From: Christiangramia echinicola DSM 19838
GTDB lineage: Bacteria > Bacteroidota > Bacteroidia > Flavobacteriales > Flavobacteriaceae
NCBI RefSeq assembly: GCF_000423065.1
Contig: NZ_AUHG01000012.1
Span: 372,001-436,000 of the forward strand
DNA length: 64,000 nt
Reading direction: 5' to 3'
The position numbers and the translations under genes are program-made. This document shows, piece after piece, positions 1-64,000 of this stretch; the first letter of the stretch is position 1; each line of letters starts with the position of its first letter. The notes below the pieces were generated by a model. That model saw nothing but the letters and a program-made list of their open reading frames with translations, was not told where the DNA came from and made no database searches.

Positions 1-127
1 CGTCCAGAGCTAGGAAATCTGTATCTTCTTGATTCTCGACATAATATTTTTGAAGTGATTTCCCGTCATCACATGACGTAAAACCTGCCATCAATAGTAT
101 TCCTAGTAAAAATTTAATTGTCTTCAT
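1..127 (-). CDS. DUF4252-type lipoprotein, N-terminal part only
   Basis: Only the first 42 codons lie in the window; the gene runs off the left edge. The ATG at 127 is followed by a lipoprotein signal peptide ending in the lipobox TSC, so the mature protein would be anchored in a membrane by its Cys. The following residues (SLQKYYVENQE) resemble the start of the mature part of flavobacterial DUF4252 proteins. It begins only 3 bp after the stop of the upstream DUF4252 gene, so it is probably the last known member of the sigma-factor operon at 131-1612. Function is unknown. Confidence 0.6.
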   Translation of the reverse strand, partial: MKTIKFLLGILLMAGFTSCDDGKSLQKYYVENQEDTDFLALD

Positions 128-130
128 GAT

Positions 131-658
131 TTATGATTTTTTGTTGGCTTTCTTTAATTCTTCAGCTCCAGGAACTTTGAGATCTGAGGTTAACTTTGAA
201 AGTTGAGAAAGATCTATTTCTCCGGTGATACTAAGTATTACAGACATTGGCTTATCACCTTCAGATCCTTCCAGATACATAAATAATTCTCTTACATAAT
301 TATCATTCTTACCTGGTAAGGAGTAGAATTTAATATTTTGCCCGTTATCATTTACTCGCATCAACTCCTCAAGAGAACCTTTTTGAAGGTAAGACTTCAC
401 ATCGGTTGCCATTTGCGACATAATATTAGAGTTGGAAGACTTATAGATCTGGATACGATCTAAATTCTCAATGAGCTTCATATACTCCCTTGCTTCAGGA
501 TCATTTTCACTCAAATCTACTTTAGCCAGCATTTTAAACATTTTGCTGGTCATCACCATAGCATCCACATCTTTCATATCCTCATATTTCTCAAAATTTT
601 GAGACTGAGAAAACATGGGAGCCATTGCTAAGAGGAGGGTAATTACTAATTTATTCAT
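131..658 (-). CDS. DUF4252 family secreted protein
   Basis: A 175-residue protein with a short signal peptide (hydrophobic residues 4-17, then SQSQ) and a mature domain resembling DUF4252, a family common in Flavobacteriia and often next to ECF sigma factors. There is no lipobox Cys, so it is predicted to be periplasmic or secreted rather than lipid-anchored, unlike its neighbour at 1-127. It lies 11 bp downstream of the putative anti-sigma gene. The family has no established biochemical role. The sigma-factor context suggests an envelope-stress or surface function, which is inference. Confidence 0.75.
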   Translation of the reverse strand: MNKLVITLLLAMAPMFSQSQNFEKYEDMKDVDAMVMTSKMFKMLAKVDLSENDPEAREYMKLIENLDRIQIYKSSNSNIMSQMATDVKSYLQKGSLEELMRVNDNGQNIKFYSLPGKNDNYVRELFMYLEGSEGDKPMSVILSITGEIDLSQLSKLTSDLKVPGAEELKKANKKS

Positions 659-669
659 GATTTCTGATT

Positions 670-1116
670 TTAATCTATTTGAATTATTTTATTTTTCGTG
701 TTATTAAACTCTTTAAGGTAAACAAGGTCTGATTTCCCCTCATTCATAAATTGAGACACCATAGCTAAGGTCTCCTTTGCCTTTTCAAGAGCAATTTCTT
801 CCTCGGTAATGGTTCCAAGATCATTTTCGTTTAGATTTCGAGAATTATCGTTGAAGAAAAATACTCCCATTGCTACAATAAATATTGCGGCTATAGAAGT
901 CCAGATGTACCATTTATTGGTTGATTTCTCTTCTGGCTGCTCTGGTAACTTTTCATTTACCTGTTTATTTGAAAACATGAACATGAGCTGATAGCTTCTT
1001 AAATTTTCAGGAATATCGTTACGGAGAAAATATTCCCTCAGCAACTTTTCCTCGGCTAACGAAGTCTTTCCTTCATCATATCGCTCCAGAAGCTTTTCAA
1101 TTTTACTTAATTCCAT
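670..1116 (-). CDS. putative anti-sigma factor, single membrane span
   Basis: A 148-residue protein with a charged N-terminal cytoplasmic half, one transmembrane segment (about residues 69-88, beginning WYIWTSIAAIF) and a short acidic outer part. It starts inside the last codons of the ECF sigma gene (14-nt overlap), which suggests translational coupling. Size, topology and position are those expected of a membrane anti-sigma factor that holds the sigma factor until a signal arrives. No zinc-binding HxxxCxxC motif is visible, so it is not a ZAS-type anti-sigma. The call rests mainly on context. Confidence 0.6.
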   Translation of the reverse strand: MELSKIEKLLERYDEGKTSLAEEKLLREYFLRNDIPENLRSYQLMFMFSNKQVNEKLPEQPEEKSTNKWYIWTSIAAIFIVAMGVFFFNDNSRNLNENDLGTITEEEIALEKAKETLAMVSQFMNEGKSDLVYLKEFNNTKNKIIQID

Positions 1117-1612
1117 AGTTATGTTTTTTTATTAAATTTTCTCTAATCGCTTTACGTGCACGGGATAAGGAAACCCTTATTGCCGTTTGATTCATTTCCA
1201 TAATTTCAGCGATCTCGTCATAGTCGTATTGTTCTATATCCCTTAACTGGAATATCATTTTCTGTTGTTCCGGTAAACTGGCAACAATCCTGCCTAACCA
1301 TTCCATTTCATCGTTTACTTCTATCTCAGATTGCAGGGATTGATTTTTACTTTCATAATTCTGATGAACGATTCTAAGATTATTATTTTGCTTCAGTTTT
1401 AACTGGTCCAAACAATAATTTTTAGTGACCGTCATTGCAAAAGCTTCGACATTGGCATAATGCTTGATCTTTTGTTTGCGATTCCATAATTTAAGAATCA
1501 CCTCCTGAGTGGCATCTTCGGCTGCTTCCTTTGAAGTTAATAACCGCAATGCTAATCTATACATCTTATCCTTAACCGGATTTATTATTTCAAGGAAGGT
1601 ATGTTCTTTCAT
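1103..1612 (-). CDS. ECF-type RNA polymerase sigma factor
   Basis: A 169-residue sigma-70 family protein of the extracytoplasmic type. Region 2 (about residues 10-75) carries the typical run EEAAEDATQEVILKLW. Region 4 (about 110-160) has LPEQQKMIFQLRD followed by the helix-turn-helix YDYDEIAEIMEMNQTAIRVSLSRARKAI. The ATG at 1612 was chosen over an upstream start at 1663 because the family normally begins near this point and the extra 17 residues look like non-coding sequence. It heads an operon with the putative anti-sigma and two DUF4252 genes. Confidence 0.9.
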   Translation of the reverse strand: MKEHTFLEIINPVKDKMYRLALRLLTSKEAAEDATQEVILKLWNRKQKIKHYANVEAFAMTVTKNYCLDQLKLKQNNNLRIVHQNYESKNQSLQSEIEVNDEMEWLGRIVASLPEQQKMIFQLRDIEQYDYDEIAEIMEMNQTAIRVSLSRARKAIRENLIKKHNYGIK

Positions 1613-1752
1613 TAGGTTGTGGTTAGTTTTATACTGCCTTCTCAACTTTACAACGAATCTCAAATAGTTTTGTTACAAATTATTTTTTAATTGTAGATAT
1701 GTAGCTATTTTTAGAAAAAATTGTTAGAAAAATATTAACCCTAAACTTAATT

Positions 1753-3249
1753 ATGAAAATTTATAAATTTTTACTCCTTACCATTCTTTCATTCGGCCTT
1801 TTCACCTCCTGCTCAGACGATGACAGTCCAGGTCCAAAATCGACCGACTTACCGGGAGAAGAACCAAATAGTAGCGTCCAGTTAGAAGTTAAAGATTTTG
1901 TCTGGAAGGCTATGAATAATATATATGTTTATAAAAGTGATGTGCCTGTTTTAGGAGATAGCTATTTCTCTACTCAAAATGAATTAAATGATTATTTAGA
2001 AGATTGGGATTCACCTGAGGATTTGTTTTATGAAGGGCTCCGTTCAGATCAGGATAGATTTAGCTGGGTGGTTGATGATTATGAAATCCTGGAAAGTCAA
2101 CTACAAGCTACAAATAAGTCTGCTGGTTTTAAGTACGATTGGGCAAGAGTACCAAATAGTGATACTAGGCTGGTTGCCTTTGTAGTTTATGTATCTCCTA
2201 ATGGTCCGGCAGACCAGGCTGGGCTCAAACGAGGGGATTATATCACTGAAGTAAATGGCCAAACGATCACCATTGATAATTATAGAAACGGGATATTTAA
2301 TCCTGATATTTTAAATCTTGGATTGTCTGTGATTGAAGAAGGCCAGGCAGTTTCTTCGGGAGATCCAATTTCAATTACTAAAAATGTTTTTAAGGAAGAG
2401 ACTATTCCAGTAAAAAAGGTTTTCACTCAAGACGGTGTGAAAATAGGTTACATACTTCTTTCAACCTTCTTAGGTGAACGTGGAGTAGATGATGCCAGGC
2501 TGAACGATGTATTTGGTGAATTTAAATCGGAGAATATTGAAGAGTTAATAGTCGATGTCCGTTATAACCAGGGAGGATGGTCAGACTTCTCTTCAGACTT
2601 AGGAAGTATGGTAACTGGTCAATTTGAAAATAAAATATTCACGAAACAACAATGGAATGATACTTATCAAACCTATTTCGAGGAGGAAAACCCAGAAAGA
2701 CTAGTTAGCAGATTTGATTCAAAAGTAATTAATGGAGATGAAATTAACAGTCTTAACCTCAACAAGGTTTATGTAATTGCAACCGGAAGGAGTTATTCGG
2801 CTAGCGAAAGCTTTATAATTGGTTTAGAGCCTTATATTGATGTAATTCATATTGGAACCGCTACTGGAGGTAAATTTCAAGGTTCAGTAACCATGTATGA
2901 TGGTGATAATTTCGGAAAAACCAACATAAATACAAATCATAAATATGCCATTCAGCCTTTGGTATATAAATATGCCAATGCTAATGGATATACAGATTTT
3001 GTGAATGGATTAGAACCTGATGTTATAATTGAGGAATATCCATCAACTCTGGGACAGTTAGGGGATCTGGATGAGCCATTATTATCTGAGGCAATTTCCC
3101 AGATAACAGGTGTTAGAAGCCAAATACCTGAAGAAATTAATCGATGGGAATCTGGCAATTTAAAAGTAGAGTCTGAAAAAGGTTACTTCATTGATTCACC
3201 AGAACCTTTTAAAGGCCTATCTAGAAAAAAATCGATTTTTATAAAATAA
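1753..3249 (+). CDS. S41 family peptidase lipoprotein with PDZ domain
   Basis: A 498-residue C-terminal-processing-peptidase-like protein. It has a lipoprotein signal peptide with lipobox TSC (Cys20). A PDZ domain spans about residues 125-215 (SPNGPADQAGLKRGDYI), followed by the S41 tail-specific protease core at about 225-450. The segment DVRYNQGG (about 268-275) and the nucleophile motif YSASE (Ser349) are visible. It is probably exposed in the periplasm or on the surface, where it would degrade or process proteins. It is monocistronic, followed by a clear terminator and a convergent gene. The substrate cannot be read from the sequence. Confidence 0.88.
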   Translation: MKIYKFLLLTILSFGLFTSCSDDDSPGPKSTDLPGEEPNSSVQLEVKDFVWKAMNNIYVYKSDVPVLGDSYFSTQNELNDYLEDWDSPEDLFYEGLRSDQDRFSWVVDDYEILESQLQATNKSAGFKYDWARVPNSDTRLVAFVVYVSPNGPADQAGLKRGDYITEVNGQTITIDNYRNGIFNPDILNLGLSVIEEGQAVSSGDPISITKNVFKEETIPVKKVFTQDGVKIGYILLSTFLGERGVDDARLNDVFGEFKSENIEELIVDVRYNQGGWSDFSSDLGSMVTGQFENKIFTKQQWNDTYQTYFEEENPERLVSRFDSKVINGDEINSLNLNKVYVIATGRSYSASESFIIGLEPYIDVIHIGTATGGKFQGSVTMYDGDNFGKTNINTNHKYAIQPLVYKYANANGYTDFVNGLEPDVIIEEYPSTLGQLGDLDEPLLSEAISQITGVRSQIPEEINRWESGNLKVESEKGYFIDSPEPFKGLSRKKSIFIK

Positions 3250-3267
3250 TTTTCTTTAGACAAAAAT

Positions 3268-3293
3268 AAACCCGCTGTATAGCGGGTTTTTTT
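3268..3293. terminator. bidirectional intrinsic terminator
   Basis: The stem AAACCCGCT/AGCGGGTTT has a 4-nt loop and a T-run on the plus strand, and an A-rich left flank that gives a T-rich tail on the minus strand. It lies between the convergent S41 peptidase gene and the btuG-like gene and can serve both. Confidence 0.85.
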
Positions 3294-3311
3294 ATGTTTA
3301 TAAATTAGGTG

Positions 3312-4382
3312 CTAATTAAAGTAAATCCCATTAGGATTTATTCCAGTGGTATACCTATCCAGTAGACTTCCATCATTCAGATCATAAATTAAAAGATCTC
3401 CATTTCCAGTAAAATCTACTCTTGGAGAGGCTACATAAATTTTATTTTCAACGATCTCAAAGCCATATAATACAGAAACTTCTTCCAGAGTAAATTCTGG
3501 AATAATAGGTAGATCACCACCTATATCGTATTTATATACAGATTTATTTATAGTTAGGTAAACTGCACCGTTAGAAAACCTTAAATTATTAGGGTGTATT
3601 GTATTATCAGGAAATTTGAAACTCTCTACAACTCCATTGGTAGTTAAATCTATACGAGTCAATTCTCCGGCAGTTTCTTCATCAGCATAAGCAGGCTTCC
3701 CAGATGAAAGGACCCATAGATCATTACCGTTAACAACTATAGAATTTGGAATATGCCCCACTTCAATTTCATTTGCGAGCTCATTTGAAGTTCCATTAAT
3801 AACTGACACTATATTATTAAAGGAAAAACCTCCTTTATGAGCTACATAAAGTAAACCGGCGTGCTCTATTAATTTTTCCGGACCTTCGGCAACTGGTATG
3901 GCTTGTTTAAAACTAAAGTCTAACAAACTGAATACAGCAACAAAATCGTCATTAGGGTCCATCCCATCTCCCCAATTACTTACATATAAATTATTCCCTA
4001 TTATTTCGGCAAATCTTGGATTGGACAGATTCGAACTAATTGTACCTAAACTTTCAAAAGTAAACCTGTTTACGATCTCGATCTTATTAGAGACATTAAC
4101 CACGACCGCAGCTATATTTTCATGTAATTCGATACTTTGTGCTGTATCGCCAAGTGGAGCGCCATTAATATTGGCAAAAATTGAAGCGCTGTTTACCTGT
4201 TCCTCTTCATTAATAAAACTCACAGATGCATTTGAAGATCCAAAATTTCCTTCATTCAAAACAAAGATACCAGACTGGAATTCAGCTTCAGTTTCTGGCA
4301 TAGGGCAGCAATACTGGTCATCTTCACAGGAGTTTAAAAAGATCGCGATAGAAAATAATAGAAATAAGTGTTTGTAGTTCAT
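3312..4382 (-). CDS. btuG: BtuG-like surface lipoprotein, YncE/DUF5074 beta-propeller
   Basis: A 356-residue protein with a lipoprotein signal peptide (lipobox NSC, Cys19). Its body is made of repeated propeller blades of the YncE/DUF5074 type; blade-like strands such as GNNLYVSNWG, NDLWVLSSG and ENKIYVASP recur at about 45-residue intervals. In Bacteroides, BtuG is a surface propeller that binds cobalamin tightly and delivers it to the TonB-dependent receptor BtuB. Here the gene lies 2 bp downstream of a BtuB-like receptor, and both sit behind a cobalamin riboswitch, which supports the same role. Sequence alone cannot prove cobalamin binding. Confidence 0.72.
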   Translation of the reverse strand: MNYKHLFLLFSIAIFLNSCEDDQYCCPMPETEAEFQSGIFVLNEGNFGSSNASVSFINEEEQVNSASIFANINGAPLGDTAQSIELHENIAAVVVNVSNKIEIVNRFTFESLGTISSNLSNPRFAEIIGNNLYVSNWGDGMDPNDDFVAVFSLLDFSFKQAIPVAEGPEKLIEHAGLLYVAHKGGFSFNNIVSVINGTSNELANEIEVGHIPNSIVVNGNDLWVLSSGKPAYADEETAGELTRIDLTTNGVVESFKFPDNTIHPNNLRFSNGAVYLTINKSVYKYDIGGDLPIIPEFTLEEVSVLYGFEIVENKIYVASPRVDFTGNGDLLIYDLNDGSLLDRYTTGINPNGIYFN

Positions 4383-4384
4383 GT

Positions 4385-6214
4385 TTAAAAATTGAATGTT
4401 AGTGTTGATTGTAAAGATCTACCGGGCATAATTCGAGAAGGCAGACTTTGATATTTCTCATTAAAAAGATTATTTACCTGTACGCTTAATCCAATTTCGG
4501 GTTTGCTAGAGATTGTATATCCAACTCTAAAATTGGATAATAAATAGGCTTCTATTTCGTAGGCATTATCTGAAGATGTATATATGCTTCCATTATATAG
4601 CGATTGCCAAAACAATGAAAAACCTTCAATATCATAACCTGCAGAAATTGTCCCCTTATGTTTTGGAGTATAAATAAGCTGTTTATCTGTTTCCTTATCT
4701 ATAGACCTGGTAAATGCATAGGTCCCACTTAGATTTAATGGCTTTCCAAGCAAATTTGAAGTCCAGTCAGCAAAGAGTTCCAGGCCATAATTATTTGCTT
4801 CGGCAGTATTTACAGGTCGCCAAAGTCCAGCCTCATCTGGAACCCATCTAATAAGGTTATCAATATCAATAAAATACGCGGTCAGGTTTAGATTAAGTTC
4901 ATTGAAACTGAATTCATTACCAATTTCTGCCTGAATAGAAGTTTCTGGGTCCAGATCTAAATTCCCTCCATTAGGCCAGTAGAGATCATTAAAGGTTGGA
5001 ATTCTGAAGTTCCGGGAGGAATTAATTCTTAGGAGATAATTCTCTGAAAATTGATAAGACGCTCCCGCAGAAAATAATAATGGCGAATTATATTCCTCGG
5101 TAATTTCCTGTCTTAAGCTTAATTTATATTTAAGATCTTCAATGCTGTGGTTCCATAACACCGACACCCCTCCTATTTCCCTGGTTTCATTTTCAATTCC
5201 TGCACCTTTTCCTTTAACGCTGGTATAATCTGCAATAAAATTTAGTTTCTTCTCAGAGGAAAATTCATATCCCAGATCGTATTTTATAATTCCTGTATTG
5301 GCTTCACCAAAACTATAATTACCTGAATCACGGTTTTCATAATATTTAAAGGCCTCTCCTAACCAGGCAAATTTCAGGCTACTGGTGAAATTTCCGGTGA
5401 AAGCCTTCCATTCCAGAAGGTTCCTGGAATTTCTATCCTCATATTTACTATTAGAAGGCTGAGTTATTGTTCCTGAAAAGCCCCTGTCACCCTGGTAATA
5501 ATTTGAATAGAATTTGAAAATATTAGAATCACCCACCCACTGCGCTAAAGAGGCACTAAAAGATGCATTATAAAAATCTCCATTCTCATTATAAATATCG
5601 GTTCCACGGTATTCAAAATCATTTTCAGAACTTATTCCAGTTAAACCAATATTCAAGCTGGTAGTTTCATTAGAAAATTTACCGTTATATGTGGCCTGGT
5701 ACGTATCAAAACTGCCATATCCCAGGTTTAATTGATTTACTGAATTTCCGCTGAAAGTAAATTCGTTGTTAAGATGAATAGTTCCACCAATGGCACCACT
5801 ACCATAAACCACACTTCCTCCCCCTGGCCTCAAGCTTATATTATCAAACACCTTCGTATTTATAGTATTAAAATCTGTTTGACCGGTAAACTGAGAATTG
5901 ATATTAATACCATTCCAGACCACTGCTGTTTGAGATGCCCCGGTCCCTCTTACAGATGCTGACGAAACCATGCCGTACCCGTTTTCACGGAAAAAGAAAG
6001 GAGAATTGAATTTTAAGATTGAAGTTAATAATGGTTCAGATTGCTGAATAATAGAATCATCTAGTACTTTCACCAGCTGTCCTTCAGAATTGGTTTTAAG
6101 TCTAACATCGCTTAATCTAACTTCATCAAGCCAGTTAATAGAATCGTTTTGAGCCACTGTATCTAAACAAGAGCACCCAATAATAATGAATAAAAGGAAT
6201 ATATTTCTGTTCAT
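4385..6214 (-). CDS. btuB: TonB-dependent cobalamin receptor, BtuB-like
   Basis: A 609-residue outer-membrane receptor with a signal peptide (about residues 1-21). A plug domain spans about 45-155 (SSASVRGTGASQTAVVWNGI, GGGSVVYGSGAIGGTI). A 22-strand-type barrel follows, ending in the sequence TLTFNF with a C-terminal Phe typical of outer-membrane barrels. The 609-residue length is close to BtuB and much shorter than SusC-type receptors, and no SusD-like partner is present. The cobalamin riboswitch directly upstream and btuFCD across the promoter region support B12 as the substrate. It should be repressed when B12 is plentiful. Confidence 0.88.
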   Translation of the reverse strand: MNRNIFLLFIIIGCSCLDTVAQNDSINWLDEVRLSDVRLKTNSEGQLVKVLDDSIIQQSEPLLTSILKFNSPFFFRENGYGMVSSASVRGTGASQTAVVWNGININSQFTGQTDFNTINTKVFDNISLRPGGGSVVYGSGAIGGTIHLNNEFTFSGNSVNQLNLGYGSFDTYQATYNGKFSNETTSLNIGLTGISSENDFEYRGTDIYNENGDFYNASFSASLAQWVGDSNIFKFYSNYYQGDRGFSGTITQPSNSKYEDRNSRNLLEWKAFTGNFTSSLKFAWLGEAFKYYENRDSGNYSFGEANTGIIKYDLGYEFSSEKKLNFIADYTSVKGKGAGIENETREIGGVSVLWNHSIEDLKYKLSLRQEITEEYNSPLLFSAGASYQFSENYLLRINSSRNFRIPTFNDLYWPNGGNLDLDPETSIQAEIGNEFSFNELNLNLTAYFIDIDNLIRWVPDEAGLWRPVNTAEANNYGLELFADWTSNLLGKPLNLSGTYAFTRSIDKETDKQLIYTPKHKGTISAGYDIEGFSLFWQSLYNGSIYTSSDNAYEIEAYLLSNFRVGYTISSKPEIGLSVQVNNLFNEKYQSLPSRIMPGRSLQSTLTFNF

Positions 6215-6261
6215 AATCTGCCGACCTTTATCCCGAAAGTCACTCGATATTAGTTGAAATT

Positions 6262-6441
6262 CAGGCAGGTCTCCTGGCTCACGTACTGCAATTCACCTTC
6301 CCATTCCTAAAGAACAGTGGTTTGAAGAATTATTGCAGCCACCCTAAAGGGCTAAGCTTACAGTTGCGGGAACAGCTCAGGTTTAGAAATTAACTCTTCT
6401 CCCTGATTCCCTTTTAATCCACACAGAAATAAATCGGTGTT
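6262..6441 (-). promoter_or_regulatory. cobalamin (AdoCbl-type) riboswitch
   Basis: Read on the minus strand, the conserved landmarks of the cobalamin riboswitch occur in order. They are the AAAAGGGAA segment (about 6405-6413), the core GCTGTTCCCGCAACTGTAA (about 6358-6376), the CCACTG segment (about 6315-6322), GGGAAGGTG (about 6294-6303), and the B12 box GTGAGCCAGGAGACCTGCC (6264-6282). It ends about 48 nt before the btuB start, leaving room for an expression platform. No strong terminator hairpin is visible there, so control of translation initiation is the likelier mode. Confidence 0.95.
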
Positions 6442-6458
6442 GAACCAAAATTTCGAGA

Positions 6459-6494
6459 CAAAATTAAACAAATTAGTTTGGTAACCGATTCAAA
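6459..6494 (-). promoter_or_regulatory. predicted promoter of the riboswitch-btuB-btuG transcript
   Basis: The minus strand has an exact -7 box TAATTTTG at 6459-6466. A TTTG element lies at 6491-6494, separated by 24 nt, slightly longer than the usual Bacteroidetes spacing. Transcription would start near 6452, just before the riboswitch. Confidence 0.5.
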
Positions 6495-6508
6495 AAATTA
6501 AATAATCT

Positions 6509-6516
6509 TACTTTTG
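6509..6516 (+). promoter_or_regulatory. -7 box of the btuFCD promoter
   Basis: TACTTTTG matches TAnnTTTG exactly and lies 14 bp before the chosen GTG start of btuF. This gives a very short leader of about 8 nt. No -33 TTTG is found at the right distance. Confidence 0.5.
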
Positions 6517-6530
6517 ATTTCAAATTGACC

Positions 6531-7667
6531 GTGTTGAAAAAATTTCTTTTCCTATTTCTTAGTCTTACAACGCTTGCATGCAAGGACAGCTCGAAAAGCC
6601 AAAAAACTACTTCTAATGAAGGAATTGAAATGTCTATTGAGAATGCAAAAGGCTTTACCATAAAAGAATTCCAAGGCTACAGCCTTATCGAAGTTAAAAC
6701 TCCCTGGCCAGATGCTGAAAAACCCTTCAGGTATATATTTAAGGAAAGTGGAAGTACCTTGCCGGAAAATCTCAAATATGACCAGATAATTCAGGTACCA
6801 GTTGAAAAAGTCGTTATCACCTCAACCACTCACATCCCGGCTATAGAAGCTTTGAACAAAGAAAATACGATAAAAGGGTTTCCTGGATTAAATTATATTT
6901 CTTCAGATAAAACAAGGAAGCTTATAGATAAAGGTGAAATTTCAGAATTGGGTCAGAATGAAAATATCAATACCGAAGTACTTATAGAACTTGCGCCGAA
7001 TGTGGTAATTGGATTTGCAATTAATGCTTCCAATAAAAGTTTTGAGACCATCCAGAAGACAGGAATTCCTGTAATTTATAACGGTGACTGGACAGAACAA
7101 ACTCCTTTAGGCAAGGCAGAATGGATCAAGTTTTTCGGAGCTTTATACGGAAAGGAAAATGAAGCAACGGAAATATTCAACGAAATTAAATCTGAGTATA
7201 ATTCAGCTAAAGAATTAGCACAAACTGCCGAAAATAGTCCAAATGTTATAAGCGGAGCGATGTATAATGACAATTGGTATATGCCCTATGGAAATTCCTG
7301 GCAGGCTCAATTTTTAAAAGATGCTAATGCCAATTATCTATATGCCGACACTCAGGGTGACGGCAGCCTTTCCCTCGCCTTTGAAAGCGTATTGGAAAAA
7401 GCGGAAGACGCTGAATACTGGGTTAGTTCCGGGCAGTTTACCTCTTATGAACAACTTTTCAATGAATCTGAACATTACAAAAGATTCAATGCCGTAAAGA
7501 ATAAAAATGTTTATAGTGTAAGTTTGTCCCAGGGAGAAACTGGCGGAATCCTTTTTTATGAATTAGGACCACAGAGACCAGACCTTATTTTAAAAGACCT
7601 GATCTCAATTTTTCACCCGGATCTGCTTAAAGACTACGAACCGGTATTTTACAAACCGCTTAATTAA
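6531..7667 (+). CDS. btuF: cobalamin ABC transporter substrate-binding lipoprotein, BtuF-like
   Basis: About 378 residues. A lipoprotein signal peptide with lipobox LAC precedes a class III periplasmic binding protein fold, including LIELAPNVVIGF and the linker-helix arrangement seen in BtuF/FhuD/FecB proteins. No ATG lies near the start; the candidates are TTG 6525, GTG 6531 and TTG 6534. GTG 6531 is preferred because it leaves a compact Lys-Lys n-region. The stop shares its last A with the btuC start (TAATG), implying coupled translation. The B12 riboswitch locus next door supports cobalamin as the ligand. By sequence alone it could also be a ferric-siderophore binding protein. Confidence 0.82.
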   Translation: MLKKFLFLFLSLTTLACKDSSKSQKTTSNEGIEMSIENAKGFTIKEFQGYSLIEVKTPWPDAEKPFRYIFKESGSTLPENLKYDQIIQVPVEKVVITSTTHIPAIEALNKENTIKGFPGLNYISSDKTRKLIDKGEISELGQNENINTEVLIELAPNVVIGFAINASNKSFETIQKTGIPVIYNGDWTEQTPLGKAEWIKFFGALYGKENEATEIFNEIKSEYNSAKELAQTAENSPNVISGAMYNDNWYMPYGNSWQAQFLKDANANYLYADTQGDGSLSLAFESVLEKAEDAEYWVSSGQFTSYEQLFNESEHYKRFNAVKNKNVYSVSLSQGETGGILFYELGPQRPDLILKDLISIFHPDLLKDYEPVFYKPLN

Positions 7668-8698
7668 TGTTAAACCAGAAGAAATACACTTTCTCGATCT
7701 TATTACTTTTCCTGGCAGTAGTCCTAACCGGATTACTTAACATTAGCCTGGGTTCAGTAAGTATTCCCATATCAGAAGTTACCTCTTCTCTTTTGGGATT
7801 TGAAGTTGAAAAGGAGACCTGGCGATATATAGTTTTAAACTATAGATTACCCAAAGCCATTACCGCAATAATAACGGGATCAGGACTTGCTGTTAGCGGT
7901 TTATTGATGCAAACCCTATTTAGAAATCCCCTGGCAGGACCTTATGTCTTAGGCCTTAGTAGTGGAGCCAGCCTGGGTGTAGCGATCGTTTTTATGGGCG
8001 CCTCTGTTTTTGGAGCTTCTTTCGCAGCGACCTTACTTTCAAAATGGAGTCTCGTAATAGCTTCCAGCCTTGGAAGTTTACTGGTGCTATTTGCCGTAAT
8101 ACTAGCTTCTATCCGCTTAAGAGACACTATGGCTATACTTATCATAGGATTGATGTTTGCGAGCCTTACAGCCGCTATAGTTAGTGTTCTGGCTTATTTT
8201 AGTCCGGCGTCACAATTACAACAATACGTATTCTGGTCATATGGTAGCCTGGGTGACCTTAGCTGGGATGAAGTAATGATCCTGAGTTTATTCTGGATCG
8301 TTGGTCTTTTAATTAGCATTGGGAGTATCAAGAATTTAAACTCCCTGCTACTTGGAGAACAATACGCCAGAAGCCTGGGAACGAATATTAAAAGAAACAG
8401 GTTTGCGATCATCATAGCTACCAGTCTTCTTGCAGGAAGCATAACAGCTTTCGCGGGACCTATAGCTTTTGTTGGTCTTGCTGTACCACATTTGATAAGG
8501 CAGATCATCCCTTCTGCTAATCATATAACACTGGTACCAGCAGTTATTTTTGGCGGGGCAATTTTAATGCTTTTATGTGATATCATTGCGCAATTACCAG
8601 GAAGTGAGTTTAGTTTACCAATAAACGCCATAACTTCTATAATAGGTGCACCAGTTGTTATCTGGTTGCTGGTAAGAAAAAGAAAGTTCAATTTTTAA
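7667..8698 (+). CDS. btuC: cobalamin ABC transporter permease, BtuC-like
   Basis: A 343-residue FecCD/BtuC-family permease with about ten transmembrane helices. Family motifs include ITGSGLAVSGLLMQTLFRNPLAGPYVLG near residues 64-94 and GPIAFVGLAVPHLIR near 264-278. The homodimer would form the inner-membrane channel receiving substrate from BtuF. It is joined to both neighbours by TAATG overlaps, so btuFCD forms one translationally coupled operon. Confidence 0.88.
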   Translation: MLNQKKYTFSILLLFLAVVLTGLLNISLGSVSIPISEVTSSLLGFEVEKETWRYIVLNYRLPKAITAIITGSGLAVSGLLMQTLFRNPLAGPYVLGLSSGASLGVAIVFMGASVFGASFAATLLSKWSLVIASSLGSLLVLFAVILASIRLRDTMAILIIGLMFASLTAAIVSVLAYFSPASQLQQYVFWSYGSLGDLSWDEVMILSLFWIVGLLISIGSIKNLNSLLLGEQYARSLGTNIKRNRFAIIIATSLLAGSITAFAGPIAFVGLAVPHLIRQIIPSANHITLVPAVIFGGAILMLLCDIIAQLPGSEFSLPINAITSIIGAPVVIWLLVRKRKFNF

Positions 8699-9489
8699 TG
8701 CATACTAATAACTCTAATAGCGTACTTAAAACAGATAACCTGAGTATAGGTTACAGAAAAAAAAGCAAGGCTCAAATCATTGCTTCAGGAATAAATATTG
8801 AGGTAAATGCAGGAGAATTAGTAGCCGTGATAGGCGTAAACGGAGCGGGAAAATCAACATTATTAAAAACTTTAAGTGGAATAGCTCAAAGTATTGATGG
8901 ACAGGTTTTTATAGACTCCGATAAGTTAGAGAAAATAGAGGCTGACAACTTGTCAAAACACATAAGCCTCGTGTTAACAGAGCAGATGATCTCTAAAAAC
9001 CTTAGTGTTCTTGAGCTGGTCGCATTAGGTCGTCAACCTTACACAAATTGGATTGGATCACTCACCAAAAATGATCTAAAAAAGATCATGCACTCTATAC
9101 GGTTAGTAAATATTGAAGAGATAAAAAATAAGAAGTGTCACGAACTTAGTGACGGGCAATTTCAAAAAGTACTAATTGCGAGGGCACTTGCTCAGGATAC
9201 ATCTATGATCATACTTGATGAACCCACTACCCACCTGGACCTATATCACAAAGCTTATGTTTTAAAATTGCTTCAAAAACTAAGCAAAGAAACAGGAAAG
9301 GCAATATTATTTGCTTCGCACGAGATCAATCTGGCTCTGCAACTTTGCGATAAACTGGTTATACTAAAGGACGATAAAGCCTTATTCGGAACTCCTGCAG
9401 ATCTGATAAACGATAATGCGTTGGATGACCTTTTCCCTGAGAATTTAATTCAATTCGACAAAAAGACATCAAGCTTTAAAATTAAATAA
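8698..9489 (+). CDS. btuD: cobalamin ABC transporter ATPase, BtuD-like
   Basis: A 263-residue ABC ATPase. The Walker A motif GVNGAGKST (about residues 45-53), the signature LSDGQ (about 146-150; more usually LSGGQ), the Walker B motif MIILDEP (about 168-174) and the switch His in ASHEINLAL are present. It would energise the BtuC dimer. This is the last gene of the btuFCD operon. No clear terminator follows before rmuC. Confidence 0.87.
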   Translation: MHTNNSNSVLKTDNLSIGYRKKSKAQIIASGINIEVNAGELVAVIGVNGAGKSTLLKTLSGIAQSIDGQVFIDSDKLEKIEADNLSKHISLVLTEQMISKNLSVLELVALGRQPYTNWIGSLTKNDLKKIMHSIRLVNIEEIKNKKCHELSDGQFQKVLIARALAQDTSMIILDEPTTHLDLYHKAYVLKLLQKLSKETGKAILFASHEINLALQLCDKLVILKDDKALFGTPADLINDNALDDLFPENLIQFDKKTSSFKIK

Positions 9490-9540
9490 GCAGTAGATTC
9501 AATTTTCTCACCTCAATCTTCTCTAAAATTCTTAAATAAG

Positions 9541-9548
9541 TATCTTTG
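9541..9548 (+). promoter_or_regulatory. -7 box of the rmuC promoter
   Basis: TATCTTTG matches the Bacteroidetes -7 consensus exactly, 17 bp before the rmuC ATG. This suggests rmuC has its own start even though no terminator separates it from btuD. Confidence 0.5.
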
Positions 9549-9565
9549 AGGAAACCGCCCATTAC

Positions 9566-10993
9566 ATGAACGAATATCTTCTGGTCACTTTTATATTTTT
9601 AATTGCACTAGGAATTGGCACCTATCTCGGGAAGTTAATTTCCGGCTTAAAATCTAAATCTGAAAACGGCAAACTGGAAGAAAGAAATCATCAACTATCA
9701 CTTCAATTAGAAGAAGTCAAGAATCAGTTAAACAGTAATTTAGAAAATTACAAGACAGACCTTCAGCAGCTTAAAAATGAATCTCGTGTGAATATCGAAA
9801 AGATCGAACTTGAGCGAGAAGATCTTAGAAAAGAGAAAGAATATTTAAGCCTTCAGCTCACCAAGAAAATTTCAGAATTCAATAATTTAGAGGAAAGAAA
9901 TGAGGAGCAAAAAGCTGAAGTAGAAAAACTGCAGGAAAAATTCTCTAAGGAATTTGAAAATCTTGCCAACAGGATACTTGATCAAAAATCTGAAAAATTC
10001 ACCAACCTTAATAAACAGAACATTGAAAATATCCTTGATCCTTTAAATAAAAAAATCAGGGAATTTGAGGAGAAAGTTAGTCTAAGCAATACAGAATCTG
10101 TAAAAAGGCATGCTGAACTTGGCGAAAAACTAAAATTCCTGAATGAGCAAAATATCAAAATTAGCGAGGAAGCAACCAATTTAACCAGGGCATTAAAAGG
10201 AGATACTAAAATGCAGGGGAATTGGGGCGAGATGGTACTGGAAAGAGTATTGGAACGCAGTGGGCTGCAAAAGGATAGCGAATATTTCGTTCAGCAAAGT
10301 TTTAATACCGAAGATGGCAAACGGGTTATGCCAGATGTGGTTATTCACCTACCCGGTGACAAGAAGATGGTGGTAGATTCAAAAGTTTCTCTCAATGCGT
10401 ACGAGAGATATATTAACGCTACAGATGAAGAGGATAAAAATTCACATTTAAAAAACCACTTGATTTCGGTAAAGAACAGGGTAAACGAACTGGGAAATAA
10501 GAATTACCATTCGCTTTATCAAATGGAAAGTCCTGATTTTGTGCTTCTATTTATCCCAATTGAAGCTGCTTTTGCCATAGCCTCTAATGAATATCCCGCT
10601 TTATATGGTGATGCTTTTGAAAAGAATATCATCATTGTTACGCCTACTACTCTTCTTGCGGTTCTCAAGACCATAGATTCTATGTGGCAGAACGAGAAGC
10701 AGAAACAAAATGCTATCGAGATCGCTACCCAGGCTGGTGCATTGTACGACTCATTTACCAGCCTAACCGATGAATTATTAAAAATTGGTCGTCAAATAGG
10801 CACGGTTCAGAATTCATACGAGGGAGCAATGAAAAAGCTTACCGGAAAAGGCAATTTGATTCGAAGGGTAGAAAAACTCAAGAAATTAGGCGCTAAAGCC
10901 AGCAAACAAATAGATCAAAAACTTCTGAATCGTTTAGAAACCGAGGATGAACAGGAGGAAAATGAAACACCTTCCTTAAACCACAATAATTAA
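9566..10993 (+). CDS. rmuC: DNA recombination protein RmuC family
   Basis: A 475-residue protein with an N-terminal membrane anchor (residues 4-20) and a long coiled coil (about 30-215). The RmuC nuclease-like core (about 215-420) includes GNWGEMVLERVLERSGL, MPDVVIHLPGDKKMVVDSKVSL and TPTTLLAVLKTI. In E. coli, RmuC limits inversions at short inverted repeats; the domain resembles restriction endonucleases. It is followed after 2 bp by a small membrane protein gene and then a thioesterase gene, which look co-transcribed. Confidence 0.9.
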   Translation: MNEYLLVTFIFLIALGIGTYLGKLISGLKSKSENGKLEERNHQLSLQLEEVKNQLNSNLENYKTDLQQLKNESRVNIEKIELEREDLRKEKEYLSLQLTKKISEFNNLEERNEEQKAEVEKLQEKFSKEFENLANRILDQKSEKFTNLNKQNIENILDPLNKKIREFEEKVSLSNTESVKRHAELGEKLKFLNEQNIKISEEATNLTRALKGDTKMQGNWGEMVLERVLERSGLQKDSEYFVQQSFNTEDGKRVMPDVVIHLPGDKKMVVDSKVSLNAYERYINATDEEDKNSHLKNHLISVKNRVNELGNKNYHSLYQMESPDFVLLFIPIEAAFAIASNEYPALYGDAFEKNIIIVTPTTLLAVLKTIDSMWQNEKQKQNAIEIATQAGALYDSFTSLTDELLKIGRQIGTVQNSYEGAMKKLTGKGNLIRRVEKLKKLGAKASKQIDQKLLNRLETEDEQEENETPSLNHNN

Positions 10994-10995
10994 AA

Positions 10996-11361
10996 ATGAA
11001 GAAAACACTAATTTACATCCTTGGAGGAATATTTATTTTATGGCTTCTTTATTATGCCTTTATCTATTTTGTACCCTATAGTGAAGGTACTCGAAGCGGG
11101 GAATTGATAAAATTCAGCCATAAAGGTGTGATCGTAAAGACCTGGGAAGGTGAAATAAGCCAGGGTATAAGCGGGGCACAGATATTTCAATTTTCGGTAC
11201 TTGATAGAAATGATGAAGTAATTCAACAATTACAGGAATATGAAGGAAATTATGTAAAACTCACTTATGTAGAACGCTTTTCTACTTTCTTCTTCTGGGG
11301 TGATACCAAATATTTCATCACAGAGGTCGAAAAATCTGAAAGCCCACATTTTAGAAAATAA
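10996..11361 (+). CDS. small conserved membrane protein of unknown function
   Basis: A 121-residue protein with one N-terminal membrane span (about residues 4-27) and a compact beta-rich domain that ends at the C-terminus. Relatives in Flavobacteriia are sometimes labelled 6-phosphogluconate dehydrogenase, but nothing in the sequence supports that: there is no dinucleotide-binding motif and it is far too short. It sits 2 bp after rmuC and 2 bp before the thioesterase gene, so it is probably co-transcribed. No function can be assigned. Confidence 0.7.
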   Translation: MKKTLIYILGGIFILWLLYYAFIYFVPYSEGTRSGELIKFSHKGVIVKTWEGEISQGISGAQIFQFSVLDRNDEVIQQLQEYEGNYVKLTYVERFSTFFFWGDTKYFITEVEKSESPHFRK

Positions 11362-11363
11362 CT

Positions 11364-11915
11364 ATGCAGAAAGATTTCAAGAGAGTAAAAGATAGCCAGG
11401 TAGTAATATCAGAATTAATGCTTCCCTCCCATTCTAATTTTAACGGAAAGATCCATGGAGGCTATATTTTGTCATTATTAGATCAGATTGCTTTTGCTTG
11501 CGCTTCAAAGCATTCAAGAGCCTATTGTGTTACCGCCAGTGTAGATACGGTAGATTTTTTAAGACCTATAGAAATTGGGGAACTTGTTACCATGAAAGCT
11601 TCAGTAAACTACGTGGGACGCAGCTCGATGGTTATTGGGATAAGGGTTGAGGCTGAAAATATTCAGACCGGTGATATAAAACATTGTAATTCTTCATATT
11701 TCACCATGGTTGCTAAAAATGATAAAGGTAAATCTGTAGCAGTTCCGGGGCTTATTCTTAAGACCGACAACCAGATAAGACGTTTTGCAAAAAGCATAAA
11801 AAGAAAGAATATGAAGAGCAATAGAGTCAAAGAATTTCATGAAACCGATTTTTCTTCAGAAAAATATCTTCACATTCTTGAAGATCACAAGGTAAAAATA
11901 GAATTAGATTCTTGA
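11364..11915 (+). CDS. acyl-CoA thioesterase, hotdog fold
   Basis: A 183-residue 4HBT/hotdog thioesterase of the YciA/ACOT type. The motif FNGKIHGGYILSLLDQIAFACASKHS (about residues 19-44) matches the conserved NxxGxxHGGxxLxxxD segment with the catalytic Asp near position 34. SVDTVDFLRPIEIGELVTMKASVNYVGRSSMVI also fits the family. It would hydrolyse acyl-CoA to free acid and CoA. Its stop overlaps the TTG start of the next gene. Confidence 0.88.
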   Translation: MQKDFKRVKDSQVVISELMLPSHSNFNGKIHGGYILSLLDQIAFACASKHSRAYCVTASVDTVDFLRPIEIGELVTMKASVNYVGRSSMVIGIRVEAENIQTGDIKHCNSSYFTMVAKNDKGKSVAVPGLILKTDNQIRRFAKSIKRKNMKSNRVKEFHETDFSSEKYLHILEDHKVKIELDS

Positions 11916-12892
11916 AATCTCACGGATTCATATTCGCAATATTCATCGCGATAGGTATAGCCTATTTCTTTCCTCAAGGTATAGATCTACTGCCTTTAAA
12001 GACAATTACAGATATAGGTATAGGGCTCATCTTCTTTTTGTATGGCCTGAAACTTTCTCCGTCAGAATTTAAAGCGGGTGTTGTGAATTACAAAGTTCAC
12101 ATTATTATTCAGCTAACAACTTTTATAGTTTTTCCGCTATTATGCCTGCTCTGTTTACCTCTATTTGAAGATGGTTTAAAATCTGATCTATGGATTGCCT
12201 TATTTTTCCTTGGAGCCTTACCCTCAACTGTTTCCTCCTCTGTGGTAATGGTTGCATTGGCAAAAGGTAACCTACCAACCGCCATATTCAATGCAAGTCT
12301 TTCTGGCTTGATCGGAATTGTAGCAACTCCCCTATGGATTGGATTTATCCTGGAAAAATCTACCGATTTTGATTTTCTTATAGTTCTGCAAAAACTTTGC
12401 TTACAGATAATCCTTCCACTAGTCATTGGTCTATTCCTGCAAAGATATTTTGGTCAAATTGCGAGGAAATACGGAAGGCAATTGAGCCTTTTTGATAAAA
12501 CCACGATCATCCTGATCATCTATTCCAGTTTTAGTAGTTCATTCACTTCAGACCTAATAAAAAATATTGAACTTATTGATTTGTTTAAAATGACTGCTAT
12601 CGTACTCACTCTTTTCTTCCTGGTATTTTTCGGATTGGCATTTATTTCTAGATTAAGTGGTCTAAATACTGAAGATAAGATCGCCGCTCAATTCTGCGGA
12701 ACAAAGAAATCACTTGTTCACGGTTCTGTAATGGTTAGAGTACTTTTCGGAAATGCAGCAAATTCAGGATTATTATTACTCCCTATAATGATCTATCACT
12801 CTACCCAATTGATCCTCGTAGCCTGGTATGCTGAAAAATACAGAAAAAGAAAATTTACGGATTCAGGTAAAGCGCTATTTCAGAAAGATTGA
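11912..12892 (+). CDS. SBF-like (bile acid:sodium symporter-like) membrane transporter
   Basis: A 326-residue integral membrane protein with about nine to ten helices, resembling the SBF-like family (YfeH type). Conserved-looking segments are GIGLIFFLYGLKLSP, LPSTVSSSVVMVALAKGN and FCGTKKSLVHGSVMV. The start is TTG at 11912, overlapping the thioesterase stop by 4 nt; no ATG lies nearby. The substrate is unknown, since family members move organic anions with sodium. The 3' end overlaps the convergent DUF423 gene by 38 bp. Confidence 0.82.
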   Translation: MKSHGFIFAIFIAIGIAYFFPQGIDLLPLKTITDIGIGLIFFLYGLKLSPSEFKAGVVNYKVHIIIQLTTFIVFPLLCLLCLPLFEDGLKSDLWIALFFLGALPSTVSSSVVMVALAKGNLPTAIFNASLSGLIGIVATPLWIGFILEKSTDFDFLIVLQKLCLQIILPLVIGLFLQRYFGQIARKYGRQLSLFDKTTIILIIYSSFSSSFTSDLIKNIELIDLFKMTAIVLTLFFLVFFGLAFISRLSGLNTEDKIAAQFCGTKKSLVHGSVMVRVLFGNAANSGLLLLPIMIYHSTQLILVAWYAEKYRKRKFTDSGKALFQKD

Positions 12893-13253
12893 TCGTCAAT
12901 AAAATCCATCCAATTATTAACAATAGTCCTCCAAAAGGTGTAACAGGCCCAAGGAATTTTAGTTTTTTCCCATTTGCTGAACTCCAGGTTAGTCCGTAAA
13001 TACTAAATGAAAAGAGGATAATACCAATTATAAAACACCATCCCATAACAATCTGTGAGGTTTCTAAGAATGGAAAGGTTATTCCACAAATTATTAAAAC
13101 CATAGCATGATACATCTGGTATTTCACACCGGTTTCAAAACTCTTTAACTGGTCTTCACTAAAACGTTTCTTCAAGGCATGAGCCCCAAACGCTCCTAAA
13201 ACCACAGATAAACCTCCGAATATTCCTCCAAATATCAATATTAATTCTTTCAT
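12855..13253 (-). CDS. DUF423 family membrane protein
   Basis: A 132-residue protein with four predicted membrane helices and the DUF423 signature GAFGAHALKKRFSEDQL near residues 18-34, followed by YQMYHAM. The ATG at 13253 is preferred over 13277, because the longer form would start inside the terminator stem. The function of this widespread family is unknown. Its last 38 bp are shared with the SBF-like gene on the other strand. Confidence 0.85.
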   Translation of the reverse strand: MKELILIFGGIFGGLSVVLGAFGAHALKKRFSEDQLKSFETGVKYQMYHAMVLIICGITFPFLETSQIVMGWCFIIGIILFSFSIYGLTWSSANGKKLKFLGPVTPFGGLLLIIGWILLTINLSEIALYLNP

Positions 13254-13264
13254 ATTTTCAGCAT

Positions 13265-13304
13265 AAAAAAAGGTCATTCCAAATATAATTGAAATGACCT
13301 TTTT
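13265..13304 (-). terminator. carB terminator with an embedded -7 box for DUF423
   Basis: On the minus strand the arms AAAGGTCATT/AATGACCTTT form a stem followed by a T-run, 16 bp after the carB stop. The loop contains TATATTTG (13280-13287), an exact -7 box whose start point would fall near 13273, 20 nt before the DUF423 ATG. Confidence 0.8.
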
Positions 13305-13319
13305 AAAATTTAATTACTA

Positions 13320-16172
13320 TTATTTACTTAAATACATCTTTCTTCTAGAGTAAAGATCGTAGAAACTATCATCCTTTAAGCTTTCAATAAAGAGAATGCT
13401 CTCACCCGTACTTTTCATTTCAGGTCCTAATTGTTTATTTACATTATAGAACTTATTGAAAGAGAAAACCGGCTGCTTGATCGCATACCCCTCTAATTGA
13501 GGATTGAAATTGAAATCTTTAACTTTCTTTTCGCCAAGCATTACCTTAGTCGCATAATTCACATACGGCTCTTTATAAGCCTTAGCGATAAAAGGAACTG
13601 TTCTGGAAGCTCTTGGGTTTGCTTCAATAATAAAAACTTTGTCGTCCTTGATCGCAAACTGAATATTAATAAGACCCACCGTATTCAATGCAAGTGCAAT
13701 TTTACGTGTATGATCTTTGATCTGCTGCATTACAAGATCACCAAGATTAAATGGAGGTAGTACGGCATTTGAATCCCCTGAGTGGATTCCACAAGGTTCA
13801 ATATGTTCCATAATCCCTATGATATAAACATCTTCACCGTCACAGATCGCATCTGCTTCAGCTTCAATAGCACCATCCAGATAATGATCCAGTAATAATT
13901 TATTGTTAGGTATTTTTCTAAGAAGATCTACAACATGAGCTTCCAGATCATCTTTATTGATCACGATCTTCATTCCCTGTCCTCCTAGAACATAAGAAGG
14001 TCTTACCAGGATTGGGAAGTCAAGTTCATCTGCAAGAGCAAGGGCCTCATCAGCATTTTCAGCAGTTCCGAAATCTGGATAAGGAATATCATTTTCCTGA
14101 AGTAATCTGGAGAAGCTACCTCGGTCTTCAGCAAGATCCAAGGCTTCAAAACTTGTTCCCATGATCTTGATACCATATCTCTCCAGCTTTTCAGCCAGTT
14201 TAAGAGCAGTTTGCCCACCAAGTTGTACAATTACACCTTCAGGCTTCTCATGTCTTATAATATCGTAGATATGCTCCCAGAATACTGGCTCAAAATATAA
14301 TTTATCGGCAATATCAAAATCTGTAGAAACAGTTTCCGGGTTACAGTTGATCATAATAGTCTCATAACCACATTCTGCTGCAGCGAGAACACCGTGAACA
14401 CAACTATAGTCAAATTCAATCCCCTGTCCTATCCTGTTTGGACCAGAGCCAAGAACTACTATTTTTTTACGGTCTGAAACTTTACTCTCATTGGCTACAT
14501 AAATATCGCCTTCTTTAGATCTTATTTCTTCTTCGAAAGTTGAATAATAATAAGGAGTTTCTGCTTTAAATTCAGCTGCACAGGTATCTACTAATTTATA
14601 AACCCTGTTAACCCCCAATTCTTCTCTTTTCTTATACACTTCACTTTCCCAGCAATCCAGCATATGAGCGATCTGTCTGTCTGCAAAACCTTTTTGCTTT
14701 GCTTCCAGTAATAGATCTTTAGGAAGTGAATGAATATCGTAGCCCGAAATTTCAACATCCAGGGCATGCAATTCTTCATATTGTTTAAGGAACCACATGT
14801 CAATTTTAGTGATCTCATGGATCCTGCTTAATGGAATACCCATTTGTATCGCATCATAGATCACAAAAACTCTATCCCAGCTTGGGTTGGTTAATTTGTC
14901 TATTATCTGATCATAATCTTTATAACCTTTCCCGTCTGCACCAAGCCCGTTACGTTTGATTTCAAGAGACTGGGTAGCTTTATGTAAAGCTTCCTGGAAT
15001 GATCTTCCAATTCCCATAACCTCACCTACAGATTTCATTTGAAGTCCTAAAGTTCTATCTGAACCTTCAAATTTATCGAAGTTCCATCGTGGAATTTTAA
15101 CGATCACATAATCCAGAGAAGGTTCAAATAACGCTGATGTAGATTGAGTGATCTGGTTATCCAGCTCATCCAGATTGTAACCTAAGGCAAGTTTAGTAGC
15201 AATCTTAGCAATTGGATATCCCGTTGCTTTAGAAGCAAGCGCAGAAGATCTGGAAACACGAGGATTAATCTCAATTGCTACAATATCCTCTTTTTCATCT
15301 GGACTCACAGCAAATTGCACGTTACAACCACCAGCGAAATCACCAATATTTCGCATCATTTTTATTGCCATGTCTCTCATCTTCTGATAAGTCTTATCAC
15401 TAAGAGTCATTGCTGGAGCAACAGTAATAGAATCACCGGTATGAATCCCCATAGGATCCATATTCTCGATGGCACATATGATCACAACATTATCATTACG
15501 ATCACGTAGTAATTCAAGCTCATATTCTTTCCAGCCTAATAAAGCTTTATCTATTAAAACCTCATGAATTGGAGAAGCTTCCAGTCCACGGGAAAGCATT
15601 TCATCAAAATCTTCAGCTTTATGAACAAAAGAAGCGCCTCCACCACCTAAGGTAAAGGAAGCACGAATTACTAGCGGAAAACCAAATTCCTGAGCTACCT
15701 CTTTACCTTGAAGGTAAGAAGTAACAGTTTTAGCAGGAGCAACCGGAATATCTATTCTGCCCATCAATTGCTTAAACTGCTCTCTATCCTCACAAATATT
15801 GATAGCGTCTATATCTACTCCAATGAGTTTTACTCCAAAATCACCCCAGATCCCTTTTTCGTCTGCCTCAATACAAAGATTTAAGGCTGTTTGACCTCCC
15901 ATGGTAGGAAGTACAGCATCAATTTCAGGATGATCTTTCAGGATCTCGATAAGAGATTTTGTAACAAGTGGCTTTAAATACACATGATCGGCCATAGAAG
16001 GGTCGGTCATGATGGTTGCTGGATTAGAGTTTATCAGGATGGTCTTAATCCCGTCTTCTCTAAGGGAACGAAGGGATTGAGTTCCAGAATAATCGAATTC
16101 ACAGGCCTGTCCTATAATAATTGGTCCAGATCCTATAATTAAAACGCACTTGATGTCTTTGTTTTTTGGCAT
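13320..16172 (-). CDS. carB: carbamoyl-phosphate synthase large subunit
   Basis: A 950-residue protein with the two homologous ATP-grasp halves of CarB. The first begins LIIGSGPIIIGQACEFDYSG and the second VLGSGPNRIGQGIEFDYS. ATP-grasp motifs such as RASFTLGGGGAS and RPSYVLGGQGM occur, as does AIEINPRVSRSSALASK. It makes carbamoyl phosphate from glutamine-derived ammonia, bicarbonate and 2 ATP for pyrimidine and arginine synthesis. E. coli CarB is 1073 residues; here the sequence stops soon after the second ATP-grasp domain, so the C-terminal MGS-like allosteric domain is missing. carA is not in the window. Confidence 0.96.
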   Translation of the reverse strand: MPKNKDIKCVLIIGSGPIIIGQACEFDYSGTQSLRSLREDGIKTILINSNPATIMTDPSMADHVYLKPLVTKSLIEILKDHPEIDAVLPTMGGQTALNLCIEADEKGIWGDFGVKLIGVDIDAINICEDREQFKQLMGRIDIPVAPAKTVTSYLQGKEVAQEFGFPLVIRASFTLGGGGASFVHKAEDFDEMLSRGLEASPIHEVLIDKALLGWKEYELELLRDRNDNVVIICAIENMDPMGIHTGDSITVAPAMTLSDKTYQKMRDMAIKMMRNIGDFAGGCNVQFAVSPDEKEDIVAIEINPRVSRSSALASKATGYPIAKIATKLALGYNLDELDNQITQSTSALFEPSLDYVIVKIPRWNFDKFEGSDRTLGLQMKSVGEVMGIGRSFQEALHKATQSLEIKRNGLGADGKGYKDYDQIIDKLTNPSWDRVFVIYDAIQMGIPLSRIHEITKIDMWFLKQYEELHALDVEISGYDIHSLPKDLLLEAKQKGFADRQIAHMLDCWESEVYKKREELGVNRVYKLVDTCAAEFKAETPYYYSTFEEEIRSKEGDIYVANESKVSDRKKIVVLGSGPNRIGQGIEFDYSCVHGVLAAAECGYETIMINCNPETVSTDFDIADKLYFEPVFWEHIYDIIRHEKPEGVIVQLGGQTALKLAEKLERYGIKIMGTSFEALDLAEDRGSFSRLLQENDIPYPDFGTAENADEALALADELDFPILVRPSYVLGGQGMKIVINKDDLEAHVVDLLRKIPNNKLLLDHYLDGAIEAEADAICDGEDVYIIGIMEHIEPCGIHSGDSNAVLPPFNLGDLVMQQIKDHTRKIALALNTVGLINIQFAIKDDKVFIIEANPRASRTVPFIAKAYKEPYVNYATKVMLGEKKVKDFNFNPQLEGYAIKQPVFSFNKFYNVNKQLGPEMKSTGESILFIESLKDDSFYDLYSRRKMYLSK

Positions 16173-16231
16173 GATAATATGTTGTGTTTCCGTTGAGTTG
16201 TTGGGACTAAAAATAAGAAGCGTCTGGGTAT

Positions 16232-16264
16232 AAAAAAAGGCGTTACTTAAAAAGTAACACCTTT
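16232..16264 (-). terminator. rpmH terminator
   Basis: On the minus strand the arms AAAGGTGTTACTT/AAGTAACGCCTTT, with a 3-nt loop and a T-run, form a strong intrinsic terminator 24 bp past the rpmH stop. It separates rpmH from carB. Confidence 0.85.
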
Positions 16265-16287
16265 ATTATTTCGAACACTATGATTCA

Positions 16288-16446
16288 TTAGTGTTTATGT
16301 CTGTTTTCAGAAGATACAGATAATTTCTTTCTACCTTTAGCTCTTCTACGAGCAAGGACTTTTCTTCCGTTTGCACTGGCCATACGCTCCCTGAATCCGT
16401 GCTTATTTTTTCTTTTCCTTTTAGATGGTTGAAACGTTCTTTTCAT
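16288..16446 (-). CDS. rpmH: 50S ribosomal protein L34
   Basis: A 52-residue, very basic protein starting [20 protein letters not shown] and continuing with the L34 signature [21 protein letters not shown]. The usual L34 length is 44-53 residues. It is a structural protein of the large ribosomal subunit. It stands alone here between a strong promoter and a strong terminator; dnaA or rnpA are not adjacent. Confidence 0.97.
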
Positions 16447-16501
16447 TGTGAGTATCTTTTATCTTCTGTAAATTCGTTTTGTCTGTCTTTAAAACTGCGT
16501 G

Positions 16502-16532
16502 CAAATATACAAAGCTTTTTAAGTACTGCAAA
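16502..16532 (-). promoter_or_regulatory. rpmH promoter
   Basis: On the minus strand TTTG (16529-16532) is followed by 19 nt and TATATTTG (16502-16509), a full match to the Bacteroidetes housekeeping promoter. Transcription should start near 16495, about 50 nt before the ATG. Confidence 0.8.
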
Positions 16533-16564
16533 TACTAAATTAAAATATTTTTAATTGTTTTTAT

Positions 16565-16572
16565 TACCTTTG
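16565..16572 (+). promoter_or_regulatory. -7 box upstream of the TPR membrane protein gene
   Basis: TACCTTTG is an exact TAnnTTTG match 24 bp before the ATG at 16597. No good -33 element is visible. Confidence 0.45.
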
Positions 16573-16596
16573 CCGACTGGAAAATCAAGATAAAAA

Positions 16597-17112
16597 ATGT
16601 TCAACAAAAATATTAAGTTAGTTTTAGCCGGTTTAAGTATTGCAATAGCGGTCTGGCAGTTCATCGAAGGAAATATAGGTAACGGTATCGCCCTGATACT
16701 TTTATCTGGAATTTTCATTTTCCTTTATTTTAAAAATGAAATGATCTTACTGGCTTTTTTAAAGCTAAGAAAGCAAGATTTCCCTGGCGCTAAGAAATGG
16801 CTAGACAAAATAAACAATCCTGAAACTGCACTTGTAAAGAAGCAACAAGGGTATTACTGGTACCTTCACGGCCTAATGGTTTCCCAAACAAACATCACCC
16901 AGGCTGAAAAATTCTTTAAGCGAGCTCTTAAACTCGGTTTATCTATGGATCATGATCTGGCTATGGCCAAGCTTAATCTTGCAGGAATCGCCATGACCAA
17001 AAGAAGGAAACGTGAGGCTACTACACTTTTAAATGAAGCAAAAAAGCTAGATAAGCATGGAATGATGAACGATCAAATCAGGATGATGAAAGAGCAAATG
17101 AAAAAGATCTAA
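16597..17112 (+). CDS. membrane protein with TPR-like helices
   Basis: A 171-residue protein. Two N-terminal membrane spans (about residues 6-22 and 28-46, the second containing IALILLSGIFIFLYF) are followed by a soluble region. That region has TPR-like helical pairs (YWYLHGLMVSQTNITQAEKFFKRALKLGL, AMAKLNLAGIAMTKRRKREATTLLNEA). It probably presents a small cytoplasmic scaffold at the inner membrane. It is monocistronic and no specific role can be assigned. Confidence 0.7.
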   Translation: MFNKNIKLVLAGLSIAIAVWQFIEGNIGNGIALILLSGIFIFLYFKNEMILLAFLKLRKQDFPGAKKWLDKINNPETALVKKQQGYYWYLHGLMVSQTNITQAEKFFKRALKLGLSMDHDLAMAKLNLAGIAMTKRRKREATTLLNEAKKLDKHGMMNDQIRMMKEQMKKI

Positions 17113-17205
17113 TTCCCATCTTATTAACATTTTAAGAACAAAATAGCTTTTAACTAAAATATAGGCACTTTAACGATATTTTTTTCTTGTAAGAAAAAGC
17201 TGATA

Positions 17206-17213
17206 TACTTTTG
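17206..17213 (+). promoter_or_regulatory. -7 box upstream of the thioredoxin-like gene
   Basis: TACTTTTG matches the -7 consensus exactly, 23 bp before the ATG at 17237. A TTG lies 16 nt upstream, closer than usual. Confidence 0.45.
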
Positions 17214-17236
17214 ACAAAACCAGCCCCACAAATTAC

Positions 17237-17935
17237 ATGAAAAAACTATTATTAGTTTTTCTTTTTATTGGACCTATAGTATTTTCTCAGCAAGAGTTGG
17301 AGGAAAAAACTTATTTCTCCGAGGCTTTATACTTCAACCTTTCAGACTACAACAGAAAAGCTGATATAGCTTATCGGTTTAATGATTATGAAAAGGGAAA
17401 AGAACTTTTTGAAAATTTCACCAGCACCCACCTTGAAGGGTCCTACATGGATAATTTTAAATTCAGAAATTTAAGAAAAAAGGAAGTTCAGCTTTACGAT
17501 TTTAAAAAACCTGTTTTCCTTATTACCTATGCCTCCTGGTGCGTGCCAAGTAAAGGTGAGATTCCTGCTCTAAATGAACTTGCTGCTGAATACAAGGATA
17601 TAGATTTTGTAGTATTATTCTGGGACAGACGTGAAAAAGTCAAGGAGCTGGCTGAAAGTTTTTCGAAGGATATTTCAGTAGTATATGTAGATGAAAGCCA
17701 GAACAATGGAGCTTATGTGGTAAGGCAATTAAAACATTCACTTGGTTTACCTACCTGTTTCCTGCTTTCAGGAGATAAAAAAATAATGGACATTAGAAGA
17801 AGTGTATTCCCTCCCCTGCAAACAGAGGAGGAAACCGCTTATCGCGAAAACTATATCGCTTTAGAAACTTCTATTTCGAATAACCTGGTAAACTCCTATG
17901 ACGAAGTTTACGCAGATAATGTCCAGGTAGAATAA
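17237..17935 (+). CDS. secreted thioredoxin-fold protein with CVPS active site
   Basis: A 232-residue protein with a signal peptide (about residues 1-18) and a thioredoxin-like domain (about 75-200) of the TlpA/AhpC-TSA kind. The active-site loop reads SWCVPSKGEIPALN, so the first Cys (102) and the cis-Pro region are kept but the second Cys of CxxC is Ser105. A one-Cys site cannot form an intramolecular disulfide, so it may act as an isomerase or trap-type protein or be non-redox. It is convergent with the transglycosylase gene, with 8 bp between stops. Confidence 0.78.
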   Translation: MKKLLLVFLFIGPIVFSQQELEEKTYFSEALYFNLSDYNRKADIAYRFNDYEKGKELFENFTSTHLEGSYMDNFKFRNLRKKEVQLYDFKKPVFLITYASWCVPSKGEIPALNELAAEYKDIDFVVLFWDRREKVKELAESFSKDISVVYVDESQNNGAYVVRQLKHSLGLPTCFLLSGDKKIMDIRRSVFPPLQTEEETAYRENYIALETSISNNLVNSYDEVYADNVQVE

Positions 17936-17943
17936 TACTTTTC

Positions 17944-18732
17944 TTACTTCACTTCCGGATAATTCCCATTTTCAGGAATATCTATGAAATATGTTTTCCT
18001 GGATGCATTCTTTAAATGATCATCACGCAGCCAAGGATTATGTATTTTCAGAATTTTATAATTGATTCCGAATTTATCAGCAAAATCTGGAAAATTCTTC
18101 ACTACAGTATCTACTTTTACTTTTTTAACCGGAATATGCTTATAAAGGTCGTTTTCAGTATAATTAAAACCATACTTTTTGGGATTATTCATGATTTCTT
18201 TTAAAGCCAGAATTCTAAAAACGTACCTTCCAGTTTCCTCACCAAGTAAAAGATCATAATAATCCTTTACTTTTTGTCTATCCAATTGTTTATCCACCCC
18301 ATATTGTCCGGCGTTATAAGAAGCTGCGGCTAAGGTCCAGGAACCAAATCTCTCTTTTGCTTTTTTCAGATAATCGGCTGCGACACGAGTAGACTTTTCT
18401 ATATTATATCTCTCATCTACATTATCGTTGATCTCAAGACCATATTCCTTACCAGTACCTTCGAGGATTTGCCAGAACCCAACTGCCCTTGCTGGTGATA
18501 CAGCCTGGGTAAGACCACTTTCAATAACCGCGAGATATTTAAAATCATCAGGTATCCCCTCCTCCTTTAAGATAGGCTCGATTACAGGGAAATATTTATT
18601 TGCCCTTTTCATTAATAGCAAGGCATTAGATTGCCAGTACGTATTCACCAGTAATTCACGATCCATTCTTTCATAAACATCAGGATCTTCTAAGGGAACA
18701 TTTTCACCTGCAAACTCAAGATTATCTGGCAT
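17944..18732 (-). CDS. lytic murein transglycosylase domain, separated from its signal peptide
   Basis: A 262-residue open frame covering the whole mature SLT-type domain. It includes the catalytic Glu71 in the segment AVIESGL, AVSPARAVGFWQILEGTGKEYGL, and LAAASYNAGQYGV. Enzymes of this type cleave glycan strands of peptidoglycan in the periplasm. The region PMPDNLEFAGENVPL matches the start of the mature part in relatives, which carry a signal peptide before it. Here the signal peptide lies upstream in the same frame but is cut off by a TAA at 18769-18771. As it stands this ATG would give a cytoplasmic, probably non-functional enzyme. Confidence 0.82.
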   Translation of the reverse strand: MPDNLEFAGENVPLEDPDVYERMDRELLVNTYWQSNALLLMKRANKYFPVIEPILKEEGIPDDFKYLAVIESGLTQAVSPARAVGFWQILEGTGKEYGLEINDNVDERYNIEKSTRVAADYLKKAKERFGSWTLAAASYNAGQYGVDKQLDRQKVKDYYDLLLGEETGRYVFRILALKEIMNNPKKYGFNYTENDLYKHIPVKKVKVDTVVKNFPDFADKFGINYKILKIHNPWLRDDHLKNASRKTYFIDIPENGNYPEVK

Positions 18733-18768
18733 GGGAAGAGCTACTATCCTGTAGCCGTCTGCGACGCT

Positions 18769-18900
18769 TTAGTCTTCTTTATTTACTACTGTTTCATTAT
18801 TACCAGTAGAACCTCCATCTTCCTGCTGCACTGCATTTATACTTACTGCACACACTGTAAATAATCCTACAATCAATAATGCATTCTTTAAAATCTTCAT
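18769..18900 (-). pseudogene. detached signal-peptide part of the lytic transglycosylase
   Basis: ATG at 18900 opens a 43-codon frame with a good Sec signal peptide (MKILKNALLIVG, continuing to NAVQQ) and a short linker, ending at TAA 18769-18771. Past the stop, the same frame continues without shift (SVADGYRIVALPMPDN) into the transglycosylase at 18732. The distance from 18900 to 18732 is exactly 56 codons. The simplest reading is one gene, 17944-18900, broken by a single nonsense change at codon 44. A sequencing error is the other option. Confidence 0.75.
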
Positions 18901-18906
18901 AGTTGC

Positions 18907-19614
18907 TTAATTAACTTGTTTTTTTTGTTCTTTCTTTTTCATTTTACCAGTTTCGATCAATTCCGGTAAATGCTCATTAAACCATCGAAAACGATTTATG
19001 ATCATTATATGAGTTCCTCCCGGAACCACAAAGGCTCCGTTTATATTTTTTATTGGAAATACTTCATCCCTGTCTCCATGTATATGTATTACTTTTTCAT
19101 CGGGATTCTCGCATTTCCAATTAACCATATTCTTAATTGCCCAGTTAAGGTATTGTTTATCTGTAATAGAAATATACTGTTTATATAACCTAGCTCTTTT
19201 CTTTAGAAATTCACCAACGGCAACCTTTTCGAATAGATCAACATAATCTACCAGTCCCGTAGGAATCAATCTAAACAATCCAGTTTTAGAGGCAAATTTC
19301 ATTCGTGGAGGTAGCTCTTCAGTACATTTTACACTGGAAATTATAATTAGCCTCTTAAGTTCTACAAACCTTGCCATTTCCTGTACAATTACCCCGCCAA
19401 AGGATACACCTATCAAAACTGAATTTTGATGTTTCATATACTTCAACATTCTCTTTGCATAACTTTCCAGGGTCTCATCTGGATCTGGGATCTCCCATTC
19501 TAAAGAATGAATAATGTATTTATCCTCAGGAAGAAAAATATTTTCAAATATCGACGGAGCAGCAGCCATTCCTGGCATCAAATATACATGAGTAAGAGAA
19601 TCTTCCTGTTTCAT
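18907..19614 (-). CDS. alpha/beta hydrolase
   Basis: A 235-residue protein with an alpha/beta hydrolase fold. The nucleophile elbow GVSFGG (about residues 71-76) comes after the strand NSVLIGVSFGG. A late acidic residue in HGDRDEVFP and the His in VPGGTHIMI complete a plausible Ser-Asp-His triad. The ATG at 19614 is chosen because a -7 box lies just upstream and the longer form at 19665 has an unlikely N-terminus. It is predicted cytoplasmic, with no signal peptide. The substrate is unknown. Confidence 0.8.
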   Translation of the reverse strand: MKQEDSLTHVYLMPGMAAAPSIFENIFLPEDKYIIHSLEWEIPDPDETLESYAKRMLKYMKHQNSVLIGVSFGGVIVQEMARFVELKRLIIISSVKCTEELPPRMKFASKTGLFRLIPTGLVDYVDLFEKVAVGEFLKKRARLYKQYISITDKQYLNWAIKNMVNWKCENPDEKVIHIHGDRDEVFPIKNINGAFVVPGGTHIMIINRFRWFNEHLPELIETGKMKKKEQKKQVN

Positions 19615-19630
19615 TTTAACATGTATATAA

Positions 19631-19638
19631 CAAAGATA
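19631..19638 (-). promoter_or_regulatory. -7 box of the alpha/beta hydrolase gene
   Basis: The minus strand reads TATCTTTG, an exact consensus match. The start point would fall near 19624, giving a leader of about 10 nt to the ATG at 19614. This supports the shorter start. Confidence 0.5.
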
Positions 19639-19715
19639 ACTGCCATTTAATCGTAAATTTAACAATCAAAATTACTGCATAATACTTGACTTTCAAATTT
19701 ACCAACCTATAAAAA

Positions 19716-20429
19716 ATGGAGAAAGTAATACATCCTGCAAATTCGCGGGGTAAAGCCAATCACGGATGGCTCAACGCTAATTTTTCATTCAGCTTTGCTA
19801 ATTATTTTAACCCGGAAAAGGTCCAGTTCGGGCTATTAAGGGTTCTAAACGATGACTTCGTAAAGCCAGGAATGGGTTTTGGTACACATCCTCACCAAAA
19901 TATGGAAATTATCTCTATTCCTTTAAAGGGAGAGATACGACATAAAGATACTATGGATCATACAGCTGTTGTAAAAGCCGGTGAGGTCCAGGTGATGAGT
20001 GCAGGTACCGGAGTTGAGCATAGTGAATTCAATTCTTCAAACGAGGAATTGAATATGCTACAGATCTGGATATTTCCTGAAGAGAATGAATTAGACCCCA
20101 GATATGACCAAAAGGATTTTTCAGAATTATTAAAAAATGACGGTTTGGTTAATATTGTTTCTCCAAAATCTGATCAATCTGAAAACTCTCTATTCATCAA
20201 TCAGCAGGCATATCTGCATTTAGGTGATTTCCAGATTGGCAGGAAAATTGAGTATAAGTTGAAGAATGAAGGCCATGGAGTCTATATATTCCTTATTGAA
20301 GGTGAAGCTGAAGTTGCAAATACTTCTTTAAATGATCGTGACGCAGTTGGAATATGGGATACAGATGAAATTTCTATGGAATTCATTAAACCTTCAAAGG
20401 TTCTTCTTATTGAAGTACCAATGAACTAA
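19716..20429 (+). CDS. pirin family protein (bicupin)
   Basis: A 237-residue pirin of the YhhW type. The first cupin has GMGFGTHPHQNMEIISIPLKGEIRHKD (about residues 49-75), with the metal-binding His pair and Glu, followed by GEVQVMSAGTGVEHSEFN. YhhW-type pirins have quercetin 2,3-dioxygenase activity in vitro, but the physiological substrate is unclear. The second cupin half is weakly conserved, as usual. It is followed after 11 bp by a small GNAT-like gene. Confidence 0.9.
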   Translation: MEKVIHPANSRGKANHGWLNANFSFSFANYFNPEKVQFGLLRVLNDDFVKPGMGFGTHPHQNMEIISIPLKGEIRHKDTMDHTAVVKAGEVQVMSAGTGVEHSEFNSSNEELNMLQIWIFPEENELDPRYDQKDFSELLKNDGLVNIVSPKSDQSENSLFINQQAYLHLGDFQIGRKIEYKLKNEGHGVYIFLIEGEAEVANTSLNDRDAVGIWDTDEISMEFIKPSKVLLIEVPMN

Positions 20430-20440
20430 AAACAAAAGCA

Positions 20441-20737
20441 ATGAGCAAGGAAGATTTAGTGATTTCAGATAATGAGTTTCTTAGACAATTTGAAACTTTT
20501 ATCAATAATGAATTGGCGTGTATCGAATATTCGCAACAGGAAAGAAAAATTTTTCTTACTAAACTAAGAATGCCCGACGGAACTGAAGATAGACAGGAAG
20601 ACTTTATTATAGCCGTACTTGCCGAAATTAAAGAAAGAAACACCAGAGTTGTACCAACCAGTCCTGAAATCGCAGGATTTATGAGAAGAAATCGTCGTAA
20701 ATATAAAGACCTTCTACCAGTAGGCATTAATATTTAA
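20441..20737 (+). CDS. small YjdJ/GNAT-like protein
   Basis: A 98-residue protein whose strand order resembles the small YjdJ-type Gcn5-related N-acetyltransferases. FETFINNELACIEYSQQERKIFLTKLRMP matches the N-terminal sheet, and RVVPTSPEIAGFMRRNRRKYKDLLP matches the C-terminal segment. The acetyl-CoA loop normally seen as (R/Q)xxGxG/A is not visible; the corresponding region is DGTEDRQEDF. It may therefore lack acetyltransferase activity. Its last 4 bp overlap the convergent mtaB stop. It is probably co-transcribed with the pirin gene. Confidence 0.6.
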   Translation: MSKEDLVISDNEFLRQFETFINNELACIEYSQQERKIFLTKLRMPDGTEDRQEDFIIAVLAEIKERNTRVVPTSPEIAGFMRRNRRKYKDLLPVGINI

Positions 20738-22065
20738 ACAGTTACCGGAGTCGGTACTTCTTCAAACCTTACCAGACCGTCCTCATCTATTTCAGTTAAT
20801 TTAATTTCCTGAAGGGTATTTACTTTACCCGGATCCCAGGGAGCTTTCACCTTGACGTAGTTCTCAGTAAATCCATGAATATATCCTTCTTTATTCTCAC
20901 CTTCAAAGAGAACCGTACACTCATTATCTAACTGACTTTCGTAGAAAGCACGTCTTTTCTTAGCGGAAAGCCCACGTAACATTTTACTTCTCTTTTTACG
21001 TATTTTAAGTGGTACTACCCCATTCATTTCTGCTGCCGGAGTGTTATCTCTTTCGGAATAAGTAAAAACATGTAAATAAGAAATATCAAGCTCATTAAGG
21101 AAATTATAAGTTTCCAGGAAATGCTCTTCAGTCTCCCCAGGGAAACCAACAATGACATCAACACCAATACAGGCATTCGGCATTACCTCCCTGATCTTAT
21201 TCACCCTATCAACATAAAGATCACTCATATACCTCCTACGCATAAGCTTAAGGATCTCATCACTTCCACTTTGAAGTGGAATATGAAAATGAGGCACAAA
21301 GGTTTTACTTTTAGAAACAAAATCTATAGTCTCATTTTTAAGAAGGTTAGGCTCTATTGAAGAAATTCTAAGTCTTTCAATGCCATTAACTTCATCTAAT
21401 GCCTTAACCAGATCTAAAAATGTATGTTCATGTTTTTTATTCCCGAACTCTCCTTTCCCATAATCCCCGATATTAACACCGGTCAAAACGATCTCCTTGA
21501 TTCCCTGTTCAGAAATTTCTGCGGCATTATTCAAGACATTTTCAAGCTTATCGCTTCTGGAAATCCCTCTGGCTAAAGGAATGGTACAATAGGTACATTT
21601 ATAATCACAACCATCCTGAACCTTTAAAAAGGCCCTGGTGCGGTCACCTATAGAATATGAGCCTACATAAAAATCTGCTTCATTGATCTCACAGGAATGA
21701 ACTTCACCATGATCATTTTTGGTAAGATCATTCAGATAATCTGTGATCTTAAATTTTTCTGTGGCTCCTAGAACAAGATCTACCCCATCTACCGCTGCAA
21801 GTTCTTCTGGTTTTAACTGAGCATAGCAACCCACAGCAATTAGAAAAGCATCTTCATTTGCTTTCTGAGCTTGTTTCACTATGGTTTTAAAACGTTTATC
21901 TGCATTTTCAGTAACAGAACAGGTATTGATAACATATATATCTGCCACCTCTGAAAATTCAACCCTTTCAAAACCTTCATTTTCAAAAGACCTTGCTATA
22001 GTTGATGTTTCAGAAAAATTGAGTTTACAACCCAATGTATAAAATGCGACTTTCTTAACGTTCAT
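20734..22065 (-). CDS. mtaB: tRNA (t6A37) methylthiotransferase MtaB
   Basis: A 443-residue radical-SAM methylthiotransferase. The N-terminal UPF0004 domain has Cys-containing TLGCKLNFSET and INTCSVTENAD plus AVGCYAQL (the first [4Fe-4S] site). The radical-SAM motif is CDYKCTYC (about residues 152-159), and a C-terminal TRAM-like region follows. The YIPLARG-like and GVNIGDYGKG segments place it with MtaB rather than MiaB or RimO. It converts t6A to ms2t6A at position 37 of ANN-decoding tRNAs. Confidence 0.93.
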   Translation of the reverse strand: MNVKKVAFYTLGCKLNFSETSTIARSFENEGFERVEFSEVADIYVINTCSVTENADKRFKTIVKQAQKANEDAFLIAVGCYAQLKPEELAAVDGVDLVLGATEKFKITDYLNDLTKNDHGEVHSCEINEADFYVGSYSIGDRTRAFLKVQDGCDYKCTYCTIPLARGISRSDKLENVLNNAAEISEQGIKEIVLTGVNIGDYGKGEFGNKKHEHTFLDLVKALDEVNGIERLRISSIEPNLLKNETIDFVSKSKTFVPHFHIPLQSGSDEILKLMRRRYMSDLYVDRVNKIREVMPNACIGVDVIVGFPGETEEHFLETYNFLNELDISYLHVFTYSERDNTPAAEMNGVVPLKIRKKRSKMLRGLSAKKRRAFYESQLDNECTVLFEGENKEGYIHGFTENYVKVKAPWDPGKVNTLQEIKLTEIDEDGLVRFEEVPTPVTV

Positions 22066-22103
22066 ATTCCCTCATTTAAAAACCAAACCCGTGAATAGGG
22101 CTG

Positions 22104-22111
22104 CAAAGATA
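22104..22111 (-). promoter_or_regulatory. -7 box of mtaB
   Basis: The minus strand has TATCTTTG, an exact match, with a start point near 22097 and a leader of about 32 nt before the mtaB ATG. Confidence 0.5.
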
Positions 22112-22229
22112 CCAACTTAAAACGTTTCTATAAAATTCAATTAAGATTGTAATCCTAAGAGACTGTGAATATTAAATAAATACTGAGCAATTATTCGTAT
22201 ATTCCATCTCTTTTATCAATAACATCAAT

Positions 22230-22475
22230 ATGAAATTTGGCAGAGCAAATCCCGCCAATTTTGACTACGAGGGCAAAGAAGAAAATGCCACTTTGAGGGA
22301 ATCAGGAAATGGATTTAAAAGGATTATGTCCAGATCGCGAATCACCGAAGAAGACCTTGAGCATTTTCGATTAGAGATCATTAAGGAACATAAAAAAAAG
22401 CATTCCAGAGTTTTATTGGTCTCTGCAATACTTTTTCTATGCTTATTAGTTCTAGTTTCTATTTTTAGCTTCTAG
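22230..22475 (+). CDS. small single-span membrane protein, unknown function
   Basis: An 81-residue protein with a charged cytoplasmic N-terminal 58 residues (SRSRITEEDLEHFRLEIIKEHKKKHS) and one C-terminal membrane span (about residues 60-79). It overlaps the stop of the convergent GlmU-like gene by 4 bp. I do not recognise a family. The tail-anchored layout and divergence from mtaB are the only clues. Confidence 0.6.
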   Translation: MKFGRANPANFDYEGKEENATLRESGNGFKRIMSRSRITEEDLEHFRLEIIKEHKKKHSRVLLVSAILFLCLLVLVSIFSF

Positions 22476-23644
22476 GCTCTGCGCCATTTAGCCGAATAGT
22501 CGAATGCATATTTAAGAATATCCCGGTCATCCTGGGTTAGATCAATATTACGCCTTTGCATTACTAGTTCAGCCGTTTCCAATGCCTTTTCCAGCTTATA
22601 AGTAGTGGTTCCTGCGCTTCCTCCCCAGCTAAATCCCGGAATAAAATTACGAGGAAAGCCGCTACCAAATATATTGGCACTTACTCCAACCACTGTTCCA
22701 GTATTAAACATAGTATTGATTCCGCATTTACTATGATCTCCCATTATAAGCCCACAGAACTGCAAGCCGGTTTTCGCGAAATTCTCGGTCCTGTAATTCC
22801 ATATTCTTACTTCAGCATAGTTGTTTTTCAAGTTAGAATTATTTGAATCCGCCCCTATATTACACCATTCACCTAGCACAGAATTCCCAAGATAACCATC
22901 GTGACCTTTATTTGAATTCTGAAAGAAAACGGAATTATTAATTTCTCCTCCTACTTTACAGAAAGGCCCTATAGTAGTTGGTCCATATATTTTTGCGCCT
23001 AATTTTACGGTAGCATTCTCACAAATAGCAAAAGGACCTCTAATCAAAGAACCTTCCATTACTGTGGCATTTTTACCGATATAAATAGGTCCGGATGAAG
23101 CATTCAAAGAACAATTTTCTACAACAGCCCCTTCTTCGATAAAAATATTTTCAGCAGCTTTTACAAAATTAGATCCATCAATATCTTTTGATTTTCGCTC
23201 CCTGGTTAAAAGTGCAAAATCCAGATTCAAAGCTTCTCCATTTTTTGAAAATATATCCCAGGTATTTGAAATAGAAAGTACATCATTGCTAGCTTTCTTA
23301 GAGTCAAACCCAGAAATATCTTTGTCTAAGGTTCCCTCCTGAAAATATGCAACTACCTTATCATCTCTGATCAATTTTTCATTTGCTTGCAAGGCATTTA
23401 TTTCCCTAATCAATTCTTCGGTAGGGATAACAGATGAATTGATAAAAATATTTTGCTCTTTAACCCCTAAAGGCCATTTACCACTTAGATACTCTTCAGT
23501 TTTGGTTGAAGTTTTCTTTCCCAACATTTTCTCCCATTTCTCCCTGATCGTAAGTATACCAATCCTGATATCTGCGACTGGCCGGGTAAAGGTAAACGGC
23601 AGAAGGTCTTCTCTTTCAGGACCATCATAAAGAATATAATTCAT
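22472..23644 (-). CDS. GlmU-like putative sugar nucleotidyltransferase with left-handed beta-helix
   Basis: A 390-residue protein of the Bacteroidetes GlmU-like family. The N-terminal domain (about residues 1-150) begins MNYILYDGPEREDLLPFTFTRPVADIRIGIL, a variant of the nucleotidyltransferase fold. The C-terminal half shows hexapeptide repeats (SGPIYIGKNATVMEGSLIRGPFAI, and later SVFFQNSNKGHDGYLGNSVLG) typical of acyltransferase beta-helices. The canonical pyrophosphorylase G-x-G-T-R-M motif is not seen. A role in sugar-nucleotide synthesis is plausible but unproven. ATG 23644 matches the family start. Confidence 0.8.
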   Translation of the reverse strand: MNYILYDGPEREDLLPFTFTRPVADIRIGILTIREKWEKMLGKKTSTKTEEYLSGKWPLGVKEQNIFINSSVIPTEELIREINALQANEKLIRDDKVVAYFQEGTLDKDISGFDSKKASNDVLSISNTWDIFSKNGEALNLDFALLTRERKSKDIDGSNFVKAAENIFIEEGAVVENCSLNASSGPIYIGKNATVMEGSLIRGPFAICENATVKLGAKIYGPTTIGPFCKVGGEINNSVFFQNSNKGHDGYLGNSVLGEWCNIGADSNNSNLKNNYAEVRIWNYRTENFAKTGLQFCGLIMGDHSKCGINTMFNTGTVVGVSANIFGSGFPRNFIPGFSWGGSAGTTTYKLEKALETAELVMQRRNIDLTQDDRDILKYAFDYSAKWRRA

Positions 23645-23716
23645 CTTTGGTGAAATTTTTCTCAAAATTAATAGTTCCTGATTAATTAAAAAGGAATTAT
23701 CTCAAAATCATCAACG

Positions 23717-23743
23717 TAAAAAAGCCGCTTAATAGCGGCTTTA
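23717..23743 (-). terminator. rpmE2 terminator
   Basis: On the minus strand the arms AAAGCCGCT/AGCGGCTTT, with a 4-nt loop and a T-run, lie 25 bp past the L31 stop. Confidence 0.85.
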
Positions 23744-23767
23744 TATATATTTAAAAGACAGGAAAAA

Positions 23768-24022
23768 TTACTTCTTCTTGAATTTTGAGTATTTGTTCTT
23801 GAATTTGTCAATTCTACCAGCACTATCCACAAGCTTAGTTTGTCCTGTGTAATACGGGTGAGAAGTTCTGGAGATTTCCAGTTTTATCAACGGGTATTCA
23901 GTTCCGTCAACTTCAATAGTTTCTTTTGTTTTCGCTGTAGACTTAGTAATAAATACATCTTCGTTAGACATATCTTTAAAAGCTACTAATCTATAATTTT
24001 CCGGATGGATTCCCTGCTTCAT
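23768..24022 (-). CDS. rpmE2: 50S ribosomal protein L31 type B
   Basis: An 84-residue L31 of the long, zinc-free type B. It starts [19 protein letters not shown] and contains the conserved [12 protein letters not shown] segment. There are no cysteines, so it cannot hold the structural zinc of type A L31. In several bacteria such forms are induced by zinc shortage, but here the strong consensus promoter suggests it is the main L31. It is monocistronic. Confidence 0.96.
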
Positions 24023-24049
24023 CGCTTTGATCTTTTAATTTTCGAGGTG

Positions 24050-24080
24050 CAAATTTAAGTAATAACTTCCCAACTACAAA
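24050..24080 (-). promoter_or_regulatory. rpmE2 promoter
   Basis: On the minus strand TTTG (24077-24080), 19 nt, then TAAATTTG (24050-24057) make a full consensus promoter with the same spacing as that of rpmH. The start point would be near 24043. No Zur-like palindrome is evident. Confidence 0.8.
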
Positions 24081-24126
24081 CATTTTTCAAAAAAGTTTTT
24101 CTGGAATTTTGAATGTAACGTTTTAC

Positions 24127-24134
24127 TATATTTG
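24127..24134 (+). promoter_or_regulatory. -7 box of the DUF4199 gene
   Basis: TATATTTG matches exactly, about 39 bp before the ATG at 24173. A TTTG lies only 15 nt upstream, shorter than usual. Confidence 0.45.
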
Positions 24135-24172
24135 TTAACTAACTGCTAAACTAATCAAACTTCTATTAAACT

Positions 24173-24703
24173 ATGGAAAATCCAGCTAAAAAAATTTCTA
24201 CTTCCTATGGCCTTTATTTAGGTTTATCATTAATACTAATCGTTGTATTAGCTTATGCGTTTGATCTTAGCCTATTTACAAAATGGTGGTTTGGTATTTC
24301 TCTGCTTGTTTTTGTTATCATTATGGCAAGTATGGCTACCAGCAAGGCTAAAAAAGTAAGCACCAGCCTTTTTAAATTCAAAGATGCATTTGGGGCTTAT
24401 TTTCTAACGGTTTTTATCGGAACTTTCATTTCTTTGCTTTTTACAATGATCCTTTTTAATGTTGTTGACTCTGAAGCTGCTGAAACATTAACTGAATTGA
24501 CCATTGAATCCACCAGGGATATGATGGAAGGTTTTGGAGCTCAGGAAGCTCAGATAAATGAAGCTCTTCAGCAAATGCAGGAGGAGAACCAATATTCTTT
24601 TTTAAATCAATTAAAGGGATATGCTTTCCAGTTGATCATGTACGCAGTTGTAGGGCTTATAGTAGCTCTTGTTTTTAAAGAAAAAGATACCACAAACGCA
24701 TAA
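24173..24703 (+). CDS. DUF4199 family membrane protein
   Basis: A 176-residue protein with four predicted transmembrane helices (about residues 13-31, 38-55, 73-96 and 147-170) and a soluble loop between the third and fourth. Arrangement and motif FKDAFGAYFLTVFIGTF fit DUF4199, a family common in Bacteroidetes and often placed directly before a dolichol-phosphate-mannose-synthase-like glycosyltransferase, as here (2-bp gap). The function is unknown. The context suggests a link to lipid-linked glycan synthesis. Confidence 0.8.
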   Translation: MENPAKKISTSYGLYLGLSLILIVVLAYAFDLSLFTKWWFGISLLVFVIIMASMATSKAKKVSTSLFKFKDAFGAYFLTVFIGTFISLLFTMILFNVVDSEAAETLTELTIESTRDMMEGFGAQEAQINEALQQMQEENQYSFLNQLKGYAFQLIMYAVVGLIVALVFKEKDTTNA

Positions 24704-24705
24704 AT

Positions 24706-25665
24706 ATGCAGATATCGGTTGTAATACCACTTCTTAACGAAGAACAATCTCTTGTTGAATTATATAATTGGATCGTAAAAGTTTTACGGTCCAATTCCTT
24801 TTCTTACGAGATCATTTTTATTGATGATGGCAGCACAGATGGTTCCTGGAGAACCATTGAAGCTTTATCTAATAAGGATGACCGGGTTAAGGGAATTCGC
24901 TTCAACCGTAATTATGGTAAATCTCAGGCTCTGCATGCAGGATTTTTAAAAGCTGAAGGAGATGTTGTAATCACTATGGATGCAGATCTTCAGGATAATC
25001 CTGAGGAGATCCCAGAACTTTACGACATGATCATCAAAAAGGAAAATGATCTTGTCTCGGGTTGGAAGAAGAAGCGTTATGACAACGTGCTGACTAAGAA
25101 TTTACCATCCAAACTTTTCAATGCGGCCGCAAGAAAAACTTCAGGAGTAAAACTTCATGATTTTAACTGCGGACTTAAAGCTTACCGGAAGGATGTCATA
25201 AAAAATATTGACGTTTATGGAGAAATGCACCGTTATATTCCAGTTTTAGCAAAAAATGCAGGTTTTTACAGGATAACTGAAAAAGAAGTTCAACACCAGG
25301 CTAGAAAATATGGGACTACAAAATTTGGGGTTAACCGTTTTATTTACGGCTTCCTGGATCTAATAAGCATCTGGTTCTTATCTAAGTTTGGCCGTAGACC
25401 AATGCATTTATTTGGCGCCCTTGGTGTTCTTATGTTCCTCATAGGTTTTATTACAGCAGGATGGATAGGACTTTCTAAACTCTATAAATTATACCATGGT
25501 ATTCCTAATATACTTGTGGTAGATAATCCCTGGTTCTACATCGCGTTAATCGTAATGGTCATAGGTACTCAGTTTTTCCTGGCGGGCTTTCTCGGGGAAC
25601 TCATACTCAGGTCTAAACGTGATAAGGATCGATACTTAATAAAGAAAACCACTCCTAATATTTAG
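24706..25665 (+). CDS. family 2 glycosyltransferase, membrane-anchored (DPM1/GtrB-like)
   Basis: A 319-residue protein with a GT-A domain (residues 1-225). Visible motifs are VVIPLLNEEQSL, the nucleotide-binding IIFIDDGSTDGSW, GIRFNRNYGKSQALHAGF and the metal-binding MDADLQDNPEE. Two C-terminal transmembrane helices (about 235-258 and 275-300) give the topology of GtrB/polyprenyl-phosphate glycosyltransferases. These move a sugar from a nucleotide donor to undecaprenyl phosphate. The sugar cannot be deduced. Confidence 0.87.
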   Translation: MQISVVIPLLNEEQSLVELYNWIVKVLRSNSFSYEIIFIDDGSTDGSWRTIEALSNKDDRVKGIRFNRNYGKSQALHAGFLKAEGDVVITMDADLQDNPEEIPELYDMIIKKENDLVSGWKKKRYDNVLTKNLPSKLFNAAARKTSGVKLHDFNCGLKAYRKDVIKNIDVYGEMHRYIPVLAKNAGFYRITEKEVQHQARKYGTTKFGVNRFIYGFLDLISIWFLSKFGRRPMHLFGALGVLMFLIGFITAGWIGLSKLYKLYHGIPNILVVDNPWFYIALIVMVIGTQFFLAGFLGELILRSKRDKDRYLIKKTTPNI

Positions 25666-25686
25666 GGGCTTTCAGGTTTTAATCAT

Positions 25687-25694
25687 TATTTTTG
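25687..25694 (+). promoter_or_regulatory. -7 box of the phosphoglucomutase gene
   Basis: TATTTTTG matches exactly, 20 bp before the ATG at 25715. No clear -33 element is seen. Confidence 0.45.
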
Positions 25695-25714
25695 CCTAGC
25701 AAAACAATCTAATT

Positions 25715-27445
25715 ATGGCTACTAATAAACCAGAAATTCTTCAAAAAGCTGAAGAATGGCTTACTGATATATTTGACAATGATACCAGGTCTGAGATCAA
25801 CAGGCTTATCGAAGAAAATCCTAAAGAATTAGAAGAGAGCTTTTATAAAAATGCTGAATTCGGGACCGGGGGAATGCGTGGAGTTATGGGTGTGGGGACC
25901 AACCGAATCAATAAATACACGCTCGGTAAAAACACCCAGGGATTATCAAATTATCTAAAAAAATCTTTTCCTGAAAAAGACATTAAAGTAGCCATAGCAT
26001 ACGATTGCCGTAATAACAGCCAGGAATTAGCAAAAGTAGTTGCTGATGTTTTTTCAGCGAACGGGATAAAGGTTTTCCTTTTTTCTGAATTAAGACCAAC
26101 TCCTGAACTTTCTTTTGCGGTGAAACATTTGGATTGTCAATGCGGAATTGTATTAACGGCAAGCCATAATCCTCCTGAATATAATGGATATAAAGTTTAC
26201 TGGGAAGATGGAGGTCAGCTTGTTCCCCCACAGGACATAGAATTGATAGAAACTATCAATAATCTTGATTATAGTGCTGTCAATTTTAAAGCAAATGAAG
26301 ATCTTATTGAAAAGATCGATGAAGAAGTTGATAAGGTTTTCGCCCAGGCTTCGGTTGAAAATGGAAGTTTTGATACGCCGGCTAAAGATCGTGAGAATCT
26401 TAAAGTTGTATTCACTTCTCTTCACGGGACTTCAATAACCATGGTACCTGAGGTTCTTGAAAAAGCTGGTTTTACCAATGTTCATATTGTGGAAGAACAA
26501 AGAGCGCCCAATGGTAATTTCCCCACTGTTATATCGCCCAACCCAGAAGAGCCGGAAGCTTTAAAAATGGCACTTGAAATTGCAGATAGAGAAAATGCTG
26601 ATATTGTAATTGGTACAGACCCGGATTGTGATCGTCTTGGAGTTGCTGTTAGAGATCTTAACGGAAAAATGATCTTGCTAAATGGAAACCAAACCATGCT
26701 CGTTATGACCTGGTTTTTACTGGAGCAATGGAAAAGGTCTGGTAAGATGGACGGAAATGAATTTGTGGCCTCAACCATCGTTTCTACGCCAATGCTTAAG
26801 AATCTTACTGAAGCGTATAACGTAGAATACATAGAAGTTCTTACGGGCTTCAAATGGATAGCCAAACTTATTAAAGATCATCCGGAACTTGATTTCATAG
26901 GAGGCGGAGAGGAAAGTTTTGGTTATATGGTTGGTGACTTTGTTCGCGATAAGGATGCAGTTACCGCTACCCTACTCGCTTGCGAAATTGCAGCAAAAAT
27001 GAAGGCAGAAGGAAATTCTTTCTATAGAAAACTATTACAGCTATACACTCAATATGGTCTTTATAGAGAGGAATTAATTTCTTTAGTGAAAAAAGGAATT
27101 CAGGGAGAACAGGAGATCAAACAAATGTTGATCGACCTAAGAGAGAATCCCTGGGAAGAAATTGATGGAGAAAAAGTAGTTCTTATAGAAGACTATAAAT
27201 TATCTATCGCCAAGAACGTTCAGGATTATACAGAAAGTGCAATTGATATTCCAAAATCTAATGTGCTTATTTATTATACTGAAAATGGGACTAAGATCGC
27301 AGCAAGACCTAGTGGTACAGAACCAAAGATCAAATTCTACATCAGTGTGAATTCAGATCTTGAAGCTGTTGAGAATTACCAGGAGGAAGACCAGAAACTG
27401 AGTGACAAAATTGCCCGAATAAGACAGGAACTACAACTGGGCTAA
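25715..27445 (+). CDS. phospho-sugar mutase (phosphoglucomutase/phosphomannomutase)
   Basis: A 576-residue alpha-D-phosphohexomutase with four domains. The phosphoserine loop is TASHNPPEYNGYKVYW, the metal loop GTDPDCDRLGVAV, the sugar-specificity loop GGGEESFGYMVGD and the phosphate-binding loop ARPSGTEPKIKFY. Length and order match the PgcA/PGM2 subgroup. It interconverts hexose 1- and 6-phosphates, feeding sugar-nucleotide synthesis. The next gene, an ABC exporter, begins 10 bp later. Confidence 0.93.
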   Translation: MATNKPEILQKAEEWLTDIFDNDTRSEINRLIEENPKELEESFYKNAEFGTGGMRGVMGVGTNRINKYTLGKNTQGLSNYLKKSFPEKDIKVAIAYDCRNNSQELAKVVADVFSANGIKVFLFSELRPTPELSFAVKHLDCQCGIVLTASHNPPEYNGYKVYWEDGGQLVPPQDIELIETINNLDYSAVNFKANEDLIEKIDEEVDKVFAQASVENGSFDTPAKDRENLKVVFTSLHGTSITMVPEVLEKAGFTNVHIVEEQRAPNGNFPTVISPNPEEPEALKMALEIADRENADIVIGTDPDCDRLGVAVRDLNGKMILLNGNQTMLVMTWFLLEQWKRSGKMDGNEFVASTIVSTPMLKNLTEAYNVEYIEVLTGFKWIAKLIKDHPELDFIGGGEESFGYMVGDFVRDKDAVTATLLACEIAAKMKAEGNSFYRKLLQLYTQYGLYREELISLVKKGIQGEQEIKQMLIDLRENPWEEIDGEKVVLIEDYKLSIAKNVQDYTESAIDIPKSNVLIYYTENGTKIAARPSGTEPKIKFYISVNSDLEAVENYQEEDQKLSDKIARIRQELQLG

Positions 27446-27455
27446 CTATTATTAA

Positions 27456-29279
27456 ATGACCTACTTTAGGAAAATACTTCAATTCGCAATTCCTTATAAG
27501 CGTTTTGCGATACTGAATATTATTTGCAACGTCTTTTACGCTATCTTCAGCACCCTTTCATTTATTGCATTGATTCCTGTAATCCAGGTTTTATTTGATA
27601 AAACTAAAAGGGTTTCTAAAAAACCTGTATGGGATGGAATTAGAAATATCAAGGATTATATTTCAGACTACTTTAATTACGAGGTCACACAACGCGTTAA
27701 CGAAGATGAAGTAGCCGCTTTAGTATTTATCTGCGGAATAGTTGTCCTACTATTTTTTCTAAAGAATTTATTTGGTTACTTAAGTTCATTTTTTCTAACA
27801 TTTCTGCGGAATGGAGTTCTCAGGGACCTTAGAGATGCGATGTATAAAAAAATACTTGCTTTACCGGTTTCTTATTTTTCTGAAAAACGAAAAGGAGATA
27901 CTATTTCAAGAATAACGGCAGATGTTAACGAAGTACAAACATCCTTTCTATCTATTCTTGAATTAATTGTTAGAGAACCACTTACTATTCTTTTCACCAT
28001 CATTGCCATGCTGTTGATGAGTGCAAAGCTTACCTTGTTTGTATTTATTTTTCTTCCGGTAGCTGGATTTATTATATCGATTATTGGTAAACAATTAAAA
28101 AAGCAATCTAACCTGGCCCAGGAAGAAAATGGCCATTTTTTGAGTATCGTGGAGGAAACATTATCAAGCCTTAAAATCGTTAAAGGTTTTAATGCCGAGG
28201 ATAAGTTTTATAATCGATTTCAGGATTCTACCAACAGACTGAATCATATTCTTAATAAACTGGTGAATCGCCAGAATTTAGCCTCACCAACCAGTGAATT
28301 TCTGGGAATCTTTGTGATAGTGATCATACTTTGGGTAGGTGGAAATATGGTCCTTGTAGAAGGCAGCCTTGATGCGGCAACTTTTATAGCTTTTCTCGGC
28401 CTCGCCTATAATATTCTTACACCTGCGAAGCAAATTTCAAAAGCATCTTACAGTGTAAAAAAGGGAAATGCAGCTGCTGAAAGAATTCTCGCAGTACTGG
28501 AAACACCATCTACGATTACAGATGCTCCAAACGCTATAGATAAGAAAAATTTTGATTCAGAAATAAGTATTGAGAATATAGATTTTAAATACGAGGATGA
28601 AAAAGTATTGAAAAACTTCAGCGTTACCGTACCTAAAGGTCAAACTGTAGCATTGGTAGGTCAGTCTGGATCAGGTAAATCAACAATTGCGAATCTTATC
28701 ACGAGATTCTATGATGTAAATGAAGGCTCTATTAAAATAGATGGAACAGATATAAGGCAAATAAAAAAGGCCTCGTTAAGAAATTTAATGGGTCTGGTGA
28801 CTCAAGATTCCATTTTATTCAATGATACTATTAGAAATAATGTTTCACTGGGTAAAGACTATGCATCAGATGCAGAGATCATAGATTCTTTAAAAATTGC
28901 TAATGCCTGGGAATTTGTAAAAGACCTACCTGCAGGCCTGGATACAAATATTGGTGATAGCGGTAATAAATTAAGTGGTGGTCAAAAACAGCGCTTATCC
29001 ATAGCCAGAGCGGTACTTAAAAATCCTCCGGTGATGATACTTGACGAAGCCACTTCAGCTCTTGATACCGAAAGCGAAAAGCTTGTACAGAAAGCACTGG
29101 AAAATATGATGAGAAATAGAACTTCTGTAGTTATAGCTCATAGGTTATCTACCATTCAAAACGCAGATAAGATCGTAGTGATGCAACGGGGTGAAATTGT
29201 AGAGCAGGGAAGGCATCAAGAATTGATTAGTGCTAATGGCACTTATAAAAAGCTTGTAGAAATGCAATCCTTTGATTAA
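27456..29279 (+). CDS. ABC exporter, MsbA-like (fused membrane and ATPase domains)
   Basis: A 607-residue half-transporter. Six transmembrane helices lie in the first 340 residues, followed by an ATPase domain. The Walker A motif is GQSGSGKST, the signature LSGGQKQR, the Walker B motif VMILDEATSALD and the H-loop VIAHRLST. As a homodimer it would export lipids or drugs across the inner membrane. MsbA (lipid A-core flipping) is the nearest described role, but substrate assignment from sequence is not safe. It is co-transcribed with the mutase and followed by a strong terminator. Confidence 0.88.
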   Translation: MTYFRKILQFAIPYKRFAILNIICNVFYAIFSTLSFIALIPVIQVLFDKTKRVSKKPVWDGIRNIKDYISDYFNYEVTQRVNEDEVAALVFICGIVVLLFFLKNLFGYLSSFFLTFLRNGVLRDLRDAMYKKILALPVSYFSEKRKGDTISRITADVNEVQTSFLSILELIVREPLTILFTIIAMLLMSAKLTLFVFIFLPVAGFIISIIGKQLKKQSNLAQEENGHFLSIVEETLSSLKIVKGFNAEDKFYNRFQDSTNRLNHILNKLVNRQNLASPTSEFLGIFVIVIILWVGGNMVLVEGSLDAATFIAFLGLAYNILTPAKQISKASYSVKKGNAAAERILAVLETPSTITDAPNAIDKKNFDSEISIENIDFKYEDEKVLKNFSVTVPKGQTVALVGQSGSGKSTIANLITRFYDVNEGSIKIDGTDIRQIKKASLRNLMGLVTQDSILFNDTIRNNVSLGKDYASDAEIIDSLKIANAWEFVKDLPAGLDTNIGDSGNKLSGGQKQRLSIARAVLKNPPVMILDEATSALDTESEKLVQKALENMMRNRTSVVIAHRLSTIQNADKIVVMQRGEIVEQGRHQELISANGTYKKLVEMQSFD

Positions 29280-29284
29280 AATAT

Positions 29285-29314
29285 AAAAGCCCGGTTTACT
29301 TCGGGCTTTTTTTT
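29285..29314 (+). terminator. terminator after the ABC exporter gene
   Basis: The stem AAAAGCCCG/CGGGCTTTT is followed by a T-run, 5 bp past the stop. Its loop and right arm overlap the last codons of the convergent gene ending at 29296. Confidence 0.85.
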
Positions 29315-29670
29315 ACTTGAGATATTTCTTGCGCTGCTAAAGCCTGGTCATAATTTGCTTTTAAAACTGAAAAACTTCCGAAGAACTTTTTGCCATCCTT
29401 CCTTTTTATTTTAATGATTGTATTACCATTTTCAACTTGATTAACTTCAGTTATCTCAACTAAAATTCCATCGAGTTTCTTATAATTCGCCACTCCTCCC
29501 CTTTTAATAATAAAATTAGGCCTTGGAAATTGTAAGTGAGAATACTGATAATTTTCCGAAGCTTCAATTCTTAAAAGGTCACCTACCTCAATATCTTCAG
29601 TATGTTGAGCCACAACAGGATTTGAAAAACAAAGCATGAATAAAATTGCCAGACTACTAATACGTTTCAT
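29296..29670 (-). CDS. small secreted protein of unknown function
   Basis: A 124-residue protein with a clear signal peptide (about residues 1-21, ending PVVAQ) and a small basic mature domain. The domain has alternating beta-like segments (GDLLRIEA, NTIIKIKRKDGKKFFGSF). No family is recognised. Its C-terminal codons overlap the terminator of the convergent ABC gene. Upstream lies a strong hairpin (29715-29752) that could attenuate transcription coming from further up. Confidence 0.65.
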   Translation of the reverse strand: MKRISSLAILFMLCFSNPVVAQHTEDIEVGDLLRIEASENYQYSHLQFPRPNFIIKRGGVANYKKLDGILVEITEVNQVENGNTIIKIKRKDGKKFFGSFSVLKANYDQALAAQEISQVKKSPK

Positions 29671-30027
29671 AAGATTTAACTTTTTAAATGATTCTTACCA
29701 GAAATAATAAAATAAAAAAATGGATGATATATGTAGGTATCATCCATTTTTTATTAAAATTATTTTCACTTTGGGGCAAGTAAAAATAATGCGACTCAAC
29801 TCAATTTTGTTTGGGGCAAAAAAAGATTAAATCATTTTGATAGTATAAAGATAAGAATAAAAACTATTCAAACAAGTAAAAATAGCTTTTTATCTGTTTT
29901 TTATGTCTTTTATCGATGTTATTCCTTGAATTCGCCTATATTATCCTACATAAATCAAGTTGAAAATTGACTTAGGAAACTTTATTGTTTTCAATACCTT
30001 TACGCAAAAGAAAAAGCTATTCACCCT
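29671..30027. other. 357-bp region without a protein gene
   Basis: This stretch holds a 15-bp-stem hairpin (29715-29752), two direct copies of TTTGGGGCAA exactly 40 bp apart (29770-29779 and 29810-29819), and a plausible minus-strand promoter near 29846-29875. Before the sigma factor start at 30028 there is an imperfect -7 box, TACCTTTA, near 29994. No convincing small open frame was found. Confidence 0.6.
29712..29839 (-). ncRNA. candidate small RNA or attenuated leader
   Basis: On the minus strand, TTG (29873-29875), 19 nt, then TATCTTTA (29846-29853, one mismatch to consensus) would start transcription near 29839. About 90 nt later a 15-bp perfect stem (29752-29738 with 29729-29715) followed by a T-run forms an intrinsic terminator. 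The transcript would be about 125 nt and contains TTGCCCCAAA twice. It could be a free small RNA, or a leader attenuating the secreted-protein gene at 29670. No known RNA family is recognised. Confidence 0.35.
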
Positions 30028-30576
30028 GTGCTGCCAAATTCCGAAGAACAATTTGTAAAAAAATTGCAGAACAGCTCCACTTCACAGGAAGCTTTCAGGG
30101 AACTTATATCTCTTTATAAGGAAAGGCTCTATTGGCATATTCGAAATATGGTAAAGAGTCACGATGACACAGATGATGTTCTTCAGAATACTTTTGTAAA
30201 GATCTTCAGAAATATTGATAAGTTCAAAGGAGATAGCAAGCTATATAGCTGGATGTACCGTATAGCCACAAATGAAGCGATTACCTTTTTGAATAAAAAG
30301 GCTCGAAGATTGCAAATCACTTCTGAAGAATTAAAAGATCAGATTATAGACAACCTTCAAAGTGATGTTTATTTTGAAGGTGACGAGATAAAACTAAAAT
30401 TACAAAAGGCAATTTCAACACTTCCTGAGAAGCAACAGCAGGTTTTCAATATGAAATACTTTGAGGAATTGAAATATCGCGAAATGTCTGAAATACTAGA
30501 AACAAGTGAGGGCGCTTTAAAAGCCTCCTACCACATTGCTTCTAAAAAAATAGAGGAATATTTAAAAACGAATTAA
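30028..30576 (+). CDS. ECF-type RNA polymerase sigma factor (second)
   Basis: A 182-residue sigma factor. Region 2 (about residues 22-90) contains DDTDDVLQNTFVKIFRNIDKFKG and SWMYRIATNEAITFL. Region 4 (about 125-175) contains LPEKQQQVFNMKYFEELKYREMSEILETSEGALKASYHIASKKIEEYL. The start codon is GTG at 30028; no ATG is available nearby. It heads an operon with a membrane protein that may regulate it and a small periplasmic helical protein. Confidence 0.9.
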   Translation: MLPNSEEQFVKKLQNSSTSQEAFRELISLYKERLYWHIRNMVKSHDDTDDVLQNTFVKIFRNIDKFKGDSKLYSWMYRIATNEAITFLNKKARRLQITSEELKDQIIDNLQSDVYFEGDEIKLKLQKAISTLPEKQQQVFNMKYFEELKYREMSEILETSEGALKASYHIASKKIEEYLKTN

Positions 30577-30607
30577 ACCTTTACTTAAAAACACTGTCAA
30601 AGAATTG

Positions 30608-31141
30608 ATGAAAACCAATAGACCAAAATATTCACACATATCTGGATTCAAGGTCCCTGAAGATTACTTCGGGAATCTTGAAGACAAGATGCTGGATAAT
30701 TTTAATATGCAAGAGTCTGTTGAATTAAAATCAACTGGGAGTGGATTTAAAGTTCCAGACGGTTATTTTGATACGCTGGAAGAAACAATTACCTCCAGAA
30801 CAAATCAACAGAAACCTCGTGTTATAAGTCTTTTTAAGAAAGAGTATATTTTCTATGCTGCTGCAGTAATTGCATTATTTGCATTGTTGTTAGGTGATTT
30901 CTTTAAATCTGGTTCAAATCAAAACATAGGCTGGGATGATATAGAACTTTCGGCCATGGAAAACTATATTGATGAAGGTTATGAGATGGGTTATATTGAT
31001 TTGAACTCCTCAGAATATTCAGATTTTATATTTAACGGTGGTCAGCTGGTTCAGGAAGAGGATTTCAATTCTGTAAATTCTGATGCTGTTTTTGAATATA
31101 TCGATGAAAATTTAGAAGACCCGGCCTTTATACTTGAATGA
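30608..31141 (+). CDS. membrane protein with two GFKVPxxYF repeats, putative sigma regulator
   Basis: A 177-residue protein. Two tandem copies of the motif SGFKVPxxYFxxLE (about residues 12-25 and 46-59) precede a single membrane span (about 82-100) and an acidic outer tail. The position directly after an ECF sigma gene and the single span suggest a cytoplasmic sigma-binding half and an outer sensor half. This is context-based. ATG 30608 is used; a TTG one codon earlier is possible. The next gene begins 1 bp after its stop. Confidence 0.65.
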   Translation: MKTNRPKYSHISGFKVPEDYFGNLEDKMLDNFNMQESVELKSTGSGFKVPDGYFDTLEETITSRTNQQKPRVISLFKKEYIFYAAAVIALFALLLGDFFKSGSNQNIGWDDIELSAMENYIDEGYEMGYIDLNSSEYSDFIFNGGQLVQEEDFNSVNSDAVFEYIDENLEDPAFILE

Positions 31142-31142
31142 T

Positions 31143-31598
31143 ATGAAAAAACTAATTTTAATATTCTGTATTTTCCTGACCGCTTTACCTTCTATGGCGC
31201 AGGATAAAGATAAAGAAGCTCATAGAGAACGTATTAAAGCTCTTAAGGTCGCCTACTTTACTCAGGAGCTTAATTTAAATGAGAAAATTGCAGAGAAGTT
31301 CTGGCCCATCTATAATAAGTACGAGAAAGAAAGGCGTGATCTACACAAGCGTGAGCATATAGACTTAAAAAATGTAGAATGCATTTCTGAAAATGAGGCT
31401 GAAGATCTTATTGATGAATTTCTTAATGTAGAGAGTGAGGAATACAAGATAAAGAAGCAACTTTTTAAGGACCTGAAACAGATCATTTCAGCAAAAGATA
31501 TCATCAAGCTTCATAAACTTGAAGATGAGTTTCATAAAAAATTAATAAAAGAATATCGCTCTAAACGAGAGCAGAAAGACGCTAATAGTAGTGAATAG
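31143..31598 (+). CDS. secreted helical protein, Spy/CpxP-like sensor
   Basis: A 151-residue protein with a signal peptide (about residues 1-19, ending SMAQ). It is then almost wholly helical and charged (ALKVAYFTQELNLNEKIAEKFWPIYNKYEKERRDLHKR). Layout and pattern (Lx-phi-phase helices ending in a long KLIKEYRSKREQK tail) resemble the Spy/CpxP-like periplasmic proteins often encoded after ECF sigma factors in Flavobacteriia. It may sense or buffer envelope stress for the sigma/anti-sigma pair upstream. Confidence 0.7.
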   Translation: MKKLILIFCIFLTALPSMAQDKDKEAHRERIKALKVAYFTQELNLNEKIAEKFWPIYNKYEKERRDLHKREHIDLKNVECISENEAEDLIDEFLNVESEEYKIKKQLFKDLKQIISAKDIIKLHKLEDEFHKKLIKEYRSKREQKDANSSE

Positions 31599-31634
31599 AC
31601 TTCTATTCACGTTTAGTTTTTTGGTTAGTTAGTT

Positions 31635-31671
31635 AAATAAACCGGTAAATAATCTCTACCGGTTTATTTTT
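31635..31671. terminator. bidirectional intrinsic terminator
   Basis: The arms TAAACCGGTA/TACCGGTTTA are flanked by A-rich and T-rich runs on both sides. They lie between the convergent sigma operon and the BNR-repeat lipoprotein gene. Confidence 0.85.
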
Positions 31672-32736
31672 TTATTGGAATTTCAATTTTGCAATCCTGC
31701 CCTTTCCCGCTGCATATGCTACACTGTCGTTTATAAATCTCAAGGTATAAAATCCTTCGTCTGAAAGCTTTTCCCAGTTTTCACCTGAGTCCTTACTATA
31801 ATGGATTCCTGTAAAACCTGTAGCAACAAGGCCTTCACCTTTAGAATCTGGCACAAATCGTATAGCACTTTTATAACCAGGATCTTTACCTTCCGCAATT
31901 AATTGCCAGGATTTCCCACCGTCATTAGTAATTGCTTTATTACCAGAATTGCCTTCAGGATTGGTATAATCTCCCCCAATAATTACGCCTTTCTTAGCAT
32001 CATAAAAATCTACACTATATCCTCCGGTTGTCGCTTCTCCCTGAAGCAAAGGAGTATCAAATACTTCCCAGTTCTTCCCTTTATCTGCTGAATATAATAT
32101 TCTTGATTTCATTCCTCCAGTAAGTATCCATGTATGATCACCTTTAATCGAGATATTAGAATTACTGGCAGCAAATGCAGCTTCTCCTTCAGCCGCTTCG
32201 GGTAGATCTTTACAATCAACTTTTTTCCAGCTATTACCGCCATTTCTGGTTATGATCATAGAAATACAGCCATCGGTTGGATCGCCCATTGCTATACCTT
32301 CCTTATCATTCCAGAAAATCATGGAATCATAAAAAACCTTTTCATTCTCTTCCATATATACAAGTTCCATTTCACCGTTATCTCCGGTTTTATATAATAG
32401 TGCAGGATTGGCTACGCTAAGCATGAAAAAGTCATTCGAAGTACTGGCGACAGCCCTGAATTCAGGACTAATTGTATCGAATTTCTGAGTATTGATCTTC
32501 CAGGTATTATTCGATGAATTGAATAGTCCATAGGTTCCATTATTCGCAGCAAAGGCCAGGCTACTACCCATGATCTCTATTGCTCGTATACTAAGTGAAT
32601 CATTTTCAAGTATAACTTCTGTTTCTACAGATGTGAATTCCCTTGGTTCTGTTTGAGCACTTTCCTCTACCGAATTTTCCTTATCGCTTTTACAGGCAAA
32701 TGACAGTAAAATCAGTAAAAAACATAATTTTTTCAT
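31672..32736 (-). CDS. YCF48/BNR-repeat beta-propeller lipoprotein
   Basis: A 354-residue protein with lipobox FAC (Cys15) and repeated BNR/YCF48-like motifs. These include RNGGNSWKKVDC, SADKGKNWEVFDT, TNDGGKSWQLI and SKDSGENWEKL, spaced as propeller blades. Such proteins are often annotated as oxidoreductases or photosystem-stability-like proteins without evidence. The sequence supports only an outer, lipid-anchored propeller. It is monocistronic. Confidence 0.8.
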   Translation of the reverse strand: MKKLCFLLILLSFACKSDKENSVEESAQTEPREFTSVETEVILENDSLSIRAIEIMGSSLAFAANNGTYGLFNSSNNTWKINTQKFDTISPEFRAVASTSNDFFMLSVANPALLYKTGDNGEMELVYMEENEKVFYDSMIFWNDKEGIAMGDPTDGCISMIITRNGGNSWKKVDCKDLPEAAEGEAAFAASNSNISIKGDHTWILTGGMKSRILYSADKGKNWEVFDTPLLQGEATTGGYSVDFYDAKKGVIIGGDYTNPEGNSGNKAITNDGGKSWQLIAEGKDPGYKSAIRFVPDSKGEGLVATGFTGIHYSKDSGENWEKLSDEGFYTLRFINDSVAYAAGKGRIAKLKFQ

Positions 32737-32871
32737 CTTTAAAATATTATAATATAGCCTTCATTAATGGTTGATCAATTTGATTGGTAATGGCTTTTTA
32801 CCAAATATTCCTTATTGACTTTCAATTTTAGAATTTGGATCAAATATAAATTAATCCGTTTCAAAAAACCG

Positions 32872-32879
32872 TAACTTTG
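32872..32879 (+). promoter_or_regulatory. -7 box of the RsmB-like gene
   Basis: TAACTTTG matches exactly, 18 bp before the ATG at 32898. No -33 TTTG is found at the usual distance. Confidence 0.5.
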
Positions 32880-32897
32880 CCGCCTTAAAGAATATTT

Positions 32898-34109
32898 ATG
32901 CGCCTACACAGGAATCTTGTTTTTGCTACTATTGATGCTTTAGCCGAAATTTTTAATGAAGGAAGTTATGCCGATAAGGTTATAGAGAAAACCTTGAAAA
33001 GGGATAAACGATGGGGATCGCGTGATAGAAGCTTTATTGCAGAAACTACTTATGACATTGTTCGATGGAAAAGACTTTACGCTGAAATTGCTGAAGTTAA
33101 GGAGCCTTTTAAAAGGGAAGATCTCTTTAGAATGTTAGCTGTTTGGTGCGTGCTTAGAGGAGTCCAGATTCCTGACTGGCCTCAATTCGAAAAGACTCCC
33201 GAGAGACGTATAAAAGGAAAGTTTGATGAACTAAGTAGAATTAGAAAATTCAGGGAATCTATCCCAGACTGGATGGACAAGCTTGGTGAAGAGGAACTTG
33301 GAGATAAAGTGTGGACCAAGGAATTAAGTGCGTTAAATAGCCAGGCTCCAGTAGTTATAAGAGCTAATAAGTTGAAGACTACACCGAAGGAGCTTGCGGT
33401 AAAGCTGAGTGAAGAAGGAATTGAAACTACCGACCTTAGAAATTATCCAGAAGCCCTGGAATTAAAGCAACGTGCTAATATATTCAGAACTAATGCCTTT
33501 AAAGATGGCCTTTTTGAAGTTCAGGATGCTAGCTCACAGCGAGTGGCAGAATTCATGGATGTTCAGCCGGGTATGCGTGTAGTAGATACTTGTGCTGGTG
33601 CAGGAGGAAAAACCTTGCATCTAGCTGCATTAATGGAAAATAAAGGACAGATCATTGCCCTTGACATCTACGGAAATAAGCTTAAGGAATTAAAACGAAG
33701 AGCTAAGCGTGCTGGTGCCCATAACGTGGAAACTAGAAGTATAGATTCTACAAAAGTCATCAAGAAACTATATAATTCTGCAGATCGTGTTCTTATAGAC
33801 GCACCTTGTAGTGGTCTTGGTGTATTAAGTCGAAATCCAGATGCTAAATGGAAGTTACAACCAGATTTCCTGGACAAGATCAGAAATACTCAGCTCGAAA
33901 TTTTAGAGCAGTATTCTAAGATCGTGAAGAAAGGCGGAAAATTGGTTTATGCAACCTGTTCTGTTCTACCTTCAGAGAACCAAAAACAAGTTCAAAAATT
34001 CTTGAAAACCGAAGCAGGTAAAGATTTTAAATTATTACGCGAGAAAAGTATTCTTTCCAGTGAAAGCGGTTACGATGGCTTTTACATGGCCGCTCTTGAA
34101 AAATCATAA
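32898..34109 (+). CDS. RsmB/NOP family rRNA (cytosine-C5) methyltransferase
   Basis: A 403-residue SAM-dependent methyltransferase. The SAM motif VVDTCAGAGGKTLHLAALM (about residues 230-248), motif IV DAPCSGLGVLSRNPD with its Cys, and motif VI YATCSVLPSENQ with the catalytic Cys are all present. The N-terminal part (about 1-120) is helical, as in RsmB with its NusB-like domain. It probably methylates a cytosine of 16S rRNA. The exact position cannot be stated from sequence. Confidence 0.9.
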   Translation: MRLHRNLVFATIDALAEIFNEGSYADKVIEKTLKRDKRWGSRDRSFIAETTYDIVRWKRLYAEIAEVKEPFKREDLFRMLAVWCVLRGVQIPDWPQFEKTPERRIKGKFDELSRIRKFRESIPDWMDKLGEEELGDKVWTKELSALNSQAPVVIRANKLKTTPKELAVKLSEEGIETTDLRNYPEALELKQRANIFRTNAFKDGLFEVQDASSQRVAEFMDVQPGMRVVDTCAGAGGKTLHLAALMENKGQIIALDIYGNKLKELKRRAKRAGAHNVETRSIDSTKVIKKLYNSADRVLIDAPCSGLGVLSRNPDAKWKLQPDFLDKIRNTQLEILEQYSKIVKKGGKLVYATCSVLPSENQKQVQKFLKTEAGKDFKLLREKSILSSESGYDGFYMAALEKS

Positions 34110-34143
34110 AGCGACCAGACTAGTTCAAAATCTGGAATTCAGC

Positions 34144-34713
34144 TTAGTTTGTAATACTTTGCAGAAGAAGACTTTCGTCTGGACCGTGAATAAAGGTTCC
34201 TGTGACTTTTTCTTTTGTATTTAATTCTTCTGTAAGTGTTTCGCACATACTACTGCAGTCAATTTTATATTGATTGAGTAGAAAAAATTCGTTTTCAGAT
34301 TGAGTCACGAAATTTTCATTATAAGATTTTAAGTGAATATCAAAGGTTTTACCATTCTGAACCCTTTCTTTAGAACTTACGCTTACCAATACATATTTTA
34401 TCGAGGAACCATCTGCAGGTGGATTTTCGATATTGATCTTTCTCGCTTTAATTGTATAAATATATCCAAGCTCATAATCGAAACCTTCAATTTCATCATA
34501 AAAAAAGTGCCAGTTATTTGCTCCAATCTCGCCTCCTTCCTGCACGAGATATACCAGACACTGGCCCTCACCTACAGCGGTTTGACGAAAATGATTAATC
34601 CGAATATCCACTATATCAGTGGTACCTGGAGAATCACCATTTAAAGAACAGGATACACTTAAAAATGAAGTTAGTAATCCCATTAAAAGAATGAAGTGTA
34701 ATTTTAGATCCAT
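34144..34713 (-). CDS. DUF4377-type lipoprotein
   Basis: A 189-residue protein with lipobox VSC (Cys22). A mature domain of the DUF4377 type follows: GEGQCLVYLVQ, then NNWHFFYDEIEGFDYELGYIYTIKARK (about residues 66-92). DUF4377 is found in putative surface lipoproteins, sometimes joined to META domains. No function is established. It is convergent with the RsmB-like gene and divergent from purL. Confidence 0.72.
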   Translation of the reverse strand: MDLKLHFILLMGLLTSFLSVSCSLNGDSPGTTDIVDIRINHFRQTAVGEGQCLVYLVQEGGEIGANNWHFFYDEIEGFDYELGYIYTIKARKINIENPPADGSSIKYVLVSVSSKERVQNGKTFDIHLKSYNENFVTQSENEFFLLNQYKIDCSSMCETLTEELNTKEKVTGTFIHGPDESLLLQSITN

Positions 34714-34759
34714 AACAATATTGATTGATGATATTAAGGTAAGAAATAACTTAATTTAC

Positions 34760-34844
34760 TAGAATGCTTTAATCGTTAAATATTTATTTTTCAACGTTTT
34801 GAGTTAATAATTATTTCTAAAGAAATAAAACCTTATAGCATTCT
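34760..34844. promoter_or_regulatory. nested dyad symmetries upstream of purL
   Basis: An outer inverted pair AGAATGCT (34760-34767) and AGCATTCT (34837-34844) encloses a perfect palindrome with 8-bp arms, TTATTTCT-AA-AGAAATAA (34811-34828). No T-run follows, so this is not a terminator. It could be an operator region for purL or for the divergent lipoprotein gene. Confidence 0.35.
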
Positions 34845-34910
34845 AAATTCAGGTAAAAGACTTCAAAGAATTATTCAGGGTATTAATTTTAATGATTAGG
34901 TATAAAAAAG

Positions 34911-34918
34911 TAAATTTG
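34911..34918 (+). promoter_or_regulatory. -7 box of purL
   Basis: TAAATTTG matches the consensus exactly, 33 bp before the purL ATG. It gives a leader of about 25 nt. Confidence 0.55.
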
Positions 34919-34950
34919 TGCCTTTGAAAAACAACACAAACACAACCTAA

Positions 34951-37900
34951 ATGATCCTTTTCTTCGGAAACCAAACAACCAAGATCTTTGCTGTGGAAAC
35001 ACACTCAGAACTTTCAGCTCAGGAAATTTCTAAACTCAACTGGCTTTTCGGAAATACGCAACAAATACATAAATCTGCTCTGGCAGATTTTTTTGTTGGT
35101 CCCCGTGCCGCCATGATCACTCCCTGGAGTACCAATGCAGTTGAAATTACCCAGAACATGGGCATACATGGCCTAATTAGAATCGAAGAGTTTTTAAGAG
35201 TAGATGAGCATTTTCATGATTTTGATCCCATGCTATCTCAAAAATATGAGGCGCTGGATCAGGATATTTTTGATATTCATATTAATCCTGCCCAGATCAT
35301 TGAGGTTGATGATATTGAAGCTTATAACAAACAGGAGGGTCTGGCCCTGAATTCTGAGGAAGTAGCCTACCTGCAAGGATTAGCAGATAAATTAGGTAGG
35401 AAATTGACAGACTCTGAAGTATTTGGGTTTTCTCAGGTGAATTCTGAACATTGTCGCCACAAGATCTTCAATGGAACTTTTGTGATAGATGGAGAAGAAA
35501 AATCTGAATCCTTATTCAAATTAATTAGAAAGACTTCCGAAGAAAACCCGAATGAAATAGTTTCGGCTTATAAAGATAACGTTGCCTTCGTAAAAGGTCC
35601 AAGGGTAGAACAATTTGCACCTAAGGCTCCAGATATTCCTGAATATTACCAGGTTAAAGATTTTGATTCGGTAATTTCTTTAAAAGCCGAAACCCATAAT
35701 TTCCCTACTACCGTAGAACCGTTTAACGGAGCTGCAACCGGTAGTGGTGGTGAAATTCGCGACAGACTTGCCGGTGGTAAAGGTTCACTCCCACTTGCAG
35801 GAACTGCAGTATATATGACATCTTATTCCCGATTGGAAAAAGATCGTAAATGGGAAAACGGAATGAAAGAGAGAGACTGGTTGTACCAGACTCCAATGGA
35901 TATTCTTATAAAAGCTTCTAACGGAGCTTCAGATTTTGGAAATAAATTCGGGCAGCCCTTGATCTCGGGTTCAGTTCTTACTTTTGAGCACTCAGAACAT
36001 GATCGCTCTCTTGCCTATGACAAGGTGATCATGCTTGCCGGTGGTATTGGATATGGAAAAGAGAACCAGGCCCTGAAAGACGTCCCAAATAAAGGAGATA
36101 AAATTGTTGTTCTTGGCGGTGAGAATTATAGAATTGGAATGGGTGGAGCTGCTGTATCATCTGCAGATACTGGTGCATTTAGCAGTGGTATAGAATTGAA
36201 TGCAATTCAACGATCAAATCCAGAAATGCAGAAACGTGCGGCCAATGCTGTTCGCGGAATGGTAGAGCTTGATAGAAATCCAATAGTATCTATTCACGAT
36301 CATGGTGCCGGCGGGCATCTTAACTGTCTTAGTGAACTTGTAGAGGAAAAAGGCGGAAAAATAGATCTGGACGCCTTACCAATTGGAGATCCTACCCTTT
36401 CAGCAAAAGAAATTATAGGCAATGAATCCCAGGAAAGAATGGGGTTGGTAATAGGTGAAGCCGAAATAGCCCAACTAAAAAGAGTGGCAGATCGTGAAAG
36501 ATCGCCAATGTATGAAGTAGGAAATGTGACGGGTGACTATCGATTCACTTTTGAAGGGGAAAAATCGGGACAGAAGCCGATGGATCTTGAACTTTCAGAT
36601 ATGTTTGGCAGTTCTCCTAAAACGGTAATGACCGATAAAACGATTAAAAGAAGTTATGAAGACCTAAGCTATCAAACTTCTAAGATCCATGATTACCTTA
36701 ACCAGGTTCTGCAATTAGAAGCTGTAGCCTGTAAAGACTGGTTAACCAATAAGGTAGACCGCTGTGTAACTGGAAGGGTTGCCAAACAGCAGACTGCTGG
36801 CCCCCTACAATTACCATTGAATAACTGCGGAGTTATGGCTCTGGATTATAAAGGAAAAGAAGGTGTGGCAACCTCTATTGGCCACTCCCCTATTTCTGCC
36901 TTGGTAGATCCTGTTGCTGGTTCAAAGAATTCTATTGCCGAATCTTTATCTAACCTTGTTTGGGCTCCCGTAGAAAAAGGTTTGAAATCTATTTCACTTT
37001 CGGCTAACTGGATGTGGCCTTGTAACAATGAAGGTGAAGATGCCAGATTGTATGAAGCCGTAGAAGGTATTTCGAAATTTGCCATTTCACTTGGAATAAA
37101 TGTTCCTACAGGAAAGGATTCACTTTCCATGAAACAGCGATATAAAGACGGTGAAGTGATCTCTCCCGGAACGGTGATCATTTCAGCTGCTGCACATTGT
37201 AATGATATAACCAAAGTAGTTGAACCGGTACTTCAAAAGGATGGCGGTGATATTTACTATATCAACCTTTCTCAGGATAAATTTAAACTTGGTGGTTCTT
37301 CTTTTTCACAAATTCTAAATAAAGTTGGTAGTGAAGTCCCAACCATAAAGGATGATAAAAAATTTGCCGAGACTTTCAACGCTATTCAGGAATTGATTAA
37401 AAAAGATCTTATTCTTGCCGGTCATGATGTGGCTTCGGGTGGATTGATCACAACCCTTCTGGAAATGTGCTTTGCAGATTTAAAACTTGGTGCAGATCTA
37501 AACCTATCTGCATTAGACGAAAAAGACATTATAAAACTTCTTTTCAATGAAAACTGCGGAATAGTATTTCAGGCTAAAGACAATTCAGTTGAAGAATTTT
37601 TGAATGAAAAGAAGATTGAATTTTTCAATATTGGTAAAGCAACTAATGGAGATAAATTAAATATTAAAAGTTCAGGTACAGATCTAAGTTTTGATATTTC
37701 AGAATTAAGAGACACCTGGTATAAGACATCTTTCCTTCTTGATGAGCGTCAAAGCGGAATTGACAAAGCAACGGAACGCTATCATAATTATAAGGAGCAG
37801 CCTCTGGAATTCAAGTTACCTGAACATTTCACGGGAAAATTACCAAAGCTAGATTCATCAAAACCGAAGATCAAAGCTGCGATCATACGTGAAAAAGGAT

Positions 37901-38616
37901 CAAATTCTGAAAGAGAAATGGCCAGAGCCATGTATTTAGGGGGATTTGATGTGAAAGACGTTCATATGACCGATCTTATTGCTGGAAGAGAAACCCTGGA
38001 AGATATTCAGTTTATAGCGGCAGTTGGTGGATTCTCTAATTCAGATGTATTGGGAAGTGCCAAAGGTTGGGCCGGAGCTTTCTTATATAATGAAAGAGCT
38101 AAAGAGGCTCTTGACAAATTTTTCGCTAGAAAAGATACATTATCATTAGGGGTTTGTAACGGTTGCCAGTTATTTATAGAACTTGGACTAATTAATCCAG
38201 ATCATGATCAGAAGCCGAAAATGCTTCATAATGAATCACACAAATTTGAATGTAATTTCACTTCAGTAGAGATACAGCAAAATAATTCTGTGATGCTTTC
38301 AACACTTGCAGGTTCTAAATTAGGAATATGGGCAGCACACGGAGAAGGAAAATTCAGCTTCCCTTATGAAGAAGAGAAATATAATATTGTTGGGAAATAT
38401 GGTTATGAAGGATACCCCGCAAACCCTAACGGCTCACATTATAATACTGCAGTTCTAACCGACGATTCTGGTAGACACCTGGTAATGATGCCACATTTAG
38501 AGCGTTCTACCTTTCAATGGAACTGGGCACATTATCCAGAAGGAAGAAAAGACGAAGTTTCTCCGTGGATAGAAGGATTCGTTAATGCCAGAAAATGGCT
38601 GGAAAAGAAGCAGTAA
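34951..38616 (+). CDS. purL: phosphoribosylformylglycinamidine synthase, single-chain
   Basis: A 1221-residue large-type PurL. An N-terminal PurS-like part and linker come first, then two AIRS-type halves (about residues 150-960; motifs FSQVNSEHCRHKIFNG, LKAETHNFPTTVEPFNGAATGSGGEIRD and NVPTGKDSLSM). A C-terminal glutamine amidotransferase follows (about 975-1221), with the nucleophile in LGVCNGCQL. It converts FGAR, glutamine and ATP to FGAM in purine synthesis. Length is near the E. coli enzyme (1295). It is monocistronic with its own promoter and terminator. Confidence 0.97.
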   Translation: MILFFGNQTTKIFAVETHSELSAQEISKLNWLFGNTQQIHKSALADFFVGPRAAMITPWSTNAVEITQNMGIHGLIRIEEFLRVDEHFHDFDPMLSQKYEALDQDIFDIHINPAQIIEVDDIEAYNKQEGLALNSEEVAYLQGLADKLGRKLTDSEVFGFSQVNSEHCRHKIFNGTFVIDGEEKSESLFKLIRKTSEENPNEIVSAYKDNVAFVKGPRVEQFAPKAPDIPEYYQVKDFDSVISLKAETHNFPTTVEPFNGAATGSGGEIRDRLAGGKGSLPLAGTAVYMTSYSRLEKDRKWENGMKERDWLYQTPMDILIKASNGASDFGNKFGQPLISGSVLTFEHSEHDRSLAYDKVIMLAGGIGYGKENQALKDVPNKGDKIVVLGGENYRIGMGGAAVSSADTGAFSSGIELNAIQRSNPEMQKRAANAVRGMVELDRNPIVSIHDHGAGGHLNCLSELVEEKGGKIDLDALPIGDPTLSAKEIIGNESQERMGLVIGEAEIAQLKRVADRERSPMYEVGNVTGDYRFTFEGEKSGQKPMDLELSDMFGSSPKTVMTDKTIKRSYEDLSYQTSKIHDYLNQVLQLEAVACKDWLTNKVDRCVTGRVAKQQTAGPLQLPLNNCGVMALDYKGKEGVATSIGHSPISALVDPVAGSKNSIAESLSNLVWAPVEKGLKSISLSANWMWPCNNEGEDARLYEAVEGISKFAISLGINVPTGKDSLSMKQRYKDGEVISPGTVIISAAAHCNDITKVVEPVLQKDGGDIYYINLSQDKFKLGGSSFSQILNKVGSEVPTIKDDKKFAETFNAIQELIKKDLILAGHDVASGGLITTLLEMCFADLKLGADLNLSALDEKDIIKLLFNENCGIVFQAKDNSVEEFLNEKKIEFFNIGKATNGDKLNIKSSGTDLSFDISELRDTWYKTSFLLDERQSGIDKATERYHNYKEQPLEFKLPEHFTGKLPKLDSSKPKIKAAIIREKGSNSEREMARAMYLGGFDVKDVHMTDLIAGRETLEDIQFIAAVGGFSNSDVLGSAKGWAGAFLYNERAKEALDKFFARKDTLSLGVCNGCQLFIELGLINPDHDQKPKMLHNESHKFECNFTSVEIQQNNSVMLSTLAGSKLGIWAAHGEGKFSFPYEEEKYNIVGKYGYEGYPANPNGSHYNTAVLTDDSGRHLVMMPHLERSTFQWNWAHYPEGRKDEVSPWIEGFVNARKWLEKKQ

Positions 38617-38641
38617 GCAGATATTTTTATGAATAAAATTA

Positions 38642-38671
38642 AAGGGATGTTAAAAACATCCCTTCTTTTTT
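38642..38671 (+). terminator. purL terminator
   Basis: The arms AAGGGATGTT/AACATCCCTT are followed by a T-rich run, 25 bp past the purL stop. Confidence 0.85.
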
Positions 38672-38740
38672 GCATTATCAATTTGAAGTAGCCCCCTTTT
38701 TTGCTATTTTGCACAGCACATTACTAAACTGTCCAACTTG

Positions 38741-40522
38741 ATGAATGAAATAAAACGACTCTTTGATTTCCCTTATTATCAGTTAGAAAAATTCCCTTTA
38801 GAGGAAGCACTAGCCACGAAATATGGTAACGAATGGAAAACTCTTTCTACTCAACAATATATAGATCAAGCCAATGCGATAAGCCGGGGACTTTTAAGAT
38901 TAGGTATAAAGCCTAATGATAAGATCGCAGTAATATCAACTTCGAACCGGACAGAATGGAATGTCATGGATATTGGTATCCTTCAGCTTGGTGCTCAGAA
39001 CGTGCCAATTTATCCTACGATTTCTGAAGAGGATTACGCATATGTTTTAAATCACAGCGAGGCAATCTACTGCTTTGTGTCAGACCAGGAAGTTCTTGAT
39101 AAGGTTAACCGTATTAAGTCAACTACACAACTCAAAGAGGTATATAGCTTCGACGAAATTACAGGGTGTAAAAACTGGACTGAAATTCTGAAAGACGGTG
39201 AGGACAAAGGAAATCAAGATGAAGTAGAGAAAGCAAAGGCAGCGGTTAAACCAGATGACCTTGCCACCTTAATATATACCTCTGGAACTACAGGTAAACC
39301 AAAAGGTGTGATGCTTACGCACGATAATATTGTAAGCGATGTACTGGGGAGCGCACCACGCGTACCATTTGAGCCTGGAACTTATGTAGCCTTGAGCTTT
39401 TTACCGGTGTGTCACATCTTTGAGCGCATGATTCTATATCTATATCAATACTATTCGGTTTCTATTTATTTTGCCGAATCTATAGATAAGATAAGTGACA
39501 ACCTAAAAGAGGTGAAACCACACGTAATTTCAGCTGTTCCCAGGTTACTTGAAAAGGTTTATGACAAGATTATTGCGAAAGGAACAGCCCTTGATGGTAT
39601 AAAGAAAAACCTTTTCTTCTGGGCTGTAGAATTAGGTCTGGAATATGAACCATACGGAGCTAACGGATGGTGGTATGAAACAAAATTAAATCTGGCCAGA
39701 AAAATTATTTTCTCTAAATGGAAAGAAGGTCTGGGAGGTAATATAGAACTTATAGTTTCAGGTAGTGCCGCCTTACAACCGAGGCTGGCTCGTATTTTCG
39801 CTGCTGCAGAAATTCCTGTTATGGAAGGGTATGGTCTTACTGAAACATCTCCGGTTATTGCAGTGAACGATCAACGTAACCATGGCTTTAAAATAGGAAC
39901 TGTAGGTAAGGTTTTAGATAATGTAGAGGTTAAAATAGCTGAAGATGGAGAGATCATGGCTAAAGGGCCAAACATCATGAAAGGTTATTATAAGGATGAG
40001 GAGAAAACAAGAGAGGTTCTAAAGGACGATGGTTTCTTCCATACCGGTGATATAGGTGAAATAGATAAAGATGGATTTCTTAAGATCACCGACAGGAAAA
40101 AAGAAATGTTCAAAACTTCTGGAGGTAAATATGTGGCTCCTCAGTTAATAGAGAATATCATGAAACAATCTAGATTCATAGAACAGATCATGGTAGTTGG
40201 AGATGGAGAAAAAATGCCTTCAGCTTTAATACAGCCAAATTTCGAATTTATTACAGACTGGGCGAATAGAAAAAATATTGATCTTGGTAAGGGAACAGAA
40301 ACAGATATAGCAAATAATAAATTGGTTAAAGAACGTATACAGGAAGAGGTAGATTTCTATAATCAGAAATTTGGTAAATGGGAAAGAGTAAAAACTTTTG
40401 AGCTTACTCCAGATACCTGGTCTATAGATGAAGGTCACCTTACTCCTACTATGAAACTTAAAAGACGAATTATTAGAGATCGATATTCCGATCTTTACGA
40501 AAAACTATATGGTAGATTTTAA
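38741..40522 (+). CDS. fadD: long-chain acyl-CoA synthetase
   Basis: A 593-residue AMP-forming acyl-CoA ligase of the FAA/ACSL type. The P-loop motif is YTSGTTGKPKGVMLTH (about residues 182-197), with GYGLTETSPVIAVN (adenine motif), HTGDIGEIDKDGFLKITDRKKEMFKTSGGKYVAPQLIE and a late Lys region. It activates fatty acids to acyl-CoA, supplying the beta-oxidation operon that follows. ATG 38741 was chosen over the adjoining TTG. A terminator separates it from marR, so it is a separate transcript. Confidence 0.9.
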   Translation: MNEIKRLFDFPYYQLEKFPLEEALATKYGNEWKTLSTQQYIDQANAISRGLLRLGIKPNDKIAVISTSNRTEWNVMDIGILQLGAQNVPIYPTISEEDYAYVLNHSEAIYCFVSDQEVLDKVNRIKSTTQLKEVYSFDEITGCKNWTEILKDGEDKGNQDEVEKAKAAVKPDDLATLIYTSGTTGKPKGVMLTHDNIVSDVLGSAPRVPFEPGTYVALSFLPVCHIFERMILYLYQYYSVSIYFAESIDKISDNLKEVKPHVISAVPRLLEKVYDKIIAKGTALDGIKKNLFFWAVELGLEYEPYGANGWWYETKLNLARKIIFSKWKEGLGGNIELIVSGSAALQPRLARIFAAAEIPVMEGYGLTETSPVIAVNDQRNHGFKIGTVGKVLDNVEVKIAEDGEIMAKGPNIMKGYYKDEEKTREVLKDDGFFHTGDIGEIDKDGFLKITDRKKEMFKTSGGKYVAPQLIENIMKQSRFIEQIMVVGDGEKMPSALIQPNFEFITDWANRKNIDLGKGTETDIANNKLVKERIQEEVDFYNQKFGKWERVKTFELTPDTWSIDEGHLTPTMKLKRRIIRDRYSDLYEKLYGRF

Positions 40523-40546
40523 ATTGCCATTAAGAATATGATAAAA

Positions 40547-40577
40547 AAAACTCCTCCTAACCAGAGGAGTTTTTTTG
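40547..40577 (+). terminator. fadD terminator
   Basis: The arms AAAACTCCTC/GAGGAGTTTT with a 7-nt loop are followed by a T-run, 25 bp after the fadD stop. Confidence 0.88.
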
Positions 40578-40631
40578 TTTTAAGATTATTTGGTCCGTTA
40601 ATTCAGTATATTAATATTTTTAAACGTATTT

Positions 40632-40649
40632 TATTATGCATGCATAATA
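40632..40649. promoter_or_regulatory. 18-bp perfect palindrome, putative MarR operator
   Basis: TATTATGCATGCATAATA is a perfect 18-bp dyad that occupies the -33 region of the marR promoter and ends 8 bp before its -7 box. Size and symmetry are typical for a MarR dimer site. Binding here should block RNA polymerase, giving autoregulation and control of the downstream fad genes. Confidence 0.65.
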
Positions 40650-40657
40650 TTTTTTCC

Positions 40658-40665
40658 TAACTTTG
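40658..40665 (+). promoter_or_regulatory. -7 box of the marR-fadNAE operon
   Basis: TAACTTTG matches exactly. The start point near 40672 lies 12 nt before the ATG at 40684, which rules out the earlier TTG at 40663 as a start codon. Confidence 0.6.
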
Positions 40666-40683
40666 GATTCATTCAAAATCCAG

Positions 40684-41136
40684 ATGAAAGAAAAAACGAT
40701 TGATTATGTTTTACGTGCAACCTGGATGGCCGTCTCAAAAATGTATAATGAGGAAGCCGGAAAAGCAGGAAGCACAATGGCTACAGGATTTGCCCTATTA
40801 AGTATAGATCCTGAGGACGGTACCCCATCTACTTCGCTTGGCCCTAAAATGGGAATGGAAGCCACCAGTCTTTCCAGGATTCTCAAAACTATGGAGGAAA
40901 AAGGCCTTATCATCAGGAAAAAGAATCCTAATGACGGTCGTAGTGTACTTATCTATTTAACCGAATTCGGGAAAGAGATGAGAGACTATTCAAAACGGGT
41001 TGTTCTAAGGTTTGATGAAGCCGTTAAGGAAAATGTTTCAGATAAAGATCTGAAGACCTTTATAGAAGTAGCTAATACCATACTGGAACTAATAAGCGAA
41101 AAGAAAATATATACCGAAGAAATAAGTATCAGATAA
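40684..41136 (+). CDS. MarR family transcriptional regulator
   Basis: A 150-residue winged-helix regulator. The recognition part is GMEATSLSRILKTMEEKGLIIRKKNPNDGRSVLIYLTEFG (about residues 58-97), with the wing at NPNDGRS. N- and C-terminal helices form the dimer interface. It lies first in an operon with fadN, fadA and fadE (18-bp gap to fadN), and an 18-bp palindrome overlaps its promoter. It is therefore probably the local repressor of beta-oxidation, responding to acyl-CoA or fatty acid. The effector is inferred. Confidence 0.88.
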   Translation: MKEKTIDYVLRATWMAVSKMYNEEAGKAGSTMATGFALLSIDPEDGTPSTSLGPKMGMEATSLSRILKTMEEKGLIIRKKNPNDGRSVLIYLTEFGKEMRDYSKRVVLRFDEAVKENVSDKDLKTFIEVANTILELISEKKIYTEEISIR

Positions 41137-41154
41137 AATAATAAAAACCAGAAA

Positions 41155-43560
41155 ATGAAAAGAAGGATTAATAAAGTTGCAGTTGTAGGATCCGGAATTA
41201 TGGGTAGCGGTATCGCTTGCCATTTCGCTAATATTGGCGTAGAAGTCTTACTTCTGGACATAGTTCCTCGTGAACTTAACGAAAAGGAAAAGAAAAAAGG
41301 CCTGAGCCTGGATGATAAAGTTGTTCGTAATAGAATTGTGAACGATTCACTTCAGGATTCTGTAAAATCTAAGCCCTCTCCTATTTACCATAAAGATTTT
41401 GTGAATAGAATCACAACAGGAAACCTGGAAGATGATATTTCAAAAGTTTCTGAGGTAGACTGGATCATTGAGGTGGTTGTTGAACGTCTTGATATTAAAA
41501 AACAGGTTTTTGAAAACCTTGAGAAGCACAGAAAGTCAGGAACTTTGATCACTTCAAATACTTCTGGTATTCCAATTAATTTTATGACCGAAGGTCGTAG
41601 TGATGATTTCAAGAAACATTTCTGCGGAACGCACTTCTTTAACCCACCAAGATATTTGAGGTTATTTGAGATCATTCCTGGAAAGGAAACTTCAAATGAT
41701 GTTCTTGAGTTCCTTGAGATGTACGGCGAGAAATTCCTAGGGAAAAAGGCAGTTCTGGCAAAAGACACTCCTGCATTTATAGGTAACAGAATCGGGATTT
41801 TTTCTATTATGAGTCTTTTCCATATGGTAAAGGATATGGGAATGACCATAGAAGAGGTTGATAAGCTTACCGGTCCTGTAATTGGGCGCCAGAAATCGGC
41901 AACCTTTAGAACTGTTGATGTTGTTGGATTAGATACTCTAGTTCACGTTGCAAATGGTCTACATGAAAATGTACCTAATGATGAGCAGCACGATCTGTTT
42001 GCTCTGCCCGATTTCATCAACACCATGATGGAGAACAAATGGTTAGGTAGTAAAACAGGACAGGGATTCTATAAGAAAATAAAGAAAGAAGACGGTTCAA
42101 GTGAGATCAAATCTTTAGATCTGGATACCTTAGAATATCGCGATCAGAAGAAAGCTTCCTTTGCAACACTGGAAATGACAAAAACAATCGACAATGTTGC
42201 CGATCGTTTTGAGGTGCTGGTAAATGGAAAAGATAAAGCCGGAGAATTCTACAGAAAGACTTTCTCGGCACTTTTCGCATATGTATCGAATCGTATACCA
42301 GAAATTTCAGATGAACTTTATAAGATAGACGATGCCATGAAAGCCGGTTTCGGTTGGGAACACGGTCCATTCCAGATCTGGGATGCGATTGGAGTTCAGA
42401 AAGGTATCGAAATGATGAAAGAGCAGGGTTACGAACCTGCTGCATGGGTTACTGAAATGCTGGAAAGTGGAAGCGACAGTTTCTACACCGTTAAAGAAGG
42501 AAATACCTACTATTATAATTTAGACGATAAAAAACAAACCAAAGTTCCTGGTCAGGATGCATTTATAATTCTGGACAATATCAGGGAATCTAAGGAAGTC
42601 TTCAAGAACAGCGGCGTAGTTGTCGAAGATCTTGGCGATGGAATCCTGAATGTAGAATTCAGAAGTAAAATGAATTCTATTGGTGGTGATGTTCTTGACG
42701 GTATTAATAAAGCCATAGATATTGCTGAAAAAGACTATCAGGGACTGGTTGTGGCCAATAACGGTAAAAACTTCTCTGTAGGGGCAAATATCGGGATGAT
42801 CTTTATGATGGCTGTGGAGCAGGAATATGAAGAGCTGAACATGGCGATCAAATACTTCCAGGACACCATGATGAGAATGCGCTACTCCTCTATTCCAACT
42901 GTTGCTGCACCACATGCGATGACACTTGGTGGTGGATGTGAAATGTCTTTACATGCAGATATGGTTGTTGCTGCTGCTGAAACCTACATCGGATTAGTAG
43001 AATTTGGTGTTGGTGTGATCCCCGGTGGTGGTGGAACCAAAGAAATGACGGTTAGAGCTGCAGATACTTTTCAGAAAGATGATGTAGAGCTAAACCGACT
43101 AAGGGAAAACTTCCTTACTATAGGAATGGCAAAGGTATCTACTTCAGCTTATGAAGCTTATGACCTGAACCTACTTCAGAAAGGAAAAGATATAGTGGTA
43201 GTAAATCCAGATAGACAATTGGCGATCGCTAAGAAACATGCTTTGCTAATTGCCGAAAACGGATATACTCAACCTATTGCACGTAAGGATATTAAAGTTC
43301 TTGGTAAACAGGCATTGGGTGCTTTCTTAGTGGGAACAGACCAGATGGCTGCAGGAAAATATATCAGCGAACATGATAAGAAGATCGCGAACAAACTAGC
43401 TTATGTAATGGCCGGTGGTGATCTATCATCGAATCAGTTGGTAAGTGAACAATATTTATTAGAACTGGAACGAGAAGCATTCCTATCGCTTACAGGAGAA
43501 AGAAAAACCCTGGAGCGTCTTCAGCATATGCTGAAAAAGGGGAAACCGCTACGTAATTAG
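41155..43560 (+). CDS. fadN: 3-hydroxyacyl-CoA dehydrogenase/enoyl-CoA hydratase, FadN-type
   Basis: An 801-residue bifunctional beta-oxidation enzyme. The N-terminal NAD-binding dehydrogenase starts VAVVGSGIMGSGIACHFANIGV, with HFFNPPRYLRLFEIIPG and the dehydrogenase C-domain following. The C-terminal third carries the crotonase fold (FSVGANIGMIF, TLGGGCEMSLHADMVVAAAETYIGLVEFGVGVIPGGGG). This order, dehydrogenase first and hydratase last, is that of Bacillus FadN and opposite to E. coli FadB/FadJ. Gene order fadN-fadA-fadE also matches Bacillus. Its stop codon lies within the left edge of a repeat element (GTAATTAG, 43553-43560). Confidence 0.9.
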   Translation: MKRRINKVAVVGSGIMGSGIACHFANIGVEVLLLDIVPRELNEKEKKKGLSLDDKVVRNRIVNDSLQDSVKSKPSPIYHKDFVNRITTGNLEDDISKVSEVDWIIEVVVERLDIKKQVFENLEKHRKSGTLITSNTSGIPINFMTEGRSDDFKKHFCGTHFFNPPRYLRLFEIIPGKETSNDVLEFLEMYGEKFLGKKAVLAKDTPAFIGNRIGIFSIMSLFHMVKDMGMTIEEVDKLTGPVIGRQKSATFRTVDVVGLDTLVHVANGLHENVPNDEQHDLFALPDFINTMMENKWLGSKTGQGFYKKIKKEDGSSEIKSLDLDTLEYRDQKKASFATLEMTKTIDNVADRFEVLVNGKDKAGEFYRKTFSALFAYVSNRIPEISDELYKIDDAMKAGFGWEHGPFQIWDAIGVQKGIEMMKEQGYEPAAWVTEMLESGSDSFYTVKEGNTYYYNLDDKKQTKVPGQDAFIILDNIRESKEVFKNSGVVVEDLGDGILNVEFRSKMNSIGGDVLDGINKAIDIAEKDYQGLVVANNGKNFSVGANIGMIFMMAVEQEYEELNMAIKYFQDTMMRMRYSSIPTVAAPHAMTLGGGCEMSLHADMVVAAAETYIGLVEFGVGVIPGGGGTKEMTVRAADTFQKDDVELNRLRENFLTIGMAKVSTSAYEAYDLNLLQKGKDIVVVNPDRQLAIAKKHALLIAENGYTQPIARKDIKVLGKQALGAFLVGTDQMAAGKYISEHDKKIANKLAYVMAGGDLSSNQLVSEQYLLELEREAFLSLTGERKTLERLQHMLKKGKPLRN

Positions 43561-43590
43561 TAGTTAGTATTGAGTAAAGAGTATTTAGAA
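43553..43590. repeat. left flank of the four-helix-bundle insertion
   Basis: The segment contains GTAATTAG, TTAGTATTGAG (43564-43574) and GTATTTAGAA (43581-43590). Inverted copies of the last two occur after the small gene (CTCAATACT at 43949-43957 and TTCTAAATAC at 43968-43977). The same words, GTAATTAG and TTAGTATTGAG, reappear inverted at the right end of the gene-free copy near 45250-45276. Confidence 0.6.
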
Positions 43591-43941
43591 ATGCACAAAT
43601 TAGAAGATTTAAAAGTTTGGAACAAAGCGATGAAAGTTGCTGAAGAGATTTATGTCTTGAGTTCCGGTTTTCCTTCTTCTGAAAAATTTGGCTTAACCAG
43701 CCAGATTCGAAGAAGTGCTGTTTCTATTGCTTCTAATATAGCTGAAGGGGCCGGGAGAAATACGAAAGGTGAATTCAGAAACTTTTTAAGTATTGCCAGC
43801 GGTTCTTCCTATGAACTTTTTACTCAATTAACTTTAGCTTATAAATTAAAACTTACTTCTCAGAATTTGGTGGATCCAATTTTGGAGGAAGTTGTTGAGA
43901 TTCAAAAAATGAATTACTCTTTAATAAAAACTTTAGTGTAA
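43591..43941 (+). CDS. four-helix bundle protein (23S rRNA IVS/S23 family)
   Basis: A 116-residue protein of the family first seen in 23S rRNA intervening sequences. It begins MHKLEDLKVWNKAMKVAEEIY and has the signature LTSQIRRSAVSIASNIAEGAGRN, then EFRNFLSIASGSSYELFTQL. Family members form homopentameric four-helix bundles; the diversity-generating-retroelement accessory protein Avd shares the fold. No reverse transcriptase or variable repeat is nearby. ATG 43591 is chosen because the TTG at 43570 lies inside the repeat flank. It sits between fadN and fadA, where fadA is normally adjacent, and looks like an insertion. Confidence 0.88.
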   Translation: MHKLEDLKVWNKAMKVAEEIYVLSSGFPSSEKFGLTSQIRRSAVSIASNIAEGAGRNTKGEFRNFLSIASGSSYELFTQLTLAYKLKLTSQNLVDPILEEVVEIQKMNYSLIKTLV

Positions 43942-43981
43942 TGTTTATCTCAATACTCATTACTAAATTCTAAATACTAAA
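43942..43981. repeat. right flank of the four-helix-bundle insertion
   Basis: It contains CTCAATACT (43949-43957), CATTACTAA (the complement reads TTAGTAATG) and TTCTAAATAC (43968-43977), mirroring the left flank. It ends 5 bp before the fadA ATG. Confidence 0.6.
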
Positions 43982-43985
43982 AACA

Positions 43986-45176
43986 ATGAAAACAGCATAT
44001 ATAGTAAAAGCATATAGAACCGCAGTAGGGAAAGCTCCAAGAGGTGTATTTCGCTTTAAGAGACCTGATGAACTGGCTGCGGAAACCATCCAGTACATGA
44101 TGGATAAATTACCAGATTTCGACAAGACGCGAATTGACGACGTGATGGTTGGAAACGCCATGCCGGAAGCAGAACAGGGATTAAATGTTGGTAGATTGAT
44201 CTCACTCATGGGATTAAAGATCGAAGACGTTCCCGGTATGACCGTGAATAGATATTGTGCATCAGGATTGGAAACGATCTCTATTGCAACAGCGAAAATT
44301 CAAAATGGAATGGCCGATTGTGTGATCGCAGGAGGAGCGGAGAGTATGAGTTATATCCCTATGGGAGGTTATAAACCGGTACCAGATTATAAAGTCGCCA
44401 AAGAAGGTAACGAAGATTATTACTGGGGAATGGGATTAACTGCGGAAGCAGTTGCGAATAAATACAAGGTTTCTCGTGAAGACCAGGATGAGTTCGCTTA
44501 TAACTCTCATCAAAAAGCGATCAAAGCCCAGGCTGAAGATCGTTTTCAGGATCAGATCGTTCCAATCAACATTGATGAGACTTATGTAGATGATAATGGT
44601 AAAAAACAAACCAGATCTTACACTGTAAATAAAGACGAGGGTCCAAGAAAAGATACTTCCATTGAAGTTCTTAATAAACTACGCCCGGTGTTTGCTGAAG
44701 GCGGAAGTGTTACAGCAGGTAACTCTTCCCAGATGAGTGATGGTGCAGCCTTCGTAATGGTAATGAGCGAGGATATGGTGAAAGAATTAAACCTTGAACC
44801 AATCGCCAGAATGGTAAGTTACTCAGCAGTTGGTGTAGAGCCGAGAATTATGGGTATCGGGCCGGTTCATGCAATCCCGAAGGCATTAAAGCAAGCCGGA
44901 CTAAAGCAGGATGATATAGAACTAACCGAATTGAATGAAGCATTTGCCTCCCAATCCTTAGCAGTTATTAGAGAGTTAGGTTTAGACAAGGATAAAGTAA
45001 ACCCTAATGGTGGAGCCATTTCTATGGGTCACCCGCTTGGATGTACTGGGGCAAAACTTTCAGTTCAGATCTTTGATGAAATGCGTAAGCGTGAATTAAA
45101 GGACAAGCATTGCATGGTCACCATGTGTGTGGGTACAGGACAGGGTGCAGCCGGAGTATTTGAATTTTTGAACTAG
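43986..45176 (+). CDS. fadA: acetyl-CoA acyltransferase (thiolase)
   Basis: A 396-residue thiolase. The acyl-binding nucleophile lies in VNRYCASGLETISIA (Cys about 92). The second-half motifs are LNEAFASQSLAVIRELG, NGGAISMGHPLGCTGAK and MCVGTGQGAAGVFE with the second catalytic Cys. It carries out the thiolytic last step of beta-oxidation. It is part of the marR-fadN-fadA-fadE operon and is flanked on both sides by the short repeat insertions. Confidence 0.93.
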   Translation: MKTAYIVKAYRTAVGKAPRGVFRFKRPDELAAETIQYMMDKLPDFDKTRIDDVMVGNAMPEAEQGLNVGRLISLMGLKIEDVPGMTVNRYCASGLETISIATAKIQNGMADCVIAGGAESMSYIPMGGYKPVPDYKVAKEGNEDYYWGMGLTAEAVANKYKVSREDQDEFAYNSHQKAIKAQAEDRFQDQIVPINIDETYVDDNGKKQTRSYTVNKDEGPRKDTSIEVLNKLRPVFAEGGSVTAGNSSQMSDGAAFVMVMSEDMVKELNLEPIARMVSYSAVGVEPRIMGIGPVHAIPKALKQAGLKQDDIELTELNEAFASQSLAVIRELGLDKDKVNPNGGAISMGHPLGCTGAKLSVQIFDEMRKRELKDKHCMVTMCVGTGQGAAGVFEFLN

Positions 45177-45276
45177 AATTGAGTATTGAGATCTTAGTAA
45201 TGAGATTTCTAATTACATAAAAATTAAAAACAACTTATAAAGTGAGATTCTCAATACTAATATCTCACATCTAATT
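45177..45276. repeat. gene-free repeat insertion between fadA and fadE
   Basis: The left part has AGTATTGAGA (45182-45191), TTAGTAATGAGA and TTTCTAATTAC. The right part has GTGAGAT/ATCTCAC as a 7-bp hairpin, enclosing TCTCAATACT (45249-45258), then CATCTAATTAC. AGTATTGAGA and TCTCAATACT form a 10-bp inverted pair, and CTAATTAC ends both halves as a direct repeat. The vocabulary is the same as around the four-helix-bundle gene. Confidence 0.6.
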
Positions 45277-45285
45277 ACTTTAAAA

Positions 45286-47094
45286 ATGAGTACAGAAACA
45301 ACAAAAAAAGATCTTTTAAGAGGTGGTCAGTTCTTAGTAAAAGAGACTAAGTGCGAAGACGTTTTTACACCAGAAGATTTTAATGAGGAACAAAAGATGA
45401 TGCGTGATTCCGTTAAGGAATTTGTTGAAAGAGAAATTTGGCCTCATAAAGAAGAATTTGAAAAGAAAAATTATGCATTAACTGAAGAGGTAATGCGCAA
45501 AGCCGGGGAACTTGGTTTCCTTGGAGTTGCAGTTCCAGAAGAATATGACGGTCTAGGAATGGGATTCGTTTCTACCATGCTAGTTTGTGACTATATATCT
45601 GGAGCTACAGGATCTGTAGCCACCGCTTTTGGTGCGCATACAGGAATTGGTACGATGCCAATTACTCTATACGGAACAGAAGAGCAAAAGAAAAAATATG
45701 TACCAAAACTTGCCACGGGTGGATGGTTTGGCGCTTACTGTTTAACTGAACCTGGAGCAGGATCTGATGCAAATTCAGGAAAAACTAAAGCTGTACTTTC
45801 TGATGACGGTAAGCATTACAGCATTAGCGGACAGAAAATGTGGATTTCCAATGCAGGATTTGCTAACGTTTTCATCGTATTTGCAAGAATCGAAGATGAT
45901 AAGAATATCACCGGATTTATCGTAGAAAATGATAAAGACAACGGAATCAGTTTTGGTGAAGAAGAAAAGAAATTAGGTATTCACTCCTCTTCTACTCGCC
46001 AGGTATTCTTCAACGATACTAAAGTACCGGTTGAAAATATGCTTTCTGAAAGAGGTAACGGATTTAAGATCGCGATGAACGCTCTTAATGTTGGGCGTAT
46101 CAAATTAGCAGCAGCTTCTCTTGATGCTCAAAGAAGAGTTACAGATCTTTCAGTAAAATATGCAAATGACAGAATTCAGTTTGATACTCCAATTGCAAAA
46201 TTTGGAGCTATCAAATCTAAACTAGCTGAAATGGCTACATCGGCGTATGTTGGTGAAGCAGCCTCTTATCGTGCCGCTAAGAATATCGAGGACAGAATTA
46301 ATATCCGCCTTGAAGAAGGAGCTTCACATTCTGAAGCCGAATTGAAAGGTGTTGAAGAATATGCCATAGAATGTTCTATTCTTAAAGTTGCATGTTCTGA
46401 AGATGTACAGAACTGTAGTGACGAAGGTATCCAGGTTTTTGGAGGTATGGGATTCTCTGCAGATACTCCAATGGAATCTGCGTGGAGAGATGCTCGTATT
46501 GCTCGTATCTACGAAGGAACCAATGAGATCAACAGAATGCTATCTGTGGGCATGTTGGTTAAAAAAGCTATGAAAGGACATGTAGATCTACTTGGTCCTG
46601 CGACGAAAGTGGCTGATGAACTTACTGGAATTCCATCAATGGACAAACCTGATTATTCTGAACTTTTTGCTGAAGAGAAGGAAATGGTTGCCAAGCTTAA
46701 GAAAGTTTTCTTAATGGTAGCTGGTAGCGCCGTTCAGAAATTTGGACCACAACTGGAAGAACATCAACAATTATTGATGGCGGCTTCAGATATTCTTATT
46801 GAAATTTATATGGCCGAATCTGGTATCCTTAGAGCTGAAAAGAACGCCAAAAAACTAGGTGTAGATGCTCAGAAAGAAGAGATTGCAATGGCAAAATTAT
46901 ATTTATACCATGCTGTAGATACCGTGATTGTAAAAGCAAAAGAAGGTATTGGATCCTTTGCTGAGGGTGATGAACAACGTATGATGTTTATGGGACTTAA
47001 GCGTTTCACTAAATACACGAATCAGCCAAATGTAGTTGCATTGAGAAATACAATTGCAGAAAAACTGACTTCAGAAAATAAATATTGTTTCTAA
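45286..47094 (+). CDS. fadE: acyl-CoA dehydrogenase, long form
   Basis: A 602-residue flavoprotein. The acyl-CoA dehydrogenase core (about residues 25-440) contains LTEPGAGSDANSGKTKA, QKMWISNAGFANVFIVFARI, NVGRIKLAAASLDAQRR and the catalytic Glu in RIYEGTNEINRML. An extra helical C-terminal domain (about 450-600) occurs in the 594-residue FadE of Bacillus and in very-long-chain acyl-CoA dehydrogenases. It introduces the 2,3-double bond at the first step of beta-oxidation. It is the last gene of the fad operon, followed by a terminator. Confidence 0.93.
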   Translation: MSTETTKKDLLRGGQFLVKETKCEDVFTPEDFNEEQKMMRDSVKEFVEREIWPHKEEFEKKNYALTEEVMRKAGELGFLGVAVPEEYDGLGMGFVSTMLVCDYISGATGSVATAFGAHTGIGTMPITLYGTEEQKKKYVPKLATGGWFGAYCLTEPGAGSDANSGKTKAVLSDDGKHYSISGQKMWISNAGFANVFIVFARIEDDKNITGFIVENDKDNGISFGEEEKKLGIHSSSTRQVFFNDTKVPVENMLSERGNGFKIAMNALNVGRIKLAAASLDAQRRVTDLSVKYANDRIQFDTPIAKFGAIKSKLAEMATSAYVGEAASYRAAKNIEDRINIRLEEGASHSEAELKGVEEYAIECSILKVACSEDVQNCSDEGIQVFGGMGFSADTPMESAWRDARIARIYEGTNEINRMLSVGMLVKKAMKGHVDLLGPATKVADELTGIPSMDKPDYSELFAEEKEMVAKLKKVFLMVAGSAVQKFGPQLEEHQQLLMAASDILIEIYMAESGILRAEKNAKKLGVDAQKEEIAMAKLYLYHAVDTVIVKAKEGIGSFAEGDEQRMMFMGLKRFTKYTNQPNVVALRNTIAEKLTSENKYCF

Positions 47095-47116
47095 TGGAAA
47101 CATTCTTTTAAACTGA

Positions 47117-47148
47117 AAAAAGCCACTCAAATTGAGTGGCTTTTTTTT
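47117..47148 (+). terminator. terminator of the fad operon
   Basis: The arms AAAAGCCACTCAA/TTGAGTGGCTTTT, followed by a T-run, lie 22 bp past the fadE stop. Confidence 0.88.
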
Positions 47149-47257
47149 GCCATAATAACACTTCAGATGTTAAATTATAAAGATTTATACTTATTTTCTT
47201 AAGATTATTTAAAGATTTAAATATATTCGAGCAAAATCAAACAAAACCCTATTAATT

Positions 47258-48322
47258 ATGAAAAAAGTTATTTTAGGAATAGCTGCAATGGCTTTCCTAT
47301 TTGCTTCCTGTGAGCAAGACCCAAATCAAACTATCGTTGAGGAGCAGCAGGAGGCTCAGATAGACATGAGCGATTTTTATCTTTATACCGATTCTTCAGA
47401 TGAGAAAAGATCAGAAAATGCTCCTGAAAAGTGCTACTCAATGAAGAACCTTAACCGACTTCTGAATGAGAAAAAAGGTCTACACAAAAAAATGTATGAT
47501 GTGGAAGCACATACCAGAAAAATTCTTGCTAAAAAACCTGATGGTGTCGGAAACGGCAATGGAGGTGGCGGAAACGACGGTGGTGGTGGAACCACAGATC
47601 CGGGAGATAACCTTGGTGTTGTGAATATTCCTGTAGTAGTACATGTTATCTACAGTAATTCACAGGAAAACATTTCAGATCAACAGATCAATTCTCAAAT
47701 ATCTGTATTAAATTCAGATTTTGCTGCTAGCAACAATGATGCTAATAATGTTCCTTCTGAATTTGCTGGTTTAGTTGCAGATTCAGAAATTTCTTTTACT
47801 CTAGCTGAAGTTAGACGTGAAGCAAATTCAAGAACTTCATGGGGAACGAGAGATGATATGAAATATGCTTATCCTCCTGTTTCACCAGCAAACACTCTTA
47901 ATATCTGGGTTTGTAACATTGGTGGAGGTATCCTTGGATACGCTCAATTTCCTGGAGGTCCAGCATCTACTGACGGTGTAGTTATTTCTCCTCAGTATTT
48001 CGGTACAACAGGATACGTTTCTGCTCCATTTGATAAAGGTAGAACCGCAACTCACGAAGTAGGTCACTACCTTAACCTTCGTCACATCTGGGGTGATGGT
48101 AGATGTAAGCAAGATGATTTTGTAGCTGATACACCTGAGTCTGATGGACCAAACTACGGATGTCCATCTTACCCTACTGTTAACTGTAGAAATACAGATA
48201 TGACGATGAACTACATGGATTATACGAATGATGCTTGTATGTATATGTTCTCTGAAGGACAGAAATCTCGTATGAGAACTTTGTTTATGGATGGAGGAGC
48301 TAGAACAGGTTTTATAAACTAG
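47258..48322 (+). CDS. M43 (pappalysin-type) zinc metalloprotease lipoprotein
   Basis: A 354-residue protein with lipobox ASC (Cys18), a Gly-rich linker (about residues 100-118) and a metzincin domain. The zinc motif THEVGHYLNLRH (about residues 268-279) and Met-turn MNYMDY are those of family M43, the cytophagalysins. Several Cys in CPSYPTVNC and nearby suggest disulfides. It is probably exposed on the cell surface and degrades extracellular protein. A terminator shared with the convergent metalloprotease follows. Confidence 0.9.
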   Translation: MKKVILGIAAMAFLFASCEQDPNQTIVEEQQEAQIDMSDFYLYTDSSDEKRSENAPEKCYSMKNLNRLLNEKKGLHKKMYDVEAHTRKILAKKPDGVGNGNGGGGNDGGGGTTDPGDNLGVVNIPVVVHVIYSNSQENISDQQINSQISVLNSDFAASNNDANNVPSEFAGLVADSEISFTLAEVRREANSRTSWGTRDDMKYAYPPVSPANTLNIWVCNIGGGILGYAQFPGGPASTDGVVISPQYFGTTGYVSAPFDKGRTATHEVGHYLNLRHIWGDGRCKQDDFVADTPESDGPNYGCPSYPTVNCRNTDMTMNYMDYTNDACMYMFSEGQKSRMRTLFMDGGARTGFIN

Positions 48323-48342
48323 ATCTGTTTTTTTATAGAATA

Positions 48343-48373
48343 TAAAAGCCACCCAATCTGGGTGGCTTTTTTT
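48343..48373. terminator. terminator between two convergent metalloprotease genes
   Basis: The arms AAAAGCCACCC/GGGTGGCTTTT with a 5-nt loop have a T-run on the plus strand; the A-rich left flank gives a weaker tail for the minus strand. Confidence 0.82.
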
Positions 48374-48388
48374 TCCTGTCAATTTATT

Positions 48389-49378
48389 CTATCTTTTTGA
48401 CCATGAAGCCCAATTACTGCAGTGCCCGGCTTCATCAGTTCTTTGAATATCTGTATAAGCTCCTCCAACATATCCGGCGTTCATTACGGCCCTTGGTGAG
48501 AAGTGAAATTTTTCATTCGAATTTGTTTGAAATAACTTTCCAAAATGCGCCTGACTCAAACCATGACCTGCTTCATGCAGCGCAATGCTTTCTACATCAA
48601 ATGTACTACCATCATTCCAGGTAAAGTTATCATTATAGTAAATCTCTCTCCATGCGACATCACTTTTTCCGTTGTTATCAAGGTCTATTGGAATCCCAAA
48701 CTCATCTGTATAATTTATTGTAAAGGTTACGCCAATAACTGAATCTGACCCGCCTTCAGACCCGAATATAATAGGTATATCAAAAAATTCTGCTGGCAAC
48801 CACCCGCTATGAACTACATCTCCAAAATAATCATAGCTTCCACCAAAATCTGTGGTAGTATATCCAAGGTCGAATAATAATTTGGTAATATAACCAGTGG
48901 AAACTATTTCTTCTGGTACATATTCATAGATTCCAAGATCTGAACAAGTTAATTCATCCCAGGTATTCATTGCCCTGTCTATTGCAGCATTAGTAACATT
49001 TACATCTAAATCTTTAGAGGGGCGACTATTATCTACATAGTAAGATATATCTGAAGTTCCATCTTCAGATAAAAATGGCACAAAATCAAAACTCAGTTTT
49101 TTATTCCCTCTATTATTAAAATAAATTGTATTCCCTATCTGTCCGCTTTCGGTACTGGTTATATATTCGGCCATAGCCAGGGCAACATAAGTATCCTTAG
49201 ATTGTTTTTTACCAGATGCAGGGTTTTTCAATTTCATTACCGGACTATCAATATTACGGTAAAGCGGTTCGGGAGTAAATTCTTGCTGATCTGAGAAGTT
49301 ATAATCCGCTTCGCTTTCTGTACTACAGGAAATTAAAATAAGGCATAGAAATAGTGAGAAAAGATTGATTGCTTTCAT
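48389..49378 (-). CDS. matrixin-like (M10-type) metalloprotease lipoprotein
   Basis: A 329-residue protein starting MKAINLFSLF, with lipobox ISC and a metzincin core near the C-terminus. The zinc motif HEAGHGLSQAHF (HExxHxxxxxH) is followed about 25 residues later by the Met-turn-like PRAVMNAGY. ATG 49378 was chosen because it gives a proper lipoprotein signal; the longer frame to 49444 does not. Its active-site spacing resembles matrixins and related bacterial enzymes. It is probably secreted or surface-bound. Confidence 0.83.
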   Translation of the reverse strand: MKAINLFSLFLCLILISCSTESEADYNFSDQQEFTPEPLYRNIDSPVMKLKNPASGKKQSKDTYVALAMAEYITSTESGQIGNTIYFNNRGNKKLSFDFVPFLSEDGTSDISYYVDNSRPSKDLDVNVTNAAIDRAMNTWDELTCSDLGIYEYVPEEIVSTGYITKLLFDLGYTTTDFGGSYDYFGDVVHSGWLPAEFFDIPIIFGSEGGSDSVIGVTFTINYTDEFGIPIDLDNNGKSDVAWREIYYNDNFTWNDGSTFDVESIALHEAGHGLSQAHFGKLFQTNSNEKFHFSPRAVMNAGYVGGAYTDIQRTDEAGHCSNWASWSKR

Positions 49379-49604
49379 AATTTTTAATTTAGTTGTTAAT
49401 GGTTTTCTAAATATAGAATTAATTTTTAACAACCTGAAGATCAAATATTTAAATACATTTTTTAATATCTCTAAGAGTTATTATTGTAGATTCTTAAGAC
49501 TTAATTTTAAAGGAAAAATCATACTTAATTTCTTTTTGGTAAATTTCAAATTTTATTGCTGTAGGGATTTATACTATCTTTCAATGCCGACCAAAAAAAT
49601 TCTA

Positions 49605-51386
49605 ATGACCTCAATAAAAGTCAAATTTCTCATCCTCTTAATTTATTTAATACCCTATGTTGGGTTTGCTTTTCAACAGGAAAAGGATACTGCCAATCAA
49701 TCTAAAGATCAAAAATTACCCAGCAAAGCAACTGTTCTTAGCGATTCCATGGCTATTGCTACTAACGATATAGGAGAATATGCAGATGCCTACTACCAGA
49801 CACAGCAATGGAATGAAGGTATAGGTTTCCCTCCTAACACAATAAATCTACAGTCTCCTCAAGCAGCTCTCGAACATTTTATAGTACAATCCAGAAATAA
49901 TAAATTTGAAGAGGCTATTTATGCAATGAATTTTAATTTGTTGCCTGATAATATTTCCAAAGCAGATGCAGCTATACTCGCTGAAAAACTACATTTTGTT
50001 CTGGAGCAGCGAATTTCTATAGCCTGGGATGGCCTCCCCGATCGTCCAGATGGACAAGTAGATGTTAGCACCTCCACAAACGCAGCGGTTGCTGGCAAAC
50101 CCAGGAGAAGTATTCTCTTTGGTACGACTACGCTGGACGATCGTGATATTGCGTTTAGGGTTCAACGAGTTAAATACAAGGATGAGCATCCTATATGGTT
50201 GATCTCTTCTCAAACCGTTGAAAATACTGAACCTCTTTACACCGTCTATGGTCCAAGAAAACTGGACAGAATGATTCCTAAATGGATAAGTTTCGAAATT
50301 CTAGGAATACCGATTTGGAAGGTTGTAGGGACACTATTACTTTTCCTTATCTGCTACTTGATCGCCAAGGGTATAACCGCAATTATAAGAAAAACGTTTT
50401 CAGGGGTGGACCCGTACTGGATCCGGAATATTGCGAATAGATTAGCGTCTCCTGCAGGAGCTGCCATAGGAATACTGGCTTTTTATTTATTACTCAATAA
50501 TTTAATTTCATTTACTGGCTCCTTTGCCAAAGGTATTTACACGTTCATTTTAATTGTTCTTATAACCATATTTACCTGGCTTATCATGCGGGTAATAGAT
50601 TATGTCATGGACTTTTTTGCCGTTCATAAGGTTGGAGATATTAGGACCGAAGAGGATAATCAGGCAAAAAGTTTAATGACTTATATCTCCGTTGGTAGAC
50701 GAATATTTATTTTTATAGTCGTGATCATTGGTGCTTCAGTGATGTTCTCTCAGTTTCCATCTCTCGAGAAGCTAGGTATATCACTAATGGCTTCCGCAGG
50801 AATCGCCACAGTAGTAGTTGGTATTGCAGCACAAAGTACTCTAGGAAATATCATAGCCGGGGTTCAGATCGCTCTAACACGTCCTGCGAAGATTGGTGAT
50901 GCTGTGATCATTGAAGGTGAATATGGATTTGTAGAGGACATTACCTTTACCTACATGGTGGTTAATACTTTTAAATTGAGAAGAGTAGTCATCCCTTTAA
51001 CCAATGTGATTTCTGAAAGTTTTGAGAACCTGTCTATGTCAAATCCTCAAAACATCATGGAGATCGAGTTATTTGTAGATCATCGAATAGATGTACAGAA
51101 AGTACGCGAAAAATTCTCCGAATTATTAAAAGCATCAGATAACTGGGATGGAGATGAAAATAGATCACCTCTGGTCGAAGCTTCAGGAATGGATCATAAT
51201 TACCTTAAATTAAGATGCCTGGTAAGTGCAAAAGATTTTCCAACTGCATGGATTCTTCATTGTGAGCTTAGGGAAAATATTATGCGATACATCAGTGAAC
51301 TCGAAGATGGGATCTATTTGAAAAGAGAGCGAGTTGCTCTTGATAGCAAATATTCAGAAGAAGAAAAAAATGAAGAGCAAGGCTAA
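49605..51386 (+). CDS. mechanosensitive ion channel, MscS family, with N-terminal periplasmic domain
   Basis: About 593 residues. A signal peptide (about residues 1-23), a periplasmic domain (about 24-210), several membrane helices (about 225-420) and the MscS core follow. The pore helix and beta-domain segments are GISLMASAGIATVVVGIAAQSTLGNIIAGVQIALTRPAKIGDAVII. It opens under membrane tension to release solutes on hypo-osmotic shock. ATG 49605 is preferred because a degenerate -7 (TATCTTTC, 49575-49582) overlaps the alternative ATG 49584; either is possible. The nearby trehalose genes fit an osmotic theme. Confidence 0.85.
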   Translation: MTSIKVKFLILLIYLIPYVGFAFQQEKDTANQSKDQKLPSKATVLSDSMAIATNDIGEYADAYYQTQQWNEGIGFPPNTINLQSPQAALEHFIVQSRNNKFEEAIYAMNFNLLPDNISKADAAILAEKLHFVLEQRISIAWDGLPDRPDGQVDVSTSTNAAVAGKPRRSILFGTTTLDDRDIAFRVQRVKYKDEHPIWLISSQTVENTEPLYTVYGPRKLDRMIPKWISFEILGIPIWKVVGTLLLFLICYLIAKGITAIIRKTFSGVDPYWIRNIANRLASPAGAAIGILAFYLLLNNLISFTGSFAKGIYTFILIVLITIFTWLIMRVIDYVMDFFAVHKVGDIRTEEDNQAKSLMTYISVGRRIFIFIVVIIGASVMFSQFPSLEKLGISLMASAGIATVVVGIAAQSTLGNIIAGVQIALTRPAKIGDAVIIEGEYGFVEDITFTYMVVNTFKLRRVVIPLTNVISESFENLSMSNPQNIMEIELFVDHRIDVQKVREKFSELLKASDNWDGDENRSPLVEASGMDHNYLKLRCLVSAKDFPTAWILHCELRENIMRYISELEDGIYLKRERVALDSKYSEEEKNEEQG

Positions 51387-51703
51387 GACCATGTTAGTCC
51401 AATTAAACCTGGTTTAGCCTATCTAAAAATCATCAATTTTAAATGAACCCATCCTGATTTAAATTAGAATTAGCCTGAAACATAATACTATATTTGAGGC
51501 AACATATGAGATCGTAGGTGATCTTTACACAGTTGGTATTAAATTAAATGTGGCGTGTATTTATTCTTTAATTCCGGGTAATAAAATATTTGCCCACTGC
51601 CCTTCACCTCGAAGTATTTCTTCGAAAGAAAATACTGCAATTTATTCAGCCGGATTTTACCGTATCTAAGACCCCAATTTCTATAAAATAAAGATCCTGA
51701 AAT
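51387..51703. other. 317-bp convergent intergenic region
   Basis: It lies between the ends of the mechanosensitive channel and GH15 genes. The only notable structure is an imperfect 24-bp dyad at 51613-51636 (AGTATTT...AAATACT around TTCGAA) without a T-run. No convincing open frame or classical terminator was found. Confidence 0.5.
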
Positions 51704-53500
51704 TTAATCCTGATACAACATACCTTCGGTAGCTATTCCTTTGCTGAAATTAGCCGCAGTTTCTATCAATGCCAAATGAGAATATGCCTGCGGGAAATTC
51801 CCCAGCAATCTTTTAGTCTTAAAGTCTATATCCTCACTGAATAGTCCCAGGTGATTGCTGTATGAAAGTAGCTGATCAAACATTTCTTTAGCCTTTTTCT
51901 TCTCCCCTATTTTGAATAAACTATCAATCAGCCAGAAGGTACAAATGGTAAACGAAGATGTCGGTTTACCAAAATCATCATTATTCTTATACCTATACAT
52001 CAGGCCATCTTCACATAATTCTTTTTCTGTAGCCTGCACCGTACTTATAAAGCGTGGATCATCTGCTTCTATAAAACCATAAGGCTGCATTAATAAAGTA
52101 GAAGCATCAAGATCTGAAGATCCATAATACTGAGTGTAAGCCTGTTTCTCCTCATTCCAACCATTCTGGTATATATCCTGATAAATCTCTTCTCTCAGGC
52201 TCTTCCATTTGGTATCGTTGATTCCCATTCTAAGGACTTCGCCAATTTTTATAGCCCTATCTACAGCTACCCAGCAGAGGAGTTTAGAGAATACAAAATG
52301 ACGATCTTCGGTTCTTAATTCCCAGATACCTTTATCGGGTTTCTTCCAGTTTTCCTGAACAATCATCACTATACCTCTTACCAACGTCCATAACTCCTCT
52401 GAATTTTCCAGGGAAGTTTCGAACATCAAGAATTGCTGATAGATCACTTCCATTAATATCCCGTAGATATCATTTTGCTTCTGAATATACGCTGCATTAC
52501 CAGTACGAACCGGATGCGAATCTTTATATCCACTTAAATGGTTTAAAATATGTTCTGTAAGTTCTTTTTCACCATTAATACCATACATGATCTGTATCTT
52601 CTCATCTTTATGTGGAATGATATTAATGATAAATTGAAGAAATTCCCTAGCAGACTTAATATGCCCCAATCCTGCCATTACCTTAATAACCATGGACGCG
52701 TCCCGAATCCAGCAAAATCTGTAATCCCAGTTACGCTCCTCCCCTATAGTTTCTGGCAAGGAAGTGGTTGCAGCCGCAAGTACAGCTCCCGACTTTTTAT
52801 AACTTAAAGCTTTTAAGACCAGTGCACTTCTCATGATCTCATTACCATAGTGAGTATAGCGGGTAGTTTTATCACTCCAGTTCATCCAGTAAACCTTGGT
52901 TCTCTGAAATTTCAGGTATGATCTATCCAGTGTTTGTTCTATCAACTTTTCATGGTAGCCCACGAGACAATATGCATTACCGGTTAAAGTGATCTCTTTT
53001 CTATCTATTATATCCTGAAGGTCAAAACTTGAATAGAAAAATGCAGAATCATATTTCCCTTCTTTTGTAAAACTTTTTATGTATTCACCCTTGTGCTCGC
53101 TATACGTTTTTTCCCTGGCGAAATCCAGCTTGGGATCATACTTTATAGCAAATTTTGGCTTTCCGCTTATCAATCTAAAAAACCTGATAATATCTGGTGG
53201 AGCATAATATGAGCCATCTTCCCTTGGATACCTTGGCATAAAATCTATAAGCTGAAAAGAATCTGTGCCATTATCAAAAACTGTACTTAAGATATTCGTT
53301 TCCCATAGATACTCCTGTTTAATTTTGTAATCGTCACTAATTAGAATTTCAAAACTCCCTCCAATTTCTTCATCAAGGATCTTTGCAAACATTGCCGATG
53401 AATTAAAATTTGGCATGCAACACCAATCTAAGGATCCGGTTTTTGAAATTAAGGCCGCACTTTTACAATTACTTATTATACCGTAGTCGAGGTTATCCAT
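51704..53500 (-). CDS. glycoside hydrolase family 15 protein
   Basis: A 598-residue GH15 enzyme. An N-terminal beta-sandwich (about residues 1-220) begins MDNLDYGIISNCKSAALISKTGSLDWCCMPNF. The catalytic (alpha/alpha)6 barrel (about 240-590) has GEERNWDYRFCWIRDASM and WELRTEDRHFVFSKLLCWVA, in which the acids Glu and Asp are candidates for catalysis. Family members are glucoamylases, glucodextranases or trehalases. Its place beside and divergent from the trehalose-6-phosphate synthase gene favours trehalase or another alpha-glucan role. There is no signal peptide, so it is cytoplasmic. Confidence 0.88.
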   Translation of the reverse strand: MDNLDYGIISNCKSAALISKTGSLDWCCMPNFNSSAMFAKILDEEIGGSFEILISDDYKIKQEYLWETNILSTVFDNGTDSFQLIDFMPRYPREDGSYYAPPDIIRFFRLISGKPKFAIKYDPKLDFAREKTYSEHKGEYIKSFTKEGKYDSAFFYSSFDLQDIIDRKEITLTGNAYCLVGYHEKLIEQTLDRSYLKFQRTKVYWMNWSDKTTRYTHYGNEIMRSALVLKALSYKKSGAVLAAATTSLPETIGEERNWDYRFCWIRDASMVIKVMAGLGHIKSAREFLQFIINIIPHKDEKIQIMYGINGEKELTEHILNHLSGYKDSHPVRTGNAAYIQKQNDIYGILMEVIYQQFLMFETSLENSEELWTLVRGIVMIVQENWKKPDKGIWELRTEDRHFVFSKLLCWVAVDRAIKIGEVLRMGINDTKWKSLREEIYQDIYQNGWNEEKQAYTQYYGSSDLDASTLLMQPYGFIEADDPRFISTVQATEKELCEDGLMYRYKNNDDFGKPTSSFTICTFWLIDSLFKIGEKKKAKEMFDQLLSYSNHLGLFSEDIDFKTKRLLGNFPQAYSHLALIETAANFSKGIATEGMLYQD

Positions 53501-53595
53501 ATATCTTAAAAATCTTATAAATCAATGGCTGTCTGAAATGATTTTCGGAAATTTAATAAAAATCAAACTCGTCACAACAGCATTTACAATTAATT

Positions 53596-55809
53596 ATGAG
53601 TAAAACAATCATTATTTCCAACCGGTTACCACTACAAATTTCAATAGAAGATGGTAAGCTAGAAGTCACTCCCAGTGTAGGTGGACTTGCAACAGGCTTA
53701 AAATCATTTCATAAGGATGGGGATAGCGTTTGGATAGGCTGGCCGGGACTTACAGAAGAAGAAATTCCGGAGAATTTAAAGGAAGATGTTCAGAAAAAAG
53801 CGCGCGAAGAAAATTGTGTAGCAGTCCATTTGACTTCAGACGAGATCGATGGATTTTATTATGGTTTCAGTAATCGTACTATCTGGCCTCTGTTTCATTA
53901 CTTTATGGAGTATACGGAATCTGATGATGAGTACTGGAAATCCTACCAACAGGTTAATCAAAAATATGCTGATGAAATTCTAAAACATTATGAAGAAGGG
54001 GATGTTATATGGGTTCACGATTATCAGCTTCTTCTGGTTCCAAACATGATTCGGGAACAAAGGCCTGAGGCTGTGATTGGATTTTTTAACCATATCCCAT
54101 TTCCTTCTTATGAGGTTTTCAGGACATTACCCTGGAGAGATGAAGTGTTAAAAGGTGTCCTTGGAGCAGATCTCATTGGTTTCCATACCTACGACTATGA
54201 GCGTCACTTCTTAAGTTCCGTAAGTCGTATTTTGAGACATCAGGTAGATTTTAATGAAATCACTCTCCCAGACAGGATCGTAAAGGTAGATTCTTTCCCG
54301 ATGGGTATAGACTATAAGAAATTTGAACAGGCCGCCTTAGATCATTTTGAGAGTACGGCTGCAGATCAGTCTGAATTACAAAAAAGACTGGATCACCACC
54401 TGGAGGCTACGCCCGATGCTAAAATGATTTTAAGTATAGACAGGTTGGATTATACAAAAGGTATAGCTCATCGTATTAGAGCCTACGAGTATTTCCTGGA
54501 TAAGAACCCTCAACATATAGAAAAGGTAAGGTTGGTTATGCTGGCTGTACCTTCCAGATCTAATGTTCCTCAATATAGACGACTTAAAAGAGAGATCGAT
54601 GAACTCGTGGGTAGAATAAACGGAAAATTCTCTACTGTTAGCTGGACTCCAATCTGGTATTTCTATCGCTCTATGCCATTTAATAACCTTATAGATCTAT
54701 ATACTACTTGTGATATCGCATTGCTTACTCCTATAAGAGACGGGATGAATCTGGTTGCAAAAGAATATATCGCTACCAGAACCAACCATACTGGAGTGCT
54801 TATTCTCAGCGAGATGGCTGGGGCTGCTCATGAAATGAATGAGGCATTGATCATAAACCCTAATAACTTTGAGCAGGTTTCAGAAGCATTAAAAACAGCT
54901 TTTGAAATGCCTAAAGAAGAACAGATCGAAAGGAATAAAATGCTACAGAAGAGATTAAGAAGATATAGCGTTGATAAATGGGCTAATGACTTTATGAAAT
55001 CGCTGCGAGCAACGAGAGAGAATAGAGATTCATTTAAATCTATAAGGATCACACCAGATATTTCTGAAGAGATCATGAATCAATTTAAAAAGGCTCAAAG
55101 GAGAATACTTTTTATAGATTATGATGGCACACTGGTGAATTTTGTTGATAAACCAGAAAATGCCCGCCCGGATGAGGAGCTAAAAGAACTAATAAGAGCA
55201 TTGAATGCGCAGGAAAATACCGATGTGATCTTAATTAGTGGAAGAGATAAAAATACACTAGGTAGCTGGTGGAAGGATGTCCCGGTAGAACTCATCTCTG
55301 AACATGGCGTATGGATGCGACAAATTGATGGAGAATGGGAACTTTCTGAAAATGTAAAAAGCGAATGGATGGATGCAGTAAGACCCGTTATAGAGAATTT
55401 TGTTGATAGAACTCCCGGTACTTTTATCGAAGAAAAAAATTACTCTCTTGCGTGGCACTATAGGAAGGCAGATCCAGAGTTAGGTGAGATTCGAGCTAAT
55501 GAGTTAAGCACGGTATTAAAAGAACTAATTTCTAATCGTGGACTAAGTGTGCTGGAGGGAAATAAGGTTCTTGAAATTAAAAGTAGTGATGTTAATAAAG
55601 GTAAAGCTTCCTCGAAAAAACTTATTGGGAAGAATTACGACTTCATATTTGCTATTGGTGATGACTGGACAGACGAATATATGTTCCAGGAGTTACCAGA
55701 AACATCTTATACTGTAAAAGTAGGAATCAAGAAAACGAGTGCCAGATACTATGTTGAAGGCACTCCAAAAGTTCGCAAATTACTTGAGGCATTCAAAGAA
55801 AATTTATAG
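53596..55809 (+). CDS. otsAB: trehalose-6-phosphate synthase/phosphatase fusion
   Basis: A 737-residue fusion. The N-terminal GT20 synthase (about residues 1-470) has SVGGLATGLKSF, VWVHDYQLLLVPNMIRE, FFNHIPFPSYEVFRTLPWR, IDRLDYTKGIAHRI and RDGMNLVAKEYIATR. The C-terminal HAD phosphatase (about 495-735) has the DxDGT motif FIDYDGTLVNF and AIGDDWTDEYMF. UDP-glucose and glucose 6-phosphate give trehalose 6-phosphate, which is then dephosphorylated. Both active sites look intact, so a single protein could make trehalose, an osmolyte. Confidence 0.94.
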   Translation: MSKTIIISNRLPLQISIEDGKLEVTPSVGGLATGLKSFHKDGDSVWIGWPGLTEEEIPENLKEDVQKKAREENCVAVHLTSDEIDGFYYGFSNRTIWPLFHYFMEYTESDDEYWKSYQQVNQKYADEILKHYEEGDVIWVHDYQLLLVPNMIREQRPEAVIGFFNHIPFPSYEVFRTLPWRDEVLKGVLGADLIGFHTYDYERHFLSSVSRILRHQVDFNEITLPDRIVKVDSFPMGIDYKKFEQAALDHFESTAADQSELQKRLDHHLEATPDAKMILSIDRLDYTKGIAHRIRAYEYFLDKNPQHIEKVRLVMLAVPSRSNVPQYRRLKREIDELVGRINGKFSTVSWTPIWYFYRSMPFNNLIDLYTTCDIALLTPIRDGMNLVAKEYIATRTNHTGVLILSEMAGAAHEMNEALIINPNNFEQVSEALKTAFEMPKEEQIERNKMLQKRLRRYSVDKWANDFMKSLRATRENRDSFKSIRITPDISEEIMNQFKKAQRRILFIDYDGTLVNFVDKPENARPDEELKELIRALNAQENTDVILISGRDKNTLGSWWKDVPVELISEHGVWMRQIDGEWELSENVKSEWMDAVRPVIENFVDRTPGTFIEEKNYSLAWHYRKADPELGEIRANELSTVLKELISNRGLSVLEGNKVLEIKSSDVNKGKASSKKLIGKNYDFIFAIGDDWTDEYMFQELPETSYTVKVGIKKTSARYYVEGTPKVRKLLEAFKENL

Positions 55810-55947
55810 CAAAAATTCCTTGTTAAATTATTTGGCAATTTTGATTAAAGTTTAAATATACATTAACTCATTGCCTATGGTGCGGGTCTGTTTTCTGCTT
55901 AATTTTACCCTATGAATTTAAATCAAACCAATTTAAAACCAAATTCT

Positions 55948-56232
55948 ATGAAATCAGGAAAATTGTTATTAGGACTAGTATCCGGAGCTGTGGCAGGAGC
56001 AGTAGTTGGACTTTTATATGCACCTAACAAAGGTAAAGATACCCGTAAGGCTATCACAGAAAAAGGAGATGATTATATCAAAGGAGCAAATAAAAGTATT
56101 AATGACTTTACAGATTCAGTAAATCATAAAGTTGAAGCTCTTAAAGCCAAGACCAAAGCTAATTTAGCAAACTCAAAATCAGAAGAAAAAATTAATAAAG
56201 CTAAAGCTGAAATGCATAATGTAGCTAGTTAA
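55948..56232 (+). CDS. YtxH domain protein
   Basis: A 94-residue protein. One glycine-rich membrane span, LLGLVSGAVAGAVVGLLYAP (about residues 6-25), leads into KGKDTRKAI, the YtxH signature, then a charged amphipathic helix. Relatives are general-stress proteins in Bacillus. ATG 55948 is preferred because a -7-like TAATTTTA at 55900-55907 places the start point just past the earlier ATG at 55912. The 46-bp extension would add 12 polar residues. Confidence 0.8.
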   Translation: MKSGKLLLGLVSGAVAGAVVGLLYAPNKGKDTRKAITEKGDDYIKGANKSINDFTDSVNHKVEALKAKTKANLANSKSEEKINKAKAEMHNVAS

Positions 56233-56253
56233 TTTATAGAAAGATTGATTATC

Positions 56254-56295
56254 AACAAAGCCTCGGGGATATCCTCGGGGCTTTGTTATTTTTAT
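56254..56295 (+). terminator. YtxH gene terminator
   Basis: A 15-bp stem (56254-56268 with 56273-56287, two G-U pairs) built on AACAAAGCC/GGCTTTGTT, with a 4-nt loop, is followed by a T-rich run. It lies 21 bp past the stop. Confidence 0.88.
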
Positions 56296-56338
56296 ATTCT
56301 TGAAACTTCTGTATTTTAGAGAGCTAAAAAAAGAAACT

Positions 56339-57691
56339 ATGAAAATCAGCCCCATTAAAATTCTAACCTTTATTTCTATTTTAGGGTCAGGCATTATTGC
56401 ATATGCCCAGAATACGGATAAAAAAATTTATGACATAATAGACGAAGTTTCTGCAGATAGCATCGAGCATGATATAAAGAAACTAGCCGGTTTTGGAACC
56501 CGGAATACTTTTAGTGATACCATTTCTGACACCCGCGGGATAGGTGCTGCAAGGAGATGGATAAAATCTGAATTTGATAAAATCTCTTCTAATTGCAATA
56601 ATTGCCTTGATGTCTTTTATCAAAAGGATTTTGTAACTCCTGAAGACGGAGAAAGAATACCGAAGGAAGCGTGGGTGGTAAACGTGGTTGCAATTCAAAA
56701 AGGAACCAAATACCCTAACCGCTATGTGATCATGAGCGGAGACATAGATTCCCGAGCCAGCAATACGATGGATTTCACTACAGATGCTCCTGGAGCTAAT
56801 GACAATGCCAGCGGAATGGCAGGAACCATGGAAGCAGCCCGGGTACTTTCTAAATACCAATTTGAAAGCAGTATAATTTATGTAGGATTGTCTGGTGAGG
56901 AACAGGGACTTTTTGGTGGTAAAGGCCTTGCCGAATATGCCAAAAAGAATAACTGGGATATCACTGGAATTCTTAATAATGACATGATAGGAAACATTGA
57001 AGGTGTAGATGGAGTGATTGATAATAGAAGTTTCAGGATCTTTTCTGAACCAGTACCTCCTACCGAAACTGAACAGGAAAGAAGAATGAGAAGGTTTTAT
57101 GGTGGTGAAGTAGATGGCATCTCGAGACAGCTTGCAAGATATATTCATAAAAATGTAGAAACCTATATGCCCGAGATGAACCCAATGATGATCTACCGCC
57201 TGGATAGATTTGGTCGTGGTGGCCATCACCGCCCCTTTAATGACTTTGGGTTTGCCGGAGTAAGAATTATGGAAGCTCATGAAAATTACAATCGCCAGCA
57301 TCAGGACATTCGTACAGAAAATGGTATTGAATATGGTGATGTAGTTGAGGGAGTAAATTTTAATTATGCAAAAAAGCTAACCGCTGTAAATGCTATTAAT
57401 CTGGCGAGCCTTGCGTGGGCTCCACCTGCTCCATCTAAAGTTGAAATAGGAGGAATTGTTGAACCTAGTACGAAATTAAAATGGGAGCCTGTTAAAGGCG
57501 AAATTGCTGGTTATAAAATATACTGGAGAGATACCACTGCTCCACAATGGCAATATTCAAGGTTTGTGGGCGATGTAACCGAATTTACTTTAGAAGGAAT
57601 TGTAATAGACAACTATTTATTCGGGGTAACTGCAGTTGGAAAGAACGGCCATGAGAGCCTGGTTGTTTTTCCTACAGGTACGTTTAGATAA
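56339..57691 (+). CDS. M28 family metallopeptidase with C-terminal FnIII-like domain
   Basis: A 450-residue secreted protein with signal peptide about residues 1-23 (ending AYAQ). The M28 domain (about 35-355) has GDIDSRAS (D135/D137), APGANDNASGMAGTMEAARVL with the bridging Asp155, GLSGEEQGLFGG with the catalytic Glu, and a late HENYNRQHQD. A fibronectin-III-like module follows (about 360-450, PSKVEIGG to VGKNGHESLVVF). M28 enzymes are aminopeptidases. The first zinc ligand, usually His in a GHxDS motif, appears as Asp here. Confidence 0.87.
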   Translation: MKISPIKILTFISILGSGIIAYAQNTDKKIYDIIDEVSADSIEHDIKKLAGFGTRNTFSDTISDTRGIGAARRWIKSEFDKISSNCNNCLDVFYQKDFVTPEDGERIPKEAWVVNVVAIQKGTKYPNRYVIMSGDIDSRASNTMDFTTDAPGANDNASGMAGTMEAARVLSKYQFESSIIYVGLSGEEQGLFGGKGLAEYAKKNNWDITGILNNDMIGNIEGVDGVIDNRSFRIFSEPVPPTETEQERRMRRFYGGEVDGISRQLARYIHKNVETYMPEMNPMMIYRLDRFGRGGHHRPFNDFGFAGVRIMEAHENYNRQHQDIRTENGIEYGDVVEGVNFNYAKKLTAVNAINLASLAWAPPAPSKVEIGGIVEPSTKLKWEPVKGEIAGYKIYWRDTTAPQWQYSRFVGDVTEFTLEGIVIDNYLFGVTAVGKNGHESLVVFPTGTFR

Positions 57692-58002
57692 CCTATACTG
57701 GATAATAGAAAATATCTGATAATGCCGGGCACGCCAAGATAACCTGTCATGAAAATGATGCTCAGAAAGAAAATAAAAATGTACATAAGAAAGCCTGAAA
57801 GCGATTACTAAAATTAATGGAGTAATCTCTTATTTACCAAATCTAAGAAAGCCGGTTAAACGATATCCGGCTTTTTTTATTGAAGAAAGAAGCCCATTCT
57901 AAACAAAAGACTAATTAACAATACTTTACACTAAGATTAGATAAAATTAGGAGCACTGCTATGTAATTTAGACTTAGATCTAACCAAAAAAAATACACGA
58001 TC
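57692..58002. other. 311-bp intergenic region
   Basis: It holds a terminator (57848-57878) for the M28 gene, a -7-like TACTTTAC near 57921 and a perfect 10-bp palindrome TTAGATCTAA (57974-57983) shortly before the next start. A 20-codon frame at 57749-57811 was not accepted. Confidence 0.55.
57848..57878 (+). terminator. M28 gene terminator
   Basis: The arms AAAGCCGG/CCGGCTTT with an 11-nt loop are followed by a T-run, about 155 bp past the M28 stop. Confidence 0.78.
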
Positions 58003-58206
58003 ATGGCAGATATAAGAATCGAAAAGAAAAAACCAGTTTGGCCCTGGTTAATTCTTATAATAATTTTAGCAGTGGTGGCTTTTTTATATTTCTACGGTAG
58101 TATGGAAACAGACGAAACTGACGATATGGAGAACTCTGAGATTGAAGAGGTAACTTATAAAGGTTCAGCAACAAACCTTTATAAAAATGAAGTTGAATTT
58201 ATATAA
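58003..58206 (+). CDS. small single-span membrane protein
   Basis: A 67-residue protein with a basic N-terminus (IRIEKKKPVWPW), one membrane span (about residues 14-30) and an acidic outer tail (METDETDDMENSEIEEV). It lies 12 bp before the PRC-barrel gene and is probably co-transcribed with it. No known family is recognised, though similar small proteins accompany stress-related PRC-barrel genes in Bacteroidetes (inference). Confidence 0.65.
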   Translation: MADIRIEKKKPVWPWLILIIILAVVAFLYFYGSMETDETDDMENSEIEEVTYKGSATNLYKNEVEFI

Positions 58207-58218
58207 AAAATCAAAATT

Positions 58219-59007
58219 ATGAGTACTAGAGAAAAGCATTTATATTATCTGTCTGAGTTGAAAGATTATAAGGTAAATAGTAAAGATTCAGATATAAGAG
58301 GATGGGAAGTAAAAGATTTAGATAATAATATCTTAGGAAAGGTTGATAATTTACTGGTTAACAAAGAGCTTGGCAAGGTGGTCTACGTTGATGTAGAAGT
58401 TGAACAAAGTATTATTAATGTGAATCATGATCCTTATTCCAATACTAGCAAGGCAGAATATAGTGAGTTCATTAATAAGGAAGGGGAAAATCATATTATT
58501 ATCCCAATTGGATTAATTGATCTAAACCGGGATAAAAAAAATGTGATCACACATAATATCAATTATGAAACCTTTGCAGAAACAAAACGCTACAGGTCTG
58601 GTTCTAGAATTACCAGGGATTATGAACATCATGTTCTAGATTCCTATGATCGTAGACGAGAGCGTAATGAAGATCCTGAAAGAGAGAATATTAAAAAAAC
58701 AGGTTCTGCATACGACCATGAAGAAACCAATGAAAGAATAAGAGATGAAAGTATAAGAAGAGAGAAAGAGCAATTAAAATACACTTCAGAGGACAGGAAA
58801 AGAAATGTTGATAATGAAACCTCTACGAAATATAAGGATGAATCTGGTAATCTTAAACCTGAAAGAACATTAGATGAAGATCTTGATTGGAAAAAAGAAG
58901 AGAGAGGGATGGAAAGTGAAGAGCATTATGACAATAGGCGTAGACGAGAACTTTCAGATGAAGAATTTTATAGAAGACAGGAATTTAATCGAAGGGATTT
59001 AGATTAG
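58219..59007 (+). CDS. PRC-barrel domain protein with charged C-terminal region
   Basis: A 262-residue protein. A PRC-barrel-like beta domain (about residues 12-105) includes DIRGWEVKDLDNNILGKVDNLLVNKELGKVVYVDVEV and IIIPIGLIDLN. The remainder (about 120-262) is extremely rich in Arg, Glu, Asp and Tyr and is probably disordered. PRC-barrels bind proteins or RNA in several pathways. There is no signal peptide. It is the last gene of a two-gene unit ending at a strong terminator. Confidence 0.82.
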   Translation: MSTREKHLYYLSELKDYKVNSKDSDIRGWEVKDLDNNILGKVDNLLVNKELGKVVYVDVEVEQSIINVNHDPYSNTSKAEYSEFINKEGENHIIIPIGLIDLNRDKKNVITHNINYETFAETKRYRSGSRITRDYEHHVLDSYDRRRERNEDPERENIKKTGSAYDHEETNERIRDESIRREKEQLKYTSEDRKRNVDNETSTKYKDESGNLKPERTLDEDLDWKKEERGMESEEHYDNRRRRELSDEEFYRRQEFNRRDLD

Positions 59008-59021
59008 CCCCCCGACATATT

Positions 59022-59057
59022 AAAAGTGGAGATAATAAATATCTCCACTTTTTTTTT
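59022..59057. terminator. PRC-barrel gene terminator
   Basis: The arms AAAAGTGGAGATA/TATCTCCACTTTT (13 bp) are followed by a T-run on the plus strand. It lies 32 bp before the convergent App1-like stop and could serve both. Confidence 0.85.
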
Positions 59058-59088
59058 ATTGAAGTTTTCATGCTGCGTTATTTAAGAA

Positions 59089-60054
59089 TCATATGATCTT
59101 CTCTCTTTCAGAATGATGAATCGCTTTCTCGCTATCTCTAAAATAACAGGTGCTTACATTCATCGTCTCAATATTTGCCAGAACCCGCTGAACCTTCTTA
59201 TTCTGTTTACTGGTTGTTTGCCTTATATATACCGCTTTAATATTCATAGGAAATACTTTACAGATCCTTTCATACAAGTAAGGATCATGTTGCGAATCGT
59301 CTCCCATTAGAACATACTTAAGGTGAGGATAAAAAGAAATTATATCCTTGATCTTAATAAATTTATGGTCATGATTTCCTCTACCCGAACTTACAAAATC
59401 ACGAAGACCTGTCTTTATCTTTTTTAATTTGATCACAGCCTTGGGTAGACCATGAAGGTTAGCAAATTCATCTATAAAATCATAGAGATTCCATTCACTA
59501 CTCGATACAAAGAAAAATGAATTGGTAGCTTCTTTACTATCCTGCCCGGCCTGACTAAGCCTGCTATAATGCTTTACCACATCATCATAAACTTTTCGTT
59601 TATTAATGTTTTTAGAAAGCATAACATATAGTTTCTTAAAAAAAGTGTTACTATGAGAGATCAAAAAAGTATCATCAATATCTGAAATGATCCCTAACTT
59701 ACCAGGGTAAGGCTTCAATAACTCCCCTTTCTCAATCATCCCCACCTCATACATTTTACAGCTAATCTCATAATCGTGCCACCCAGGTTCCAGAGCGGCA
59801 TTATAAGGGATGGTAAATCTAAAATAACCATCTTCCTGGGTTTTTGTGGTAACGTCCAGATCATTGAACTTTAAGCGTACTTTGAAGTTTTTCAGGGGTT
59901 TTATCCTGAACTTATGGAGAATCGCATGTGCATGTTTAATACCCCTTTTTTCGATACTGAATTTATCAGGAGCCCAGGATTCAAATAGATGCCCAAAAAC
60001 CACGAGTTCACCATCATTCACATATCCGCGGTATAACTTAAGATCTAGTTTCAA
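59089..60054 (-). CDS. App1-type phosphatase (DUF2183)
   Basis: A 321-residue protein with a beta-rich N-terminal part (about residues 1-120). The App1 catalytic HAD-like domain follows, with GKLGIISDIDDTFLIS (DxDxT, about residues 122-137) and later YVLMGDDSQHDPYLY. Yeast App1 is a phosphatidate phosphatase making diacylglycerol. Next to it, divergent, is a diacylglycerol-kinase-like gene for the reverse reaction. There is no signal peptide. Whether the bacterial enzyme acts on phosphatidate is inferred. Confidence 0.85.
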   Translation of the reverse strand: MKLDLKLYRGYVNDGELVVFGHLFESWAPDKFSIEKRGIKHAHAILHKFRIKPLKNFKVRLKFNDLDVTTKTQEDGYFRFTIPYNAALEPGWHDYEISCKMYEVGMIEKGELLKPYPGKLGIISDIDDTFLISHSNTFFKKLYVMLSKNINKRKVYDDVVKHYSRLSQAGQDSKEATNSFFFVSSSEWNLYDFIDEFANLHGLPKAVIKLKKIKTGLRDFVSSGRGNHDHKFIKIKDIISFYPHLKYVLMGDDSQHDPYLYERICKVFPMNIKAVYIRQTTSKQNKKVQRVLANIETMNVSTCYFRDSEKAIHHSEREKII

Positions 60055-60125
60055 AATATTGGCCTTTTTTTAAAATTCCTTCATTCCAAAATACTTAATT
60101 TTAAGCTTATCATAAAGGTTAAGGA

Positions 60126-61007
60126 ATGAATTTTAAGGAAGTTTTATTGGTTGTAAATCCTATTGCTGGCCACACAGACAAGAAAAAGATCATTTCTGGA
60201 ATTCAAGAATATCTGGAAAAAAGCAAGATAAATTTTCACTTATATTCCACAACCGGTGAAAATGACAGGGAAAATATCAAAGCTCGAATCCAGGATCATG
60301 ACATAGATCGTGTTCTGGTAGCTGGTGGAGATGGGACTATAAATCTTGTCGCAGATGCAATTAAAGATTTAAACCTAACCTTAGGCATTCTACCGGCAGG
60401 TTCTGCGAACGGTCTGGCAAAGAACTTCAATATTCCAGAGGAACTGGATATGCAGATAAACGCTGCCCTGGGATCTAATTTTATAGACCTGGACTTGCTT
60501 TGCTTAAATAATATAATCTGCCTTCATTTAAGCGATTTGGGTATAAATGCAGAGTTAATTAAGAATTACGATAGTTCGGCTATTCGGGGAAAGTTCGGAT
60601 ATTTGATTCAGTCTATTCCCACGCTTATGCAAAGTGAATATCCTTTTGATTTTACAATAGAAACTGAAAAAGGAAAAACAAATGCTCAGGCCGTTCTATT
60701 AGGAATTGCAAATGCAAAAAAATATGGAACCGGTGCAAATGTAAATCCTCAGGGAATCCCTAATGATGGGGTATTTGAAATATTGATCTTCAAAAAATTG
60801 AGTTTAGGTGAAATTTTAAAAACTTTAAGAAATGAAACCGATCTGGATCCCGATTTTGTGGAAACTATTCCTGCTAAACAGGCTAAGGTTTTCAGTAAAA
60901 AACCTGTTGCTTTTCAAATTGATGGAGAGTATATAGGGAAAGTAACCGAAATTGACATCAAAATTCTTCCAGAAAAACTAAGGATTGCAATTCCTGAAAG
61001 CAGTTAG
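60126..61007 (+). CDS. diacylglycerol/lipid kinase, YegS-like
   Basis: A 293-residue DAGK-catalytic-domain protein. The nucleotide-binding motif VAGGDGTINLVADAI (about residues 65-79), GILPAGSANGLAKNF (about 92-106) and the second-domain signature NDGVFEILIF are present. It phosphorylates a lipid such as diacylglycerol. Its partner across the 71-bp divergent region is the App1-like phosphatase. The stop overlaps the convergent gene at 61004 by 4 bp. Confidence 0.86.
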   Translation: MNFKEVLLVVNPIAGHTDKKKIISGIQEYLEKSKINFHLYSTTGENDRENIKARIQDHDIDRVLVAGGDGTINLVADAIKDLNLTLGILPAGSANGLAKNFNIPEELDMQINAALGSNFIDLDLLCLNNIICLHLSDLGINAELIKNYDSSAIRGKFGYLIQSIPTLMQSEYPFDFTIETEKGKTNAQAVLLGIANAKKYGTGANVNPQGIPNDGVFEILIFKKLSLGEILKTLRNETDLDPDFVETIPAKQAKVFSKKPVAFQIDGEYIGKVTEIDIKILPEKLRIAIPESS

Positions 61008-61924
61008 TTTAGAATTGGTAAATAAATTTCTGCTTTCCAGTTTAATTCGTTCATGTCTATCTTCGGGTTATCATGATAGACTTCCATTGGCCAGCCATAC
61101 CGTTTATGTCCTCGCTCTCCTGCCAAATAAATAAGATCGAACCAGCTAACATGGGATAATCTGTAATTGCCGTTAAAAATTAATTTTAAAGCTTTCTTAG
61201 AAGGATATTTTTTTATCCGAATGGTGTTTGTTCCAGTGAGTTTGCTAATATCGCTAACAGGAAAACAGAAATCAAAATCTATTAGATCTTTTTCTCTATC
61301 CCAATCGGTTACTTTTAAAAATGGATAACCACTAATCCCGATCTTATTATTAAGGACAAAATTCTCTAAAGAAGAAATCGTTCGCATCATCTCCTTGGCT
61401 TTGCCCGTAAGGGGAATGTTTCTGGAGGCACTACAAATACAATCCATTGCGGGAGTTTCAACAATATTATTCGAAGGTGTAATTTTATATTGATTTTGAT
61501 TGTCTCTTAGCTGTTTACTAAAATTAAGGACCTGTTTTTTAAGACTATCTATATAATTACTTTTCTGAAAAGGATTTACTATAGCAATACGATTGGTTAA
61601 TTTATTCTTGGGTGATAAAACATTTAGAGTAACTGAAGTGGAACTATCATTGAGCCTTTCCAGCTCCCATTTAAATTCAAGCGATTTAGAACTATCTATT
61701 TTAATTTTCTGGGTAAGAGAATTAAAATCTTTCCTTTCTACAACTTCAATATCACCAGAATTTTCAAGACCGTTTAGTCGTTTCCATTCAGATAACTCAT
61801 AAGATACAGCTCCAGGTCCATATCTGGCCGTAGTTTCGAACTGATAATCGTACTTTTTAATGAATAGATACCAACCTAAACCGGCAATTATAAGTACCAG
61901 GATCACAATTATAATTTTCTTCAT
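61004..61924 (-). CDS. SRPBCC plus GyrI-like effector-binding protein
   Basis: A 306-residue protein with an N-terminal membrane anchor (about residues 3-20). An SRPBCC/polyketide-cyclase-like domain (about 25-145) and a GyrI-like/AraC effector-binding domain (about 155-306) follow. The second domain contains FCFPVSDISKLTGTNTIRIKKYPSKKALKLIFNG and AERGHKRYGWPMEVYHDNP. These domains bind small hydrophobic molecules. ATG 61924 is used; it follows the stop of the haloperoxidase gene by 2 bp. It is the last gene of the operon. Confidence 0.75.
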   Translation of the reverse strand: MKKIIIVILVLIIAGLGWYLFIKKYDYQFETTARYGPGAVSYELSEWKRLNGLENSGDIEVVERKDFNSLTQKIKIDSSKSLEFKWELERLNDSSTSVTLNVLSPKNKLTNRIAIVNPFQKSNYIDSLKKQVLNFSKQLRDNQNQYKITPSNNIVETPAMDCICSASRNIPLTGKAKEMMRTISSLENFVLNNKIGISGYPFLKVTDWDREKDLIDFDFCFPVSDISKLTGTNTIRIKKYPSKKALKLIFNGNYRLSHVSWFDLIYLAGERGHKRYGWPMEVYHDNPKIDMNELNWKAEIYLPILN

Positions 61925-61926
61925 GA

Positions 61927-63288
61927 TCAATTCGAAGCCAGGTTTTGAGCATCAGTAGTTAACTTTAAATTCTCCACTACAAAATTCCCAAGGTCTCTAC
62001 CCTGCTTAAGGCCTACCTCTATGGCCGCTCTATAGTGGATACCTCCAAAAAGCCTACTGTTTGCTGCTTCCCTTGAAGCTTCGTTAAACGAATTAAAAGT
62101 TCTTACCGGTAATCCATAGCTTACCTCTGTATCATCCTCAAAACTAAAATTATCGCCGAAGATATTGGTTAAAACTACAGCTGCTGCCCCGGAAACAACT
62201 GAATGTCCGCTGGTATATTCTGGAAATGGTGGAGTTTGTAAAACCGGAGTCCAGTTTTCATCTATATATTTATTGATCAGAGTTTCAGGCCTAACCAGGC
62301 TGCTTCGATATTTCTCGTCCCAACAGCTTATAAAAGCATCTGCCATTGCAATAGAAGTCCTGGTATAGGCATAAACAGTCTTATTGAAATCTGCATTGGT
62401 CTTTCTGCAAGCGATCTTAGTAATTCCTATCCAGTGACCACCAGGAGTGATCTTTTTAGTTGCAAACATAAGATGCCCTTTTTGAGTAGAAACGTAAGGA
62501 TTACAATCCCAGAATTTAGCGATCTGGAGTTTTTCATTCTTCTCACTATCCCCTATAGAATCCATTTCCTTTTTCACTTTATAGACTTCCATTAATTCTG
62601 AGTAAAATTCAGAATCGGACTCCATAGAAAATTCCGGCGGAGGAGTAGGTTTAAACTGGCCTGCTGAATCAATAACAAAAGGCCTTATCTTCATCCAATG
62701 TGGTTCAATTCCATCCATGTAAGAAGGCGGAGTGGGTTGCCACCTACTCTCATCATCTGTATACAATGAAAACTTAGGCATAGTACGGGTTGCAGCATAG
62801 TTATCATGTTTCATCCAGGCTTTAATATGATCTGCAACCTGCAGGCCATATACTTTAGATCTCATGAAACTCTCTGGATTTGTATTTTCCCAATCCTGGT
62901 AAATGCTATCCCGGAATTTTTCTATTCGTTCTTCCGAAAAGATCAAACTTTTTCCTATTTCATAAAAAGCCACAATAGATGACACACGAAGATTTAATCC
63001 TGTAGTATCATTAGGGGCTGGAACTGGAGTTAGTTCATTGACCTGTCCTACCAGGCTCTTATATTCTGAATTTCCAGCCTGTAAGGCCTCATATGCAGCA
63101 ATGTTTGAATAGGCATAGATCCTACTAGCTACCGGTGGTGAGAAAATATCGTGCACCTGAACTTCAGTAAGTTTATCAACTGCTGTATGATAATCATCAG
63201 CAGATACCACAATTGGCTCATGCTTTTCACAGGAACTAAAAAGTAGAACCAGTATAATTACTGCAACTATTTTATTTAAAATCTTCAT
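61927..63288 (-). CDS. vanadium-dependent haloperoxidase-like PAP2 lipoprotein
   Basis: A 453-residue lipoprotein (lipobox SSC, Cys20) with the vanadate/PAP2 active-site signature split over the C-terminal half. KYRSSLVRP matches KX6RP, PEYTSGHSVV contains the SGH motif, and SRLFGGIHYRAA matches SRX5H. The pattern and the long helical N-terminal half fit the vanadium haloperoxidase family rather than small PAP2 lipid phosphatases. It would be exported; substrate and halide use are unknown. Its ATG overlaps the stop of the upstream FG-GAP gene (ATGA). Confidence 0.82.
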   Translation of the reverse strand: MKILNKIVAVIILVLLFSSCEKHEPIVVSADDYHTAVDKLTEVQVHDIFSPPVASRIYAYSNIAAYEALQAGNSEYKSLVGQVNELTPVPAPNDTTGLNLRVSSIVAFYEIGKSLIFSEERIEKFRDSIYQDWENTNPESFMRSKVYGLQVADHIKAWMKHDNYAATRTMPKFSLYTDDESRWQPTPPSYMDGIEPHWMKIRPFVIDSAGQFKPTPPPEFSMESDSEFYSELMEVYKVKKEMDSIGDSEKNEKLQIAKFWDCNPYVSTQKGHLMFATKKITPGGHWIGITKIACRKTNADFNKTVYAYTRTSIAMADAFISCWDEKYRSSLVRPETLINKYIDENWTPVLQTPPFPEYTSGHSVVSGAAAVVLTNIFGDNFSFEDDTEVSYGLPVRTFNSFNEASREAANSRLFGGIHYRAAIEVGLKQGRDLGNFVVENLKLTTDAQNLASN

Positions 63289-64000
63289 ATAGAATCCTGA
63301 AATTTATAAATGACCGGTTCGGTATCATTCACTAAACCGATGAAATATCTAATTTTATTAATTTTTATTTCAATAAGCTTATTTAAAGCCTTACCAGTGA
63401 AATCTATTCCGGTTCTTAACTCTTCCTTCATTTCTTTGCCAGAAAGAATCATTGCTCCTGGAAATGCTCCAAAAGCACCATGGTAAGGAGTAACACCAAA
63501 ATAATTTCCTCCCAGAATGGCAGCCTCGCCTTTATTCTGTAAATCACTCACTACTAATATAGTATTTATAGGAGCAAATTGTAAATTATTGTTAAATGGA
63601 ATGAAAATAAGTTTACCATTATCATTTTTCAGGTAACCCGATTCTGTAGTTTTAATTTCTCTAATAGCTAATTTATTAAGTGCTTCACCAAATATTTCAT
63701 CAACATTTTTGCCCGCGAATTTTTTATAATTCGGGAATTTTTTCTTTAAAAAATTCATTTGCCCAACAAGGTCATCCAGACCTGCAAATGTGTAATATTT
63801 ACCATTTACATTTCGTGCTAGAATTGTTTCGGTATCACCATTCTGGTCTATATCTCCATAATACATTCTTAAGGGAGCTTTTTCTGAAGCCTTAAATTTT
63901 GAATTTACACCCCAGTTACCGAGTAAATAATCCTTATCACCATCATTATCAATATCGAAAGGCTCAATGGTTTGCCACAAACCGGTCAACTGGTATAATG
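63285..64000 (-). CDS. FG-GAP/VCBS repeat protein, C-terminal part
   Basis: The gene enters from the right edge; about 238 C-terminal residues are visible. Calcium-binding-like repeat motifs DIDNDGDKDYLLGNWG and DIDQNGDTETIL mark FG-GAP/VCBS propeller blades, as in CRTAC1-like and ASPIC/UnbV-type proteins. The frame stays open to the window edge, so the true start lies outside. Its stop overlaps the start of the haloperoxidase gene by 4 nt, showing translational coupling in a three-gene operon. Confidence 0.78.
   Translation of the reverse strand, partial: LYQLTGLWQTIEPFDIDNDGDKDYLLGNWGVNSKFKASEKAPLRMYYGDIDQNGDTETILARNVNGKYYTFAGLDDLVGQMNFLKKKFPNYKKFAGKNVDEIFGEALNKLAIREIKTTESGYLKNDNGKLIFIPFNNNLQFAPINTILVVSDLQNKGEAAILGGNYFGVTPYHGAFGAFPGAMILSGKEMKEELRTGIDFTGKALNKLIEIKINKIRYFIGLVNDTEPVIYKFQDSI

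Follow-up and report, generated by a model that had tools for sequence, protein, structure and literature searches.

The closest described systems to the locus analyzed here are the intervening sequences (IVSs) of 23S rRNA. In Coxiella burnetii an S23p ORF lies within the stem of 28 bp terminal inverted repeats, and the accessible part of the report proposes that the IVS is selfish or the remnant of a transposition and describes its excision by RNase III in vitro (PMC4990558). Individual features of the locus are also found in several repeat families, as far as the available portions of the respective papers describe them. In P6b of the Nostoc trnL group I intron, runs of complementary heptads form a stem, in which alternative words have the same role (PMC4476775). 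The type II MITEs of Anabaena sp. 90 are short hairpins with inverted ends, mostly intergenic and without a matching transposase (PMC3542288), and the TAACTGA repeats of Beggiatoaceae, cyanobacteria and Bacteroidetes are intergenic heptads of unexplained origin in bacterial groups that overlap with those considered below (PMC4679880).

The window, a stretch of 64,000 nucleotides from Christiangramia echinicola DSM 19838, had been described before as carrying an IVS-type gene of 116 residues between fadN and fadA, and this gene proved to be real. It is located at 43591-43941 on the forward strand (116 amino acids counted from the ATG at 43591; full ORF 43570-43941) and matches the profiles of the four-helix-bundle family (23S rRNA IVS or S23) PF05635 (E=8e-38, 129.4 bits against a curated cut-off of 33.8) and TIGR02436 (E=5.3e-37, 126.4 bits against 24). 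Upstream lies a gene for a fadN-like fusion of 3-hydroxyacyl-CoA dehydrogenase and enoyl-CoA hydratase (41155-43560, forward strand) and downstream a gene for a fadA-like thiolase (43986-45176, forward strand). The short related words reported on the two flanks, inverted between left and right, are fragments of one 33-nt inverted repeat that encloses the gene (43557-43589 and 43948-43980), the two arms being complementary at 28 of 33 positions. The left arm, read on the forward strand, is composed of the quasi-tandem heptads TTAGTAG, TTAGTAT, TGAGTAA and AGAGTAT followed by TTAGA, and the fadN stop codon falls inside it, as had been stated; the right arm contains the inverted heptads and is separated by 5 nt from the start codon of fadA. 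The PF05635 gene is the sole ORF of at least 60 amino acids between the arms, and an encoded transposase was not found there.

The pairing of the arms stands out from the rest of the window. When 20,000 random pairs of positions were taken at approximately the arm spacing, 15 scored at least 34 and all 15 fell on this element, which was also alone in reaching that score in a finer scan (36-nt pieces, partner within 600 nt). In the minimum-energy structure predicted for the RNA of the unit, coding part included, the arms are paired (z=-4.0). Both arms have a period of 7 nt, a feature overlooked in the preliminary description. Their lag-7 identity is 71% (left) and 65% (right), which was matched by none of 20,000 shuffles for the left arm and by 0.03% for the right.

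Like the IVSs, the window copy has complementary ends that are predicted to form a terminal stem around an S23p-type gene (28 bp in the IVS, 33 nt here), with a size of ~430 nt. The units of this type differ from the IVSs in that they lie between protein genes and not in rRNA, and in their heptad arms, where the period was read in the PF05635 units themselves whereas the IVSs were compared by their published description, as far as accessible. The suggestion that the family has a general habit of inserting into structured RNA found no echo in the data: the window copy is located between two protein genes, and 23S rRNA words were absent from the other loci screened. Nostoc P6b is part of a group I intron, and the accessible text mentions no PF05635 gene. 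The MITEs of Anabaena are not tied to PF05635 or to a period of 7 in the available portion of their description, and MITEs have inverted ends without a coding gene, whereas the window copy carries one. The TAACTGA repeats are, in the part seen, nearly all direct copies of one word instead of inverted pairs enclosing a gene.

Within its own genome the unit is one of five copies, each with its own pair of arm words, the arms being weak in two (scores 29 and 24). The expectation that the repeat words would recur in the genome held for the unit, of which there are further copies at other sites, and failed for the words; what the copies have in common is the 7-nt period. Unlike the IVSs, the units are often multi-copy: a profile search found PF05635 genes in 23 of the 24 genomes of the genus, with 1-17 copies each among the matches listed (17 in genome G007). 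Of 144 loci, chosen among the matches listed and mostly with intact frames, 127 contained profile matches, 139 in total; these gave 112 elements once incomplete matches, duplicates and loci too close to an end had been dropped. The inverted score of their own arm pairs had a median of 26.5 versus 16 for mismatched pairs, and scored as direct repeats the arms were without signal (16.5 versus 16). Period 7 was found at z>3 in 61/112 elements, and the lag-7 identity beside the genes was 0.44 and 0.43, compared to 0.334 for a pool of 179 other gaps of the sampled loci and 0.302 for 28 gaps of the window. The elements were codirectional with both neighbours in 102 of 112 cases, as against 65 same-strand pairs among 104 other adjacent gene pairs; the pattern was absent or unreadable in the other 10, nine of which represent one site, lepA-yebC, with the unit antisense. 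The units are tightly packed, with median gaps of 40 and 38 nt to their neighbours, and the protein tree groups them chiefly by site, 20 site clusters recurring.

A search for empty fadN-fadA sites in relatives, proposed earlier, was successful: 9 of the 22 gaps in the genus are empty and 13 are filled. Likewise, 13 of 24 mvaD-mvaK gaps are empty. On the host tree of the genus, in which only 5 of 19 inner branches have firm support, four element types show a scattered distribution. The fadN-fadA types A, B and C correspond to protein clades (0.97, 0.95 and 0.97) and need 8 changes on the 13 filled host tips, the maximum possible. Differing types at one site could stem from plain homologous recombination of the neighbouring genes. 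In same-site pairs with 40-55% protein identity the arm score was 25.7 within and 17.3 across copies (own above cross in 68 of 70 pairs, which are not independent), while pairs with at least 85% identity, equally non-independent, scored 29.0 and 28.8. Judged by sequence, both arms change as the copies diverge, yet still pair. At mvaD-mvaK the arm word starts with AATTG, letters in which the gene at the empty site already ends, so that the word might derive from the target. As a general rule this is disfavoured by cyanobacterial copies that bring the same word to unrelated sites.

Evidence on insertion came from near-identical cyanobacterial plasmids. The plasmids pNsp_a/pC052_D and pNsp_c are filled and empty in opposite ways at two sites, and at cyanobacterial sites of ~97% identity Trichormus and Scytonema are filled whereas Aulosira and Microchaete are empty. 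At such near-identical sites the arms and the gene are found or missing jointly, as one block. Mutual homology of elements at unrelated sites ends near the insertion borders; the same cyanobacterial arm words adjoin unrelated genes, and some of the copies on cyanobacterial plasmids have a word in common. All four short arm matches inspected, L329-L332, were gene-less hairpins with the arms of cyanobacterial units, with loops of 80-105 nt and no PF05635 match. The filled and empty gaps, the scattered types and the block insertion, together with the copies elsewhere, support the earlier idea of a small unit, mobile now or formerly, inside operons. Of the target duplication considered with it, a clear case (GTAAT) was seen at one site. 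A second candidate, TTCTA, is ambiguous, since these letters also fit as arm sequence. In other filled/empty pairs bases were lost or rewritten, and a 5-bp duplication was rejected as a general rule. The units occupy gaps and gene ends, mostly amid codirectional genes, and the left arm frequently starts no more than ~15 nt from the stop codon of the upstream gene. This nearness is accounted for equally well by selection against broken genes, and insertion exactly at stop codons was rejected, as L315 sits within the coding end of the adjacent gene.

The same form was recovered in every sample of PF05635 genes taken, but not around every gene. Apart from the 112 elements of the genus we collected 28 from the family (30 loci) and 29 from the phylum (29 new loci), in both cases from the best-scoring and not from random matches; the gene itself was present in 145/199 and 232/296 genomes of the respective samples. 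A further 76 elements were derived from the 80 best loci among 585, likewise not a random choice. Among them, 53 were classified as non-Bacteroidota, meaning that the record title does not contain Bacteroidota (no phylum is given for L265 and L271, L248 belongs to the Ignavibacteriae, and L254 and L265 contribute two elements each). The class of a Thiohalocapsa genome yielded 23 elements from 30 loci, one Thiohalocapsa copy being repeated from the 80-locus set, and plasmids yielded 13 from 13 loci, with L309 and L320 as two versions of one plasmid site. Period 7 at z>3 was observed in 17/28 (family), 16/29 (phylum), 34/53 (non-Bacteroidota), 12/23 (remainder of the 80-locus set), 15/23 (Thiohalocapsa class) and 8/13 (plasmids), the threshold being missed by 35-48% of the elements per set. 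For the non-Bacteroidota the inverted score was 38 for own and 15 for mismatched arms, with 42/53 above the 95th percentile, and the both-sides codirectional pattern was absent or unreadable in 23/53. The seven-base word, as read in these records, differs between lineages and is written in both arms. What the arms have in common is a form and not a sequence: they have period 7, are inverted and are richer in G than in C on the strand read inwards (letter counts and distances were taken from arms scoring at least 26). A tblastn search with one member (L175) gave no match at E 1e-5 among 50,697 phage records.

Considered as a whole, these observations are best explained, with a probability of roughly two in three, by the window unit being a copy of a compact (~430 nt) hairpin element. 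As its sequence reads, this element consists of a PF05635 gene enclosed by two arms of degenerate 7-nt repeats in inverted orientation; it occurs at many sites, mostly between codirectional genes, and related species can differ in the type that they carry at a given site. Upon transcription, pairing of the arms would enclose the gene in a stem-loop like that of the 23S rRNA IVSs. The stem may insulate the insert or allow RNase III to excise it, which would be why insertion in operons is tolerated. Slippage within one arm combined with copying between the hairpin arms could rewrite the word in both simultaneously. The protein, a relative of Avd, may bind the stem and promote the spread of the unit, the joining enzyme probably being provided in trans.

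The codirectional, tightly packed arrangement and the grouping of the genus proteins by recurring site would also be expected if gene and hairpin were a resident regulatory cassette that belongs to the host operons, tunes transcript stability or coupling, and is inherited with losses while being immobile. This is unlikely in view of the plasmid pairs, filled and empty at ~97% identity, the gene-less hairpins with the same arms, the scatter of types over the host tree and the identical cyanobacterial arm words beside unrelated genes. Slightly less probable still is an ordinary non-autonomous transposon, driven by the transposase of a host insertion sequence and carrying the four-helix gene as cargo. 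Transposases, as far as known, recognize ends of a defined sequence, whereas the ends of the five own-genome copies differ in their arm words, and gene and arms were found together in samples of many phyla; the inverted ends, the single clear 5-bp duplication and the MITE-like copies without the gene remain in its favour.

A resemblance between PF05635 and Avd of the diversity-generating retroelements has been remarked upon (PMC10053308, in the part available). The family model superposes on Avd (4dwl) with a TM of 0.81, at 14-19% identity, and likewise on Avd within the retroelement ribonucleoprotein (8ube and related). Together with the mostly codirectional insertions this could point to retro-mobility, in which a reverse transcriptase copies the hairpin RNA and the four-helix protein acts like Avd. 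However, the window-type unit contains no reverse transcriptase, and RVT_1 (PF00078) was found in 7/24 genus genomes and neither in the genome of C. echinicola nor in G007 with its 17 gene copies, so that we consider this route a little more doubtful again than the transposon. Far less credible than any of these is a simple-repeat artefact, in which polymerase slippage would expand 7-nt repeats in numerous gaps and the gene would just happen to lie close to them. A heptad excess is known from Xanthomonas and Nostoc gaps (accessible part of PMC4692102), and lag-7 identity is mildly raised in the other gaps of our loci (0.334); slippage, however, makes direct runs, whereas the arms are mutually reverse-complementary and remain so as their words change.

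Beyond the hairpin element of the window, a wider reading is held tentatively, at somewhat less than an even chance. The units would constitute a separate class of mobile DNA across phyla, with ends recognized through their form (inverted arrays of any heptad) rather than their sequence, words that are rewritten jointly in both arms, and PF05635 as the sole dedicated gene. Its gene-less offspring would include part of the unexplained heptad repeats and of the MITEs without transposase found in cyanobacteria and elsewhere, and the 23S rRNA IVS would be a special case. In the literature searched, which left most subscription papers and bioRxiv preprints outside its scope, no paper ties PF05635 to seven-base arms. 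Should a mobile hairpin element be built around PF05635, the gene family, the nature of the rRNA IVSs and the origin of the heptads of several phyla may become one testable problem. A mobile element whose ends conserve period and complementarity and no sequence would follow an unusual rule. The solved PF05635 member XCC0516 was sought with regard to flanking by the known Xanthomonas GGGAATC heptamers, and its closest genome match had 59% identity. In the plasmid records, the PF05635 genes carry the annotation 'four helix bundle protein' or 'S23 ribosomal protein', or are called hypothetical.

The PF05635/TIGR02436 gene of the window (profile match; open reading frame 43570-43941, ATG at 43591) has a 3-hydroxyacyl-CoA dehydrogenase/enoyl-CoA hydratase gene (fadN-like) on one side and a thiolase gene (fadA-like) on the other, and is enclosed by a left arm (43557-43589) and a right arm (43948-43980) that are inverted partners. 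The preliminary description had noticed left-hand words that return inverted on the right; indeed, the flanks form a single inverted repeat (28 of 33 positions), and among 20,000 random position pairs of similar spacing all 15 draws that scored at least 34 fell on the element. Both arms have a 7-nt period, with lag-7 identities of 71% (left) and 65% (right), the left-arm heptads being TTAGTAG, TTAGTAT, TGAGTAA, AGAGTAT and TTAGA. The 433-nt RNA of the unit, coding part included, has a predicted fold that beats 100 of 100 shuffles (z -4.0), and the arms are paired in the predicted minimum-energy structure.

Five PF05635 matches were found in the genome of the window. Four (L001, L003, L004 and L005) each lie between two co-directional genes; the fifth (L002), which has an in-frame stop and is absent from that count, lies by our own reading in what we take to be the sufA/iscA-sufB gap. 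Inverted arms surround each of the five, with a different word in each: TAGTGGAAAG(T/G)GGAAAGAGGA and the window copy's own (both score 41), AAATTGACAAT...AATTGACAAT (39) and the weaker TTTAAAATTCAA (29) and AATRTTAAAGGTWTAAA (24). Thus, the genome search for the flanking words that was suggested earlier would have missed the other copies, in which the form of the arms returns with a different word each.

For the 112 intact elements of the genus the median local score between the left flank and the reverse complement of the right flank was 26.5 within a copy (own pairs) versus 16 between copies (mismatched pairs), whereas direct similarity was small (16.5 versus 16). Own pairs exceeded the 99th percentile of the mismatched scores in 26 elements and the 95th in 73, and were best in their row in 19; high mismatched scores are possible because orthologous copies have words in common. 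The flank autocorrelation was 0.44/0.43 (lag 7), 0.39/0.38 (lag 14) and 0.35 (lag 21); shuffled controls gave about 0.30, and sequence taken 200-400 nt off gave 0.256 for lag 7. Lag-7 identity was 0.334 in other gaps pooled from the loci and 0.302 in the window gaps, and therefore the bulk of the excess is tied to PF05635 genes, although other gaps show it faintly.

Changes in one arm are matched in the other, as follows from a comparison of (non-independent) same-site pairs of genus copies, binned by protein identity. The mean own score was 29.0 at 85% identity or more (n=26), 28.3 at 70-85% (n=125), 26.6 at 55-70% (n=83), 25.7 at 40-55% (n=70) and 26.2 below 40% (n=69), whereas the mean score against the arm of the other copy went from 28.8 and 28.0 to 22.4, 17.3 and 18.8, with a background complementarity of 16 for mismatched arms; own exceeded cross in 68 and 60 pairs of the last two bins, respectively. 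The own score is held while the cross score drops with divergence, and therefore the word is free and the pairing is kept. The unit consists of arms plus gene, with a period of seven and a pairing that persists while the words change.

Both the peak at lag 7 and the excess of inverted similarity in own pairs were also present in the best-scoring matches of the family (28 elements) and the phylum (29), and in a scan with a single genome per species, of which the best 80 of 585 loci gave 23 more Bacteroidota elements and 53 others. The 53 include Clostridia, Acidobacteria, Planctomycetes, Fibrobacter, Kiritimatiellota and candidate phyla, and their arms are stronger than those of Bacteroidota (own median 38 versus 15 for mismatched pairs, with 42 of 53 exceeding the 95th percentile). 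The same form was found in the class to which a Thiohalocapsa genome belongs (23 elements; PF05635 matches in 60 of the 369 genomes there) and on plasmids (13 elements, of which 12 are cyanobacterial and one is from Riemerella). Per set, 35-48% of the elements miss a lag-7 z>3. The arm words include AGTGGTT, CAGTTCT, AGGGACA, AAGCCTT and GGTGGAC; at scores of at least 26, G exceeds C 2.6 to 7.7 times in each of six sets when the arms are read from the outside inwards.

Both neighbours are co-directional with the unit in 102 of the 112 genus elements (control same-strand adjacent pairs, 65 of 104), and the adjoining gaps, with medians of 40 and 38 nt, are almost filled by the arms. Nine of the ten exceptions are antisense to their neighbours at a single site, lepA-yebC (L075, L076, L078, L079, L081, L085, L087, L091 and L095, in nine genomes); the tenth is at a contig end. 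Elsewhere co-directionality on both sides amounted to 27/28 (family), 25/29 (phylum), 23/23 (other Bacteroidota), 11/13 (plasmids) and 30/53 (non-Bacteroidota). Clustering of neighbours gave 20 genus sites, presumably including sufA/iscA-sufB, ffh-folD, ruvC-hemW and his genes, names that we assigned from the protein ends. At site 12 (L077, L083, L124) arm heptads extend into the 3' end of the upstream coding sequence, whose product gains a repetitive new C-terminus.

The unit is present or absent as a block, and different types occupy one site. Empty fadN-fadA sites do exist among the relatives: 13 of 22 gaps are filled and 9 are empty, and two of the latter (G008, G018) retain what seems to be a scar, a stretch resembling the type B right arm. 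Although the proteins of types A, B and C each form a clade (support 0.97, 0.95 and 0.97), the flanking-gene tree requires 8 changes among four types on 13 filled tips, the maximum possible. Just 5 of the 19 inner branches of that tree have firm support, of which three are sister pairs bearing C/A, B/A and empty/B; FadA proteins are 98% identical between G000 (type A) and G021 (type D), whose elements differ. Part of this pattern may be due to homologous recombination of the flanking genes. Of the 24 mvaD-mvaK gaps, 8 have a unit, which is interrupted by stops in G005 and in G019, another 13, of 44-73 nt, are empty, 2 have another insert and 1 was unparsed; in filled gaps the spacer of the empty ones is mostly lost. 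The other insert, in G006 and G021 (L290, L294), measures 489-490 nt.

Block insertion is also apparent at nearly identical sites of cyanobacterial plasmids. Nostoc pNsp_a and pC052_D have a unit ahead of one gene where pNsp_c and three more plasmids (L325, L326, L327) are empty, and pNsp_c has a different unit behind the same gene, where the former two are empty. At a site filled in Trichormus (and Scytonema) plasmids, those of Aulosira and Microchaete have AAAAAGTAATTAACAAATAA (with a single-base difference further along), whereas the filled site has AAAAAGTAAT-unit-GTAATTAACAAATAA, so that 5 bp (GTAAT) are duplicated; in plasmid L323 the copy at this site is decayed and its match is confined to profile positions 2-33. 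Units with the same word adjoin unrelated genes in Nostoc, Aulosira and Trichormus, their similarity ending no more than about 5 nt from the borders of the insertion (Aulosira, Trichormus) or 16 nt inside the left border (Scytonema). Gene-less relatives occur as well: of 18 short arm matches (H47-H64) four were inspected (L329-L332, Nostoc plasmids), and all four are hairpins with the same heptad arms and loops of 80-105 nt, without a PF05635 match or an annotated feature at the match. By eye, three have a second hairpin inside the loop.

Nevertheless, the unit departs from a textbook transposon in that its arms enclose no transposase, arm ends vary from lineage to lineage, and junctions other than GTAAT are ambiguous or have lost bases, as at L315/L373, where about 8 nt are missing within the end of the neighbouring coding sequence. 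Spacers are rewritten at L311/L374, L313/L376 and mvaD-mvaK, additional bases border the second Nostoc unit on the right, and the 'empty' partner of L308 has a different sequence.

A structure model from 12 aligned family members (pLDDT 96) resembled XCC0516 (2gsc, TM 0.93), reportedly an arrangement of five four-helix bundles, as well as 2rld; next, and with weaker E-values, came Avd (4dwl, TM 0.81), also as it occurs within the DGR reverse transcriptase complex. RVT_1 was not found in 17 of the 24 genus genomes, the window's own and the copy-richest included; a reverse transcriptase of the RVT_1 family is therefore not needed for the units to persist. The PF05635 protein may bind the stem, an enzyme could be supplied in trans, and word turnover would proceed by slippage and copying across the hairpin.

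Both rRNA intervening sequences and heptad-built intron stems in Nostoc have been described, as have Xanthomonas and Nostoc seven-base repeats that lack an assigned role (PMC4692102), repeats of TAACTGA (PMC4679880) and Anabaena MITEs without transposase (PMC3542288); the parts of this literature retrieved by our search link none of these to PF05635. We propose that the published seven-base repeats may belong to the PF05635 element.

On Riemerella record NZ_CP081930.1 a unit (L312, 2965-3381) lies in the sufA/iscA-sufB gap, as in the window's genus; the record, filed as a plasmid, may be chromosomal because lepA and sufB are on it. CRISPR operons of cyanobacterial plasmids contain PF05635 units, twice between cas6 and cas4 and once between cmr2 and cmr3 (L308, 2995-3363; L314, 1501-1860; L313, 1492-1848).
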